Source: an uncultured Pelagibacteraceae bacterium (lineage in GTDB: Bacteria > Pseudomonadota > Alphaproteobacteria > Pelagibacterales > Pelagibacteraceae). From it: a stretch of 64,000 bases of DNA. Every line of letters begins with the position of its first letter. Positions within the stretch are counted from its first letter, which is position 1. Positions 1 to 64,000 of the stretch are shown here, in pieces. Location of the stretch: assembly GCA_902567785.1 (NCBI GenBank), contig CACFOR010000005.1, positions 1 to 64,000 on the forward strand. The letters are read 5' to 3'. Made by a program: the position numbers and the translations under genes. Below the pieces are notes generated by a model. It ran no database searches and was not told the DNA's origin. It worked only from the letters and a program-made list of their open reading frames with translations.

Positions 1-791
1 TTATTCTCAAACTTTATTGTAATGTCATCATTTAAAAATTTACCTTCTAATTTAGCTTCAACTAAATTCTCTAGATATTTAACTTTTATTCTTGCATCGC
101 TAATTGTTCCGACATAATTTTTTTTATTGTAAAATAAAATTTTACCTTTGTTAAAAATTAATGGAATAAAATTAGTTTCTTTTGAAAAAAAATTTTCATA
201 ATTTTTAAATTTATTAAGATTTATATTAGCTTCATAATTATTTAGTAAAACTTTTTTAAATTTGTGTTTTTCTCTAGCTAATAAATTTTTAATTGACAAT
301 TTAATCGATACTTTTTCAACAGTTAATAGATTAACTTTACTATCGGTAGCTTCTTTTATTATTAAATTTTTAATTTTTATTCTAGGAGATGGAAATAAAC
401 TATAATTAACTTTTCCTTTTATATAACATTCTATTTTTTTATTTTTGCATATAAATTTTTCTATATGAGATTTATCATAATTAAAAAAAGTTGGAATTAA
501 GAGGTATAAAAAACTAAAAAAAAATATTGCTGAAGGAATATGTATTGTCCAAATTTTCGAGTTAAATAATTTGATGTGTTTTATTAAATTTAAATTATAT
601 GATCTAAAATTTAAATATTTAGTTATCTTTTTAAAATCTAGTTTTTTAATATCTATGTATTTATAAATTTTTCTAAAGTCATATTTGCTTAAATTTAGAA
701 TTTTAAAAATTTTTAAAAAACTATTTGTTAGTGTTTTGAAGTTTTTTATAGCTGTGGAAAACTTATATCTTTTAAAATTAATATATTTCAT
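1..791 (-). CDS. AsmA-like inner-membrane/periplasmic protein, N-terminal part (cut by window edge)
   Basis: The minus strand reads open from an ATG at 791 to base 1, giving 263 residues with no stop. A lysine-rich stretch of about 100 residues comes first. One hydrophobic segment follows (residues about 101-117, around IFFFSFLYLLIPTFF). After it comes a part with the AsmA-style pattern YSLFPSPRIKIKNLII, then repeated short beta-type stretches. AsmA/TamB-like proteins are anchored in the inner membrane and span the periplasm in lipid or outer-membrane protein homeostasis. The family call rests on that pattern and the membrane anchor only. The long cytoplasmic lysine-rich leader before the anchor is unusual. 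It is divergent from uvrD, with 34 bases between them. Confidence 0.6.
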   Translation of the reverse strand, partial: MKYINFKRYKFSTAIKNFKTLTNSFLKIFKILNLSKYDFRKIYKYIDIKKLDFKKITKYLNFRSYNLNLIKHIKLFNSKIWTIHIPSAIFFFSFLYLLIPTFFNYDKSHIEKFICKNKKIECYIKGKVNYSLFPSPRIKIKNLIIKEATDSKVNLLTVEKVSIKLSIKNLLAREKHKFKKVLLNNYEANINLNKFKNYENFFSKETNFIPLIFNKGKILFYNKKNYVGTISDARIKVKYLENLVEAKLEGKFLNDDITIKFEN

Positions 792-825
792 TTATTTTAA
801 CTAAAAATTGTAAAATATAAATTTA

Positions 826-2861
826 ATGGAAATTATCAAACAAAATTATTTAAGCAACTTAAACGATAATCAAAAAGAAGCAATAAATAATATAGATGGC
901 CCATGTTTAATTGTCGCTGGAGCGGGTTCTGGCAAAACAAAAGTTTTGACTACAAGAGTCGTCCATATTATTAAAGAAAAAAAAGCATGGCCTAATCAAA
1001 TTCTCTGTGTAACTTTTACAAACAAAGCTGCTCGAGAAATGCAAAATAGAATATCTTCCCTTTTAAAAGAAAAAGTAAAGTCATTACCTTGGCTTGGAAC
1101 TTTTCATTCAGTAAGTGCTAAAATTTTAAGAAGACATGCTCAGGCAGTAGGATTAAATTCAAGCTTTACAATTATAGATCAAGAAGATCAACTTAGATTA
1201 ATAAAAAATATATGTAAGGCTGAAAATATAGATATTAAAAAGATTTCACCACAATTTGTTTTATCTATTATCAATCAATGGAAAAACAAAGGATTACTTC
1301 CGAAAGATGTTTTTATAAAAAAACGACCTCCTTTAGAAAAAAATATATTAAATGTTTATAAGTTTTATCAAGAAAGACTCACAATTTTAAATTCTTGCGA
1401 TTTTGGAGATCTTATTCTGCTTTGTGTCGAGATGTTTAAAAATAACCCTGACATATTAGAATTATATTTAAATAATTTTAAATACATACTTGTTGATGAA
1501 TATCAAGATTCAAACTACATCCAAAGTAACTGGTTAAAATTACTTGCTATGAAAAATAATAATATATGTTGTGTGGGAGATGACGATCAATCAATTTATA
1601 GCTGGAGAGGTGCTGAGATAAGAAATTTTTTAGATTTTAGTAAGACTTACAAAAATACAAAAATTATAAAACTTGAACAAAATTACAGATCAACCCAAAA
1701 TATACTTACTGCTGCCTCAGAATTAATCGCAAATAATAAAGATAGGTTGGGTAAAAAATTATGGACAGATAGCAAAGATGGAGAGCTAGTTAAACTTTCT
1801 TGTTATAAAAATGGAAGAGATGAGGCCGTAGGAATTAGTGATACTATAGAACAAAAACTAAAAAAAAAATATTCCTTAAATAATATATCTATTTTGGTAA
1901 GAGCCATTTTTCAAACTAGAGAATTCGAAGAAAGATTTTTAAAAATTGGAATGGGTTATAGGGTAATTGGAGGGACAAAATTTTATGAAAGAGCAGAAAT
2001 TAAAGATAGCGTTGCTTATTTAAGAATAGTGAATCAAAAGAATGATGATTTGGCTTTTGAAAGAATTATCAATAACCCCAAAAGAGCAATAGGGGATAGT
2101 ACATTAAAACAATTACATAGTTGGGGTAGAAAAAATAAAAAATCCTTAGAAGATTCTGCATTAGAACTTGTGCAATTAAATAAAATTAAACCAAAAGCAA
2201 AATTAGGATTAGTAAAAATATTAAATTTATTTAATAAATGGAGATCGGATTTAAAGATAAAAAAACACTATGAGTTAATGGAAATTATTTTGGATGAATC
2301 TGGTTATTCAAAAATATTAAAAGATAAAAAAGATTTGGAGAGCGAAGGTAGATTGGAAAATTTGAAAGAATTAATTAGAGGGATGCATGATTTTGATAAT
2401 TTACAAGGTTTTTTAGAACATGTTGCTCTAGCTACTTCAATAGATCAAGATTGGGATGGTGAAAAAGTTAATTTAATGACTATGCATGCTGCAAAAGGTT
2501 TAGAGTTTGATGTAGTATTTTTACCTGGCTGGGAAGAAGGAATGTTTCCTCATCAAAAGTCTTTGGAGGAAAAAGGAGATTTGGCTCTAGAAGAAGAAAG
2601 ACGCCTTGCTTATGTTGGATTAACCAGGGCTAAAAAAGAATCATTTATATCTTTTGTAGAAAACAGAATGTACAGAGGAGATTGGATTGATGCCTTAGCC
2701 TCAAGGTTTATAGAAGAACTACCTGAAAAAAATATTCAAAAAGAGGAAATAAAAGAACAAAACAATGACGATTTCTTTTTTAACCAAGATATAGATTATA
2801 ATGAAGGAATTAAAAGTCCTGGTTGGGCAAGATTACAGAAAAAAAAATTAAAAAGAATCAA

Positions 2862-2865
<4 letters not shown>
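826..2865 (+). CDS. uvrD: ATP-dependent DNA helicase UvrD/PcrA (superfamily 1A)
   Basis: This is a 3'-5' DNA helicase used in nucleotide excision repair and mismatch repair. All SF1 helicase motifs are visible: Walker A AGAGSGKT at residues 31-38, motif II DEYQD at 224-228, motif III GDDDQSIYSWRGA at 251-263, LEQNYRS (IV), MTMHAAKGLEFD (V) and AYVGLTRAKK (VI). At 679 residues it is slightly shorter than E. coli UvrD, with a short charged C-terminal tail. Its TGA overlaps the likely start of the next gene as ATGA, so uvrD and pepP are probably translationally coupled. PcrA is the same family; the name cannot be resolved further from sequence. Confidence 0.95.
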
Positions 2866-7435
<4,570 letters not shown>

Positions 7436-7498
7436 TTCAGATAAAAAGCTACTTTATCAAAATATTTGATTATTACAATTTTCTTAACTGATTTTTAT

Positions 7499-8419
7499 TT
7501 AAGCATTGACAGCTACTGGGCTTGGGTAGAGGCTATCTTTCTGACCTTCTTGCTTTCCTTCAAAACTTACAAATTCCCAATTTGATTTATTTGATAAAAA
7601 TTCTTTCAACAATGTATTTGTAAGTTGATGTCCTCCTTGTGAAGTTTTTATTCGACCATAAATTCTATGCCCTGAAAGCATTAAGTCTCCCAAACAATCT
7701 AATATTTTGTGATTTACAAATTCATCTCTATATCTAAGACCATCTTCATTTAATATTTTGTTTTCCTTAACAACAATTGCATTTTCCAAGGATCCTCCTT
7801 TTGCCAGCCCTTGGCTTTTGATTTTATCTATATCTTCATATAGACAAAATGTTTTTGAATTATATATTGAATCCAAATCCCCTTTGCTCAATTTAAATTC
7901 TTTTCTTCTAGTTCTTATTAGTGGATTTTTATAAACAATTTCAAAATCAATAACTAAATCTCTATTTAATGGTTCAATAGAAATATATTTTGATCCATCT
8001 TTAATTTCAATTTTCTTTAAAACTTGAATAAATTTTTTTGGTAAATTTTGTTCTTGCGTTCCAACTGACTTAATAGCTTCTACGAAATCGAAAGAAGATC
8101 CATCCATTATTGGAACTTCAGGAGCATTGATTTCAACTACTATATTATCAATTCCTTCCCCATAAAAAACAGCCATCAAATGTTCTATTGTAGAAACTGA
8201 AACTCCAAAAGAATTTTTTATTTTAGTACAAAGTATAGGAGAGCTTACATTTTTATAATTTGCCTCAATTATATTTTTTTCAGAATCAATATCTGTTCTT
8301 ATAAACTTAATTCCAGAGTTAACTTCAGCAGGCTTCAAGCGTAAATTAACCTTTACACCGTTATGTAAGCCTACACCCTCGAGTTCTATACTTTCATTTA
8401 TTGTTTTTTGAAGATTCAT
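7499..8419 (-). CDS. lpxC: UDP-3-O-acyl-N-acetylglucosamine deacetylase LpxC
   Basis: Zinc enzyme for the committed step of lipid A synthesis, so the cell makes lipopolysaccharide. Expected zinc ligands are His80 (in STIEHLMAVFYG), His237 and Asp241 (in FVNHKILDCLGD), and His264 (SQGGHQL) matches the catalytic His. Length 306 is normal. It lies 78 bases after ftsA, exactly where alphaproteobacteria usually carry ftsZ between the two. A 16-bp perfect palindrome sits 9 bases before the ATG. Confidence 0.96.
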   Translation of the reverse strand: MNLQKTINESIELEGVGLHNGVKVNLRLKPAEVNSGIKFIRTDIDSEKNIIEANYKNVSSPILCTKIKNSFGVSVSTIEHLMAVFYGEGIDNIVVEINAPEVPIMDGSSFDFVEAIKSVGTQEQNLPKKFIQVLKKIEIKDGSKYISIEPLNRDLVIDFEIVYKNPLIRTRRKEFKLSKGDLDSIYNSKTFCLYEDIDKIKSQGLAKGGSLENAIVVKENKILNEDGLRYRDEFVNHKILDCLGDLMLSGHRIYGRIKTSQGGHQLTNTLLKEFLSNKSNWEFVSFEGKQEGQKDSLYPSPVAVNA

Positions 8420-8427
8420 CTCTTAAT

Positions 8428-8443
8428 ATTTTGTATACAAAAT
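8428..8443. promoter_or_regulatory. 16-bp perfect palindrome upstream of lpxC
   Basis: The sequence ATTTTGTATACAAAAT is its own reverse complement and ends 9 bases before the lpxC start. It could be a regulator site or a small transcript hairpin in the 78-base ftsA-lpxC gap. In DNA this AT-rich a few perfect 16-mers are expected by chance in 64 kb, so function is only a suggestion from its position. Confidence 0.25.
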
Positions 8444-8497
8444 GAGAAAAAACTATAAAAGACAATTTATATTACGAAAAAATACAATCTTTCAAAA

Positions 8498-9721
8498 CTA
8501 CCGATTCCCAAAAATTTTGTTAAAAAAGCCAATTTTTTCCGTATTTTTTACACTATTTTTAGGTAAAGCTTCTGTTTCCCATCCGTCTTTAATTATTTTT
8601 AATGCTCCTAAAGAAGCAACAAAATTTTTACTTAAATATTCATCTTCAATAATATTGTTGTTAATTAACTTTACATCTGATTTAAAAAAAAATTTACAAT
8701 ACTTATCTAAATTAATAAAATTAGATCCCTCTCCTGCTAATAAAAAACTTATTCCAAAACCTAAATTGAAACCTGGTATGATTAATTGTTTTTTTAATTT
8801 GTCAAAAATTTCATCTATTCTTGATCTAACAACATTCAAAATCAAATCTTTGCTTATTTTTCTATAATTTGAATTAATAAAATAATTATTTTTTAAATAA
8901 TTATTTTTATCAAAAATATTGGAGTTATTTTCAAATGAAAAGTCAATACTGTTTTTTATAATTTCTGATTCTTCTAAATTTAATGAACAAACTTTGGAAA
9001 TATCTTTTGTAATATGGTTTGCTCCAATAGGAATCATTGCAGAATGTACTAACGCAAAATTTTTAAATAAGCCCAAGCTAACATTTTCGTGTTCTAAATT
9101 TATTAAAGCTGAACCTAATTTCAATTCTTTTTCGTCTAAAAGTTTTGCTCCAAGTGCAAAAGTTCTAGAAATTAATCTTTCAACTTCTAAATCACAATCA
9201 ATGAATGACTGATAAATATTTTTTAAATTATTTTTTGGAGCAGAAATAAAAGTCATTTCGTGACTCAATGTATCAGCATAGATTCCCATCGGTTCTTCTA
9301 TAAATGTTTTGCCATCAACAATGTAGTTGTGATTAAAAATATGAATTATAGATTGATTCTTATCATTGTGAATTAATTCTTTTTTTGCTTCTATTAATAA
9401 AAATTCAATATCATCTCTGTGTATTTTTGAACCATCAATTTTTTTATGTTTGGAAAATTTAGTACATAAAAAATCTGATTGTTCAAAAACTACATTTATT
9501 TTTTTTAATGTTACTTTACTTTTTCTTTCAGCATTACTTATAGAAGTTCTTATTGCTTTGGAGGCTTTAGATAAATTTATTATAACATCATTACGAATGC
9601 CTTCGGATGGGTCTGCAGAAGTTGATAGAATTTCTACATTATTATTCTTAATTTTAAAAATCAGAGATTTTATATTTTTATCTCCTATTTCAACTATACC
9701 TATCGGATCTTCGGAATTCAT
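8498..9721 (-). CDS. ftsA: Cell division protein FtsA (actin-like FtsZ membrane tether)
   Basis: Actin-fold ATPase that anchors FtsZ to the inner membrane and recruits later division proteins. Visible are the first phosphate loop (GIVEIGDKNIKSL), the inserted 1C domain, INLEHENVSLG, LLAGEGSNF, and at the C-terminus the amphipathic membrane helix around EKIGFFNKIFGNR. The 407-residue length is typical. The ATG shares one base with the ftsQ stop (TAATG), indicating tight coupling. Unlike the usual order, ftsZ does not follow it. Confidence 0.93.
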   Translation of the reverse strand: MNSEDPIGIVEIGDKNIKSLIFKIKNNNVEILSTSADPSEGIRNDVIINLSKASKAIRTSISNAERKSKVTLKKINVVFEQSDFLCTKFSKHKKIDGSKIHRDDIEFLLIEAKKELIHNDKNQSIIHIFNHNYIVDGKTFIEEPMGIYADTLSHEMTFISAPKNNLKNIYQSFIDCDLEVERLISRTFALGAKLLDEKELKLGSALINLEHENVSLGLFKNFALVHSAMIPIGANHITKDISKVCSLNLEESEIIKNSIDFSFENNSNIFDKNNYLKNNYFINSNYRKISKDLILNVVRSRIDEIFDKLKKQLIIPGFNLGFGISFLLAGEGSNFINLDKYCKFFFKSDVKLINNNIIEDEYLSKNFVASLGALKIIKDGWETEALPKNSVKNTEKIGFFNKIFGNR

Positions 9722-10434
9722 TATTCTACTATTATCTTACCATCTACCCTCAAATCAATGATATTGTAACTTTCAAAATCTTTTCGATTAAGCAATTCTG
9801 TAGTTTTCTGAATAGCAGTTTGAATGTTTGTGTTAGGAAATTTTATTATTTTATTACTTAATAGTTTTAAATCCCATCTTCCACTGTGAAAGTAATAAAA
9901 ATCTTTAATTTTTTCAGTTGGAAAGTTACTATTTTTTAATTGATTTAAAAAATTTATAAAATTTTTTTCAGCATTCTCTCCAAAAACACTTGGAAGACGA
10001 GGGAAAATATCATTTAATTTTAAATAAGGATCTACCAAATCAATATTTTCTAAAGATATTAAGTTTGATGAAGTATCTAATAAAAATTTAGTTTTTTTTT
10101 TAAAAATTATAGCTACTGGTTTAGTTTCAAAAATTTTAATAATTATAGTGTCTGGATACTTTTTATAAACTTCAATTTTTTCTAAAAAATCAATATTTTT
10201 TAATGGTTCTTCTAATTCTTTTCTTTTTATAAAAAAAATATTTTTATCATAAATATGATTTAGTTCTTTGCTAATCATATTTTCACTAATTAAAAAATTA
10301 TTTTGAATTTGTATGTTTCTTATTTTAAAAAAATCGCTTTTTGATACTAACCCTGAATTAAATTCCAGAGGACTATAAGTTGTTAAAAAAATAAGTGCTA
10401 CCAATAACAAAAAAATTCTATTAAATTTTTTCAT
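9721..10434 (-). CDS. ftsQ: Cell division protein FtsQ
   Basis: Bitopic divisome protein that recruits FtsL/FtsB. It has a short cytoplasmic N-terminus, one membrane segment (residues about 6-21, FNRIFLLLVALIFLTT), a POTRA domain (FKIRNIQIQNNFLIS, then EVYKKYPDTIIIKIFETKPVAI), and a beta domain ending in YNIIDLRVDGKIIVE. Length 237 is slightly short. The ATG overlaps the end of ddl by four bases. Confidence 0.9.
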   Translation of the reverse strand: MKKFNRIFLLLVALIFLTTYSPLEFNSGLVSKSDFFKIRNIQIQNNFLISENMISKELNHIYDKNIFFIKRKELEEPLKNIDFLEKIEVYKKYPDTIIIKIFETKPVAIIFKKKTKFLLDTSSNLISLENIDLVDPYLKLNDIFPRLPSVFGENAEKNFINFLNQLKNSNFPTEKIKDFYYFHSGRWDLKLLSNKIIKFPNTNIQTAIQKTTELLNRKDFESYNIIDLRVDGKIIVE

Positions 10435-11351
10435 CTATTGATGCTAGAATCTTTGGCAATCCAAGTAATTAGATCCTGAAATTTTATTCCACAATAATTG
10501 GCAATTTCAGGGACTAGAGAAAGTGCTGTCATGCCTGGCTGAGTATTGGTCTCTAGCAAATAAAATTCATCATTGAAAAATCTAAAATCAGATCTAGTAA
10601 TACCTCTGCAATTTAATATTTTGTGAGCCTTTCTAGCCAATTTTAGAACTTCTTTGTATTTTTTTGAATGAATTAATGCAGGCATAATATGTTCGGTCTT
10701 AGCTTTGGAAGAGTATTTAGCAGTATAATCATAAAACTCTCTTGAAGGAACAAGTTCTATTGCTCCTAAGGCTTTGTTACCCATTACTGCAACCTGAATC
10801 TCTTTTCCTGGTATATATTGCTCAACAATAATTCTATTATATTTTTTCTTAAGCTTCTTGTAATTTTTTTCAAAATTTTTTTTATTCTTGCATATATAAA
10901 CTCCCAAACTTGAACCTTCATCGATTGGCTTAATAACTATTGGAAATCTAATTTTATTTTTTTTTATTTTATTATTAAAATCATTTTTATGATTTTTCTC
11001 TAAAATAAAATATTTTGGTACTTTAATTTTATTTTTTTTAAAAATAAATCTTGATAGTTCCTTATCCATAGCTAAACTTGAAGAAAGAACTCCTGAATGG
11101 GTATATGGAATTTTTAGAGACTCCAATATACTTTGAACAAACCCATCTTCTCCATATTTTCCATGAAGTGCATTAAAAACAAGTTTGGGATTTAATTTTT
11201 TTAATTTCTCGACGAATTCTCCTTTAGCATCAAGTTCTATTATTTTATATCCTTTTTTTCTTAAAGCTTTGGAACAAGCTTTCCCTGTCAAAAAACTTAT
11301 TTCTCTTTCGTCGGATAACCCTCCCATAAGGACAACAATTAAATTTTTCAT
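10431..11351 (-). CDS. ddl: D-alanine--D-alanine ligase
   Basis: ATP-grasp enzyme making D-Ala-D-Ala, the substrate for MurF, in the cytoplasm. Signature stretches are ALHGKYGEDG, PIDEGSSLGVYICK, VAVMGNKALGAIE, RSDFRF and the C-terminal ETNTQPGMT. The length of 306 matches DdlB. It overlaps murB by one base and ftsQ by four, within the dcw operon. Confidence 0.95.
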   Translation of the reverse strand: MKNLIVVLMGGLSDEREISFLTGKACSKALRKKGYKIIELDAKGEFVEKLKKLNPKLVFNALHGKYGEDGFVQSILESLKIPYTHSGVLSSSLAMDKELSRFIFKKNKIKVPKYFILEKNHKNDFNNKIKKNKIRFPIVIKPIDEGSSLGVYICKNKKNFEKNYKKLKKKYNRIIVEQYIPGKEIQVAVMGNKALGAIELVPSREFYDYTAKYSSKAKTEHIMPALIHSKKYKEVLKLARKAHKILNCRGITRSDFRFFNDEFYLLETNTQPGMTALSLVPEIANYCGIKFQDLITWIAKDSSINR

Positions 11352-12259
11352 TATTTTTCACCAATAATTTGAAGTTCCAATTCTAAGCTTACTCCTGTTT
11401 TGTTAAAAACTTTATTTTTTACCTCATGAATTAAATTTTCCAAGTCTTGAGATCTAGCTTTCCCTTTATTAACAAAAAAATTACAGTGCTTTTCAGAAAT
11501 ATAAGCATCTCCAAAATTCATGCCGTCACATCCTGAATTTTTTATTAGCTCCCAAGCTTTATAATTTTTAGGATTTTTAAATGTACTGCCGCAAGTTTTA
11601 ATTTGTGAAGGCTGATCTTTTTTTTTTTTATTAATTAAATTTTCAATTTTATTTTTAATTTTTTCTTTATTATCCTTTTGACCTCTGAATGTAGCACTTA
11701 TAAAAATTAAGTTATCATCTAAATTACATCCTCTGTATGAAAATTTTATATCAGATGAATAAATTACCCTGACTTTACCATTAAAATCCATTGCTTGAAC
11801 TGAAATCAAAATTTTTGATATTTCCTCCCCATAACATCCTGAATTCATGCGAATACCTCCCCCAATAGTTCCTGGTATACAGGACAAAAACTCAAATCCA
11901 GACAAAGAGTTTTCTAAAGCAAAACTCGAAAGATTTTTGTCTAAAGCAGATGCTCCTGCGATGATAGTATTTTCATCAAATAAAGACATATGGGAAAAAG
12001 ACTTTCCAAATTTTATTATTGTTCCATTAAAGCCACCATCTCTAATTAATGTGTTTGAACCTGCCCCCAAAACTTTAATATTATTTAATCCTTTTATTTC
12101 TTTTAAAAAAAAAGATAAATCATTTAAGTTTTTTGGTTTAAACAAAATTTTCGCAGGACCTCCTAGATTGAACCACGAATAACTTGAAAGTTTTTCATCA
12201 AATAAAATTTGACCTGAAATTTTTTTTTTTATTTCTTTTATGTCAGAAATTAAATTCAT
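11351..12259 (-). CDS. murB: UDP-N-acetylenolpyruvoylglucosamine reductase MurB
   Basis: FAD enzyme that reduces the enolpyruvyl group to give UDP-MurNAc. Visible are the FAD-binding GAGSNTLIRDGGF, ISCIPGTIGGG-type sequence (CIPGTIGGGIRMNSGCYG), SYRGCNL and the substrate loop CGSTFKNP. The 302-residue length and these motifs fit the short (type II) MurB. The ATG overlaps the murC stop by four bases. Confidence 0.94.
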   Translation of the reverse strand: MNLISDIKEIKKKISGQILFDEKLSSYSWFNLGGPAKILFKPKNLNDLSFFLKEIKGLNNIKVLGAGSNTLIRDGGFNGTIIKFGKSFSHMSLFDENTIIAGASALDKNLSSFALENSLSGFEFLSCIPGTIGGGIRMNSGCYGEEISKILISVQAMDFNGKVRVIYSSDIKFSYRGCNLDDNLIFISATFRGQKDNKEKIKNKIENLINKKKKDQPSQIKTCGSTFKNPKNYKAWELIKNSGCDGMNFGDAYISEKHCNFFVNKGKARSQDLENLIHEVKNKVFNKTGVSLELELQIIGEK

Positions 12260-13653
12260 TTTAATTCATCGCCAATTTGTCTAATCCAATTAGAAATACT
12301 ACCAGCTCCCATACATATAACTAGCTCGTCATTTACTAAATTTTTTTTAATAAAATTTTTCAATTCATTTTGATTTTTTATGTTAATTACCTGAGTATTA
12401 GATTTTTTAGAAATTAATTTACCAAAATTGTTTTGATCATAATTATATTTTATCTTTTCACCTGCTGAATAAACTGGACAAAGAATTACCTCATTACTAG
12501 CTTTAAATGATAAAGCAAATTCATTTTTTAAAGCTTTAACTCGCGAATATCTATGAGGTTGGAATACACAAATTATTTTTCTATTTTTATAAACTTCTCT
12601 AACGCTGTTTATAACAGCTTTAATTTCAGTTGGGTGATGTGCATAATCATCAAAAAACTCTCTTTTTTCTAATGAAAAAACTTTGGTAAATCTTCTCTGA
12701 ATTCCTAAAAATTTTTTCAGTGCTTTTTTTATTTTTTCTATTTTTATTCCAAGATTTAATGCAATAACTATTGAAGCGGCTGTATTTCTAATATTATGAT
12801 CACCTAGTAAATTTACTTTTATTTTTTTTATTGCATCAATTTTGCTACCTCTAAGATTTACTTTTAAATCAAATATTGAACTATGAATATTTTTTTTTAC
12901 ATTAACAATTTGATAATTTGAATTTTTACTAAATCCATAAGTTAAAAAATTGCTAGTTTTTAAATTATTTATTAATGTTTTAAGGTGATAATTGTCTGAA
13001 CAAATTACAGATTTTCCAAATGAAGGAGTTTTTTCAATAAATTTAAGAAAACTTTTTTTTAATTTTTTAAAATTTCTATAATAATCAAGATGTTCTTTAT
13101 CTATATTAGTAACAATTGAATAAGTAATAGGTAGTTTTAAAAAGCTTCCGTCAGATTCGTCGGACTCTATTACAGCCCATTCTCCCTTGCCAAGTTGAGC
13201 CGTATTTTTAAATGAATTGATCACGCCACCGTTAATGACTGTAGGATCTAAACCAGATTCTAATAAAATGTTTGCAACCAAAGATGTTGTTGTTGTTTTC
13301 CCATGCGATCCTGTAATTACTATATTTTTTTTTAATGCAACAATATTAGCTAACATGTCGCCTCTTTTAAAAATTGGTAAATTTTTATTTTTTGCATACT
13401 TTAATTCAACATTATTTTTTTTTACTGCCGAGGAAACCACAACCATCGTAGCTGTTTCTAAATTTTTTTTATGATGACCAAAATAAACTTTGATTTGTGA
13501 TTTAATTAATCTTTCAGTATTTTTGCTTTGGTTTAAATCACTGCCTTGAACTGTAAAACCGATATTCTTCATGATTTGAGCAAGTCCACTCATTCCAATT
13601 CCACCAATTCCAATAAAATGAATTATTTCGTTGCTAGCTATATTAATTTTCAT
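12256..13653 (-). CDS. murC: UDP-N-acetylmuramate--L-alanine ligase MurC
   Basis: Adds L-Ala to UDP-MurNAc. The N-terminal Rossmann part has FIGIGGIGMSGLA, the central ATPase loop is GSHGKTTT at residues 115-122, followed by ESDESDGSFL, NIDKEHLDYY and the C-terminal DDYAHHPTEI and FQPHRYSR. Length 465 is standard. Two bases separate it from murG upstream. Confidence 0.96.
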   Translation of the reverse strand: MKINIASNEIIHFIGIGGIGMSGLAQIMKNIGFTVQGSDLNQSKNTERLIKSQIKVYFGHHKKNLETATMVVVSSAVKKNNVELKYAKNKNLPIFKRGDMLANIVALKKNIVITGSHGKTTTTSLVANILLESGLDPTVINGGVINSFKNTAQLGKGEWAVIESDESDGSFLKLPITYSIVTNIDKEHLDYYRNFKKLKKSFLKFIEKTPSFGKSVICSDNYHLKTLINNLKTSNFLTYGFSKNSNYQIVNVKKNIHSSIFDLKVNLRGSKIDAIKKIKVNLLGDHNIRNTAASIVIALNLGIKIEKIKKALKKFLGIQRRFTKVFSLEKREFFDDYAHHPTEIKAVINSVREVYKNRKIICVFQPHRYSRVKALKNEFALSFKASNEVILCPVYSAGEKIKYNYDQNNFGKLISKKSNTQVINIKNQNELKNFIKKNLVNDELVICMGAGSISNWIRQIGDELK

Positions 13654-13655
13654 AT

Positions 13656-14735
13656 TTAAATAAATTCGTTAATTTCATTTTCTATAACACTATAAACGTT
13701 ATTACTGTATTTTTTTTTCATGTTTGTTTGCATAGTCTCAAGTTTATTCTGATTGTTTATAGTAGATATAATTAAATTAAATAAGTTTTCTTTGTTAAAG
13801 TTTTTTTGTTCAAGAATCCAACAACAACCTTTTTCTTCATAAAATTTGGCGTTTAAATACTGATGATTATCAATAGAATGGGGAATCGGAACTGCTATGA
13901 ATGGAGTTGATGTATGTACTAATTCTTCCATGGTAGATGCTCCGCACCTAGTTATAACTAAATCTGAAGAAAGAATTAGTTGCAAAATATCATAATCAAA
14001 CTCAAAAATATAGTTTTTAATATTATTTTTATTATAAAAATTAATAATTGAATCTTTTTGATTTTTGATACATTGTTGATTTACATTAATTTTAATTCCT
14101 TTGTTTTTTAACATATTCACTACTGTTGGAACGATTTCTCCAAAAATTTCTGCTCCTTGGCTACCACCTAAAATCAAAATAGAAAAATCTTCATTTTTAT
14201 TATTTTTCTCAAATTTTACACAATTAATAATTCTTTTGTCTAAAATTGCTCCTACTTCAGAAATTTTATGTTTATATTTTTCTGGAAAATTTTTATTAAT
14301 TTTTTTTGCTAAAAAAATTTTCCTTGCAAAAGGAATTAAATATTTATTAGCTCTTCCAAAAATTATATTTGGTTCATATATTATTAATGGTAAATTAAAT
14401 AACTTGGATGCAAATGAAACAGGAAAAGATACATAGCCTCCAAAACCAATTATTATATCTGCTTTTTCTTTTTTTAAAATTATAATTGATTGAATCAATG
14501 AATAAAAAATTAAAATAAATGACAAAATTTTTTTTAAAAAATTTTTATTTGATGGAGCAGTTACATTTAAAATATGCGATTTGAATTCTAATCGATTATC
14601 TATAAAACTACTTCCTCTTTTATCCGTTACTATTACCACATCGAAACCTTTTTCAAAAAAATGCTTCATTAAATTAATAGCTGGAAATATATGACCTCCA
14701 GTTCCTCCTGCGCAAAAAATAATTTTTTTATTCAT
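13656..14735 (-). CDS. murG: Lipid II synthase MurG (GlcNAc transferase)
   Basis: GT28-family GT-B transferase that adds GlcNAc to lipid I on the cytoplasmic face of the inner membrane. It shows GGTGGHIFPA at residues 10-19, IGFGGYVSFP, ILGGSQGAEIF, and the C-terminal acceptor motif ITRCGASTMEEL followed by PIPHSIDNHQ. The length of 359 is normal. The start lies inside the last 8 bases of ftsW. Confidence 0.95.
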   Translation of the reverse strand: MNKKIIFCAGGTGGHIFPAINLMKHFFEKGFDVVIVTDKRGSSFIDNRLEFKSHILNVTAPSNKNFLKKILSFILIFYSLIQSIIILKKEKADIIIGFGGYVSFPVSFASKLFNLPLIIYEPNIIFGRANKYLIPFARKIFLAKKINKNFPEKYKHKISEVGAILDKRIINCVKFEKNNKNEDFSILILGGSQGAEIFGEIVPTVVNMLKNKGIKINVNQQCIKNQKDSIINFYNKNNIKNYIFEFDYDILQLILSSDLVITRCGASTMEELVHTSTPFIAVPIPHSIDNHQYLNAKFYEEKGCCWILEQKNFNKENLFNLIISTINNQNKLETMQTNMKKKYSNNVYSVIENEINEFI

Positions 14736-15873
14736 CTTTAAAATATCTTCTAGAATCTTTTCTAGTAAAATTTAAAATAATTCCAGCAATAAAAGCACTT
14801 CCAATCAATGAAGATCCTCCGTAACTTAAAAAAGGTAAAGTCATTCCTGTTGTCGGTAACAGTCTTATGTTAACACCTATATGAATAAATGATTGTATAA
14901 TTAGTAGAGAAACTAATCCGCATAAAGCCAATTTGATAAATTCATCTTTTTCCAAAAAAGCTTTATTTAAAACTTTATAACCAATATACAAAAATATTAT
15001 TACTATAAATAAAACAAACACTGCACCAAACTCTTCTGATATTACTGCAATTATATAATCTGTATGAGCCTCCGGGACTTTGTCTTTTAAAATGCCCTCT
15101 CCCATTCCTTGCCCAGTTAAACCTCCTTCCCTAATGGCATCCAATGCTTTTTGTGATTGAAAGTTATCTCCTGATTTAGGATCAATAAAAGTCTTTAATC
15201 TCAAAATAATGTAACCAAATTTTTCTTGGAAAAAAAATAATATGAGTCCAATAGTTGATATAAATATTAATCCTAATATTGATAAAAGAAACATATTAAA
15301 TCCCGAAATAAAAATCATTGTAATCCACGTAGAAGCTATCAACAAAGTTTGTCCAAGATCTGGCTGGTTAATCAAAAAAATCATAATAATTAATAGAGAT
15401 AAAAATGAATAAAAGTATCTTTTGTACATATTAACTTTTTCATGCAGTATAATAATTTTTGCTATAAAAATTATGAACAAAGGTTTTACTAGTTCAACAG
15501 GTTGAAATCTTGGTAAAAAAGGTAAATCCATCCACCTCTTTGATCCTTTAACCTCAACACCATATAGAGGTATTAATGCAAGCAACAAAAGTGAAATAAA
15601 AAATAAGTAAGGAAAAAGTTTTATTAATTTATTCTTATCATGAATTGATATTCCCAGAATCAGTATTAATGAAATGGAGACAAATATTAGATGTTTGGTA
15701 AAAAAAAAATATGTTTGTTTATTCATTTTTTCCGCAACTACTGATGAAGTAGATGAAAAGGAGAAAAAGAGTCCTAATAAAAAAAGAAATAAAAATAAAA
15801 ATAAAATTTCTTTATCTATATTTCTCCACCACTTTGCAATCAAGCTAGTATTTTCTCTGCTAAAACTAAACAT
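14728..15873 (-). CDS. ftsW: SEDS glycosyltransferase FtsW
   Basis: Polytopic inner-membrane peptidoglycan polymerase that works with FtsI at the septum. About ten hydrophobic segments are visible. SEDS hallmarks are WMDLPFLPRFQPVELVKP, NQPDLGQTLLI, the loop PEAHTDYIIAVISEEFG and the C-terminal LPFLSYGGSSLI. Location between murD and murG supports FtsW rather than RodA. It begins directly after the murD stop. Confidence 0.95.
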   Translation of the reverse strand: MFSFSRENTSLIAKWWRNIDKEILFLFLFLFLLGLFFSFSSTSSVVAEKMNKQTYFFFTKHLIFVSISLILILGISIHDKNKLIKLFPYLFFISLLLLALIPLYGVEVKGSKRWMDLPFLPRFQPVELVKPLFIIFIAKIIILHEKVNMYKRYFYSFLSLLIIMIFLINQPDLGQTLLIASTWITMIFISGFNMFLLSILGLIFISTIGLILFFFQEKFGYIILRLKTFIDPKSGDNFQSQKALDAIREGGLTGQGMGEGILKDKVPEAHTDYIIAVISEEFGAVFVLFIVIIFLYIGYKVLNKAFLEKDEFIKLALCGLVSLLIIQSFIHIGVNIRLLPTTGMTLPFLSYGGSSLIGSAFIAGIILNFTRKDSRRYFKDE

Positions 15874-17184
15874 TTAATTTTCTTTAAATTTTCTTCTTAT
15901 TAAGTTTTTAAAATAAATACCCCTACTTTCGAAGTTTTTAAATTGATCAAAAGAGGCTGCGCTTGGACTTAAAAGAATAGTTTTTTTACCATTGGGATAC
16001 AATTTTAAATCACTATAAATATCACTTACTGCATTTTTTATATTTTTTGAAATTTTATAATCAATATCTTTTTTAATTTGTTCTTTAAAAAAAGAGATAT
16101 TTTTACCAACAATATATGCTTTTATAATTTTATCTTTAACTTGTTGTAAATTAAAACTATCTAGATATTTTGGTAATCCTCCAACTATCCAATAAATTCT
16201 ATTATAATTATTTAGAGACTGCAAACTTGCGTTAAAACTTGTTGCTTTAGAATCATTAATACATAATAATTTTTTATTTGAAAATACAATTTCTTGACGA
16301 TGAGGAAGTCCTTTATATTTGTTTATAGCTTGGATTATAGTTTTATTATTTATTTTTAATTTTTTCGCAATAGCATACGCAAATGATAAATTTTCAAGAT
16401 TTCCTTGGCTTTTAAAATAATCATTTTTAATTTTTTTGAATAAAGCTTTAGAAGTGTATTTGTTTATTGGTGTTAATTTTGATTTTATTTTCTTTTCTTT
16501 AAAAATTTTTTTAATCATTTTTGAATACTTATTAGTAGAATTTATATATAAATAATCAGAATTTTTTTGACCAAAAAATATACGTGATTTAATTTTAATA
16601 TAATTTTTTATACTTTTATGTCTTTCTAAATGATCAGGAGAAATATTTAATATTGCTGCATGTTTAGTACGAAATACTTTAGAATATTGAAGTTGATAAG
16701 AGGATATTTCAAAAATAAAAATATTTTTTTTTGATTTCCTAGAAAATAAAAAAGGATTTCCTATATTTCCTATAGTCTTTACATTTAAATTTGCACTTCT
16801 TAGAATTTTTTCAATAATTTTGCAGGTTGTAGATTTTCCATTTGTGCCCGTTACTGAAATAACTAAGGCATCTTTATTAAATTCAAAAAAAAGATCTAGA
16901 TCTGTAATAATTTTATTATGGTTTTTTTTTAAATATTTTTTTATTTTACATTTGTTAATGTCTATTCCTGGACTTATTACAATATTATCAATCAAATTTT
17001 TATTTGACCAAAACTTTTTTATTTTAAAATTTAACTTCTTCGCTTTATTTCTGATTCTTTTATTATCATCCCAGCAATAAACTTTGGCTTTTAAAATTCT
17101 AAGAGCTTTTGCTGCTGAAAATCCTGTTAATCCCATTCCGTAAATGGCAATTTTTTTATTCTTATATTTTTGTAAAGAAAACAT
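15874..17184 (-). CDS. murD: UDP-N-acetylmuramoyl-L-alanine--D-glutamate ligase MurD
   Basis: Adds D-Glu to UDP-MurNAc-L-Ala. It has the N-terminal Rossmann segment (IYGMGLTGFSAAKAL), ATPase loop GTNGKSTT at residues 113-120, ISPDHLERH, and the C-terminal domain with NDSKATSFNA and LLSPSAASFDQF. Length 436 is normal, with a very lysine-rich composition. Three bases separate it from mraY. Confidence 0.95.
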   Translation of the reverse strand: MFSLQKYKNKKIAIYGMGLTGFSAAKALRILKAKVYCWDDNKRIRNKAKKLNFKIKKFWSNKNLIDNIVISPGIDINKCKIKKYLKKNHNKIITDLDLFFEFNKDALVISVTGTNGKSTTCKIIEKILRSANLNVKTIGNIGNPFLFSRKSKKNIFIFEISSYQLQYSKVFRTKHAAILNISPDHLERHKSIKNYIKIKSRIFFGQKNSDYLYINSTNKYSKMIKKIFKEKKIKSKLTPINKYTSKALFKKIKNDYFKSQGNLENLSFAYAIAKKLKINNKTIIQAINKYKGLPHRQEIVFSNKKLLCINDSKATSFNASLQSLNNYNRIYWIVGGLPKYLDSFNLQQVKDKIIKAYIVGKNISFFKEQIKKDIDYKISKNIKNAVSDIYSDLKLYPNGKKTILLSPSAASFDQFKNFESRGIYFKNLIRRKFKEN

Positions 17185-17187
17185 CGA

Positions 17188-18273
17188 CTATCTTAATTTA
17201 AGCGTTGCTAAGCCTATCAATGCTAAAATTATAGATATAATCCAGAATCTAATAACCACCGTAGACTCTGCCCATCCTTTTTTTTCGAAATGGTGGTGTA
17301 AGGGTGCCATCATAAAAACCCTTTTGCCGGTTAGTTTAAAGGAAACTACTTGGATCATAACTGAAACTGTTTCAAGCACAAACAAACCTCCTATAATACC
17401 TAAAACAATTTCATGTTTTGAAATTATACTTACAGCTCCCAAGGATCCACCTAGAGACAAAGAGCCAGTATCTCCCATAAAAATTTTTGCCGGGGGAGCG
17501 TTATACCATAAAAAACCTAAACAGGATCCAACGACAGAACCACAAAAAATAGAAGTTTCACCAACATTAGGAATATATGGAATTTGTAAATATTCTGAAA
17601 AAACTGTGTTACCCACAACATAACAAATAAAAGTAAAAGATAATGCTACAAGTATAACTGGGACTGTAGCCAAACCATCCAAACCATCAGTTAGATTTAC
17701 TGCATTGGAAGATCCTACGATTATAAAAATTGCAAATGGAATAAAAAATAGCCCTAGATGAACTAGCAAATTTTTAAAAAATGGAAAGTAAACGTATTCA
17801 AGATGTTCATTGTTTCCGTATTTCATCAATAATAATACAGCTATTAATGAAAGAATAATTTGACAAATAAATTTAATTAGTGAACTTATGCCTCTAGAAT
17901 TATTTCGTTTTATTTTTAAATAATCATCTGTAGCACCAAGCAATCCAAAACTTGTTACAACAAATAACAATACCCAAATAAAAGGATTTTTTAAATCAGC
18001 CCACAATAATGTTCCGAAAAGAATTCCAATCAAAATAAGGACTCCACCCATAGTGGGGGTACCCACTTTTTTAATTATATGATCTAAAGGTCCGTCGTCT
18101 CTTATGGGCCCAGTAATTTTATGGGATTCAATAAATTTAATAAAAGGGCCTCCTATTAAAAAAACTATGGTCATAGAAGACATTACTGAAAGTCCTGTTC
18201 TAAATGTCAGATAACGAAATACATTTAGTGCAGAATATTCATCTATTAAGGAGATTAAAAAATTATATAACAC
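17188..18273 (-). CDS. mraY: Phospho-MurNAc-pentapeptide transferase MraY
   Basis: Polytopic inner-membrane enzyme that makes lipid I from UDP-MurNAc-pentapeptide and undecaprenyl phosphate. Catalytic and signature stretches visible are GPLDHIIKKVGTPTMGG, GATDDYLKIKR, SSNAVNLTDGLDGLA, FMGDTGSLSLGG and PLHHHFEKKGW. The length of 361 is standard. The ATG lies inside the last 11 bases of the murE-murF gene, so translation is coupled. Confidence 0.97.
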   Translation of the reverse strand: MLYNFLISLIDEYSALNVFRYLTFRTGLSVMSSMTIVFLIGGPFIKFIESHKITGPIRDDGPLDHIIKKVGTPTMGGVLILIGILFGTLLWADLKNPFIWVLLFVVTSFGLLGATDDYLKIKRNNSRGISSLIKFICQIILSLIAVLLLMKYGNNEHLEYVYFPFFKNLLVHLGLFFIPFAIFIIVGSSNAVNLTDGLDGLATVPVILVALSFTFICYVVGNTVFSEYLQIPYIPNVGETSIFCGSVVGSCLGFLWYNAPPAKIFMGDTGSLSLGGSLGAVSIISKHEIVLGIIGGLFVLETVSVMIQVVSFKLTGKRVFMMAPLHHHFEKKGWAESTVVIRFWIISIILALIGLATLKLR

Positions 18274-21112
18274 TGAATGACCTCTTTTTAATATTTTTTG
18301 AAAATTGATTCAATCCTGTTGCATTAGATCCTTTTACCATAAGTAAATCATTGTTGTTAATAATTCTGCTTAAATAAACATAAGCTTCCTTAAGATTATT
18401 GAATATTTTTCCTCTTTTGTTTTTAGATAAATATTTAAAAGTTGTTTTTATATAATTGCCGTAAACATAAACTTTGTCTATATCACTTTTATTAATTATA
18501 TTGCACAATTTTTTGTGAAACTGTTTTGACTTTATTCCGAGTTCTAGCATGTCTCCTAAGAAAATTATTTTTTTTGTATTATTTTTTCTTTCATAATGAT
18601 TCATATTATTAATAGCGGAATGCATTGATAATGGATTTGCATTATAACTTTCGTCGATGAATCTAAATTTTTTATTAAATAAATTAATAACTTTAATATC
18701 TCCTCTTCCACTTGGAATAGTAAAATTAATAAATTTTTTCTTCATATATTCTAAATTCAAATTTAAACTATACAAAACAGCAATACATGCTAAAATATTT
18801 TTTATTAAGTTATCTATTGGATATTTTGCATCAAAGTAAAAAATATCTTTTTTAATTTTTACTTTTAATCTATATCCATTTTTAACTGAACTGATATTGG
18901 ATAAAGATATATCTGCTTTTTTCTTTGAACTAAATGAAACAACTTTTATTCCTCTCTTTATAGCTTTTTTGGATAAAAAATTAAAAAAATTATCATCTTT
19001 ATTTAAAATAATTTTTCCATCAGGCGATATATTGTTAATTATTTCGGCTTTGGCTTTTGCTATATCTTTAAGTGAATTAAAATTTTTAAAATGAGCTCCA
19101 GAAATATTTGTAATAACAGCTATATGAGGTTTAACAATTTTTGATAAATTATCTATTTCACCCTTTTTATCCATGCCAACTTCAAATACTCCATATTTTG
19201 TATCCTCTTTTAAGTTTGAGACGCTAAGAGGTACACCAAATTTATTATTATAAGAGTGTGGAGAATAATAAACTTTGCCATAATTTTTTAGAGCAAAACT
19301 AATTAGATTTTTTAGCGTTGTTTTTCCCACGCTACCTGTTATCCCTATAATTCGAGCTGAAGTATTATCTCTTGTAACTTTAGCTAAATTGTTTAAGGAT
19401 GAAAAAGTATTACTCACCCTTATAATTTTATTTTTAGGAAATTTATTTATACCTTTGCTTATCACTGATTTTGTAGCTCCTTTTTTAATTGCTTCTTTTG
19501 TAAATTTATGACCATCAATTTTTTTTCCTTTTATGGCAAAAAATAAATTATTTTTTTTTATTGTTTTTGTATTAATTGAAACACCATTATAATTTACATT
19601 TTTTATATTTTTCTTATTTAATGCTTTTTGTAAAATAAAATCTTTATATTTAAATTTTTTATTAGAGGAATTTTTTTTATTAATTATTTCTTTTATTACT
19701 TTTTTATCTGAAAAATTTATAACTTTGTTTCCATAATCCTGAGTTTTTTCATGACCTTTTCCTGCAACCAAAAGTACTTCGTTTGGTTTTAATTCTTCTA
19801 TCCCTAATTCTATTGCTTTTTTTCTACTACCGATATCAATAGCTATTTTCTTGCAGCCTTTCATAATTGATTTTCTTATTTTTTGAGGATTTTCATTCCT
19901 TGGGTTGTCATCGGTAATAAAAATTTTTCTGCAATATTTTTTAGCAATTTTACCCATTATTGTTCTTTTTTTTTTATCTCTTTCTCCTCCGCAGCCAAAA
20001 ACTATAATAATTTTTTTCTTAAATTGTCTCTTGATCGCTACTAAACTTTGTTCTAACGCATCAGGAGTATGAGCAAAATCTATTAATATTTTTGAATTAT
20101 TTTTTAAGTTACCTATGCATTCGAGTCTACCAGGAACTGGTTTAATTTTTTCTAACTGATTTAAAATTTTATTTAGACTTAAGCCACAACAAGATGCGGC
20201 TAGTACTGCCATTAATAAATTTTTTATTTGAAAATATCCTACTAGGGGTATTTCTAAAAAAATAATTTTTGAATTGCTTGAAATCTTAACAATTTGTTTG
20301 TTATCTTTATATTGATTATCTAATATTTTTATATTTCCTGAATTTGAACCTATTGTAAATTTTTTAATTTTTTTTCTATCAGCAATATTTTTTATCGTGC
20401 TAAATTCTTTATTATCTTCATCAGTTACGATTTTTGAATTTTTTTTTAACAATTTTTTAAATAAATGCATTTTAGCATTCAAATAAGCTTTAATATTTTT
20501 ATGATAATCAATATGGTCATGGCTAAGATTGGTAAATATTCCAACTTTTATATTTAAATTATCTAATCTTTTTTGTTTCAAACCATGACTTGATGCCTCC
20601 ATAATTACATTTTTAACTTTATTTTTTGATAATATTTCAAGATTCTTATGCATAGTTAATGGATCTAAAGAAGTTAAATTTGTTTTTTTATTATATTTCT
20701 TAGAAAATATACCTAATGTCCCAATTGAAGCCGCAGAGACTTTATTAATTGTCATGATTTGGTAGAAAAAATCAACTACTGATGATTTTCCATTTGTTCC
20801 AGTTACCGCAACTAGGTTAGAAGGCTTTTTTTTATAAAATTTAGAACATGTTTCCGCTAAACATTTTCTAGCATCTTTAATAAATAGAATGGGCACTTTA
20901 CAACTTATATTTTTTATCCTTTGATCACTTGCTACTGCTACAGCACCATTTATTATTGCTTCATTAATAAATTTTATTCCTGATGTCTTATTGCCTTTTA
21001 TCGCAAAAAAAATATCTCCTTTTTTTACTCTTCTGCTGTCAAAAGAAATACCTTTGATGAGTATTTTTCGATATTTCTTATTTGCTAATTTAAATAAGTC
21101 CCCTAAAAGCAT
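18263..21112 (-). CDS. murE-murF: Fused MurE-MurF: DAP-adding and D-Ala-D-Ala-adding ligases in one polypeptide
   Basis: One unbroken 949-residue frame carries two complete Mur ligases. Residues 1 to about 480 are MurE: ATPase loop TGTNGKSS at 104-111, ASSHGLKQ, the expected carbamylated Lys214 in YLNAKMHLF, DNPR at 402-405 (the meso-diaminopimelate signature) and GKGHE at 451-455. Residues about 486-949 are MurF: NGVSINTKTIKKNNLFFAIKG, ATPase loop TGSVGKTT at 592-599, FEVGMDKKGEI and DESYNANPLSM. The lysine- and asparagine-rich stretch around 476-490 looks like the linker. Fusion puts two successive steps in one protein. It starts directly after the ftsI stop. Confidence 0.95.
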   Translation of the reverse strand: MLLGDLFKLANKKYRKILIKGISFDSRRVKKGDIFFAIKGNKTSGIKFINEAIINGAVAVASDQRIKNISCKVPILFIKDARKCLAETCSKFYKKKPSNLVAVTGTNGKSSVVDFFYQIMTINKVSAASIGTLGIFSKKYNKKTNLTSLDPLTMHKNLEILSKNKVKNVIMEASSHGLKQKRLDNLNIKVGIFTNLSHDHIDYHKNIKAYLNAKMHLFKKLLKKNSKIVTDEDNKEFSTIKNIADRKKIKKFTIGSNSGNIKILDNQYKDNKQIVKISSNSKIIFLEIPLVGYFQIKNLLMAVLAASCCGLSLNKILNQLEKIKPVPGRLECIGNLKNNSKILIDFAHTPDALEQSLVAIKRQFKKKIIIVFGCGGERDKKKRTIMGKIAKKYCRKIFITDDNPRNENPQKIRKSIMKGCKKIAIDIGSRKKAIELGIEELKPNEVLLVAGKGHEKTQDYGNKVINFSDKKVIKEIINKKNSSNKKFKYKDFILQKALNKKNIKNVNYNGVSINTKTIKKNNLFFAIKGKKIDGHKFTKEAIKKGATKSVISKGINKFPKNKIIRVSNTFSSLNNLAKVTRDNTSARIIGITGSVGKTTLKNLISFALKNYGKVYYSPHSYNNKFGVPLSVSNLKEDTKYGVFEVGMDKKGEIDNLSKIVKPHIAVITNISGAHFKNFNSLKDIAKAKAEIINNISPDGKIILNKDDNFFNFLSKKAIKRGIKVVSFSSKKKADISLSNISSVKNGYRLKVKIKKDIFYFDAKYPIDNLIKNILACIAVLYSLNLNLEYMKKKFINFTIPSGRGDIKVINLFNKKFRFIDESYNANPLSMHSAINNMNHYERKNNTKKIIFLGDMLELGIKSKQFHKKLCNIINKSDIDKVYVYGNYIKTTFKYLSKNKRGKIFNNLKEAYVYLSRIINNNDLLMVKGSNATGLNQFSKNIKKRSFSVI

Positions 21113-22843
21113 TTAATATTTTTTGGAAGCTTGTAGGTCATTTATGGCTAAAATTGGACCAATTTTTTCTATTATTTTGCCGGCCACTACAACTGTATTC
21201 CACCCTGAAGTATTTCTTTTTTCACCTTTGTATTTATATCCGTTCGGAAATTTTTCTGAAGGCAAGAATTCATAAACGAAATTTGGTGCAGGTTTTGGTT
21301 CATCTAGCATTACGACTAAGACATATTTTGGGTTCTTTGACGGAAAAATTGAAACGAAAGTGTTTAATTTTGCTTGTGAACTATACTTAACTGCTGTTCC
21401 AGTTTTTCCTGCCACGTCGTAACCTTCAATATCCGCAAAATTTGCTGTACCTTCTTCAAGGCTTACAACCTTTCTAAGCATAGAATTTATTTTAATACTT
21501 GTTTCTTTAGAGATAATTTGTTGTCCTTCTTCCTTGCTCTTCTTTTTTTTTAAAATATACGGATTAATTTTATATCCTCCATTACTTAAAATAGCGTAAG
21601 CTTTTGCTAATTGCAGAGGTGTTGTAGTAATTCCATGTCCATAAGATGATGTAGCTAATTTACATTTTCCCCATTTAAATAATAGTGGAGTTCCAATTTC
21701 ATCTAGGTCAAAACTAATTCTATTAAAAAGTTCTAGAGAATTTAAAAAGCTTTTATATTTTTCGACCCCAATTTTTTGTGCTATTCGAACCGCTCCGATA
21801 TTAGATGATCTAACTAGAATTTGCTCAGTAGTTAAACTACTTGGTAATTTATCATGTTCACTTATTGTGTATTTGTCACAGGTCAATCTATTTTCTAAAT
21901 TTTCAAATATTGTATTGGTATTTATTAAATTATTTTCTAAACCGGCTGCTATGGTAAAAGTTTTAAAAACAGAACCTAATTCATATACACCTAAAGTTAT
22001 CTTGTTTGTATAAACAGAATCATTGAGCAAAATTCTTTTATTTAAATCATAATCTGGCAAAGATACTAAGGACAATATCTCACCATTTCTCACATCCATT
22101 AAAATTGCTGCACTACCAATATTTTTGAAATGTATTTTCGCATTAATTAGTTCTTCTCTGATTAAATGCTGCAAATTTACATCAAGAGTTAATTTCAAAG
22201 GATCTATTAACTTCTCTTCTACACTCAATTCTTTATCAAAAAATTTTTCCACTCCAGATATTCCAGTATTACTATCGTCAGTCTGTCCTAGAATATGACT
22301 AAAAAGATTTTTTTGAGGATAAACTCTAGATGGTTTTAAATCAAAAACAAATGCTTTATTTCCCATAAGCCAAAATTGATCTTTTTCTTTAGGTGTAAAT
22401 CTTCGACCAATCCAAAAAAAATCGTCTTTCATTAATTTTTTTTTAATTTCAATTAAATCAAGTTTTGGAAATGAAAGACCCAACTTAATTAATAAATTTT
22501 TTTTATCCTTATTACTTAATAGTTTTGGCCTTATGCCTATATCATAGAGATCAACATTTGTTGCCAAAACAGTTCCGTTTCTATCTAAAATATCTCTGCG
22601 GTGATTTGAAAAAAATTTATTGTTTTTTTTATTATATAAATCTTTATTTGAAGACAAAGATAAATATGTAATTTTTAGGCTAAAAATAAGTATTAAGCTA
22701 ATAAAAATAAAAAATAAAAAAGTAACTCTATTAGGAGAAACCCTTATAATTTTAAAACCTTTATTATTATTTGTTAACTCTTGCTCTGTATAATCTTCAA
22801 AATAAAAACTTTTTTTTTTAATAGTTTTTTTATTTTTTTTCAT
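21113..22843 (-). CDS. ftsI: Septal peptidoglycan transpeptidase FtsI (PBP3)
   Basis: Class B penicillin-binding protein that cross-links septal peptidoglycan with FtsW. It has a basic cytoplasmic tail of about 38 residues, one membrane segment (about 41-58), the pedestal domain with HRRDILDRNGTVLATN, and the transpeptidase domain with SVFK at 291-294 (Ser291 nucleophile), SSN at 346-348 and KTG at 480-482. Length 576 is typical. It follows the FtsL-like gene by 6 bases. Confidence 0.96.
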   Translation of the reverse strand: MKKNKKTIKKKSFYFEDYTEQELTNNNKGFKIIRVSPNRVTFLFFIFISLILIFSLKITYLSLSSNKDLYNKKNNKFFSNHRRDILDRNGTVLATNVDLYDIGIRPKLLSNKDKKNLLIKLGLSFPKLDLIEIKKKLMKDDFFWIGRRFTPKEKDQFWLMGNKAFVFDLKPSRVYPQKNLFSHILGQTDDSNTGISGVEKFFDKELSVEEKLIDPLKLTLDVNLQHLIREELINAKIHFKNIGSAAILMDVRNGEILSLVSLPDYDLNKRILLNDSVYTNKITLGVYELGSVFKTFTIAAGLENNLINTNTIFENLENRLTCDKYTISEHDKLPSSLTTEQILVRSSNIGAVRIAQKIGVEKYKSFLNSLELFNRISFDLDEIGTPLLFKWGKCKLATSSYGHGITTTPLQLAKAYAILSNGGYKINPYILKKKKSKEEGQQIISKETSIKINSMLRKVVSLEEGTANFADIEGYDVAGKTGTAVKYSSQAKLNTFVSIFPSKNPKYVLVVMLDEPKPAPNFVYEFLPSEKFPNGYKYKGEKRNTSGWNTVVVAGKIIEKIGPILAINDLQASKKY

Positions 22844-22849
22844 TAAAAA

Positions 22850-23575
22850 CTATCTTCCTGGAACTACCGGAATACCTAAAAAAACTTTTACAACTTGAAC
22901 TACACCCCAATTTCTGACTCTCTCCAGCGTAAGAATTTCACCTGGTTTATTATAAATACTTTTTAACTCAATTTTTTTTTGTTTAATTTTTTTTGCTACT
23001 TCTGTTTTCATTTCATTTGGTATTTGCTCTGGATTTGAGTACAATTCTTGTAGTTTTTTTATCTCTCTTTTTTTTTGTTCAACTTTTTTTGCTAAATGCT
23101 TCCTTACATTTTTTGAAAATTTTTTACTTTTTTGTTCAATAATTTTTTGCTTTTTACCCACCTGTGAAACAGACAAATCTTCAGGCTTATAGTTGAACAT
23201 TTTTATTTGTGATTTTTTGTAAGTCTCAAAATTTATATTCAAGTATTCTTTTGCTAATAAAGATATATTTTCTGGAGAAGTAATAACATTATGGTCCAAA
23301 TTTGCTTGTTTTAAATCGAATTGAATTTTTCTTATATTGGTTTCAAGTTTATTTATTTCTTTTTGTAAATTCCGTGTTTGATTTTTTAATGCTGAAACAA
23401 ATAATAATCCACTTATCAATATTACTGTTACGAATGTATATTTTTTAAATGAAGTGGTATTATTTTTTTTAGGAACAGAGTTTGTCCATTTATCAAAATT
23501 AACTTCGTTAGTATTTTTTTCTAAATGTTTATTTGAATTTGGAAGTGAATTAATCCACTTATCATTATTTATCAT
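22850..23575 (-). CDS. ftsL: FtsL-like divisome protein with long basic C-terminal extension
   Basis: Position between rsmH and ftsI, one membrane segment (about 46-63), a following coiled coil (LKNQTRNLQKEINKLETNIR) and the stretch SPENISLLAKEYLNI match FtsL, the bitopic partner of FtsB and FtsQ. FtsL is normally about 100-120 residues; this is 241. The additional part (about 130-241) is very rich in Lys, Glu and Gln, partly coiled coil, and ends in VVQVVKVFLGIPVVPGR. The cytoplasmic tail has two copies of DKWxNSxP, at 5-12 and 28-35. The ATG overlaps rsmH by four bases. The name rests on position and layout more than on identity. Confidence 0.7.
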   Translation of the reverse strand: MINNDKWINSLPNSNKHLEKNTNEVNFDKWTNSVPKKNNTTSFKKYTFVTVILISGLLFVSALKNQTRNLQKEINKLETNIRKIQFDLKQANLDHNVITSPENISLLAKEYLNINFETYKKSQIKMFNYKPEDLSVSQVGKKQKIIEQKSKKFSKNVRKHLAKKVEQKKREIKKLQELYSNPEQIPNEMKTEVAKKIKQKKIELKSIYNKPGEILTLERVRNWGVVQVVKVFLGIPVVPGR

Positions 23576-24585
23576 AATATTCCTTCTTCTAATTTTAAAT
23601 AAGTTAAAAATTTATTTCTTAATTCATCTGGATAAAAAAAAGAATTTTCATTTCTAACTGCATATCTAAGTTTTGCTGAACGCGAACGAATATTTTTTTT
23701 TATTTCTTCATCATCTGGAATTAAAGGTTTTTTTAAAAATAATTGAAATAAATCTTTTTTATTTTCTTTAATAGGTAAATACCGTGAAGGATTTTTTTTT
23801 AAATTTGAATAATAACTAAAAAAATTTTTTACAATTTTGTCTTCTAATGAATGAAAGCTTATAACTGCTAATATTCCTCCATTTGAAAGAAGTTTTGTAG
23901 CTTCTATGAGACCTGAAATTAATTCTGTTAATTCTTTATTAACAAAAATTCTTATAGCTTGAAAAGTTTTTGTAGCAGGATTTTTTGAAAAATTTTTGCG
24001 ACTTTTTTTTGCTTCACCAATTATTGAGGCCAGTTCTTCTGAAGTTTTAATAGTTTTTTTATTTCTATATTTTACAATTTTACTAGCAATTTTTTTACCA
24101 TCTTTTTCTTCTCCCAATGTTTTTATTATTTTAGCTAAATGATCTCTATCTAAAGTATTTACAACATTAAAAGCAGAATATTCATTTATACCCATTTCCA
24201 TATTTAAAAAATCTTTAGATTTAAATGAAAAGCCCCTTTTTGTATCGCTAAGCTGAAAAGATGATAATCCTAAATCAAATATTATAGCCTTGGGATTTGT
24301 TTCTAAATCAACAAATTTATTTATCTCACTGAATTTTTTTAGGAAAAAACTAAATCTTTTTGGAAACTTTCTTTCTAATAAATTTGCGTAATCTGTTGTT
24401 AATTGATCTCTATCAAAAGCAATTACTTTGGTATTTGGAAATTTTAAAATAGCTTTGGAGTAACCTCCTCCACCAAAAGTACAATCAATATACGTGCCAC
24501 CATGTTGAGGGGATATAATGCTTAATACTTGATTGAGCATCACTGGATGATGTTCTTTTTTTTCCAGTGACATGGTGGCATTCAT
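23572..24585 (-). CDS. rsmH: 16S rRNA m4C1402 methyltransferase RsmH (MraW)
   Basis: Methylates N4 of C1402 in 16S rRNA using S-adenosylmethionine. Signature stretches are HHPVMLNQVLSII, DCTFGGGGYSKAIL (SAM binding), IFDLGLSSFQLSD, AFQAIRIFVNKEL and SFHSLEDKIVK. An in-frame ATG at 24645 would lie inside ftsZ. I prefer 24585, which begins just after the ftsZ stop with a GAGA-type ribosome site and gives 337 residues; 24573 is also possible. Normally it follows mraZ directly; here ftsZ lies between them. Confidence 0.94.
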   Translation of the reverse strand: MNATMSLEKKEHHPVMLNQVLSIISPQHGGTYIDCTFGGGGYSKAILKFPNTKVIAFDRDQLTTDYANLLERKFPKRFSFFLKKFSEINKFVDLETNPKAIIFDLGLSSFQLSDTKRGFSFKSKDFLNMEMGINEYSAFNVVNTLDRDHLAKIIKTLGEEKDGKKIASKIVKYRNKKTIKTSEELASIIGEAKKSRKNFSKNPATKTFQAIRIFVNKELTELISGLIEATKLLSNGGILAVISFHSLEDKIVKNFFSYYSNLKKNPSRYLPIKENKKDLFQLFLKKPLIPDDEEIKKNIRSRSAKLRYAVRNENSFFYPDELRNKFLTYLKLEEGIL

Positions 24586-24607
24586 AAATTTCTCTTTTAT
24601 CGTCCAT

Positions 24608-26125
24608 TTAATTTTTTTGTCTTCGTAAAAAAGCTGGTATTTCAAAGTCTTCCTCCGAATTAGATTCTTCGAACATTTCTGGCTCTTTTGTTAAAGTATT
24701 TTCTTCTATTTTTGACTCTTCAAATATTTGTGGTTCATTCTCTCTTGTATTCTCTTGCGATTCTATTTCATTAGATGCATGACTTGAAAAAAGTTCAGGA
24801 GTTTCTAATTCAATACTATCAACTTCAAAAGTTGGAAGATCTTCATCCTGAATATTTTCTGCAGGCATATCTTCTAAATTTTGCAAATAAGCAGCATTAT
24901 CTATTGAAATATTTTCCATGGACGATTCGCTCGCAACATCTTCGGCCTTTTCTTCATTTGGTTTTTGTTGAGCGGTCATATTATTCTCCTGCTCTGGTCT
25001 TTCTTGAATAATATTATTTAGATCTAGAGCTGTTGCTCCCTGAGTTGCTTGGAGTGTTGCCTGGTTTGTTGATACACTACTCGTAAAATTATCGCTATAA
25101 CCAGTATTTCTGTTATGCAATCTATGGACCATACTAACGACTGGTTTAGTTTCTGGCTCTTGTCCGTCTAGAGCTGTAGCCACAATTGAAACTCTAATTT
25201 TTCCGTTTAATCTTTCATCCTCAATTGATCCAAAAATTAATTCAGCTTCGGGATCCACTTCTGCACGAATTTTATTTACGGCTTCATCAACTTCAAACAA
25301 AGTGAGGTCTGATCCTCCTGTAATATTAACCAAAAGACCTTTCGCACCTTTTAAAGAATATTCATCAATTAAAGGATTCAATAAAGCAGCATTTGTTGCT
25401 TCTTCCGCTCTTTTTTCTCCTTCTGCCTCACCTGTTCCCATCATGGCTTTTCCCATTCCTTTCATGACAGTTTCAACATCTGCAAAGTCCAAATTAACTA
25501 AACCTGGTCTTACCATTAAATCAGTAACACTTTGAACTCCAAATTTTAAAACATCATTCGATAATCCAAACGAATGTTTTAAAGTTGTCTTTTCATTAAC
25601 AATTTTGAATAAGTTTTGATTTGGAACTACTATATTTGTATCTAGATGTTTCTTTAATTCTTCCAATCCTGTCATAGCTATTCTCATTTTTTTTGGACCT
25701 TCTAAAGAAAAAGGAAGAGTTACAACTCCAACTGTTAGAATATTTAATTCCTTCGCCGCTCTAGCAATAACATGTGAAGCACCAGTACCTGTGCCTCCTC
25801 CCATGCCTGCGGTAATAAAAACCATGTTACTACCTTTAATATAATCAACAATATCATTTAATGATTCTTCCGCAGCAGCTTGACCTATTTCATGTTTAGC
25901 TCCAGCTCCTAAACCTTTTGTTAAATTTGCTCCTAATTGAATTTTTCCTGTAGCTTTATTGTTTATTAAATCTTGTGCATCTGTATTAACGGCAACAAAT
26001 TCAACACCCTCCATTCCAGCATCTATCATTCCATTAATAGCGTTTCCTCCAGCTCCCCCGACACCTAAAACTAAAATTCTTGGCTTCAATTCTTTTAATT
26101 CTGGTCCTTTAATGCTTATTGTCAT
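24608..26125 (-). CDS. ftsZ: Cell division GTPase FtsZ, placed between mraZ and rsmH
   Basis: Tubulin-like GTPase that forms the Z ring. It has AVNTDAQDL, the tubulin signature GGGTGTG at residues 109-115, the T7 loop NLDFADV at 211-217, an acidic disordered linker (about 345-490), and the C-terminal conserved peptide EIPAFLRRQ that binds FtsA. So it is complete, not a paralog fragment. Its ATG overlaps the mraZ stop as ATGA, and a strong ribosome site (AAAGGAGGA) lies in the mraZ 3' end. In most bacteria ftsZ follows ftsA at the far end of this cluster; that place is empty here. The linker has repeated EPxxFEES units. Confidence 0.97.
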   Translation of the reverse strand: MTISIKGPELKELKPRILVLGVGGAGGNAINGMIDAGMEGVEFVAVNTDAQDLINNKATGKIQLGANLTKGLGAGAKHEIGQAAAEESLNDIVDYIKGSNMVFITAGMGGGTGTGASHVIARAAKELNILTVGVVTLPFSLEGPKKMRIAMTGLEELKKHLDTNIVVPNQNLFKIVNEKTTLKHSFGLSNDVLKFGVQSVTDLMVRPGLVNLDFADVETVMKGMGKAMMGTGEAEGEKRAEEATNAALLNPLIDEYSLKGAKGLLVNITGGSDLTLFEVDEAVNKIRAEVDPEAELIFGSIEDERLNGKIRVSIVATALDGQEPETKPVVSMVHRLHNRNTGYSDNFTSSVSTNQATLQATQGATALDLNNIIQERPEQENNMTAQQKPNEEKAEDVASESSMENISIDNAAYLQNLEDMPAENIQDEDLPTFEVDSIELETPELFSSHASNEIESQENTRENEPQIFEESKIEENTLTKEPEMFEESNSEEDFEIPAFLRRQKN

Positions 26126-26586
26126 TTTTCCTCCTTTTTAAATTGAGATTCCCATTTTAGACTTGCTCTATTCAAATTAGCCTTTTTTCTAGCTTGTACT
26201 TTGAATTTTTCAAAAAGTTTTGGTTCCCAAATCTGAAAAGTTTTTCCTTGTCCAACAAAAAGCATTATCTGTTTAATTTTTGCGTGATTTAATAATTTAT
26301 CTGGTATAGAAATTCTGCCTTCACTATCAAACTGAAGATTTACACTTTCTGATAAAACTGATGTAGCAAAAATATCTCTTTTTTCTTCGAAAGGATTTAA
26401 AGAATCTATAGAATCTGAAAGTTTTTCTATTCTATTTTGTGCACACCCTTCAATTGCAGGGTGATTAAAAGATGGATAACAAACTACCCCATTATAACCC
26501 ATGTTACTTAAATAAGATCTAAAACTGGCTGGCACGGATACCCTCCACTTTTTGTCTAGCCTGTTTTCGTAAGTAGATAAAAACAT
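26122..26586 (-). CDS. mraZ: Transcriptional regulator MraZ
   Basis: First gene of the division/cell wall cluster; MraZ is a ring-forming AbrB-fold DNA-binding protein that represses its own promoter in E. coli. Two SpoVT-AbrB halves are visible, each with the DxxxR pattern: LDKKWRVSVPASFR near the start and FDSEGRISIPDKLL in the middle. Length 154 is normal. An in-frame TAA sits three codons before the ATG, which fixes the start, yet there is no ribosome site in front of it; the good Shine-Dalgarno lies about 80 bases earlier at an out-of-frame ORF. Confidence 0.93.
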   Translation of the reverse strand: MFLSTYENRLDKKWRVSVPASFRSYLSNMGYNGVVCYPSFNHPAIEGCAQNRIEKLSDSIDSLNPFEEKRDIFATSVLSESVNLQFDSEGRISIPDKLLNHAKIKQIMLFVGQGKTFQIWEPKLFEKFKVQARKKANLNRASLKWESQFKKEEK

Positions 26587-26656
26587 GTTTTTTTAAGTCA
26601 AAGGCACCCCGAAAGAAATCAACGCATAGTTCATGATTTAGCTTTCTTAGCACCAT
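26519..26656 (-). CDS. Possible leader ORF overlapping mraZ out of frame (45 codons)
   Basis: An ATG at 26656 stands 5 bases after AGGAGG (26662-26667), the strongest ribosome site in this region. The frame runs 45 codons to a TAG at 26519, overlapping the first 68 bases of mraZ in another frame. The product would begin MVLRKLNHELCVDFF and resembles nothing I know. It could couple translation into mraZ, be an attenuating leader, or mean that the RNA folds so that this site serves mraZ. A sequencing frameshift is unlikely to explain it, because MraZ is complete from its own ATG. Confidence 0.35.
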   Translation of the reverse strand: MVLRKLNHELCVDFFRGAFDLKKHVFIYLRKQARQKVEGIRASQF

Positions 26657-26661
26657 ATCCC

Positions 26662-26667
26662 CCTCCT
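26662..26667 (-). promoter_or_regulatory. Strong Shine-Dalgarno in the mraZ leader
   Basis: AGGAGG on the minus strand, followed by GGGAT and an ATG at 26656. It is about 10 bases into the predicted transcript. It does not sit in front of the mraZ ATG at 26586, so it decides the leader ORF rather than mraZ. Confidence 0.6.
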
Positions 26668-26668
26668 T

Positions 26669-26693
26669 TGGGAATACATGGGATAATATGGGT
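26669..26693 (+). promoter_or_regulatory. MraZ operator: three TGGGN repeats with 10-bp period
   Basis: On the plus strand TGGGA, TGGGA and TGGGT begin at 26669, 26679 and 26689, each separated by exactly five bases. Three TGGGN boxes with 5-base spacers is the published MraZ recognition pattern. They lie across the -10 element and the start region of the mraZ promoter, so MraZ binding would block RNA polymerase. Here the repeats read on the strand opposite to mraZ. I infer autorepression of the whole run from mraZ onward. Confidence 0.75.
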
Positions 26694-26711
26694 TTTCAAC
26701 CTATACGTCAA
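26683..26711 (-). promoter_or_regulatory. Sigma-70 promoter of mraZ and the dcw cluster
   Basis: On the minus strand TTGACG (26711-26706) and TATTAT (26688-26683) are separated by exactly 17 bases. Transcription should start near 26676, some 90 bases before the mraZ ATG. It is the best-looking promoter in the window and is overlapped by the MraZ boxes. Confidence 0.75.
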
Positions 26712-26839
26712 TACCTTAATTTTTAGACATTTGCGGTGGAATATTAGGTATTTTTACTAAAAACCCATAAGTTGTTTTTTTGGTACAAATTTGAATCATT
26801 TTGGAATCAAATCGTGAACAATTGGTATTTTTCTAATTG

Positions 26840-26857
26840 AAAGTGTGTAGACACTTT
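26840..26857 (-). terminator. Hairpin after RNase P RNA, possible terminator or processing site
   Basis: Nine bases beyond the rnpB 3' end, AAAGTGT and ACACTTT pair around a 4-base loop. The stem is AT-rich and no run of U follows on the minus strand, so it is a weak intrinsic terminator at best. Confidence 0.3.
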
Positions 26858-26866
26858 TAATGATCT

Positions 26867-27223
26867 GCCAGACAATCTATAAGCCGGGTTCTGTCATTTA
26901 AATCGGTCATTTATCTGGGACTAAATTTGCATTTAGCCTCTAGCAACCAACCCAGATAGCTAACTAAGAACTGTTTTCGGCCAAAAGGCCATGCTATCTC
27001 TATTTGGTCTTGCTCCAAGTGGGGTTTTCCATGCGTTTTTTGTTACCAAAAAACCGGTGTGCTCTTACCACACCTTTTCACCCTTGCCTTGATCAGGCGG
27101 TCTATTTTCTGTGGCACTATCCCTGAGGTTACCCTCGCCAGATGTTATCTGGCACAGCGTTCTTATAGAGCCCGGACTTTCCTCTCTTGTTTATACACAA
27201 AAGCGACCAATCAATTGTCTGGC
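26867..27223 (-). ncRNA. rnpB: RNase P RNA (type A, bacterial)
   Basis: Catalytic RNA that removes tRNA 5' leaders. On the minus strand the 5' conserved block GAGGAAAGTCCGGGCTC, the central AGGGTGAAAAGGTGTGGTAA-like part and the 3' block GACAGAACCCGGCTTATAG are all present. The ends were set by the P1 helix, where GCCAGACAAT at the 5' end pairs perfectly with ATTGTCTGGC at the 3' end. The length of 357 bases is normal. It sits upstream of mraZ on the same strand, with its own promoter. Confidence 0.95.
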
Positions 27224-27229
27224 AATTCG

Positions 27230-27258
27230 TTATTAAGAAAAAATAGCTATAAAATCAA
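27230..27258 (-). promoter_or_regulatory. Promoter of rnpB
   Basis: Minus-strand TTGATT (27258-27253) and TAATAA (27235-27230) are separated by 17 bases. The predicted start, about 7 bases on, falls on the first bases of the P1 helix of RNase P RNA, which supports both calls. It lies between the ampD stop and rnpB. Confidence 0.65.
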
Positions 27259-27265
27259 GAGTTTA

Positions 27266-27991
27266 TTATAGTTTTTTTGTTAAATTTTCCGCAATAATTA
27301 AGCATTCCTTGTCAAGAACACCATTAATTAACTCTTTTCTATAATGTCTTTGGAAAGCCTTGATGGTTTTCTTTACAAAAAATGTATTTCTTGGTGAAAA
27401 ACAGTATCCTATTTTTTTTAAGTTTTTGAAAAATTTTATTTTGTCAATTTTTTTCAAAATTTTTTTCTTTCTTGAGTTTTCAAGATCTTTTCTATTGTAG
27501 TTATGCCAAATTCCTATACCTTTTTTTGATAACAGTTTCCAAGAAAATTTTTCACCTGGATCAATTTTTCTTAAAGGAGCAATATCGGAATGACCAACAA
27601 TATTTTTCTTTTTGATTTTATACTTCTTCATAAGAAAACTACAAATATTTATCAAACTAAATATTTGTTTTTTTGTGAAATTTGTATAACCAAATCTATG
27701 CCCTTTATTTACCAACTCAATACCAATTGAATTTTTGTTTAAATTTTTATAATTTCCCCAGCATGATTTTCCAGCATGCCAAGCTACCTGGGTATCTTCA
27801 ACCAACCTATATAATTTCCCTGTTTGATTAATTACAAGATGACAACTAACTTTGGATTTTGGATTGCATAATCTAATTATAGATTCTCGCCCAGATTGCA
27901 TTCCTGTATAATGGAGTACTATTACTTTTATTGATTTTAATGATCTTTTTTTTTTATCGAAATTTGGTGAATAATAATTAGTAATTTTCAT
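27266..27991 (-). CDS. ampD: N-acetylmuramoyl-L-alanine amidase, AmpD-like (Amidase_2)
   Basis: Zinc amidase that cuts the bond between MurNAc and the peptide stem, probably on recycled muropeptides. Expected zinc ligands are His27 (IVLHYTGM), a His in IVGHSDIAPLRKIDPG and the Asp of that same motif. AWHAGKSCWG and NSIGIELVN are also typical. No signal peptide is visible, which favours cytoplasmic AmpD over periplasmic AmiD. After about residue 165 comes a lysine-rich part with IKAFQRHYR, resembling a peptidoglycan-binding repeat. It is divergent from mlaA. Confidence 0.85.
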   Translation of the reverse strand: MKITNYYSPNFDKKKRSLKSIKVIVLHYTGMQSGRESIIRLCNPKSKVSCHLVINQTGKLYRLVEDTQVAWHAGKSCWGNYKNLNKNSIGIELVNKGHRFGYTNFTKKQIFSLINICSFLMKKYKIKKKNIVGHSDIAPLRKIDPGEKFSWKLLSKKGIGIWHNYNRKDLENSRKKKILKKIDKIKFFKNLKKIGYCFSPRNTFFVKKTIKAFQRHYRKELINGVLDKECLIIAENLTKKL

Positions 27992-28096
27992 GTTGTTAAA
28001 ATTTCATTAAAATTCTATAAATACAACTTATTGTTGTCACAATTTTAACTAGTTATTAATTGCGAATGATATATATAACATAATAATAGGAACCAA

Positions 28097-28906
28097 ATGA
28101 TAAGAAAAATTGTATTTATTTTGGCTATAAGTCTTTTTATACAAACAAATTCGGCAACAGCTGGGTCAGAGGGAACTGAAGAATTAGGATCAAGTTCTCA
28201 AAATACAGCAAATGAATGTTTTGAAGGAGTGAGTAGAGCAATGTTTAAATTCAATCATGTTCTGGATAAAGCTGTATTTGAGCCAGTTGCAAAAGGTTAT
28301 AGAGCTCTTCCATCTCCAATAAGAAAAGGAACTGGAAATGCTGTAGACAATTTGCGTTCACTTTTAACAGTTTCAAATAATATTTTACAAGGAGACTTTA
28401 AAAAAGCCGGAATAACAGCCGGAAGATTTGGAATTAATACAACTGTAGGCATTTTGGGAATTTTTGATCCGGCGGACAAAATTGGACTTAAAGATCAAGG
28501 AAAAGAAGATTTTGGACAAACTTTGGGAGCATGGGGTACTAAAAGTGGTTGTTATTTTGTACTTCCTATTTTGGGTCCAACAACAACAAGAGATGCGATT
28601 GGTTTAGTAGGTAATGTATTTATAGATCCAGTTTATCAAATTACTCACAATACAGAAATAAGAAATGGAGTTGTAGGTAATGGAAATTATTCAGAACATA
28701 ATTACTTTTATTATAGAGGCACAGGAGCTGTGGATTTTAGAGCAAAGAATATTGAATCATGGGACAGCCTCGAGGAAAATTCAATCGATCTTTATGCTTC
28801 ATTAAAAAGTTTGTATTTGCAAAATAGAAATAAAAAAATAGCAAATTCCGATTCCACTATAGAAACTCAGGATGATAGCGACTGGGAAGAGATAGATACA
28901 AACTAA
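28097..28906 (+). CDS. mlaA: MlaA (VacJ) family outer-membrane lipid asymmetry protein
   Basis: Takes misplaced phospholipids from the outer leaflet of the outer membrane. There is a signal peptide over residues 1-22 ending SATAG. The MlaA core follows: FNHVLDKAVFEPVAKGYRALP, RSLLTVSNNILQGDF, RFGINTTVGILGIFDPA, DFGQTLGAWG and YFVLPILGPTTTRDA. No lipobox cysteine is seen at the cleavage site, so it may be a soluble or loop-anchored form rather than a lipoprotein. An AGGA site precedes the ATG. It is followed 18 bases on by mlaC. Confidence 0.92.
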   Translation: MIRKIVFILAISLFIQTNSATAGSEGTEELGSSSQNTANECFEGVSRAMFKFNHVLDKAVFEPVAKGYRALPSPIRKGTGNAVDNLRSLLTVSNNILQGDFKKAGITAGRFGINTTVGILGIFDPADKIGLKDQGKEDFGQTLGAWGTKSGCYFVLPILGPTTTRDAIGLVGNVFIDPVYQITHNTEIRNGVVGNGNYSEHNYFYYRGTGAVDFRAKNIESWDSLEENSIDLYASLKSLYLQNRNKKIANSDSTIETQDDSDWEEIDTN

Positions 28907-28924
28907 AATCACTAAAAAATCTTC

Positions 28925-29518
28925 ATGAAAAATAAATTTTTTGTCATAGTTTTTATAATTTTAGGAATATCTCATAAAAGCTTTGCTTATAGCAGTGATC
29001 CAAAACAATTTATTCAAGAAATAGTTGATGAAGCAAAAAAAGTACTTGTAGACTCAAACACAAAAGAATTTAAAACAAAAAAATTATCTGAAATGGCCTC
29101 AAAAACTGTAGATATCAAAGGGGTAGCGTATTACACATTAGGTAATTATAGAAAAGGACTTAATGATGATCAAATGAATGAATACCTTGGACTTTTTGAA
29201 AAATATTTCTTAAAAACTTTTTCCTCAAGATTAACGGATTATTCTGACCCAAAAATAGATGTGATTTCTGCTGAAGTAAAAAATCCTAAATATACTATTG
29301 TAAAAAGCGTACTACTTGCGACAGATAAAAAACCAGCTGTAAACATTGAATGGAGAATTTATACCAAAGATCCTAATAAACCCTTAATAAGGGACTTAAT
29401 AATTGAAGGTTTGAGCTTAGCAAGAGCGGAGAAAGAACAATTCGCTTCTGTAATTGAATCAAACAATGGCGACATTACAAAATTATTTGATACATTAAAG
29501 GAATTTATATCTAAATAA
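28925..29518 (+). CDS. mlaC: MlaC-like periplasmic phospholipid-binding protein
   Basis: Periplasmic shuttle carrying phospholipid between MlaA and the inner-membrane MlaFEDB transporter. It has a signal peptide (1-19, ending SFAYS) and the Ttg2/MlaC fold pattern: FIQEIVDEAKKVL, IKGVAYYTLGNYRKGL, FLKTFSSRLTDYS, VNIEWRIY and DLIIEGLSLARAEKEQFASVI. Length 197 is normal. The transporter genes are not in this window. Confidence 0.88.
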   Translation: MKNKFFVIVFIILGISHKSFAYSSDPKQFIQEIVDEAKKVLVDSNTKEFKTKKLSEMASKTVDIKGVAYYTLGNYRKGLNDDQMNEYLGLFEKYFLKTFSSRLTDYSDPKIDVISAEVKNPKYTIVKSVLLATDKKPAVNIEWRIYTKDPNKPLIRDLIIEGLSLARAEKEQFASVIESNNGDITKLFDTLKEFISK

Positions 29519-29535
29519 TTTATTAAGCTAATTTT

Positions 29536-30519
29536 GTGGAAGAAAAATCTAGAATTCTAAAAAAAGTAAGTGAAGATCAATCGAGGCCAGTTTCATTCAA
29601 CGATTCATTTGGCGGAAGCGAAAACCAATTTAGACTTCTTCTAAAATATCTTCCAGATGAAAGTTTTAAAGATATAAATTTAATTTTAAATAGTGCTAAC
29701 CATGATTTAATAGAAAAAGATAGAATTAATGTCCTATGGATGCATCACTTCGTAAATCAAAAAGAAGCACAGAATTTAGGATCTAAAGATTTTTTGGACA
29801 AAATAGATTGGATTGTATTTAATTCTAATTGGAATTTTGAAAAATATGTATATCAATTTAAAATACCTGAAAATAAATCAATTGTAATTAGAAATGCGAT
29901 TGAAAAAATAAATTTTGAAAAAAAACCTAAAAATAAAATTAGCTTAATCTATCATACTACCCCGTGGAGAGGATTGAAAAACTTATTAAAAATTTTCAAA
30001 AATTTAAAACTAGAAAATGTTGAATTAAATGTTTGCTCTTCAACTATTATTTATGGAAAAAAATTTGATTCTGTTCTTGGTAAAAATTATGATGATTTAT
30101 TTAAAGAATGCAAAAATACAAAAAATGTTAATTATTTTGGTTTTTTAGAAAATAAAAAGACAATTGATCTTTTAAAAAAAATGCATATCTTTGCTCATCC
30201 AAGTATTTGGCCTGAAACAAGTTGTATTGCTGCAATAGAAGCTATGGCCGCAGGCTGCGAAACTATAACAACCAATTTAGGTGCCTTGTATGAAACTTGC
30301 TCACCTTTTGGAACTTTTGTTAATTTTGAGAGAGACTTTAATAATTTAGAAAAAAAATATACAAAAGTACTTTTGAGAAGCATAAAAAACTTTTGGTCTG
30401 ATGAAAATCAGCACAAGCTTAAACTCCAACACGAAACAATTAATACTACATACTCCTGGAATACACGATCTGAAGAATGGAAAAATTTTTTTAATGAAAT
30501 AAAAAAGTTAAAAACTTAA
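29536..30519 (+). CDS. GT4-type glycosyltransferase
   Basis: Looks like a group 1 (GT4) GT-B glycosyltransferase. The N-terminal part has DSFGGSENQFRLLL, and the C-terminal donor-binding half has IYHTTPWRGLKNLL, NVNYFGFLENKKTIDLLKKMHIFAHPS and PETSCIAAIEAMAAGCETITTN (the E-x7-E region). The product is probably a surface glycan part, sugar unknown. The only usable start is the GTG at 29536, since an in-frame TAA lies four codons upstream. It is 17 bases behind mlaC, so probably in that transcript, and its 3' end overlaps the convergent gene by 12 bases. Confidence 0.8.
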   Translation: MEEKSRILKKVSEDQSRPVSFNDSFGGSENQFRLLLKYLPDESFKDINLILNSANHDLIEKDRINVLWMHHFVNQKEAQNLGSKDFLDKIDWIVFNSNWNFEKYVYQFKIPENKSIVIRNAIEKINFEKKPKNKISLIYHTTPWRGLKNLLKIFKNLKLENVELNVCSSTIIYGKKFDSVLGKNYDDLFKECKNTKNVNYFGFLENKKTIDLLKKMHIFAHPSIWPETSCIAAIEAMAAGCETITTNLGALYETCSPFGTFVNFERDFNNLEKKYTKVLLRSIKNFWSDENQHKLKLQHETINTTYSWNTRSEEWKNFFNEIKKLKT

Positions 30520-31239
30520 ATCTTTTGTTTTTTCTTGCATATATTTAAAACTTTCAACTGCTATTTGATCTCTTTTTCTTACTGCCTCAATTAAATCCTT
30601 GCCATAGGTAGAAATAAGTCCTGAAGCAACAATATGAGTTTTGTAAATTAAAGATCTTTTTCCATCTTTATTTTTTTTAAGATGATCTTGTAACGAAAGT
30701 ATCTTGTTTTTTTTAAAAAAATATAAAAAATAAGAAATCCATAAATCATCATATAAAAATAACTCTTTATAATCTTTTACAATTTTATTATAAAATTTTT
30801 TAATACCCGTAAGGTGATCTGTATTTATTGCAAATCCATCTGCTCCCTGGCCAATGCCGAAATTTCCCAATGGATGTACGTAAAAACTATAAGCATTATT
30901 TGGTGCCTTAGAATAAAAATAAAAAAATTTTTCTACCATATAGTCTTCATATAAATGATCATCATCAGCTAATATTAAAAGAGAATTTTTTTCTACCTTG
31001 CTTAAAGAACCTAATAATTTTGTTCCCGGCCCATAATCTTGACATCTTGTCACTTCAACAATTTTACTATCAAATTTTGGAATTTGATTATCTTCTATAG
31101 TTTCTTTAAAACGTCTATATTTATAAGGTATATTCACAAAAATTTTATCAGGTTTTTGAGTTTGATTTAGCAAAGATTCTATCGAGTCGTTTAAATTTTT
31201 TATTCTTTGGGGAATTGTACTAACAGAAATATAAATCAT
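30508..31239 (-). CDS. GT2-like (GT-A fold) glycosyltransferase
   Basis: About 243 residues. The N-terminus MIYISVSTIPQRIKNLNDSIESLL, then QTQKPDKIFVNIP, and LLILADDDHLYEDYM (a DxD-type metal site) are typical of GT-A enzymes. DLWISYFLYF follows near the end. Substrates are unknown. A longer frame from 31290 exists, but the ATG at 31239 overlaps the previous stop as ATGA and begins at the conserved strand, so it is the likely start. It is last in the glycan island. Confidence 0.7.
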   Translation of the reverse strand: MIYISVSTIPQRIKNLNDSIESLLNQTQKPDKIFVNIPYKYRRFKETIEDNQIPKFDSKIVEVTRCQDYGPGTKLLGSLSKVEKNSLLILADDDHLYEDYMVEKFFYFYSKAPNNAYSFYVHPLGNFGIGQGADGFAINTDHLTGIKKFYNKIVKDYKELFLYDDLWISYFLYFFKKNKILSLQDHLKKNKDGKRSLIYKTHIVASGLISTYGKDLIEAVRKRDQIAVESFKYMQEKTKDLSF

Positions 31240-32735
31240 AGCCGCAATATCTCTAAAAGAGGTTTTAGTTGTTTTTCGTACCGTTTCCAAGACTGAATAG
31301 AGTTTTTGTACATAGGTTGATGAATATTTATTGAATTACTACCAGTGCTCATAAAATATTTATTATTATAAAAATTCATACAGCTATCACTCCATTTTAA
31401 GTTGCAAGCATGTAATAACTTTTCAATTTGTTTTCTTGGGTTATCTATCAATTCTTCATAAAAAACATTTACATAATAATTTGGCAAAATTTTATCCCAA
31501 AATAACATTACTTCTTTGTAAAGATTATAATATTTTCCCAAATCAGTTAAATCATAAGAAAAATTTACCCCTCCAACAAAATAATTTTTAAATAAAGATA
31601 CGCAGTTATCTGGAGAATTTCTTATACAATGAATAACTTTCGCGTTTGGAAATATCAATTTAATAAAACCCAACCAAGTAAAATTGAGCAGATCTTTAAC
31701 AACTATGTATTTTATACTCCCTGATTTTTCAAATGTAGATGTAATTTGCTCTATATTTTTAATAACATTGTCTCCAATTTTTTGGAAATCTTCATGATTG
31801 TAATCATATATATTTTTTTTAAACAAACCTTCTTTTTCAAAGAAAAATTTTTCTATTTTTCCAGAAAATTGATTGGACTCTCCTATAGCAAAAACTTCAG
31901 GGTGGCTTGATAAAATTTGTTGAACAAGTGTAGTCCCTGAACGTGGCATACCAATAATAAAAATTAACGAATCATTTAAATGCCCAAAGTTTTTTAACTT
32001 TTTAAACAAATCTTTTGTAAAATTTTCTTTAACAGTTTGCACCAATTTTTCCTGATATTTTATTGAATAATTAATTTCTTTTTTTTTTAAAAAGTTTCCT
32101 TTTTCCCAATAATAAAAAGCCTTATCATAAAATTCCATGTCCTCGTGAGCTTTTCCTAGAGCAAAAAATAAATGCATTTTTTGATCATCGTTTAAATTTT
32201 TTTTTGATATAATTGATTCCATTTCTACTAGGTGTAAATTTTTTTCTTTATACTTTGTTACCTGACTCAAATGTCTATGCAGTTGGCCATTATTGGGTTC
32301 GATTTTTAAAGCTTCTTTAAATATTTGTGCCGATTCTTCAAGTTTGTGTAAATCTAGCAATGTTTGACCTAGCCCGATGTATGCATTTATATGTTTAGAA
32401 TTAATTTTTATACATTTTTCATAATATTTTTTTGCATCTTCCAATCTACAAAGGTCTTTTAAAACATTTCCTACATTATTGTAAGCAAAATAGTAATTTG
32501 GATTTTTTTTTATAATACTTTCAAAAATTTTAATAGCCTCTACCGATTTCCATTGACTTCGAAGTGCATATCCTAAAATATTTTGCAAATTAATATTATC
32601 AGGATATTTATTAATGAGTTGTGTGGCTTTTTTTTCCAGAGATTTAAAGTTTAATTTTTTATACAAGCTTTGAAGATCTTCCATGTCTTTCTTGCTTGGA
32701 GCAAGATGTGAGTTTGTATTTTTTGTTTCTTTCAT
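31236..32735 (-). CDS. TPR-repeat sulfotransferase
   Basis: Residues about 15-165 are tetratricopeptide repeats (for example AYNNVGNVLKDLCRLEDAKKYYEKCI and AYIGLGQTLLDLHKLEESAQIF, abridged). The C-terminal half is a sulfotransferase: the PAPS 5'-phosphate loop GMPRSGTT at 262-269, SHPEVFAIGESNQF, and the 3'-phosphate site VIHCIRNSPDNCVSLF. Such enzymes move sulfate from PAPS to a glycan or peptide; the repeats may hold the acceptor. Length 499. It starts directly after the GT17-like gene and overlaps the next by four bases. Confidence 0.85.
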   Translation of the reverse strand: MKETKNTNSHLAPSKKDMEDLQSLYKKLNFKSLEKKATQLINKYPDNINLQNILGYALRSQWKSVEAIKIFESIIKKNPNYYFAYNNVGNVLKDLCRLEDAKKYYEKCIKINSKHINAYIGLGQTLLDLHKLEESAQIFKEALKIEPNNGQLHRHLSQVTKYKEKNLHLVEMESIISKKNLNDDQKMHLFFALGKAHEDMEFYDKAFYYWEKGNFLKKKEINYSIKYQEKLVQTVKENFTKDLFKKLKNFGHLNDSLIFIIGMPRSGTTLVQQILSSHPEVFAIGESNQFSGKIEKFFFEKEGLFKKNIYDYNHEDFQKIGDNVIKNIEQITSTFEKSGSIKYIVVKDLLNFTWLGFIKLIFPNAKVIHCIRNSPDNCVSLFKNYFVGGVNFSYDLTDLGKYYNLYKEVMLFWDKILPNYYVNVFYEELIDNPRKQIEKLLHACNLKWSDSCMNFYNNKYFMSTGSNSINIHQPMYKNSIQSWKRYEKQLKPLLEILRL

Positions 32736-33560
32736 TTAACTATCTAAGCCAAAATAAAATTTAGGATTTTCTTCCATTAAATTTAGCAAATCTTTTGGGA
32801 AAAAATTTCTATCTATTCTTCTTGATTGCACATTTCTATGAAACAAATCTGCTCCAGTTTTTTGACAATCAAGTATATGTTTTTTATTAGTAAATTTTTC
32901 TTTGTTAAATTCTTTATGAGCTATAGATTCAAATTTTTCTTTGATTCTAGAGGGTCCTCCAAATGAAGAAAAACTCCAGCCTCCTTCGTTAAAATGAGAT
33001 ATAACATTTCTATCCCTTCTATGACGATTGGGTGAATAGCTGTTACATAACTGCATTGTTGTAACAATACTACCTAGCCATTGTTCCCATTTTAAAAAGT
33101 TGCAATCTATGTGAAATAAATACTGCTCTAATGCCATAGGAGCAATTTTTGAAAAGTCTGATGATTTTATAAAATCCAATCTTTTTCTTGAAGGTAGTTC
33201 ATCTACATCACTGATTATTAATATATCTTCGTTAGAAAATTCCTTGCAAGCAGTCTTAATATAATTTCTTTGAAAATTTTCAATTCTCCAGGCATCATCT
33301 CCTTTTATATCTCCAATTATCCAACTTTCTTCATTTTGTATTTTTTCTAGATCTATATTAATTTGATGGTATTTAATTTTATGAGAAAACTTATTTAACT
33401 TTGTTTTTAATAGACTTGGAAAATTCCAAGTCTTTTTTTTTCCTTGATGTGTAATATTTGCTTCAACAACAACAAAAAAATCAACCACTGAATCAAGATA
33501 TTTAATTCTTAGTTCAGCTAATTCTTTCTCATTAAAATAAAGAAAAGCATCTATAAGCAT
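32736..33560 (-). CDS. GT17-like glycosyltransferase
   Basis: About 274 residues resembling glycosyltransferase family 17: MLIDAFLYFNEKELAELRI, LDSVVDFFVVVEANITHQGK, and EDILIISDVDELPSRKRLDFI with a DxDE site. Eukaryotic members add bisecting GlcNAc; bacterial members sit in surface polysaccharide clusters, and their acceptor is unknown. I chose the ATG at 33560, one base after the previous stop, because the conserved domain begins there; an ATG at 33590 would add ten residues overlapping the previous gene. Confidence 0.75.
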   Translation of the reverse strand: MLIDAFLYFNEKELAELRIKYLDSVVDFFVVVEANITHQGKKKTWNFPSLLKTKLNKFSHKIKYHQINIDLEKIQNEESWIIGDIKGDDAWRIENFQRNYIKTACKEFSNEDILIISDVDELPSRKRLDFIKSSDFSKIAPMALEQYLFHIDCNFLKWEQWLGSIVTTMQLCNSYSPNRHRRDRNVISHFNEGGWSFSSFGGPSRIKEKFESIAHKEFNKEKFTNKKHILDCQKTGADLFHRNVQSRRIDRNFFPKDLLNLMEENPKFYFGLDS

Positions 33561-33561
33561 A

Positions 33562-35376
33562 TTAATATTTTCTCTTATGATCATAAACAAATATGATCAA
33601 ACAATATAATAAATAAAATAAAATCATCACAAATGTAATTAGACTAACATAATTTGAAAAAATTTGAACTTTGCTTAATTTAAATTCAAATTTATTATAA
33701 TTTGTAAATTGAATTAACTTTTCTTTTTCTGATATTTTAAAAGTGTCTCCTGGCTGGCAATCATTTTCTTCTGGATATAAAAAACAACTTGGATTAAAAA
33801 ACATAAGATTACCATTTTTATTATCCAATTTGTCAGAATAATACAAAAGAGATTTATCTTCTAGAATCGCTTTTGAATTAAATGTAATTTTCTCTGCATT
33901 TAACTTTCCCAAACCATAACCAAAAATTGGTTGATAACATAAAAGCGGAGAATAAGAAAAAAAGAACATATCATTTCTATTATTTACTTTTTTAGGTTTC
34001 CCAGATTCATCTAAAAGTATAGCGGGACCAATTATTTCACTGACAAAATTATTTTTTATTTTTTTTGAAAAATCCATTGCATTTTTCATATTGTATCTTT
34101 GGTCGTTTAAATGCCAGCTGTTATCCTTAATTAAATTTTGTAACAACAATATAAAAAGCATAAGTACCACTAAGTATTTTTTTTTAGAAATATTAATATT
34201 TAAATTTTTTACAATAAATCCTGATAAAATTATTATAGGCATTATGTATATTGCCAACCATCTAAATTGAACCCAAGTATTATTCAAAATTGGAATATTT
34301 TCTATAATTTGAAATTGATTTAAAAAATTTATATTAAATAAAATTGGAATTAAAAAAATTATCAAAAGAATAAATAAAAATCTAATATTATAATAATTTA
34401 ATTTAAAAAATCTTTTTTCAAGAAGAAAAATGAAAAAAAATAAAATTAATGGAACTAAACTTACAGAATAATTCATCTCGTGAATTCCGAAAGGAAACAT
34501 TGAAGCTACATTATCATTAAAATATTTTTGATCTGGATTTAAGAAAAATGATAAAAAAGAGTTTTTTATATATGCCACAAAAGATGCGAATTCTGTAGCA
34601 GGATAATTTCTAGAAAAATGATTTAAAAATAATAGACTCGCGGTTATTTTTGATAAAGAAATTAATATGCCAAGGAATGAAGAAATGACAAATCTCAAAA
34701 ATATCTTAAAATCATTAATAAAATTTCCATATAATAAAAGTACGCAAAAAATACTCACGATTATTATCGGCATTACAGGGCCGGAACCAGAATGAAAAAA
34801 GCTTGCAAAAACTATGGATGATAGTAACAAATAAATTTTTGATAATTTTTTTTCTTTATTTTCTAGACTTTTAATCAAAAAATAACAATAGAGAGGAACA
34901 AAAATATAACTTAAATAAGCAACATGTCCTGCAATAGCTCTGTAAACAAAAAAACCATTATATAAAAATAAACTTGCACACATTAAAGATGTGTAATTAT
35001 CAAATTTGAAATTCTTTTTTAGTAAAAGAAACATTCCCATGTAAGCAAATAACGATAAAACTAAAAAAAATATTTTTAATGATAAGATTGGATTAAAAAT
35101 TAAAAAAATAAATTGTGATATAGAATAATACATAGATTGAGGATCGCCAAAAAAAGGTATTCCGCAGCAAAAACTGGGTGTAAACCAAGGTACTGATAAA
35201 AAATTATTCTTAAACCAAATTTTTCCAAAAATTAGACTTGGTATAAATTGTTCATAGTCATGACCAACTAAACCTTTAAAATTTGGAAAAAATTTCTGAA
35301 AAATGAACTGATGAATAATTAAAATTAATAATGATAAAATTAAAAAGAATAAATTTTTTTTTATATTTGATATCAT
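33562..35376 (-). CDS. Large polytopic membrane protein, probably GT-C or YfhO-like
   Basis: About 604 residues with roughly a dozen hydrophobic segments. Near the first segments comes a loop with GHDYEQFIPSLIFGKIWF and TPSFCCGIPFFGDPQSMYY, reminiscent of GT-C or YfhO-like membrane proteins that move sugars from polyprenyl carriers. A soluble C-terminal part (about 430-570) contains PCFLYPEENDCQPGD-like sequence. Function is not certain. The frame extends back into the tRNA (to 35424), but the ATG at 35376 is the reasonable start. Confidence 0.6.
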   Translation of the reverse strand: MISNIKKNLFFLILSLLILIIHQFIFQKFFPNFKGLVGHDYEQFIPSLIFGKIWFKNNFLSVPWFTPSFCCGIPFFGDPQSMYYSISQFIFLIFNPILSLKIFFLVLSLFAYMGMFLLLKKNFKFDNYTSLMCASLFLYNGFFVYRAIAGHVAYLSYIFVPLYCYFLIKSLENKEKKLSKIYLLLSSIVFASFFHSGSGPVMPIIIVSIFCVLLLYGNFINDFKIFLRFVISSFLGILISLSKITASLLFLNHFSRNYPATEFASFVAYIKNSFLSFFLNPDQKYFNDNVASMFPFGIHEMNYSVSLVPLILFFFIFLLEKRFFKLNYYNIRFLFILLIIFLIPILFNINFLNQFQIIENIPILNNTWVQFRWLAIYIMPIIILSGFIVKNLNINISKKKYLVVLMLFILLLQNLIKDNSWHLNDQRYNMKNAMDFSKKIKNNFVSEIIGPAILLDESGKPKKVNNRNDMFFFSYSPLLCYQPIFGYGLGKLNAEKITFNSKAILEDKSLLYYSDKLDNKNGNLMFFNPSCFLYPEENDCQPGDTFKISEKEKLIQFTNYNKFEFKLSKVQIFSNYVSLITFVMILFYLLYCLIIFVYDHKRKY

Positions 35377-35390
35377 TAAATAAATATTTC

Positions 35391-35467
35391 TGGTGGGCCC
35401 GCCAGGATTCGAACCTGGGACCAATACATTATGAGTGTACTGCTCTAACCAGCTGAGCTACAGGCCC
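35391..35467 (-). tRNA. tRNA with CAU anticodon, probably tRNA-Ile2 (lysidine-type), CCA encoded
   Basis: The minus strand folds into a normal cloverleaf of 74 bases plus an encoded CCA. The acceptor stem GGGCCTG pairs with CGGGCCC, the D arm has AGCTCAGCTGGTTAGAGC, the anticodon loop is CTCATAA and the T arm has GGTTCGAATCC. Anticodon CAU could be elongator Met or Ile2. C4-G69 and C5-G68 in the acceptor stem are features reported for TilS (lysidine) substrates, which favours Ile2. It stands inside the glycan island, with 14 bases to the following gene. Confidence 0.9.
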
Positions 35468-35532
35468 ATGTCTTTTATATGTTTTTACTTGAGTTTATAA
35501 ATTCTTTCAAGTTAGTAGATTCTTTATTAATT

Positions 35533-35892
35533 TTATACTGTATAACCTTTTTGTGAAATACCTGTTAATTCTTTTTTAAGAGAATTTACAGTCTCTATTC
35601 TCAAGTCTGGATTACCAATTTTTTTACATAGTTCTTTATTTCCTAAAGAATCGTAAATCTTTGAAATTAATTTATAAACTTCATCGTTGTTACCAAATTC
35701 TGTTGCAATTAATAATGTATCTAAAGCAATGTAATACAATTTGTTTATATAAAAAATTTTACTTCTCAAATAAAGGTATTCTGGATTTTTAAAAAATTCG
35801 GTTCCTAATTTTGATATTTCAAATTGAGCTTCATCAATTTTTTTTATTTTAATCAATCTCCTAATTTTATCGAGTTTTTCTTGATTCGTCAT
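35533..35892 (-). CDS. Small TPR-like protein of unknown function
   Basis: A 119-residue protein with helical repeats resembling tetratricopeptide units (KIDEAQFEISKLGTEFF, PEYLYLRSKIFYINKLYYIALDTL). No signal peptide or membrane segment. The ATG overlaps the exostosin-like gene by four bases, so the two are coupled, and it may be an accessory for that transferase. I do not recognise a named family. Confidence 0.6.
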   Translation of the reverse strand: MTNQEKLDKIRRLIKIKKIDEAQFEISKLGTEFFKNPEYLYLRSKIFYINKLYYIALDTLLIATEFGNNDEVYKLISKIYDSLGNKELCKKIGNPDLRIETVNSLKKELTGISQKGYTV

Positions 35893-36776
35893 ATAATTTT
35901 TTTTTCTATAAAATTTTGGATTTTATTTTTCTCTTTTGTCCACCATTTTTGACATTCTTCTCTTTTTTTTTTTATTTGATCACTTCCCCAGCTTTTAACT
36001 ATAGATCTTGCATCCGACCATTTATCAATTTTTATAAAAGGGTTAGAAGGAAATAATCTATCATAATAATTATAGGCATTCTCTACTATTGGAATACATC
36101 CGCATTCTAAAGCTTCATACAATCTATAAGTTTCTGGATGAAAAAAACCGTTTGGACAAGGGACAAATTCTGTTGAAGAAAATATCTCACTCATTTCATT
36201 TACAGAAATAATTTTTACATTAAATTTTTCTGTTTTATGACAAAAGAAAGGTTTAATATCAGAAAATTGAAATAATAAGTCATGTCTACTAGATTTATGA
36301 GGAGTTCCAGTAAATGCCCATTTGTATTTTCTGATATCTTTCGTTTTATTTTTAACTCCAGATTTGTAACCGATTGGAATACATTTAACCTTATCATTTT
36401 CAAAATATTTGCTTGAACAAAAAGGTCTCCATACATAATCACAGTTTTTATAAACCGGTCCTATATTATAGCCACCAGATTCATCGCCTAAATGAAACAA
36501 AAATATTTTTGAACAAATAGTATTAAGTTTTACATAAAAATCATGCTTTTCTTCAATGCTAGAATCTACAATTATTAAAATATCTTCTTCTTTTAGATCC
36601 ATTTCACTTTTAATAATATTATATTTAGTTTTATTTAAAATTTCATAAATCCATTTATCAGAATTAGCCTTATGATAATTTCCCCAAACATGGTCTGTTT
36701 CTTGCTTCTGTCTTTTTTTCTGATCTTTAGAATCGGGTTCTTGTTGATTATGAGTGTTCCAAAATAATTTAATCAT
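35889..36776 (-). CDS. Exostosin-like (GT47-type) glycosyltransferase
   Basis: A 295-residue protein whose C-terminal half resembles the exostosin domain: KWAFTGTPHKSSRHDLL, STEFVPCPNGFFHPETYRLYEALECGCIPIVENAYNYYDRLFP (abridged), matching the donor-binding region of GT47. The N-terminal part has EDILIIVDSS and KIFLFHLGDESGG. It probably adds a sugar to a surface glycan; acceptor and donor unknown. It starts 15 bases after rpoD on the same strand. Confidence 0.65.
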   Translation of the reverse strand: MIKLFWNTHNQQEPDSKDQKKRQKQETDHVWGNYHKANSDKWIYEILNKTKYNIIKSEMDLKEEDILIIVDSSIEEKHDFYVKLNTICSKIFLFHLGDESGGYNIGPVYKNCDYVWRPFCSSKYFENDKVKCIPIGYKSGVKNKTKDIRKYKWAFTGTPHKSSRHDLLFQFSDIKPFFCHKTEKFNVKIISVNEMSEIFSSTEFVPCPNGFFHPETYRLYEALECGCIPIVENAYNYYDRLFPSNPFIKIDKWSDARSIVKSWGSDQIKKKREECQKWWTKEKNKIQNFIEKKII

Positions 36777-36791
36777 TGAAGATTAAAATTT

Positions 36792-38669
36792 TTACTTTTC
36801 TAAGAAACTTTTTAAATGTTTTGATCTGCTTGGATGTTTAAGTTTTCTTAAAGCTTTAGCTTCTATCTGTCTTATTCTTTCTCTTGTTACAGAAAACTGT
36901 AAACCTACTTCTTCTAAAGTGTGATCAGTATTCATACCAATTCCAAAACGCATTCTAAGAACTCTTTCTTCTCTTGGAGTAAGTGTTGCTAAAATTTTAG
37001 TTGTTGACTCCCCTAAATTTGATCTTATTGAGGCATCCAAAGGTTGCAATGCATTTTGATCTTCAATGAAATCCCCTAAACTACTATCTTCCTCGTCTCC
37101 AACTGGAGTTTCTAAAGACACTGGCTCTTTAGAAATTTTTAATACTTTTCTTACTCTATCTAAAGGCATAGCTAATTTTTTGGCTAACTCTTCAGGAGTT
37201 GCTTCTCTACCTTGTTCACTTAAAATTTGTCTAGATGTTCTAACTATTTTATTAATTGTTTCAATCATATGAACGGGTATTCTAATTGTTCTCGCTTGGT
37301 CAGCTATTGATCTTGTAATCGCCTGCCTAATCCACCATGTTGCGTAGGTGGAAAATTTATATCCTCTTTGATATTCAAACTTATCAACTGCTTTCATTAG
37401 CCCAATATTACCTTCTTGTATTAAATCTAAAAATTGCAAACCTCTATTTGTATATTTTTTAGCAATTGAGATAACAAGTCTTAAATTTGCTTCTACCATT
37501 TCCTTTTTTGCTATTCTTGATTCTCTTTCACCTTTTTGCACCTTACTAACAAGTTTTTTAAAATCAGATAATGGCAAACCTATTTTTTTACTAAATTCAA
37601 TCAGCCTCTCTTTCGTTTCCATGTAATCTTTTTTCTTTTTCTTAAAAAAACTTCTCCATTTATCATTTTCATTTAAAAAAGATTCAAATTTAGGATTAAT
37701 TTCATTTCCTATATAGTATTTAAGAAATTCATCTCTTGATATTTTATTATCCATTGCTAATCGCATTAATACACCTTCCAAAGAAGTTATTTTCTTAATT
37801 TCCTCTTGGTGTACAGAAAGAAGTTTTTCTAATACTACAGCATTTAGTTGTAAAGTTTTCACCTTTTTAATTATTTCAGACAGAATTTTTTTGTAATTTT
37901 TTTCTTTTACATTTGAAAAATCCTGAGCACTTAAAGCGTGAGTTAATTTTTCATTTTGTATTTTTATTAATTTTCCATAGTACTTGCAAAGACTGTTAAT
38001 GGTTGAAATAATTTTGGGTTTAATTTCCTCTTCCATGGCAGCAAGAGATGGATTAAATTCATCTTGTTCAACTTCTTCTTGTTCTTTATTTGCTTCATTT
38101 GATTCTTGTTCATCTTTGTCTTGTTTTAATTTTTTATTTTCATTTTGTTTATTTTTTTTCAAATCTAAATTCTCTTCACTAGAATCTGATTCGATATAAG
38201 TTGAATCTATATCTATAATTTCTCTAACTAGAAGTTCCGAAGTTTCTAACTTTTCTTTCCATCCAAAAACCTCTTTTGCTGTGAAAGGACTTTCAAAAAG
38301 TCCATTTATCATAAAATTTTTTCCTGCTTCTATTCTTTTTGCTATAGCTATTTCTCCTTCACGAGAAAGAAGTTCAACGCCTCCCATTTCTCTTAGATAC
38401 ATTCTTATAGGATCATCGCTTTTTTCAATACTTTTATTTTTTTCAGAATCTGATTGTTGAGTATCTTTCTTTTTTGTTGAACTAAAATCGGATTTTTTTT
38501 CAACAAGACAAATTTTATTATCAAAAATATGTAAAGTGGCAGCTTCTAAATTTTCTTGACTAAAATGTCTTTTCCCAAGAGATTTTCTTAACTCTTCGTA
38601 AGTTATAAAACCTCTATGAATCCCTTTGCCGAGTAATCTTTTAAATGACTTTGTAATTAATCTTTCCAC
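36792..38669 (-). CDS. rpoD: Primary sigma factor RpoD (sigma-70)
   Basis: Housekeeping sigma factor. Region 1.1 is at the N-terminus ([18 protein letters not shown]). Region 1.2 is [21 protein letters not shown]. An acidic, low-complexity Lys/Glu/Asn stretch falls around 150-210. Regions 2.1-2.4 are [28 protein letters not shown] and [15 protein letters not shown], and region 4.2 is [24 protein letters not shown]. The 625-residue length fits. The start codon is GTG at 38669. It follows dnaG by 73 bases, where TATAAT-like sequence suggests an extra promoter. Confidence 0.97.
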
Positions 38670-38742
38670 TGTATTTTTAGCCTTTCATAATAAAGCAGGG
38701 GTCTTATATATAATTATAAAATAAACAAAATCTAGAGTTTTT

Positions 38743-40530
38743 TTAGCCCCTTTTTAATTGATTTCTGAGAGATAAAAGCTCTGTATAAAGATTCTCATCA
38801 AGATTTGATGAAACTTTATTCTCCAAAGATTCAATTTTTTTCCTCAGTTCAATATTTTTGATCTCACTTACTATCTCGTTAAAAATTGAAATAGTTTCAT
38901 TATTACTTTTATTTTTATAAATTATTTTAACAGGTGCAAAAGTGTTAATTTGGCTAATCATATTTTTAAATTTTGGATCAAAATTTTCTATATTTATTAC
39001 TTTTTCATCAAAAAACTTCTCTGACAATAAATAATCAATTAATTTTACTTTAAATTCATTCATTAGATTGTTTGAAAAAGATATTTCTGAAATCAACTCT
39101 ACATTTTTTCTAAATATATCTAAGTTATTTATAACTAAAAACATAATAGAAAATTCCTTTAAGTCTTTTTCTTCAAATTTATTTCTTTGTTTATAAACAT
39201 CTTTAGTTTGCTGAAGAGGAATTATATTTCTTTTTATTTTTGAAAAATTATATTTTTTTAAACTAATATGTGGGGTTAATTCATTGATTCTTTTTGTAAA
39301 ATTATCAAGAAAATATTTTGATAATGTTTTATCTTTTAATTCGTTGCATAAAGCTTTTATTTTTCTTTCAAATAAAGCTAGTGACTGCGGATTGTTAAAT
39401 TCAATCTCTTGATAATAAGAATTCCAAATAAAATTTGATAATTCTACTTTGCTTTGAACAAAATTTTCAAAAGCTTCTTTGCCATTATCATTTATATAAG
39501 AATCTGGATCCGAATTATCCGGTAGTGTTAGAAAATAAATATTTGTTTCAGGTTTTATAAATGGAAATAATTTTTCTGCAGCTCTTAGCGCCGCTTTCTG
39601 CCCACTACTATCTCCATCTAAACATACAATAGGATTTTTAAAAAACTTCCAAATTAATTCAATTTGTCTCTCTGTCATGGCAGTTCCTAAATTTGCTACT
39701 ACATTCTTAATTCCAAATTTATGCAAATTGACAACATCCATGTATCCTTCTACTACAAATACCTCTTCTTTTTTATCTCTAAACTGCTTTGCTGAATTCA
39801 TGTTATATAAATTATTTCCCTTTTTATAAAATTCTGTCTCAGGAGAATTAATATATTTGGCAAATGCAGTTTTTAATATACTTCTACCTCCCAAAGCAAG
39901 GACAGAACCATTTAAATTTTTTACAGGAAAAATAATTCTATTTCTAAATCTATCTGTATATATTTTTTTGTTTTCATCAAAATAATAAATACCTGAAGAT
40001 TTGATTTGATTTTCGGTAAAATCTTTTTTTAAAACTTCATAATAATTGTTTTTAAATGGCGAGTATCCAATTTTGAAAAAAATAATTTCTTTTTTCGTAA
40101 TTTTTCTCTTATACAAATATTCTAGAACTTCTGGATATTTTTCTGAAATCAATTCTTTGTGACAAAATTCTGAATAATTTTCTAAAACTTTTTTATAAAT
40201 TTCCCACCTTTCTTGTTTTTCTTCATCTTGTTTAGTAAATTTAAAAGGCTGCATCCCTGCTTCGTCTGCCAAAGTTCTTACTGCCTCACCAAATTTATAG
40301 TTTTTGGTTTTCATTAAAAAATCAAAAATATTTCCATGTTCAGCTGTACTAAAACAATGATAAAAACCTTTTTCATCATTAATAGTAAAAGATGGAGTTT
40401 TTTCATTTGAAAAAGGTGACAAACCAATAAATTCCTTACCACGTTTTTTTAGTTTTACAGATTTTCCAACAACCTGCGAGACTTTGAGTCTAAGTTTTAT
40501 TTCATCAAGATATTCTTTTGGATATTTCAT
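38743..40530 (-). CDS. dnaG: DNA primase DnaG with degenerate zinc-binding domain
   Basis: Makes RNA primers at the replication fork. The TOPRIM catalytic part has VVEGYMDVVNLHKFG and CLDGDSSGQKAALRAAEKL, and the RNA polymerase core has GYSPFKNN and GGRSILKTAFAKYINSPET. In the N-terminal zinc domain the aligned ligands of E. coli DnaG (Cys, His, Cys, Cys) correspond to Ser38, Ser41, Cys59 and Thr62, so three of four are gone although the fold pattern (NEKTPSFTIND, FYHCF) remains. Length 595. It shares a base with yqeY. Confidence 0.96.
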   Translation of the reverse strand: MKYPKEYLDEIKLRLKVSQVVGKSVKLKKRGKEFIGLSPFSNEKTPSFTINDEKGFYHCFSTAEHGNIFDFLMKTKNYKFGEAVRTLADEAGMQPFKFTKQDEEKQERWEIYKKVLENYSEFCHKELISEKYPEVLEYLYKRKITKKEIIFFKIGYSPFKNNYYEVLKKDFTENQIKSSGIYYFDENKKIYTDRFRNRIIFPVKNLNGSVLALGGRSILKTAFAKYINSPETEFYKKGNNLYNMNSAKQFRDKKEEVFVVEGYMDVVNLHKFGIKNVVANLGTAMTERQIELIWKFFKNPIVCLDGDSSGQKAALRAAEKLFPFIKPETNIYFLTLPDNSDPDSYINDNGKEAFENFVQSKVELSNFIWNSYYQEIEFNNPQSLALFERKIKALCNELKDKTLSKYFLDNFTKRINELTPHISLKKYNFSKIKRNIIPLQQTKDVYKQRNKFEEKDLKEFSIMFLVINNLDIFRKNVELISEISFSNNLMNEFKVKLIDYLLSEKFFDEKVINIENFDPKFKNMISQINTFAPVKIIYKNKSNNETISIFNEIVSEIKNIELRKKIESLENKVSSNLDENLYTELLSLRNQLKRG

Positions 40531-40988
40531 CAGCCTAAAAGTTCCTTAACTATTACATTCACTTTTGAAAAATCTATAGTATCAGAATATTTTTTTTTTA
40601 ATGATACCATAATTTTTCCCATATCTTTAAGACTTGATGCTCCTAATGATTTGATAACTTCTTGGCAAATTTTTTTTGTTTCCTCTTCACTAAGTTGCTT
40701 TGGTAAAAACGAATCAATTATTTTGATTTCATCTTCCTCTGCCTTTAAAAGCTCTTGCCTTCCTCCTTTTTTATATAAGTTTGCAGAATCTTCTCTTTGT
40801 TTCTTCATTTTTCTCAAAACTTTTATAATTTCTTCATCTTTAGCTATTTCTTTGTTTTCACTAGTTCTAATTGCAATATCTCTTTCTTTGATAGCTGCCA
40901 AAACTAAACGCAAAGTAGAAACTAAAGTTTTGTCCTTGTTTTTTAATGCAATATTAAACTGCGTACTTATTTTTTCTCGTAATGACAT
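40530..40988 (-). CDS. yqeY: GatB/YqeY-domain protein
   Basis: A 152-residue YqeY family protein: MSLREKISTQFNIALKNKD, LRLVLAAIKERDIA, ILRKMKKQREDS-like sequence, SFLPKQLSEEE and MGKIMVSLKKKY. It resembles the tail domain of GatB, which contacts tRNA; its own role is not established. In alphaproteobacteria it commonly opens the dnaG-rpoD operon and lies divergent to carA, as here. Confidence 0.9.
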   Translation of the reverse strand: MSLREKISTQFNIALKNKDKTLVSTLRLVLAAIKERDIAIRTSENKEIAKDEEIIKVLRKMKKQREDSANLYKKGGRQELLKAEEDEIKIIDSFLPKQLSEEETKKICQEVIKSLGASSLKDMGKIMVSLKKKYSDTIDFSKVNVIVKELLG

Positions 40989-41121
40989 GAATTATAAAAA
41001 TATCAATTTACTGTAATGATCAAATTTCTTCAAAAGAAAAAAATTCCATCTTGACGAGATAAAATGTTTTTCAAATGTTGCACAAAATCATGTTTTATAG
41101 TAAAAGCCTTTAACTCATGAG

Positions 41122-42333
41122 TTGTATTTGGTGGTAAAAACAAATTTAACCCATACATCACAAGATAATCTTAAAAAGATTAATCCCACAGGAATTTTAG
41201 TTTTAGAAGACGGCAGTTTTTTCAGAGGTTATGGATTTGGTTTTGAAAGTACAACAACAGGAGAGGTTTGTTTCAATACGTCAATAACAGGTTATCAAGA
41301 AATAATTTCAGATCCTTCTTATGCTGGCCAAATAATTAACTTTACATTTCCCCATATTGGAAACGTGGGGACGAATAATGATGATCATGAATCTGACAAG
41401 ATCTGGACTAGGGGGGTAATTTTTAATTCTGAAATTTCAAACCCATCAAACTATAGAGCCTTAAAGCATTTAGATAATTGGTTAAAAAAAAATAAAATCG
41501 TAGGTATTACTGGCTTTGATACTAGAGGTTTAACAAACTTTATAAGAGATAAAGGAGCACCCAGAGGTACTATTGCTTATTCTAAAAAAGGGAAATTTAA
41601 TATTAGCAAATTAAAAAATTTATCAAACAAATGGAATGGCTTAAAAAATTTAGATTTAGCTGAAAAAGTTACAACCAAAAAAAATTATAAATGGTCTGGA
41701 TTTAAAACCTGGAAAAAAGAAAGTCGATTTTCGAAAAATAAAACTAAATTATTTAAAATTGTAGCAATTGACTATGGAATAAAAAAAAATATTCTAAGAT
41801 ATTTTTCGGATTTTAAATGTGAAGTGAATATAGTTTCTTGTAAAACAAGTGCAGAAAAAATATTAAAAATGAGGCCTGACGGTATATTTTTATCCAACGG
41901 ACCTGGTGATCCTGCCGCTACAGGAAAATATGCTATTGGAATTATTAAAACTTTAATTAAAAAAGAAATGCCTATTTTTGGTATTTGCCTTGGCCATCAA
42001 ATACTTGCGTTAGCCCTTGGTGCAAAAACAAAAAAAATGAAACTAGGACATAGGGGTGCAAACCATCCAGTTAAAAATTTAATTAATAGCAATGTAGAAA
42101 TTACATCTCAAAATCATGGTTTTGAAATTGTTAAAGAAAGTTTACCAAAAAATATTGAAATTACTCATAAATCTTTATTTGATAATTGCATAGAAGGTAT
42201 CAGATTAAAAAATAAACCTGTTTTCTCTGTTCAATATCACCCTGAATCTAACCCTGGGCCACAAGATAGTATCTATTTGTTTAAAGAATTTATTAATTGT
42301 ATGAAAAAAAATGCCAAAAAGAAAAGATATTAA
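41122..42333 (+). CDS. carA: Carbamoyl-phosphate synthase small subunit CarA
   Basis: Glutamine amidotransferase subunit feeding ammonia to CarB for arginine and pyrimidine synthesis. The N-terminal domain begins [19 protein letters not shown]; the class I amidotransferase triad is in [15 protein letters not shown] (Cys) and QYHPES (His, Glu), with SQNHGFEI between. Length about 403. No ATG is available near the conserved start: the frame offers a TTG at 41122 or a GTG at 41131, so the exact start is open. The 133 bases to yqeY must hold both promoters. Confidence 0.94.
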
Positions 42334-45300
42334 AAAAATTTTAGTAGTAGGAGCAGGTCCAATAATTATAGGACAAGCATGCGAGTTTGATTATTCTGGT
42401 ACCCAAGCTTGTAAAGCTCTGAAGGATGAGGGTTACAAAGTAGTTTTAATAAATTCAAACCCAGCAACTATTATGACTGACCCAAAAGTTGCAGATAAAA
42501 CTTACATCGAACCAATCACAATAGAAATTTTAGAAAAAATATTAATAAAAGAAAAACCTGATGCAATTTTACCAACTATGGGAGGTCAGACTGCATTAAA
42601 TTTAGCAATGGAAGCTGAAAAAAATGGTCTCTTAAAAAAATATAAAATTGAATTAATTGGAGCAAATTCTAAAGCAATTTCAAATGCAGAAGATAGAAAA
42701 AAATTTAGAAAAAATATGTCTGATATTGGTTTAGATCTTCCAAAATCAAATATAGTTAAAAACTTAAAACAAGCAAAAAAAAGTTTGAAAAAAATAGGAC
42801 TACCAGCAATCATCAGGCCAGCTTTTACTCTTGGAGGCCTGGGAAGTGGTATTGCTAAAAATAAAAAAGAATTTTTCAAAATTATAAAAGAAGGTTTAGC
42901 AGCATCACCTGTAACTCAAGTTTTAGTGGAAGAATGTCTAGAGGGTTGGAAAGAATTTGAAATGGAAGTTGTAAGAGACAAAAAAGACAACTGCATTATT
43001 ATATGTTCAATAGAAAATGTTGATCCGATGGGAATTCATACTGGAGATTCTGTAACAATAGCCCCAGCATTAACATTAACAGATAAAGAATATCAAGTTA
43101 TGAGAAATGCTTCGATAGCATGTCTTAGAAAAATTGGTGTTGAAACTGGCGGATCTAATGTTCAGTTTGCCATAAATCCAAAAAATGGAAGAATGGTAAT
43201 AATAGAAATGAATCCTAGAGTATCTAGATCATCAGCGCTAGCATCCAAGGCAACAGGTTTTCCAATAGCAAAAATTGCTACAAAACTAGCTATAGGGTAT
43301 ACGCTGGATGAATTAAAGAATGAAATTACAAAAGTAACTCCTGCGTCCTTTGAACCAACAATAGATTATGTAGTTACTAAAATTCCAAGATTTACTTTTG
43401 AAAAATTTTCAACCACACCCGCAATATTAGGAACTTCTATGAAATCAGTTGGGGAAGCTATGGCAATTGGAAGAAATTTTAAAGAATCTCTTCAAAAAGC
43501 TATTGTATCTCTAGAAGTTGGTTTTTCTGGATTGGATAGAATTTTTAATTTAAGCAAGAAAGAAATTGAAAAAAAATTAAAAGATAACATACCAAATAAA
43601 ATTTTATTAATCGCTGAAGCTATGCGAAAAAAAATTAAAATTAGTAAGATTTATAAGTTATCAAAAATAGATCCCTGGTTTTTAGAGCAAATAAAAGAAA
43701 TTGTAGATGTTGAAAATAATATATTAAAAAAAGGTTTACCCAAAAATTTTAATCAATTTAACAGAATTAAATCAATAGGATTTTCAGATAAGAAGCTATC
43801 TCAGTTATCTGGTTTAAGTGAAAAAATTGTTAAAAGAAAAAGATTAGCTTTAAAAATTTTACCAGTATTTAAAAAAGTAGATACTTGTGCGGCTGAATTT
43901 AAATCTTTTACTCCATATATGTACTCAACATATCAAAGAAATTTTATGCTTGGAACTGAATGTGAAGCGAATCCGTCATCTAAAAAGAAAGTAATTATTT
44001 TAGGAGGAGGACCTAATAGAATCGGTCAAGGTATAGAGTTTGATTATTGCTGCTGCCAAGCAAGCTTTTCTTTAAAAGAGGCAGGGTATGAAACGATAAT
44101 GATAAATTGTAATCCCGAAACTGTTTCAACTGATTATGACACTAGTGATAGATTGTACTTTGAACCTTTAATTGAAGAGTATGTTCACAACATAATTTTA
44201 AAAGAAAAATCTAAAGGTAATTTACTGGGTATAATTGCCCAATTTGGAGGACAAACTCCTATTAAGTTGGCAAAATTTCTTCATGAAAATTCATTGCCTA
44301 TTTTAGGAACTCAGTATTCTTCCATTGATCTTGCTGAAGATAGGGACAGATTTAGAAAACTTTTAATTAAATTAAAATTAAAACAAGCAGAAAATGGAAT
44401 TGCAAAATCCTATGTTGAAGCAATTAAAATTGCTAATAAAATTGGTTTACCTTTGGTTGTTAGACCTTCATATGTTTTGGGTGGGAGAGCAATGGAAATA
44501 GTGCATGAAAAGAATCAATTAAAAAATTTTGTCGAAGAAGCTTTTAAAGCTGCTGAAAATAACCCCATATTAATAGATAAATTTATTAACAATGCGATGG
44601 AAGTTGATGTCGATGCCATTTCGGATGGAAAAGATGTTTTTGTTGCTGGAATAATGCAACACATCGAAGAAGCAGGTATTCACTCTGGTGACTCTGCTTG
44701 TTGTCTTCCTCCGATTGCTATTAAAGATAAATTAATAAGTGAAATTAAAAACCAAACAAAAAAATTAGCACTAGCATTAAAAGTAAAAGGTTTTATGAAT
44801 GTACAATATGCCATTAAAAATGATCAGATTTATATAATTGAAGTGAACCCAAGAGCAAGCAGAACTGTTCCTTTTGTTTCAAAAGCAAAAGGAATTCCTT
44901 TAGCAAAAATTGCTTCGAGAGTAATGGCTGGTGAAAAATTATCAAAATTTAATTTAACAAATAAAAATAAAAACATGTTTGCTGTAAAAGAAGCTGTATT
45001 TCCATTTAATAAATTTCCGAATGTTGATGTGTTGCTAGGACCTGAAATGAAATCTACAGGAGAAGTAATGGGATTTGATAAAGATTTTGGTCTTGCCTTC
45101 AGCAAAAGTCAAATAGCAGCTGGAAATTCCCTGCCAATAAAGGGTTTGGCTTTTATTTCCTTAAAAGATAAACATAAAAATGAAGGTATAAATTTAGCAA
45201 AAAAATTAATTGAGTTAAATTTTTCGCTGTGTGGAACTCCTGGTACGGCAAATGTAATAAATAAAAACGGAATCAAATGTAAAAAAGTAAACAAAGTAAG

Positions 45301-45535
45301 TGAAGGCTCTCCACATATTGTTGATGTGTTAAATGCTAAAAAAATTGCACTTGTAATTAATACTGGAGGTGGAAAAAAAACTTCTCGTATTCAAGATTCC
45401 ACATCTTTAAGAAGAGCTACTCTAATTAATAAAGTGCCATATTGTACAAATATGTCTACCGCTTATGCTTGTTTGGAAGGTATCAAGTCACTTAAATCAA
45501 AAAAAATTAGTGTAAAAGCTATTCAAGAACTTTAA
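42311..45535 (+). CDS. carB: Carbamoyl-phosphate synthase large subunit CarB
   Basis: Two homologous ATP-grasp halves: the first starts [22 protein letters not shown], the second [22 protein letters not shown] at about residue 560. [20 protein letters not shown] and [20 protein letters not shown] are the matching metal-binding stretches. An allosteric MGS domain forms the C-terminus. The 1074-residue length is standard. The ATG is inside the last 23 bases of carA, so the subunits are made coupled. The stop overlaps the convergent neighbour by four bases. Confidence 0.97.
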
Positions 45536-46197
45536 GCTTTGACTTTCCAGTCAGTTGGAAATGAAACATAATTAATTTGTAAACATCTTCTCTCTTTTTT
45601 AATTTCTTTTTTTTCCATGCCATGCCATGTGTTTGGCCCACTTGTAAAAAAATACCCATAATTATTTTTGTATGGAACTGTTTTCACTTTTTTCAGTTTT
45701 TCATCATAGAAGTCTGTTCCCAAATCTTCACTCTCATTAAATGGATTTGCAAATAAAAGGCAGGAAATTAATTTTTCTTTAATATCGCAGTGAGGTTTTA
45801 ACCAAAAACCCTGTCTATCACAAATTACTTCAACTCTTACATAAGAGTTTGAAAGATCTTTTTTTATTAATTCACTAATATAGCCATAAGTATCTTTTGA
45901 CCTGAGTTCTTCTATTAAACTGTTTAGATTTGGAAATTCTTTTGAATTGTCTTTGCTAACAAAGCATCTAAATTTTATTGCTTTTCCTCCATCTGATATC
46001 CCGGGCCTAAATTTCCCTTCACCACCATCGACAGCTCTGGTCCCATCATAATTTATATTCATTTTGGTTAAATCTGCAATCTCAGTTTTACAAATTTCTT
46101 TTATAGCATCGGCTGTTAATGGTTCATTTAATTCCCAGTGGTTAAAGGGTGAACTGTAATGCTTTGATCTTTTTTTTAAAGAATTTAAAAATTCCAT
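45532..46197 (-). CDS. 2OG-Fe(II) oxygenase-like protein
   Basis: A 221-residue protein with the double-stranded beta-helix iron pattern: His136 and Asp138 (in KPHCDIKEK), His192 (in [11 protein letters not shown]) and arginines at 203-204 that could bind 2-oxoglutarate. [10 protein letters not shown] and TDFYDEK between them fit the fold. The substrate is unknown; relatives act on proteins, nucleotides or surface sugars. It follows the ELM1-like gene by 4 bases, so the two are probably one operon. No signal peptide. Confidence 0.65.
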
Positions 46198-46201
46198 TAA
46201 A

Positions 46202-47149
46202 TTATTTTTTTATTTTTTTATTTAACTCAAAGGCTATTCTTTGAGCTTCATTGTGTTTATTATATGTCCAGTTTTCAATTTTTTCCCCTAAATCTCTAGT
46301 AATTCCCATTTGTTTAAATAATTCAAAAAATCTCTTAAATCTATAATTATTTCTTTTTGCTTTCATGTGGGCAACAAATATAGGTTTGCCTGAAGTTGCG
46401 GCCTCTGAAATCATGGAAGTAGAATCGCATGTTACTATTATATAATTTGCAAGTGCATATGCAGATAAATAGGCCTGCTTATCAACTTTATTTACAACAT
46501 AACCGCATGAACTCATTTCTTTTGTTGCCAAATCAATAGTTTCTTTGGGTGTTCGCATAGATGGAATTATAATTATTTTGTACCCTTGGGAAACAAAAAT
46601 GGATTTTATTTGATTAAATATATTAATTACTTGATCAGGGTTAAAACTATAATATTTATTTGGCCCTCCTAAGATTAATGATACTATTTTTTCGCTTTTA
46701 ATTTTTGCAGATAAATACTGTTTATCCTTATTTATTTCTGATTCAGTTATATAGTGAATGGCACCTTTAGAAGTATAGATATTTTCTCCTTTTAAATTAT
46801 CGTGTTCGGGAGCTACTATTGCGTCAAAGTTTTTGAAACTTACTTTTGGGTCTTGGATATGAATTGTAAATATTTTTGAATTCTTTCTTTTAAGAAAAAT
46901 TGATGGTATTACGCTCTTTCTGCCGCAGGAAATTATTATATCTGGAATTTCATTTTCAGTTATATAGATTTTATCTTTTAAAATTATTTGAGAAATAGGT
47001 GTAAATTTAGGTGGAATTAAATTCCAAGGAAAACTTAATCTTACAATTTTATGACTATACTCAGTGTTTAATGCTTTAGCCATTCCTTCCACTTGACTAA
47101 TCATTCCATGCATACCTTCAGTTAAAAGTAAGGCTTTTAGCTTTCCCAT
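46202..47149 (-). CDS. ELM1/DUF1022-like GT-B-fold protein
   Basis: A 315-residue protein resembling the mitochondrial fission protein ELM1 family (DUF1022), common in alphaproteobacteria: EGMHGMISQVEGMAKAL, PDIIISCGRKSVIPSIFL, IHIQDPKVSFKNFDAIVAPEHD, VSLILGGPNKYY and YIIVTCDSTSMISEAATSGKPIFV. The C-terminal stretch looks like a GT-B sugar-nucleotide site. The biochemical role in bacteria is not known to me. It is divergent from guaC. Confidence 0.8.
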   Translation of the reverse strand: MGKLKALLLTEGMHGMISQVEGMAKALNTEYSHKIVRLSFPWNLIPPKFTPISQIILKDKIYITENEIPDIIISCGRKSVIPSIFLKRKNSKIFTIHIQDPKVSFKNFDAIVAPEHDNLKGENIYTSKGAIHYITESEINKDKQYLSAKIKSEKIVSLILGGPNKYYSFNPDQVINIFNQIKSIFVSQGYKIIIIPSMRTPKETIDLATKEMSSCGYVVNKVDKQAYLSAYALANYIIVTCDSTSMISEAATSGKPIFVAHMKAKRNNYRFKRFFELFKQMGITRDLGEKIENWTYNKHNEAQRIAFELNKKIKK

Positions 47150-47202
47150 AGATACTTATATATATTCCAAAATTTTATTTATCCACAGCATAATAAATAT
47201 GT

Positions 47203-47230
47203 TTTACTTAAAATAATAAACGTTTATACA
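47203..47230 (+). promoter_or_regulatory. Possible guaC promoter with 12-bp palindrome
   Basis: TTTTAC near 47202-47207 and TATACA at 47225-47230 are separated by 17 bases. The 12-bp perfect palindrome ATAAACGTTTAT (47216-47227) overlaps the -10 and has the AAACGTTT core used by LacI/PurR-type regulators. Palindromes of this length are frequent by chance in AT-rich DNA, so this is only suggestive. Confidence 0.3.
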
Positions 47231-47244
47231 TCCTCTATGGAAAT

Positions 47245-48276
47245 ATGCGTATTGAAGAAGATATCAAGCTCGATTATGCCGATGTTTTATTTCGGCCAAA
47301 ACGCAGTACGCTATCTAGTCGTAAAGACGTAGAATTACAACGTACCTACAAATTTAAATACAGCAATCATCAATGGAAGGGCATTCCTATTATGGCCGCT
47401 AATATGGATGGTGTTGGAGAAATAGAGATTGCTAAAAATTTAGCTTCATTCGAAATAATGACATGTTTAACAAAACAGCATGATCTTAAAACAATTAAAC
47501 GTAATTCATCTATAAAAGGAATTCACAAGCATTTAATTCTAAGTACCGGAACAAGCAATGAAGACTATAAAAGACTTAATGAAATAATGAAAGAATGTAG
47601 TTTTTTTGAATTTATATGTATCGATATTGCAAATGGTTATTCTGATCATTTTAGTAAATTCGTAAGTTCAGTAAGAGAAAAATATCCTACTAAAACTATA
47701 ATAGCTGGAAATGTAGTCACGGCAGATATGACGCAAGAATTAGTTATGAATGGAGCTGACATAGTTAAAGTTGGTATTGGTCCAGGAAGTGTTTGTACAA
47801 CTCGAATTCAAACAGGAGTTGGCTATCCTCAGCTTAGTGCCGTTATAGAATGTGCTGATGCAGCTCATGGCTTAGGTGCTCATATAATTGCTGATGGTGG
47901 CTGTACATGCCCCGGAGATGTTGCAAAAGCATTTGGTGGTGGAGCTGACTTTGTTATGTTGGGAGGAATGTTCGCTGGCCATGAAGAAGGTGGCGGGAAA
48001 AAAGTAAAAAAAAATGGATCTCAATTTATCGAGTTTTATGGATCAAGTTCAGATACAGCACTTGAAAAACATTATGGAGGACTTTCAGATTATAGAAGTA
48101 GTGAAGGGAAAAAAGTCCAATTAAAATTCCGTGGTAAAATAAAAGATACTGTCCAAAATATATTAGGTGGGTTAAGGAGTAGTTGCACTTATGTTGGTGC
48201 CCCTTCTCTTAAACAGCTTAGCAAGTGCACAACTTTTGTAAGAGTTAACCAACAATTTAACGATACTTTTGAATAA
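47245..48276 (+). CDS. guaC: GMP reductase GuaC
   Basis: Converts GMP to IMP with NADPH, a purine salvage step. The IMPDH/GMPR barrel is complete: [18 protein letters not shown] at the start, [13 protein letters not shown], the catalytic loop [15 protein letters not shown] with Cys184, and [27 protein letters not shown] (abridged). The 343-residue length and the absence of CBS domains separate it from IMP dehydrogenase. Its first 90 codons use CGT, CGG and CGC for Arg, unlike the AGA-dominated neighbours, hinting at transfer. Confidence 0.94.
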
Positions 48277-48324
48277 GATTAAAATCTTTAAATTTTATTA
48301 AAAGTACCCATATTAGTTTAAAGT

Positions 48325-49275
48325 ATGAATAATAATTCAAAAAAACATTCCAAAGTCTTAATTATAGGATCTGGTCCTGCGGGGTATACTGCTGCAGTTT
48401 ATGCAGCTAGAGCAATGTTAAAGCCTATGCTTGTGCATGGTATGGAGCCTGGAGGACAATTATCAACAACTACTGATGTAGAAAATTATCCTGGATTTTC
48501 AAAAGTTATCCAAGGACCTTGGTTAATGGATCAAATGAAAGATCAAGCGAAAGCTGTTGGAACAGAAATGATTGAGGATCATATTGCATCAGTAAACTTA
48601 AAATCTAAACCGTTTGAAGCTGTTGGAGATGGTGGGCAAAAATATACCGCGGACTCAATTATTATTTCTACAGGAGCTCAAGCTAGATGGCTTAATATAG
48701 AGTCGGAACAAAAATTTAGAGGGTTTGGAGTTTCTGCATGCGCAACTTGTGACGGCTTTTTCTTCAAAGATAAAACTGTTGCAGTAGTTGGGGGAGGTAA
48801 CGCAGCTGTTGAGGAAGCAATGTTTTTAACTAAATTTGCTTCAAAGGTTAAACTAATACACAGAAGAAATGCTTTAAGAGCTGAAAAAATGCTTCAAGAG
48901 AAGCTAATGGCTAACAAAAAAATTGAAATTATTTGGGACAGTGTTGTCGAAGAAGTTATTGGAGATAGTGAGCCAAAAAATGTTAAAGGATTAAAAATTA
49001 AAAATGTAAAAACAAATAACGTAGAAGAATTAAAAATAGATGGTTTGTTTATCGCTATCGGACATGATCCGGCTACCTCTCTTTTTAAAGGTCAGTTAAA
49101 TATGGATAAAGAAGGATACATAGTTACCAAACCAGACTCTACAATCACTAATATACCTGGTGTTTTTGCGGCAGGCGATGTTAAAGATAAAATATTTAGA
49201 CAAGCGGTTACTGCAGCTGGAATGGGATGTATGGCTGCACTTGAGGCGGAAAAACATTTATCATCTAAAGCCTAA
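48325..49275 (+). CDS. trxB: Thioredoxin reductase TrxB
   Basis: NADPH-dependent flavoprotein that keeps thioredoxin reduced. FAD site GSGPAGYTAAVYAARA near the start, redox-active CATC at 139-142, NADPH site VVGGGNAAVEEAMFL, and the C-terminal FAD stretch GVFAAGDVKDKIFRQAVTAAGMG. Length 316 is standard. Its stop abuts the stop of the convergent aminotransferase with no bases between. Confidence 0.96.
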   Translation: MNNNSKKHSKVLIIGSGPAGYTAAVYAARAMLKPMLVHGMEPGGQLSTTTDVENYPGFSKVIQGPWLMDQMKDQAKAVGTEMIEDHIASVNLKSKPFEAVGDGGQKYTADSIIISTGAQARWLNIESEQKFRGFGVSACATCDGFFFKDKTVAVVGGGNAAVEEAMFLTKFASKVKLIHRRNALRAEKMLQEKLMANKKIEIIWDSVVEEVIGDSEPKNVKGLKIKNVKTNNVEELKIDGLFIAIGHDPATSLFKGQLNMDKEGYIVTKPDSTITNIPGVFAAGDVKDKIFRQAVTAAGMGCMAALEAEKHLSSKA

Positions 49276-50484
<1,209 letters not shown>

Positions 50485-50496
50485 TTATTAGTTATT

Positions 50497-52647
50497 ATGC
50501 AAAATACATATCAAGAAAAGTCCTCGGATCCAATTGATAAAGACTTTTTATTTGGAAAAAAATTAGAAGGTGGAATCAAGCTATCCACTGTGTCTGATTT
50601 TAAGCCTGCAGGCGATCAACCTGAGGCTATTAAAAAGTTAATTTCAGGAATAAAAGAGAAAAAAAATGATCAAGTTTTATTAGGTGTAACCGGATCTGGT
50701 AAAACATTTTCTATGGCAAAAATAATTGAAGCATTAAATAGACCTGCTTTAATTCTTGCTCCAAATAAAACCTTAGCTGCCCAATTATATGGGGAGATGA
50801 AAACTTTCTTTCCTAATAATGCTGTCGAATATTTTGTATCTTACTATGATTATTACACTCCAGAAGCATATGTTCCAAGATCTGACACTTATATTGAAAA
50901 AGAAGCATCAATTAATGAACAAATAGATAGAATGAGACATTCGGCAACTCGATCGCTACTTGAAAGAGATGACGTGATTATTGTAGCAAGCGTTTCTTGT
51001 ATTTATGGTCTTGGTTCTGTTGAGTCCTATAGTAAAATGACTTTGGGTGTCAAAAAAAATCATGAACATAATCGCGAACAAATAATAAAAACTTTAGTAA
51101 ATCTTCAATACAAACGAAATGATCAAAACTTTCATCGAGGTACATTTAGAGTAAGAGGAGATAATTTAGAAATTTTTCCATCTCATTTAGAAGATAGAGC
51201 TTGGAGAATATCACTATTTGGAAATAAAGTTGAAAAAATTGTTGAATTTGATCCCCTGACTGGGAATAAAACTAATGATTTAAATTTAATTAAATTATAT
51301 GCAAATAGTCACTATATAACTCCCAGACCTACTATGGAACAGGCAATTGTAGAAATAAAAAAAGAATTAGAAATTACTTTAAAAAAACATAAATCTGAAA
51401 ATAAACTTTTAGAAGCTCAAAGATTAGATGAAAGAACACGTTTTGATTTGGAGATGATAGAAGCAACGGGAACTTGCGCAGGAATAGAAAATTATTCCAG
51501 ATTTTTAACTGGAAGAAAACCTGGTGAGCCACCTCCTACTCTTTTTGAATATTTTCCAGACAATACTTTGGTTTTTGTTGATGAAAGCCATGTAACAGTT
51601 CCACAATTAAATGGGATGTATAAAGGAGATCATACAAGAAAAAAAACTTTGTCAGAGTATGGTTTTAGACTTCCTTCTTGTATGGATAACCGGCCTCTGA
51701 AATTTCAAGAATGGGATGCTATGAGAACTCAAACTATTTTTGTTTCAGCCACCCCAGGTCCTTGGGAACTTGAACAAACTTCAGGAGAATTTGTTGATCA
51801 AGTAATAAGACCTACTGGATTATGTGACCCAGAAGTTCAAATTAGGCCAGCAAAAAATCAAGTTGATGATCTTTTAGCCGAATGCAAAGAGGCAACAAAA
51901 AAGAATTTTAGATCACTTGTAACAACTTTAACAAAAAAAATGGCAGAAGACTTAACTGAATATCTTCATGAAAATGGAGTCAAGGTTAGATACATGCACT
52001 CTGACATAGATACTCTCGAAAGAATTGAAATTATGAGAGATTTAAGGATGGGTGTCTTTGATGTTCTCGTAGGAATTAATTTATTAAGAGAAGGATTAGA
52101 TATTCCTGAGTGTGCTTTAGTTGCAATATTAGATGCCGATAAAGAGGGATTTTTAAGATCTGAGAGATCCTTAATTCAAACAATTGGAAGGGCGGCAAGA
52201 AATATTGAGGGAAAAGCTGTTCTATACGCTGATAAAAAAACTAAAAGTATTGAAAAAGCAATAGAAGAAACTGATAGGAGAAGGAAATTACAATTAACTT
52301 ACAACAAAAAAAATAACATTAGTGCAACTTCTATTAAAAAAGAAATAACTGATATTTTGGAAAGTATATATGAAAGAGATTATACAAAAAATAACGTTGA
52401 TACATCTATAGGTCATAATTTAAAAAAACATTTAAAATCTCTTAAGAAAAAAATGAAAGAAGCTGCTGAAAATCTTGAATTCGAAGAAGCTGCAAAAATT
52501 AGAGATGAAATTAGAAAATTAGAAGCGAGTGAATTAGAGATTGGAATTAATCCAAAAATAAGACAGTCTAAGCTTCGAAATAAAATTTATCCTGAGGGAA
52601 GATCAACTCAAGGCAAACCAGGAATGAGACCAAAAAGAAAAAGATGA
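50497..52647 (+). CDS. uvrB: Excinuclease ABC subunit UvrB
   Basis: Damage-verifying ATPase of nucleotide excision repair. Walker A GVTGSGKT at residues 63-70, the beta hairpin region [24 protein letters not shown] (abridged), [30 protein letters not shown] and the C-terminal UVR motif ([17 protein letters not shown]) that pairs with UvrC. Length 716 is normal. It opens a tight run with an SDR gene, folB and uvrC. Confidence 0.97.
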
Positions 52648-53393
52648 AAAATAAAAATTTATTAATCACTGGTGCCGCAACAAGAGTGGGGAAAGCTATA
52701 GCATTGCATTTTGCTGAAAGAGGGTGGAATATTGGTCTACATTACTTTCGGTCATCATCAAAAGCTAAGCAACTAAAAAAAGTCATAGAGAAACACTGGG
52801 TAGAAGTAGCTTTAATAAAAGCTGATCTAAAAAATCCAAAGCAAACAGAAAAAATTATATCTTTAGCAAGAAAAAAACTTGGTACCATTGACTGCCTTAT
52901 TAACAACGCGGCTTTGTTTGAAAAAGATGACATTGCAAATTTTACAAGCAAAAGCTGGAATGATCATATAAACATTAATCTTCTTTCACCAACCATTCTA
53001 ATTAAACAATTTGCAAAACAAGCTCCCAAAAAAAATGTATCCAATATAATAAATATTATTGATCAAAGAATATTTAACCTTACACCTTTTTTTATGTCAT
53101 ATACTATTAGCAAAAGTGGTCTACAAACTTTAACAAAAACTATGGCTATGAGGCTAGGACCAAATATTAAAGTTAATGCCATTGCACCAGGTCCAACAAT
53201 AAAAAGCAAAAGACAAACAGATAGGCATTTTAGGAATCAAGTAAGATCTACGCTTCTTAAAAAGTCTGTTCGCTTAGAAGATATTTGTGATACCGTAGAA
53301 TTTTTGATCAATAATAATTCTGTTACTGGACAAATTATAGCTGTTGATAGTGGTCAAAATTTATCGTGGAATAGTAAAAATGAAAAAGAATAA
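52644..53393 (+). CDS. SDR-family reductase, probably pteridine reductase (FolM-like)
   Basis: A 249-residue short-chain dehydrogenase. The cofactor motif is [19 protein letters not shown]; the TGxxxRxG form is typical of pteridine reductases and favours [15 protein letters not shown] and the catalytic YTISK (Tyr-x3-Lys) follow. Position directly before folB supports a role reducing dihydrobiopterin, dihydromonapterin or dihydrofolate. The ATG overlaps the uvrB stop by four bases. A general SDR role cannot be excluded. Confidence 0.75.
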
Positions 53394-53808
53394 TTTTAAA
53401 ATTATAGAACTAAAGCCGGTAAAAAATAAAAGCTTGGTTAAAAGAAGTGTGTTTATTAAAGATTTTATTATTGAAGAAATAATAGGTATTCATAAACATG
53501 AAAAAATTAAAAAACAAAAAATAAAATTTAATATAGTTTTAGATGTAAATCAAAATTTTCTTCCCGATGAAAAAAATATAAAAAGTATAGTAGATTATGA
53601 AAAAATTACAAATAAGTTAGAAAATTTAGCCAGGAGTAAAAAATATAATTTTTTGGAAAGTTTAGTTGAAGATTCTTTTAAAGAAATATTTGAAGACAAA
53701 AGAATAAACTCAGCCACGATTAAAATTGAAAAACCTGAAGCGATTAAAAATGCTAAATCAGTTGGAGTAGAAGTTTTTAAAACAAGAAAAGATTATGAGG
53801 GATCTTGA
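53380..53808 (+). CDS. folB: Dihydroneopterin aldolase FolB
   Basis: Folate-pathway aldolase that splits dihydroneopterin. The small tunnel-fold pattern is visible: [47 protein letters not shown], and IKIEKPEAI with the expected catalytic lysine. I chose the ATG at 53380, which overlaps the SDR gene by 14 bases and gives 142 residues, over the ATG at 53344. It has a lysine-rich N-terminal extension of about 18 residues. It overlaps uvrC by 14 bases. Confidence 0.82.
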
Positions 53809-55636
53809 TTTTGGAAAAGAATTAATTAAAAAAAAAATACCCTTAGTTTCTAATAGCCCCGGGGTGTACAGAATGCTTGATAAAAAAGGTCAAGTGCTCT
53901 ATGTAGGTAAAGCTAAAAATCTTCCTAATCGATTAAAAAGTTACGCTACAGATAAAAATCAAACAATACGAACTGAAAGAATGTTAGCCTTAACTAATAG
54001 TTTAGAAATAGTAACGACAAGCAGTGAGGCCGAGGCCTTGCTTTTAGAAGCAAATCTTATCAAAAAATTTAAACCAAAATTTAATGTTCTTCTAAGAGAC
54101 GATAAATCTTTTCCTTATATTTTTATAGAAAAAGATTGTGAGTGGCCTCAGTTATCAAAACATAGAGGGAAAAAAAATAAAAACGGTTATTACTTTGGTC
54201 CCTTTGCTTCTGCTGGCTCCGCTAATTGGACAATAAAAATTTTACAAAAAGTATTTTTGCTAAGAGTGTGTAATGATTCAGTTTTTAAAAATAGAAATAG
54301 GCCATGTATTCTTTATCAAATTAAAAGATGTGCAGCACCTTGCGTAAGTTACTTAAGTAAAAATGAATACTCTAAGCTTGTATCAGACGCAGTATTGTTT
54401 CTTTCAGGAAAGTCAAAAAGTATTCAAAAAAAATTATCTGCAGAAATGGAAAAAAGTAGTGCAAAAATGAATTATGAAAAAGCAGCTGTTTTAAGAGATA
54501 GAATAAAAGCATTAACTCAAATTCAATCTTCGCAAAATATAAGTTCTACAAATCTTGATAATGCAGACGTTATATCCATTTTTCAGGAAGCGGGCAAAAG
54601 CTGCATTCAAGTTTTCTTTTACAGATCAAAGCAAAATTGGGGCAACCAATCTTATTTCCCTTCTCATGACAAATCTCACACTGCTGAAGAAGTTCTAACT
54701 TCATTTATTACACAATTTTATGAAAATAAAAGTGTACCTGCTGAAATTTTACTGAATAAAAAAATTAATGATTTAAATTTGATAAAATCTGCACTTGAAA
54801 AAAAAGAGAAAAAATTCATATCAATAAAAGTTGCTACAAAAGGCAACGCTTTAAAGTTATTAAGAATGGCAGAAAAAAATGCGAAAGAGGCTTTGACTAG
54901 AAAAATATTTGAATCTGAAACTAATATTAAGCTTCTTGATCAAGTAGCTGATAAATTTAAATTAAATATATCACCAAGAACAGTTGAGGTATACGATAAT
55001 AGCCATATTCAAGGCTCTAGTTCTGTTGGTGCATTAATTACATTTGGTTCAGAAGGTTTTATTAAAAAACGATATAGAAAATTTAACATTAAAAATAAAG
55101 AACTTAAAAGTGGAGATGATTATGGAATGTTAAAAGAAGTATTTGAAAGAAGATTTTCTAAAATGATTAAAGGCAAGGTTTTAACTGATGTAATAATACC
55201 TGACTTGGTAATTATTGATGGTGGAAAAGGTCAATATTCGGTTAGTAGAAAAATCTTAGATGAGCATGGTTTTCATGATATTCCAATAATAGCTATTGCT
55301 AAGGGGAAAAATAGAAATAAGGGCGATGAAACTTTTGTATATCAAAACAATACTTTTAAATTAAATAAAAGAGAACCTTTGTTGTTTTTTCTACAAAGAT
55401 TAAGAGATGAAGCTCATAGGTTTGCGGTAAGCAGTCATAGAATGAGAAGAAAGAAAAATTTGACAAAATCTTTGTTAGATCAAATAAATGGTATTGGTAG
55501 AACAAGAAAGCGATCTTTATTAAACTATTTTGGTTCTGCAAAAGCAGTTGAATCTGCTAGTTTTGATGATTTAAAAAAGGTAGAAGGTATAGAAACTTCA
55601 GTAGCTAAAAAAATACATGATTTTTTCCATAATTAA
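53795..55636 (+). CDS. uvrC: Excinuclease ABC subunit UvrC
   Basis: Makes both incisions in nucleotide excision repair. The N-terminal GIY-YIG nuclease reads [19 protein letters not shown] and makes the 3' cut. A Cys-rich segment ([16 protein letters not shown]), the UVR motif [14 protein letters not shown], the RNase H-like 5' nuclease ([26 protein letters not shown]) and C-terminal helix-hairpin-helix repeats ([28 protein letters not shown]) follow. Length 613 is standard. Its neighbour pgsA starts 5 bases later. Confidence 0.97.
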
Positions 55637-55641
55637 AAAAT

Positions 55642-56211
55642 ATGAAACTTAAAATACCAAACATTTTAACTATAGGTAGAATTATTTTAGTTCCAATATT
55701 TATTGGGACTTTTTATTTACCTGGAGCTATGGGAGATTGGATTCCTTTTTTTATATTTCTGTTGGCAAGTTTTACAGATTTTTTGGATGGACTGTTGGCG
55801 AGACTATATAAGGAAGAATCAAAATTGGGAGAACTTTTAGATCCCGTTGCTGACAAGATTATTATAGCTAGTGCATTAGTTTTATTAATAATGGATGATA
55901 CTATAAAAAATTTTGAAGTTATCGCTGCAATTATTATAATGATAAGAGAAATATTAATTTCTGGATTAAGAGAATTTTTGGCTAAAGTTCAGGTTGCTGT
56001 GCCAGTAACAAAATTAGCCAAATATAAAACTTTTATTCAAATGTTCTCAATTGCTATTTTGCTAACAGGTGAAAGTGGAAGCAATATAATAAGTTTTGGA
56101 AATTATAATGCGCACTCTATAGGAATTATTTTTTTATGGCTTGCAGCTTTTCTTACAATATATACCGGATATGATTATGTAAGAAAAAAAATACACCATG
56201 CAATAGATTAA
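55642..56211 (+). CDS. pgsA: CDP-diacylglycerol--glycerol-3-phosphate phosphatidyltransferase PgsA
   Basis: Membrane enzyme making phosphatidylglycerol phosphate. The CDP-alcohol phosphotransferase motif with three aspartates is clear in DFLDGLLARLY followed by GELLDPVADKI. About five membrane segments in 189 residues. The uvrC-pgsA pairing is common in proteobacteria. It ends two bases before the convergent ilvE stop. Confidence 0.95.
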   Translation: MKLKIPNILTIGRIILVPIFIGTFYLPGAMGDWIPFFIFLLASFTDFLDGLLARLYKEESKLGELLDPVADKIIIASALVLLIMDDTIKNFEVIAAIIIMIREILISGLREFLAKVQVAVPVTKLAKYKTFIQMFSIAILLTGESGSNIISFGNYNAHSIGIIFLWLAAFLTIYTGYDYVRKKIHHAID

Positions 56212-56213
56212 TA

Positions 56214-57101
56214 TTAGGCAGCTGTTTTTTTTCTAACTAGTGCCTGGTAACTCTTTGACAAATCTTTAATTAGATCACAAACTGAAAAGTTATATTTATC
56301 AATTTGAGATACGGGAGTAACTTCTGCTGCAGTTCCTGTAAGGAAGCATCCAACAAAATTTTCCATTTCTTCAGGCTTAATTTTTCTTTCAATAATTTTT
56401 ATACCTTTTGATTTTGCAATTTCTATTACACATCTTCTTGTTATACCGTTTAAAAATGAGTCAGGTATAGGTGTATGCAATTCATTTGATTTGTTTTTAA
56501 AAAAAATATTCGCTCCTGTTGCTTCAGCAATATTTCCTTGATAATCAAGCATAAGAGAATCGGTAAAGCCTTTTTTTTCTGCCTCATGTTTTGATAAAGT
56601 ACAAATCATATACAAACCTGAAGCTTTAGTATCCCAAGGTATAGTGTCAGGAGCCGGTCTTTTCCATTTAGAAATATCTAGCTTTATACCCTTTAATTTA
56701 AGATTGGGATCAAAATACGATCCCCATTCCCAAGCAGCAATAGCTACATGAATTTTAGTTTTTTGTGCTGATATAGCCATCATTTCGCTTCCTCTCCAAG
56801 TCACAGGTCTAACATAACCATCTTTTACTTTTTGAATCGCAACTATTTCTTTGCAAGCTTTATTTAGAGTTTTTTGATCATATGGGATTTTGAAACCCAA
56901 TCTTGAAGCAGAATGAAATAATCTTTCAGTGTGCTCCTCGAGTTTAAATATTTCCCCATCATAAACTCTTTCACCCTCAAAAACACAACTCGCATAGTGT
57001 AATCCATGACTTAAAACATGAATTTTCACATCAGACCAATTTACTGCCTGTCCATTAAACCAGATTTTTCCCGATCTTTTGTCAAAAGGTATGGGTTCCA
57101 T
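56214..57101 (-). CDS. ilvE: Branched-chain amino acid aminotransferase IlvE
   Basis: Fold type IV PLP aminotransferase for Leu, Ile and Val. It has KIWFNGQAVNWSDVKIHVLSHGLHYASCVFEGERVY (abridged), the PLP lysine Lys159 in WDTKASGLYM, LDYQGNIAEATGANIFF and FLTGTAAEVTPV. Length 295 fits. It is divergent from marR across 93 bases holding a likely promoter with an operator palindrome. Confidence 0.95.
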   Translation of the reverse strand: MEPIPFDKRSGKIWFNGQAVNWSDVKIHVLSHGLHYASCVFEGERVYDGEIFKLEEHTERLFHSASRLGFKIPYDQKTLNKACKEIVAIQKVKDGYVRPVTWRGSEMMAISAQKTKIHVAIAAWEWGSYFDPNLKLKGIKLDISKWKRPAPDTIPWDTKASGLYMICTLSKHEAEKKGFTDSLMLDYQGNIAEATGANIFFKNKSNELHTPIPDSFLNGITRRCVIEIAKSKGIKIIERKIKPEEMENFVGCFLTGTAAEVTPVSQIDKYNFSVCDLIKDLSKSYQALVRKKTAA

Positions 57102-57124
57102 AATAAAAAATTTACTTATCTTAA

Positions 57125-57153
57125 TTGATTTATTTAGTTCAAAAAAGTATCTA
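57125..57153 (+). promoter_or_regulatory. Promoter of the marR-ompR-envZ operon
   Basis: TTGATT (57125-57130) and TATCTA (57148-57153) are separated by 17 bases, about 40 bases before the marR ATG. The -10 element forms the left arm of the palindrome at 57148-57166. Confidence 0.55.
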
Positions 57154-57166
57154 TCTTAGGTAGATA
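57148..57166. promoter_or_regulatory. 19-bp near-perfect palindrome, probable MarR-family operator
   Basis: TATCTATCTTAGGTAGATA is a palindrome around the central T with only one mismatched pair. MarR dimers usually bind palindromes of 16-20 bp, often in their own promoters. It covers the -10 element of the marR promoter and lies in the divergent ilvE-marR gap, so autorepression, and possibly control of ilvE, is the simplest reading. Confidence 0.5.
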
Positions 57167-57194
57167 TGTCAATATAGCTGACCCAAAACAAATT

Positions 57195-57632
57195 ATGAGA
57201 GATTTATTATATTTAAAAGATGATCAGATTAAGGATTTTATTGAAGAAATATTTTATGCATATAGAGAAACTTATTCCGATCCAAAGAAAATCTTAAAAA
57301 AATACTCTTTTGGGACAGCTCATCACAGAGCTATACACTTGATCGAAAGACACGAAGGTCTCACTGTTTCAGAACTTTTAAGCAGGTTAAAAATCACAAA
57401 ACAGAGCTTAAATAGAGTTTTAAGAGACTTAATAAACAACAAAACTATTATCTTAAAAAAGGGAGAAGTAGACTCAAGACATAGGCAAATCTTCTTAAAT
57501 GAAAAAGGTAAAAAACTTTTTGAAGAAATTTTTTTAGAACAAAAAAAAAGAATTTATAATGCTTTTAAAAATTCTGATTCAGATTCTGTAATAAAATTTA
57601 AAAAAGTTTTAAAAAAAATTATCAATGAATAA
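57195..57632 (+). CDS. MarR-family transcriptional regulator
   Basis: A 145-residue winged-helix regulator: FGTAHHRAIHLIERHEGLTVSELLSRLKITKQSLNRVLRDLI (abridged) is the recognition region, and DSRHRQIFLNEKGKKLF the wing. Alphaproteobacteria often have a MarR gene directly before an OmpR-type response regulator (petP-petR in Rhodobacter), as here. It overlaps the next gene by 8 bases. The ligand is unknown. Confidence 0.85.
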   Translation: MRDLLYLKDDQIKDFIEEIFYAYRETYSDPKKILKKYSFGTAHHRAIHLIERHEGLTVSELLSRLKITKQSLNRVLRDLINNKTIILKKGEVDSRHRQIFLNEKGKKLFEEIFLEQKKRIYNAFKNSDSDSVIKFKKVLKKIINE

Positions 57633-58302
57633 AAATATTTTTCACATATTAGTCGTTGATGATGATGATAGAATAAGAGAGTTAGTAGAAGAATATCTTG
57701 AAGAAAATGATTTTATGATCACTACTGCAATAAATGCATTGGATGCAAAAAAAAAGATGGATATAATAAAATTTGATATAATAATTTTAGATATAATGAT
57801 GCCGGGAGAAAGCGGTCTATCTTTGACAAAAGAGATCAAAAAAAATAATTCAACTCCAATAATACTGCTTACTGCTAAAGGAGAAGCTAAAGATCGAATC
57901 CAAGGACTTGAATTTGGTGCGGACGATTATCTCGGAAAACCTTTTGAACCCAAAGAGTTACTATTAAGAATTAACAATATATTAAACAAAACTCATATAC
58001 CCAGTTTACCAAATGAAATTAATGTTGGAAATGCAGTAATAAATTTAAAAAAACTACATATTAAAATTAATAATAAAACTATAAAAATCAATCCGCAGGA
58101 AAAAAAAGTTTTAGAAAAAATGCTTGAAGTACCAGGAAAAGTTTTTTCTAGAAATGATATAGGAAAAATCATTAATATCTCTAAAGAGAGAACAATTGAT
58201 GTTATGATTACGAGACTTAGACAAAAAATTGAATCTAATCCAAAAAATCCGAAATATTTACAAACAATAAGAGGATCTGGCTATGTTTTATGGATTGAAT
58301 AA
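57625..58302 (+). CDS. OmpR/PetR-type response regulator
   Basis: A 225-residue two-domain regulator. The receiver has VVDDDDRIREL, the phosphate acceptor Asp56 in DIIILDIMMPGESG, LLTAKGEAKDRIQGLEFGADDYLGKPF (abridged) with the conserved Lys. The C-terminal winged helix has SRNDIGKIINISKERTIDVMITRLRQKIE and IRGSGYVL. It is OmpR-class and pairs with the kinase whose start overlaps it by 20 bases. Confidence 0.92.
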   Translation: MNKNIFHILVVDDDDRIRELVEEYLEENDFMITTAINALDAKKKMDIIKFDIIILDIMMPGESGLSLTKEIKKNNSTPIILLTAKGEAKDRIQGLEFGADDYLGKPFEPKELLLRINNILNKTHIPSLPNEINVGNAVINLKKLHIKINNKTIKINPQEKKVLEKMLEVPGKVFSRNDIGKIINISKERTIDVMITRLRQKIESNPKNPKYLQTIRGSGYVLWIE

Positions 58303-59599
58303 TTTTGCAAAAAAAATTTTACCAAAAGGACTTTTTTATAGATCCTTAATAATTGTAGCAACCCCAATAATTTTGCTTCAAATAATTATCACGGTAGTTT
58401 TTTTTGATAGTCTCTGGATAAAGGCTAACAAAGGAATGACTCGATCTTTAGTTAGTGAAGTACAAACTATGTTCGATATTTATCAAAATAGTGATGAGAA
58501 TGGTCAACAATCAATTGTAAATTTGTACCATAAGAATTTTGATTTTGTTATTGCTTTTAAAGAAAATGAAATTTTACCAACAAAAAAATCGGAAAGGTGG
58601 TTTAGTCCTATTGATAGAAGTTTGAGAAGAGAATTAAAGCCTACTTTTGATTTATATTGGTTTGATACGACATCGTACAAAGAATTGGTAGACTTAAGAA
58701 TACAATATGAAGATGGTACGCTGCAGATACTTGTTCCAAAAAATAAAATTGCTCCCTCATCTGCTCGTATTTTTGCTTTATGGATAACTTTGCCTGGCTT
58801 TCTTTTAATAACAATTGCTATTATTTTTTTGAAAAATCAAACTAGACCAATAATAAAATTATCACAAGCAGCTGAAAAATTTGGTAAGGGAGAATATCTT
58901 AAGGAATTTAGACCATCCGGAGCGAAAGAAATAAGGCAAGCGGCATATGAATTTGACAGAATGCGAAAAAGAATCTCTGTACACTTAAATCAAAGATCAG
59001 AAATGCTATCTGGTATAAGTCATGATTTAAGAACACCACTTACAAGACTTAAATTACAGCTGGCTCTATTAAAACAACAAGACTTAGCAAAAAAAATGGG
59101 TGAAGATATAGAAGAGATGGAAAGAATGCTTAACGAATATTTAGAATTTTCAAGAAACCAAAAAAGTGAAGAAACAGAAACGGCAAGTATAAGTGATTTA
59201 ATTTCTGAAATTGTTAAAAAATATTATGGAAAGCAAATAGAGACAAGCTTTGAAAATGATGTACAAATTAATATTCGTCCAAACGCAATAAAAAGGTGTC
59301 TTACAAATTTGATAGATAATGGACTCTGTTATGGAAAAATGGTGAAAATTAGTACAAAGGAAACAGTTAGAGATTTAATAATTTTTGTTGATGATGACGG
59401 CCCAGGTATTCCAGAAAAAGAATATTTAAATGTATTAAAACCATTTTACAGAATTGATCAAAGCAGAAGTCAGAATAAATCAGGAGTAGGTCTAGGACTT
59501 TCTATAGCGAATGATATAATACATGGTCATGGTGGAAAAATTTTATTTGAAAAGAGTCCTTTGAATGGATTGAGAGTTAAGATTTCTTTGCCTTTTTAG
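58283..59599 (+). CDS. EnvZ-like sensor histidine kinase
   Basis: A 438-residue inner-membrane kinase. Two membrane segments (about 21-42 and 163-183) frame a periplasmic domain of about 120 residues. A HAMP domain and the dimerisation helix follow, with phospho-acceptor His247 in SGISHDLRTPLTRLK, then the ATPase with NLIDNGLCYG, DDDGPGIPE and GVGLGLSIANDIIHGHGG. The layout matches EnvZ. Its signal is not known; osmolarity or membrane state is a guess from the family. The 3' end overlaps the convergent small gene by 23 bases. Confidence 0.9.
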   Translation: MFYGLNNFAKKILPKGLFYRSLIIVATPIILLQIIITVVFFDSLWIKANKGMTRSLVSEVQTMFDIYQNSDENGQQSIVNLYHKNFDFVIAFKENEILPTKKSERWFSPIDRSLRRELKPTFDLYWFDTTSYKELVDLRIQYEDGTLQILVPKNKIAPSSARIFALWITLPGFLLITIAIIFLKNQTRPIIKLSQAAEKFGKGEYLKEFRPSGAKEIRQAAYEFDRMRKRISVHLNQRSEMLSGISHDLRTPLTRLKLQLALLKQQDLAKKMGEDIEEMERMLNEYLEFSRNQKSEETETASISDLISEIVKKYYGKQIETSFENDVQINIRPNAIKRCLTNLIDNGLCYGKMVKISTKETVRDLIIFVDDDGPGIPEKEYLNVLKPFYRIDQSRSQNKSGVGLGLSIANDIIHGHGGKILFEKSPLNGLRVKISLPF

Positions 59600-59831
59600 T
59601 CTTTTTTTTTAACTTTTTTGATTTAATTGTTTTAATTTCTCTGAAAAGCTTTTCGGTCATTTTCTTTTGAACCTCAAATTCTTCTCTAGAAACAAGATTT
59701 AGTTTATTTACAATAATTTCTGCTTTCAATTTTATTGATTCTTCTACCTCTTTTTTTAAATCTTTAGAGGTAAATAAACCTTTTTCAATTAATTCTACTA
59801 TATTTCTTAATAACCTATTATACTTTTCCAT
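59577..59831 (-). CDS. BMFP/UbiK-like small coiled-coil protein
   Basis: 84 residues: RNIVELIEKGLFTSKDLKKEVEESIKLKAEIIVNKLNLVSREEFEVQKKMTEKL (abridged) is the membrane fusogenic BMFP domain, followed by a lysine-rich tail. UbiK of E. coli is an accessory factor for ubiquinone synthesis. It lies divergent to lgt, a neighbourhood common in alphaproteobacteria. Confidence 0.75.
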   Translation of the reverse strand: MEKYNRLLRNIVELIEKGLFTSKDLKKEVEESIKLKAEIIVNKLNLVSREEFEVQKKMTEKLFREIKTIKSKKLKKKTKKAKKS

Positions 59832-59891
59832 ATATTTTTAAATATGTTTAAGATATTTTAATTCAATTATTAAATAAATCTTTTTTTTAAA

Positions 59892-60701
59892 ATGATTGTC
59901 CATAACTTTAACCCAATTATGATTGATTTAGGCATCTTTCAAATTAAGTGGTATTCTATGGCTTATATACTAGGAATAGCTGTTGGTTGGATATATGCAA
60001 ATAGAATAATTAAATCAAGTGCAATAAATAATTATAATTTTCATCAAATTAAAAAATCTGATTTTGACAATCTGATAATTTATTTAGTTTTGGGCATAAT
60101 AATTGGTGGCCGATTAGGGTATATATTATTTTATAATCTTACTTATTACTTTAATAATTTTCTAGAAATTTTCAAAATCTGGGAAGGTGGAATGTCTTTC
60201 CATGGTGGTTTATTAGGAGTAATAATATCAATTTTATATTTTTCAAAAAAAACAAATACCAATTTTTTTAAGTATGCAGATATTATATGTTGTGTAGCTC
60301 CTATTGGTATTTTTTTAGGTAGGATAGCTAACTTCATAAATGGTGAACTCTACGGAAAAATTTCTAATGTTCCTTGGGCTATAATTTTTCCAAATGGAGG
60401 AAATGTTTCTAGACACCCATCTCAGCTTTATGAGGCTATGTTAGAGGGTATTTTGTTATTTATTTTGGTTAATTTTTTAGCTTTAAAAAAAAATTTAATA
60501 GTTAAAACTGGGTATGTTTCAAGTTTTTTTTTAATTTCATATTCTATTTTAAGAATATTATCAGAAAATTTTAGAGAACCAGACCATCATATTGGTTATC
60601 TTTTCAATTATTTTTCAATGGGAACACTACTTAGTATTTTAACTCTAGCGGGTGGTTTTTTAATTATCTTTTTTATAAAAAAAAATGCACAAAATAATTA
60701 A
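59892..60701 (+). CDS. lgt: Prolipoprotein diacylglyceryl transferase Lgt
   Basis: Inner-membrane enzyme adding diacylglycerol to the lipobox cysteine of prolipoproteins such as BamD. Seven or so membrane segments; GGRLGYILFYN, WEGGMSFHGGLLG and the Lgt signature GRIANFINGELYGK are present, then RHPSQLYEA. Length 269 is normal. The next gene starts inside its last 17 bases. Confidence 0.95.
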   Translation: MIVHNFNPIMIDLGIFQIKWYSMAYILGIAVGWIYANRIIKSSAINNYNFHQIKKSDFDNLIIYLVLGIIIGGRLGYILFYNLTYYFNNFLEIFKIWEGGMSFHGGLLGVIISILYFSKKTNTNFFKYADIICCVAPIGIFLGRIANFINGELYGKISNVPWAIIFPNGGNVSRHPSQLYEAMLEGILLFILVNFLALKKNLIVKTGYVSSFFLISYSILRILSENFREPDHHIGYLFNYFSMGTLLSILTLAGGFLIIFFIKKNAQNN

Positions 60702-61749
60702 TATATTAAAAGAAAAAAAATCTATACCATTAGATCAATTTATTAACATTTCTCTTTACGATAAAAAATTTGGTTATTACATGAAAAATAATCCCTTTGG
60801 AAAGGATGGGGACTTTATTACTTCATCCCAAATTTCAAATCTTTTCGGGGAAATGTTAGCTGTATGGTGTGTATCTTTTTGGGAAAATATAGGAAGACCT
60901 AAGAAAGTTTTATTAGTTGAACTAGGCCCCGGAGATGGGACATTATGCAAAAATTTACTTAATACTTTTAAACAATTCAAAGATTTTTATGATTCTTTTG
61001 AAATAAATTTGCTAGAAATAAGCGACAAGCTGAAAAAAATTCAAAAAAAAAATATTAAAAATAAAAAAGTTAAATGGATAAAAAAAATAAATCAAATTAA
61101 TTCTGGGCCAGTAATTTTCTTAGGTAATGAATTTTTTGATTCATTACCAATAAAACAGATATATAAAAATAAAAAATTATTCTTTGAAAAATATGTAACC
61201 TTATCAAAGGACAAAAAAAAAATAAAATTTTTACATAAGAAAGCAAATAGGAATTTAGTAAAAAGTATAAGAAATTTAAATTTAATATCTACAGGAAACA
61301 CTATTGAATACCCAATAGAAGCAATAAAACTTCTTAAAGATATCTCAAAAAAAATTAATAAATATGATGGAGGACTTCTAACTTTTGATTATGGATATAC
61401 AATAAATAAAAACCAAAATACTTTACAGTCAGTTAAAAAACATAAATACTTACATGTTTTCAATAAACCTGGTTACTCAGATATTACTTCGCATATTAAT
61501 TTTAAATTGTTTCATCAAATATTGAATAAAAACAATCTTAATGTAAAAAAAATAGTATACCAAAGTGAGTTCTTAAAAAAAATTGGTATTTTAGAAAGAG
61601 CAAATATTTTATCTCAAAAAATGACTTTCAAAGAAAAAGCAAATATGTTTTATAGATTAAAAAGATTATTAGATTCTAAAGAAATGGGTAATCTTTTTAA
61701 AGTTATGTTTGCACAAAAAAAAGGTAGAAATTTTTCTTTAGGTTTTTGA
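60685..61749 (+). CDS. midA: SAM-dependent methyltransferase of the MidA/NDUFAF7 family
   Basis: Relatives dimethylate an arginine in a respiratory complex I subunit and help assemble it. Visible are SIPLDQFINISLYDKKFGYYM, GDFITSSQISNLFGEMLAVW, the SAM motif VELGPGDGTL, GNEFFDSLPIKQ and LLTFDYGY. Length 354 is typical. It commonly lies between lgt and pgeF in alphaproteobacteria. The substrate is inferred from the family. Confidence 0.88.
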   Translation: MHKIINILKEKKSIPLDQFINISLYDKKFGYYMKNNPFGKDGDFITSSQISNLFGEMLAVWCVSFWENIGRPKKVLLVELGPGDGTLCKNLLNTFKQFKDFYDSFEINLLEISDKLKKIQKKNIKNKKVKWIKKINQINSGPVIFLGNEFFDSLPIKQIYKNKKLFFEKYVTLSKDKKKIKFLHKKANRNLVKSIRNLNLISTGNTIEYPIEAIKLLKDISKKINKYDGGLLTFDYGYTINKNQNTLQSVKKHKYLHVFNKPGYSDITSHINFKLFHQILNKNNLNVKKIVYQSEFLKKIGILERANILSQKMTFKEKANMFYRLKRLLDSKEMGNLFKVMFAQKKGRNFSLGF

Positions 61750-62513
61750 ATATGTTTTTCTCAAAAAAATTAAAAAAATTTAAAAATATAAAACATTGTT
61801 TTTTTTCTAGAAAAAATGGTGTTTCAAGCGGATTTTATAAAAGTTTGAATTGTGGAATAGGATCCGGTGATAAAAGAGATAATGTTTATAAAAATCTAGA
61901 AATTGTAAGTAAAAATATTTCTTGTGACAAAGATTCCTTAATAACTTTAAATCAAAAACATTCTGATAAGGTTATTCATTTTGAAAATAAATCTTCAATA
62001 AAAGATAAATTAGTTGGGGATGCTATTGTATCTGAGAAAAAAAATATTGGAATTGGTATACTAACTGCTGATTGTGTGCCTATTCTTTTTTATGACCCTA
62101 GTAAAAAAATAATTGGTTGTGCTCATGCTGGCTGGAAAGGTGCTTTAAAAGGAATAATCAAAAATACTATAAAAAAATTTAATCAATTAAATTCCAATAA
62201 TAGTGATTTAATTGCTGTGGTTGGACCTTGCATTAACAAGAAAAACTATGAAGTAAATGAAGATTTTCTAGAAAAATTTATCAAACAAGATATTAAAAAT
62301 GAAATTTTTTTTGAAAAAAAAGATAATGGAAAATATATTTTTGATTTAAGAGCTTTTGTAAATAAAGAAATATTTAGTTTAAATGTTAAAAATGTAGAAA
62401 ATCTGGAAATGGACACTTTTTCTGAAAAAGAGTTTTTTTATAGCTATAGAAGATCTTGCCTTAACAAAGAACAAGATTATGGAAGGTGTATTTCTGTCAT
62501 ATTAATGACTTAA
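61746..62513 (+). CDS. pgeF: Peptidoglycan editing factor PgeF (laccase-domain, YfiH family)
   Basis: In E. coli this copper/zinc protein corrects muropeptides carrying L-Ser in place of L-Ala. The metal site is visible in NQKHSDKV (His), TADCVPILFYD (Cys) and GCAHAGWKG (His), followed by GPCINKKNYEV and SYRRS near the end. Length 255 is standard. The ATG overlaps midA by four bases. It sits with another cell wall-linked gene, lgt, in one transcript. Confidence 0.92.
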   Translation: MNMFFSKKLKKFKNIKHCFFSRKNGVSSGFYKSLNCGIGSGDKRDNVYKNLEIVSKNISCDKDSLITLNQKHSDKVIHFENKSSIKDKLVGDAIVSEKKNIGIGILTADCVPILFYDPSKKIIGCAHAGWKGALKGIIKNTIKKFNQLNSNNSDLIAVVGPCINKKNYEVNEDFLEKFIKQDIKNEIFFEKKDNGKYIFDLRAFVNKEIFSLNVKNVENLEMDTFSEKEFFYSYRRSCLNKEQDYGRCISVILMT

Positions 62514-62531
62514 TTAAATGTTTTAATTAAT

Positions 62532-62559
62532 TTGAAAAAGTTAATTAAAGTTGTATAAA
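62532..62559 (+). promoter_or_regulatory. Promoter of prs, predicting a nearly leaderless mRNA
   Basis: TTGAAA (62532-62537) and TATAAA (62554-62559) are separated by 16 bases. The start would fall around 62565-62567, only 3-5 bases before the prs ATG at 62570. Confidence 0.45.
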
Positions 62560-62569
62560 CAACTAATCT

Positions 62570-63502
62570 ATGAAAGTTCTTGCTGGAACAAGTAATTTAA
62601 AATTGTGTAAGGAAATAGCAAGACAACTCAAACTAAAATTAGTTAATTCAAATATTAGAAGATTTGCTGACGGGGAAGTTTACATAGAAATCAATGAAAA
62701 TATTAGAGGTAATAGTATTTTTGTTGTTCAGTCTACTTCCAATCCAGCTAATGATAATCTAATGGAACTTTTAATTTGTATTGACGCACTAAGAAGATCT
62801 TCAGCTAAAAATATAACAGCTGTTATTCCTTATTTTGGATACGCCAGACAAGATAGAAAAGTAGTTCCGAGAACTGCCATTTCAGCAAAATTAGTTTCAA
62901 ACTTAATAACAAATGCAGGAGCCAACAGAATTTTAAGTGTTGACTTGCATGCAGGGCAAATTCAAGGTTTTTTTGATATTCCTGTAGACAACCTATTTGC
63001 CACTCCAATTTTCGCAAGATACATAAAAAACAAAATGAAACTAAGCAATCTAATTGTCGTTTCGCCAGATGTAGGTGGTGTGGAAAGAACAAGAGCTCTT
63101 AGTAGAAGACTTAACTCTAGTATTGCTATTATAGATAAAAGAAGACCAGCACCAGGAAAATCAGAAGTAATGAATATCGTAGGAAATGTAAAAAATAAAA
63201 ACTGTGTAATTGTTGATGACATTATAGACTCGGGAGGAACCATCGTAAATGCTGCTAAAGCTTTAAAAGATAAAGGTGCAAAAGATGTATATGTATTTAT
63301 TACTCATGCTGTATTAAGCGGAGAAGCGGTAGAAAAAATTGAAAAATCTAAAATAAAAAAATTAATAACCACAGACACTATTGATAACTCAAAAAAAGTT
63401 GTAAATAGCAAAAAGATAGAAGTAATTTCAATCGCTCCCATGATTTCTGAAGCAATGAAGAGAATTTCAAATTCTACATCAGTTTCTAGCCTTTTTAAAT
63501 AA
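62570..63502 (+). CDS. prs: Ribose-phosphate pyrophosphokinase (PRPP synthase)
   Basis: Makes PRPP for purine, pyrimidine, His and Trp synthesis. It shows FADGEVYIEINENIRG, YFGYARQDRKVVPRTAIS (flexible loop and ATP site), DLHAGQIQGFFDIPVDN, and the PRPP loop VIVDDIIDSGGTI. Length 310 is standard. It is followed by the L25 gene as in many alphaproteobacteria. Confidence 0.97.
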   Translation: MKVLAGTSNLKLCKEIARQLKLKLVNSNIRRFADGEVYIEINENIRGNSIFVVQSTSNPANDNLMELLICIDALRRSSAKNITAVIPYFGYARQDRKVVPRTAISAKLVSNLITNAGANRILSVDLHAGQIQGFFDIPVDNLFATPIFARYIKNKMKLSNLIVVSPDVGGVERTRALSRRLNSSIAIIDKRRPAPGKSEVMNIVGNVKNKNCVIVDDIIDSGGTIVNAAKALKDKGAKDVYVFITHAVLSGEAVEKIEKSKIKKLITTDTIDNSKKVVNSKKIEVISIAPMISEAMKRISNSTSVSSLFK

Positions 63503-63503
63503 T

Positions 63504-63532
63504 TTTACTTGTTTTTTTTCCAAACATAATAT
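63504..63532 (+). promoter_or_regulatory. Possible promoter of rplY
   Basis: TTTACT (63504-63509) and TAATAT (63527-63532) with a 17-base spacer in the 49-base prs-rplY gap. Co-transcription with prs is equally possible. Confidence 0.35.
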
Positions 63533-63551
63533 AAAAAAACCACTCCAATTT

Positions 63552-64000
63552 ATGAATATTTTAAAAGCAACTAAAAGAGATAGCGCGTCTACTGGCCAGA
63601 TAAACAGGCTAAGATCTCAGGGGTTTATACCTGCTGTATTATACGGTGGTAAAAAAAATAATTTAAATATAAGCCTAAAAAAATTACACCTACAAAATAT
63701 AATTAATACTGAAACTTTTATGTCTAAAGTTTTTGATTTAGATATAGACGGTACTTCTGAAAAAGCACTACCTAGAGACATTGCTTATGATCCAATATCA
63801 GACGAACCAATACATATAGATTTTATGAGAATCACCAAAGGATCAAAATTAACTCTTAACATACCTGTTAAATTTATAAATTCAGATAAATCTCCTGGTC
63901 TAAAAAAAGGAGGAGTATTAAACATTGTAAGAAGAAAAGTAGAATTAAAATGCCCGGCGGAAAATATTCCTGACGAAATAATAGTAGATCTAGATAACAC
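63552..64000 (+). CDS. rplY: 50S ribosomal protein L25 (TL5/CTC form), cut by window edge
   Basis: The first 149 codons are present. The 5S rRNA-binding N-terminal domain reads RLRSQGFIPAVLYGGKK, then PRDIAYDPISDEPIHIDFMRI. After about residue 98 the TL5-type C-terminal domain follows (LTLNIPVKFINSDKSPGLKKGGVL). So this is the long, general-stress CTC-like form, usual in alphaproteobacteria. The stop lies outside the window. Confidence 0.93.
   Translation, partial: MNILKATKRDSASTGQINRLRSQGFIPAVLYGGKKNNLNISLKKLHLQNIINTETFMSKVFDLDIDGTSEKALPRDIAYDPISDEPIHIDFMRITKGSKLTLNIPVKFINSDKSPGLKKGGVLNIVRRKVELKCPAENIPDEIIVDLDN

Follow-up and report, generated by a model that had tools for sequence, protein, structure and literature searches.

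SAR11 bacteria are among the most abundant in the ocean and have kept few regulators, and throughout their order FtsZ shares one operon with MraZ, the predicted repressor of its own synthesis. The mraZ locus of an uncultured Pelagibacteraceae bacterium, which we analysed within a stretch of 64,000 nucleotides (hereafter the window; among named genomes, those of uncultured Pelagibacteraceae (SAR11) such as AG-464-G19 and AG-439-A05 lie closest), bears on the question of how SAR11 sets its FtsZ supply. A first-pass annotation had proposed an MraZ operator lying over the promoter of the division genes, and we begin with this before turning to the start of mraZ itself.

The operon and its operator

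The first gene of the operon encodes a MraZ protein (Table 1). The PF02381 profile scores 77.4 bits compared to a curated cut-off of 23 and matches two stretches (repeats), the AlphaFold model (pLDDT 82) has the MraZ fold when compared with the solved MraZ structure 1n0e (Z 16.7, rmsd 2.9 over 137 residues), and the protein carries two D-x-x-x-R loops (D11/R15 and D87/R91). The mraZ–ftsZ–rsmH order holds across the Pelagibacterales, unlike in nearly all other alphaproteobacteria: ftsZ, which had already been named as the second gene at first pass, lies directly after mraZ in 74/74 Pelagibacteraceae and 19/20 sister family loci, and mraW comes next wherever the contig extends far enough, whereas mraW rather than ftsZ follows mraZ in 54 loci of our class-level set (61 loci, from 60 other alphaproteobacteria plus Escherichia coli). 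A strong Shine–Dalgarno (SD) sequence of its own precedes ftsZ in 72/74 loci, and the ATGA overlap with mraZ is seen in many genomes. Upstream of mraZ and on the same strand are an RNase P RNA gene (26864–27222) and an Amidase_2 gene (27266–27991).

Table 1. Features of the mraZ locus (positions are those of the window).
Feature	Position	Strand	Details
-35 TTGACG	26706..26711	-	promoter of mraZ, read 26711-26706
MraZ box 1	26689..26692	+	TGGG on +, CCCA on mraZ strand
-10 TATTAT	26683..26688	-	17 nt after -35; read 26688-26683
MraZ box 2	26679..26682	+	TGGG
MraZ box 3	26669..26672	+	TGGG
uORF SD, AAAGGAGG	26662..26669	-	duplex -11.2 kcal/mol
uORF	26519..26656	-	ATG 26656, stop TAG 26521-26519; 45 codons; out of frame, overlaps mraZ start
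mraZ	26122..26586	-	154 aa; Pfam PF02381, E 8e-22
mraZ Tyr6 codon TAC	26569..26571	-	TAT would stop uORF; C-ending 74/74
mraZ Asn8 codon AAC	26563..26565	-	AAT would stop uORF; AAC 130/130, 0 tree changes
mraZ Asp11 codon GAC	26554..26556	-	GAT would stop uORF; GAC 129/130, 1 tree change
Internal SD-like GGAGG	26542..26546	-	codons 14-15, TGG AGG
mraZ Val18 codon GTG	26533..26535	-	candidate internal restart; GTG 130/130, 0 tree changes
SD GGAGG of ftsZ	26130..26134	-	inside mraZ end
ftsZ	24608..26125	-	Pfam tubulin/FtsZ, E 2e-46; ATG overlaps mraZ stop (ATGA)
rsmH (mraW), third gene	23572..24645	-	Pfam PF01795, E 9e-87

The stretch TGGGAATACATGGGATAATATGGG (+ strand, 26669–26692) contains an exact triplet of TGGG boxes in 10-bp steps, located as first annotated (26669, 26679 and 26689) on the strand opposite to mraZ, and the TTGACG-17-TATTAT promoter described with them is indeed read at 26711–26683 on the - strand. 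At least three TGGG boxes with a 10-bp period immediately before mraZ is the known MraZ pattern with which the array had been identified, and this is what we find. With one mismatch allowed, the triplet is the sole match in the 64-kb window (0.02 expected from shuffles) and the only match in the 820-kb assembly. The claim that the boxes cover both the -10 and the spacer needs to be narrowed: boxes 1 and 2 frame the -10 (the 6-nt gap between them is exactly the -10 hexamer), but only box 1, with its 4 nt, touches the spacer. The other two boxes fall beyond the -10, in the region where transcription is expected to start (about 26676).

We compared the mraZ upstream regions of 74 Pelagibacteraceae loci from 13 genera, most of which come from single-cell or metagenome assemblies; counts given here come from related, non-independent genomes, and kinship is addressed by the tree-based counts and control columns described below. 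Conservation in close relatives was the point on which the operator had been staked beforehand, and the triplet is retained with its period, orientation and place in 74/74 loci. Boxes 2 and 3 read CCCA on the mraZ strand in 74/74 loci each, with the same strand used throughout the family, and box 1 reads CCCA in 56/74 and ACCA in 18/74. Between boxes 1 and 2, 39/74 loci have TACTAT, TAATAT or TATTAT and most of the others have a different A+T-rich hexamer, and TTGAC starts 17–21 nt before box 1 in 129/131 distinct genomes (19 nt in 93). The exact triplet pattern occurs once per genome in 59/78 family genomes and is absent from the rest, with matches at mraZ positions only, and MraZ in the Pelagibacteraceae therefore looks like a one-site local regulator.

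The E. coli dcw operator likewise has three TGGG boxes with a 10-bp period before mraZ (GTGGGAAATTGTGGGGCAAAGTGGG in E. coli K-12, NC_000913.3), and MraZ is reported to bind and repress its own dcw operon in this species (Eraso et al. 2014, as cited in PMC8475190). In that operator the sense strand carries the boxes, the first of which comes after the -10, and the genes behind are mraZ–rsmH–ftsL; in the window the array is antisense to mraZ, encloses the -10 and has ftsZ as the second gene of its operon. The sense-strand arrangement downstream of the -10 is not seen at the window operator; we have treated the opposite-strand array as a variant arrangement, and orientation is not taken as a defining trait. 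Antisense triplets scoring at least 11 of 12 letters were found in 50/61 class-level loci compared to 2/1220 shuffles; the opposite-strand orientation is the rule in the Alphaproteobacteria, and the place of the array relative to the promoter varies between groups. In many other alphaproteobacteria (e.g. loci L222, L243, L249 and L262) the -35 TTGAC is inside the box array (CCCATTGACGCCCA), with four boxes spanning the -35 to the -10.

It is very improbable that the boxes bind a regulator other than MraZ, as the same 10-bp TGGG array precedes mraZ in E. coli, for which MraZ binding and repression are reported (as cited in PMC8475190), and also sits before mraZ across the Alphaproteobacteria. 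We regard 26669–26692 as a real, family-wide predicted MraZ binding site, at which MraZ would bind and repress by analogy with E. coli and Mycoplasma. As a prediction, MraZ autorepression with ftsZ in the same operon is well supported, and MraZ may gate the supply of FtsZ as the first-pass annotation proposed.

A second reading frame over the mraZ start

The first-pass annotation overlooked a conserved upstream open reading frame (uORF) overlapping the mraZ start, an invariant GTG at mraZ codon 18 (GTG18) that is accompanied by an SD-like sequence, and the lack of an SD sequence for mraZ in most genomes. This second reading frame is unreported (a literature search on SAR11 turned up no work on this locus) and is kept open in all but one genome examined. 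A start codon lying between box 3 and the mraZ ATG, 1 mod 3 from the latter and open across the mraZ start, was found in 73/74 loci (ATG in 70 of them, and 7 to 70 nt upstream of the mraZ ATG), compared to only 5 and 3 of the 74 loci with equivalent starts in frames 0 and 2, respectively. Further distinct GTDB genomes had the uORF start in 57/57 cases. In the exception, L008 (G014), the A-run preceding the mraZ ATG is longer by one A, which places the uORF start out of register and may be an assembly error or a real loss. None of 131 distinct mraZ sequences has a stop in the uORF frame from -1 to +58, and the frame ends at +59 or +65 (the +65 stop is absent in 7/131, all seven of which carry the +59 stop). 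The codon alignment and tree used below include 130 of these sequences, as one with an N was left out. Some uORF starts in genera g3, g4 and g5 lack an SD adjacent to the ATG; a TTG with GGAGG may serve as the uORF start in g4, and the uORF would be nearly leaderless in g5 and part of g3.

The overlap leaves a clear mark on mraZ codon choice. A T-ending mraZ codon followed by AA, AG or GA creates a stop in the uORF frame, and at such stop-critical two-fold sites we counted 220 C and 0 T in mraZ codons 1–19, compared to 178 C and 619 T in the later codons. Two-fold sites of this 5' region that are not stop-critical have 80 T and 5 C, and the same stop-critical test applied to ftsZ as a control gave 0 C and 17 T. 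The lone GAT at Asp11 precedes GTG and hence makes no stop, and T is kept both at F2, where no stop arises, and at F22, where the stop that ends the uORF depends on it. In a tree based on mraZ codons 25 onward, the wobble bases of N8, D11 and V18 have changed 0, 1 and 0 times, respectively, compared to 2–47 changes for nearly all other conserved columns (at least five for most). The uORF frame is under selection to stay open and to end at a fixed place, and codon 8 is frozen as AAC and codon 11 as GAC because this keeps the uORF open. The first 17 residues of MraZ are also conserved through wobble bases that vary freely, and full-length MraZ is therefore very probably made and used.

Among the valine codons only GTG can readily start translation. 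GTG accounts for 7% of other Val codons further along mraZ, whereas codon 18 is invariant (Table 1), and the uORF stop falls 5 or 11 nt behind it. Arg15 is encoded by AGG in 101/130 sequences compared to about 10% at most other Arg columns, and the internal SD-like stretch (codons 13–15) has an energy of -9.0 kcal/mol compared to -6.4 kcal/mol for the synonymous null, being below the null in 66/74 genomes (it is weak in g4, g5 and parts of g9 and g12). Median SD energies were -5.3 kcal/mol for the uORF, 0.0 for the mraZ ATG, -6.5 for GTG18 and -9.3 for ftsZ. The mraZ ATG reaches -6 kcal/mol or below in 9/74 genomes, most of which have a long spacing shared with the uORF. We note that codon 14 (26545–26547), the Gly of DxKGR, is Trp (TGG) in the window and most members of genus g1, Met in one of them and Arg in a related genus, and that TGG AGG and AGG AGG both yield GGAGG. 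We considered whether W14 represents a loss to the protein in favour of the SD sequence, but support for this is weak, as the position also varies elsewhere (Asn in M. pneumoniae; Cys, Leu, Lys, Arg or Asp in some alphaproteobacteria).

Possible roles of the overlapping frame

The conserved uORF, invariant GTG18 and SD-less mraZ suggest that the dose of MraZ is probably also set at the level of translation. On balance we favour a model with two layers of control: the promoter would be autorepressed, and a decoy uORF translated from its mRNA would limit full-length MraZ, perhaps with a restart at GTG18. The three boxes share one face of the helix, and MraZ occupying them would mask both the -10 and the start point and so repress mraZ–ftsZ–rsmH. 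A short ORF would open the mRNA immediately after the operator, crossing the mraZ start and ending 59–67 nt inside mraZ, and most ribosomes would enter this uORF and pass over the mraZ start, since the uORF (in many genera) and ftsZ have SD sequences and the mraZ ATG is mostly without one. The full-length repressor would then be made in small amounts and FtsZ freely; both the translation of the uORF and the reduction in full-length MraZ are predictions from this arrangement.

The restart at GTG18 would be the least certain step. Ribosomes finishing the uORF would produce a MraZ without its first β-hairpin and first D-x-x-x-R loop, as residue 18 lies in the predicted structure between this hairpin (strands 5–9 and 15–17, with loop D11–R15) and the helix of residues 20–28, and they would keep the mRNA covered as far as ftsZ. 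MraZ minus residues 1–17 may not fold, and the truncated product may be functionless. We suggest only tentatively that the mraZ message is dual-coded, such that the uORF carries ribosomes past the mraZ start and the restart at GTG18 allows ftsZ to be reached without making the repressor. If true, the balance of full-length and truncated MraZ would be set by two competing starts acting as a translational dial on the FtsZ supply. A dual-coded mraZ start of this type escapes gene callers, and it suggests that the repressor is also controlled at translation, under selection throughout the family.

We consider it rather unlikely that the uORF is purely inhibitory and would simply divert ribosomes from the SD-less mraZ ATG, ending too far downstream for backward re-initiation and leaving GTG18 and the SD-like stretch unused. 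Such a role would account for the missing SD at the mraZ ATG and for an overlap free of stops, and the peptide has no codon periodicity, as expected if only the act of translating matters, but it leaves unexplained the invariance of GTG18 (no change in 130 sequences), the enrichment of AGG at Arg15 and a stop fixed 5–11 nt behind GTG18.

GTG18 could also be read through the peptide, as it fixes an invariant near-terminal Ala (GCC) in the uORF, and AGG at Arg15 favours a Gly three residues earlier. Some uORF members end in GIRA or GVRA, and these ends loosely resemble known arrest peptides. That the uORF encodes a functional or ribosome-stalling peptide with this Ala as the key residue is nonetheless improbable: the upstream part varies in sequence and length (2–24 codons), differences across the 70-nt upstream part show no 3-base periodicity (969/1036/1009 at the three positions), the wobble bases that set other uORF residues vary freely (44 changes at V16 and 46 at S17), and the spacing between the Ala and the stop differs among members.

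A programmed +1 ribosomal frameshift joining the uORF to MraZ is also conceivable given that MraZ is in the +1 frame of the uORF, that the corresponding leader of the sister family is in frame as an N-terminal extension, and that the uORF end, TTT or CTT followed by TAG A, resembles the prfB slip site. We judge this to be highly unlikely, as no slippery site is conserved at the junction, the uORF can end at either of two points, the slip codon and the SD-like stretch are about 17 nt apart compared to 3 in prfB, and a fused product would have other residues in place of the conserved N-terminus of MraZ, where amino-acid constraint is strong. Finally, a conserved RNA structure or DNA site inside mraZ, with no reading frame involved, is scarcely credible as the source of the wobble constraints: the leader of L003 forms a stem with the internal SD region, but this stem is not general and minimum free energies from the leader to +75 in 74 genomes show no excess folding over shuffles (mean z +0.24), and the constraint is found only where T makes a stop in one frame, with T kept at F2 and F22.

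Related systems and origin of the frame

In E. coli, the leader ORF uof overlaps the start of the autoregulator gene fur and governs its translation. The decoy uORF that we favour resembles uof in having an upstream start, an out-of-frame overlap with the start of a (predicted) autoregulator gene and clear conservation, though it belongs to an unrelated gene and has an end coinciding with an in-gene GTG and SD-like stretch. A possible leader ORF before an alphaproteobacterial mraZ has also been described in Rhodobacter sphaeroides, where the 268-nt leader includes a terminator and the sRNA UpsM (PMC5089854). In contrast to the SAR11 uORF, this sORF is limited to R. sphaeroides and overlaps the UpsM terminator rather than the mraZ start (PMC5089854).

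Mycoplasma, like SAR11, combines a small genome and few regulators with a short MraZ operon that includes ftsZ, and repression by MraZ, which we predict here, has been reported there: mraW and ftsZ rise in M. genitalium when mraZ is deleted (PMC8475190). It differs in having a box array of AAAGTG repeats (PMC8475190) and the gene order mraZ–mraW–MG_223–ftsZ, and no overlapping uORF is described there. Mycoplasma MraZ is also represented by the cryo-EM complexes 9r4j and 9sz7.

The open frame appears to be particular to the Pelagibacteraceae. In the sister family it closes at +20 to +29 in 20/20 loci, with V18 mostly encoded by GTT or GTA, and it is closed by +32 in 24/25 AT-rich alphaproteobacteria. 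Sister family MraZ proteins instead have an in-frame N-terminal extension after the operator (LIILITNFFYKMA and similar) with a TTG or ATG start behind GAGG. The comparable stretch in the Pelagibacteraceae is shifted by one relative to the mraZ frame, and mraZ itself begins at a new ATG; a small indel in the ancestor of the family could account for this change of frame. The sister family extension (L296–L315) is conserved and hydrophobic, and lies right behind an operator of four to five boxes. Many members of this family also have TAGACA as the -35 instead of TTGAC.
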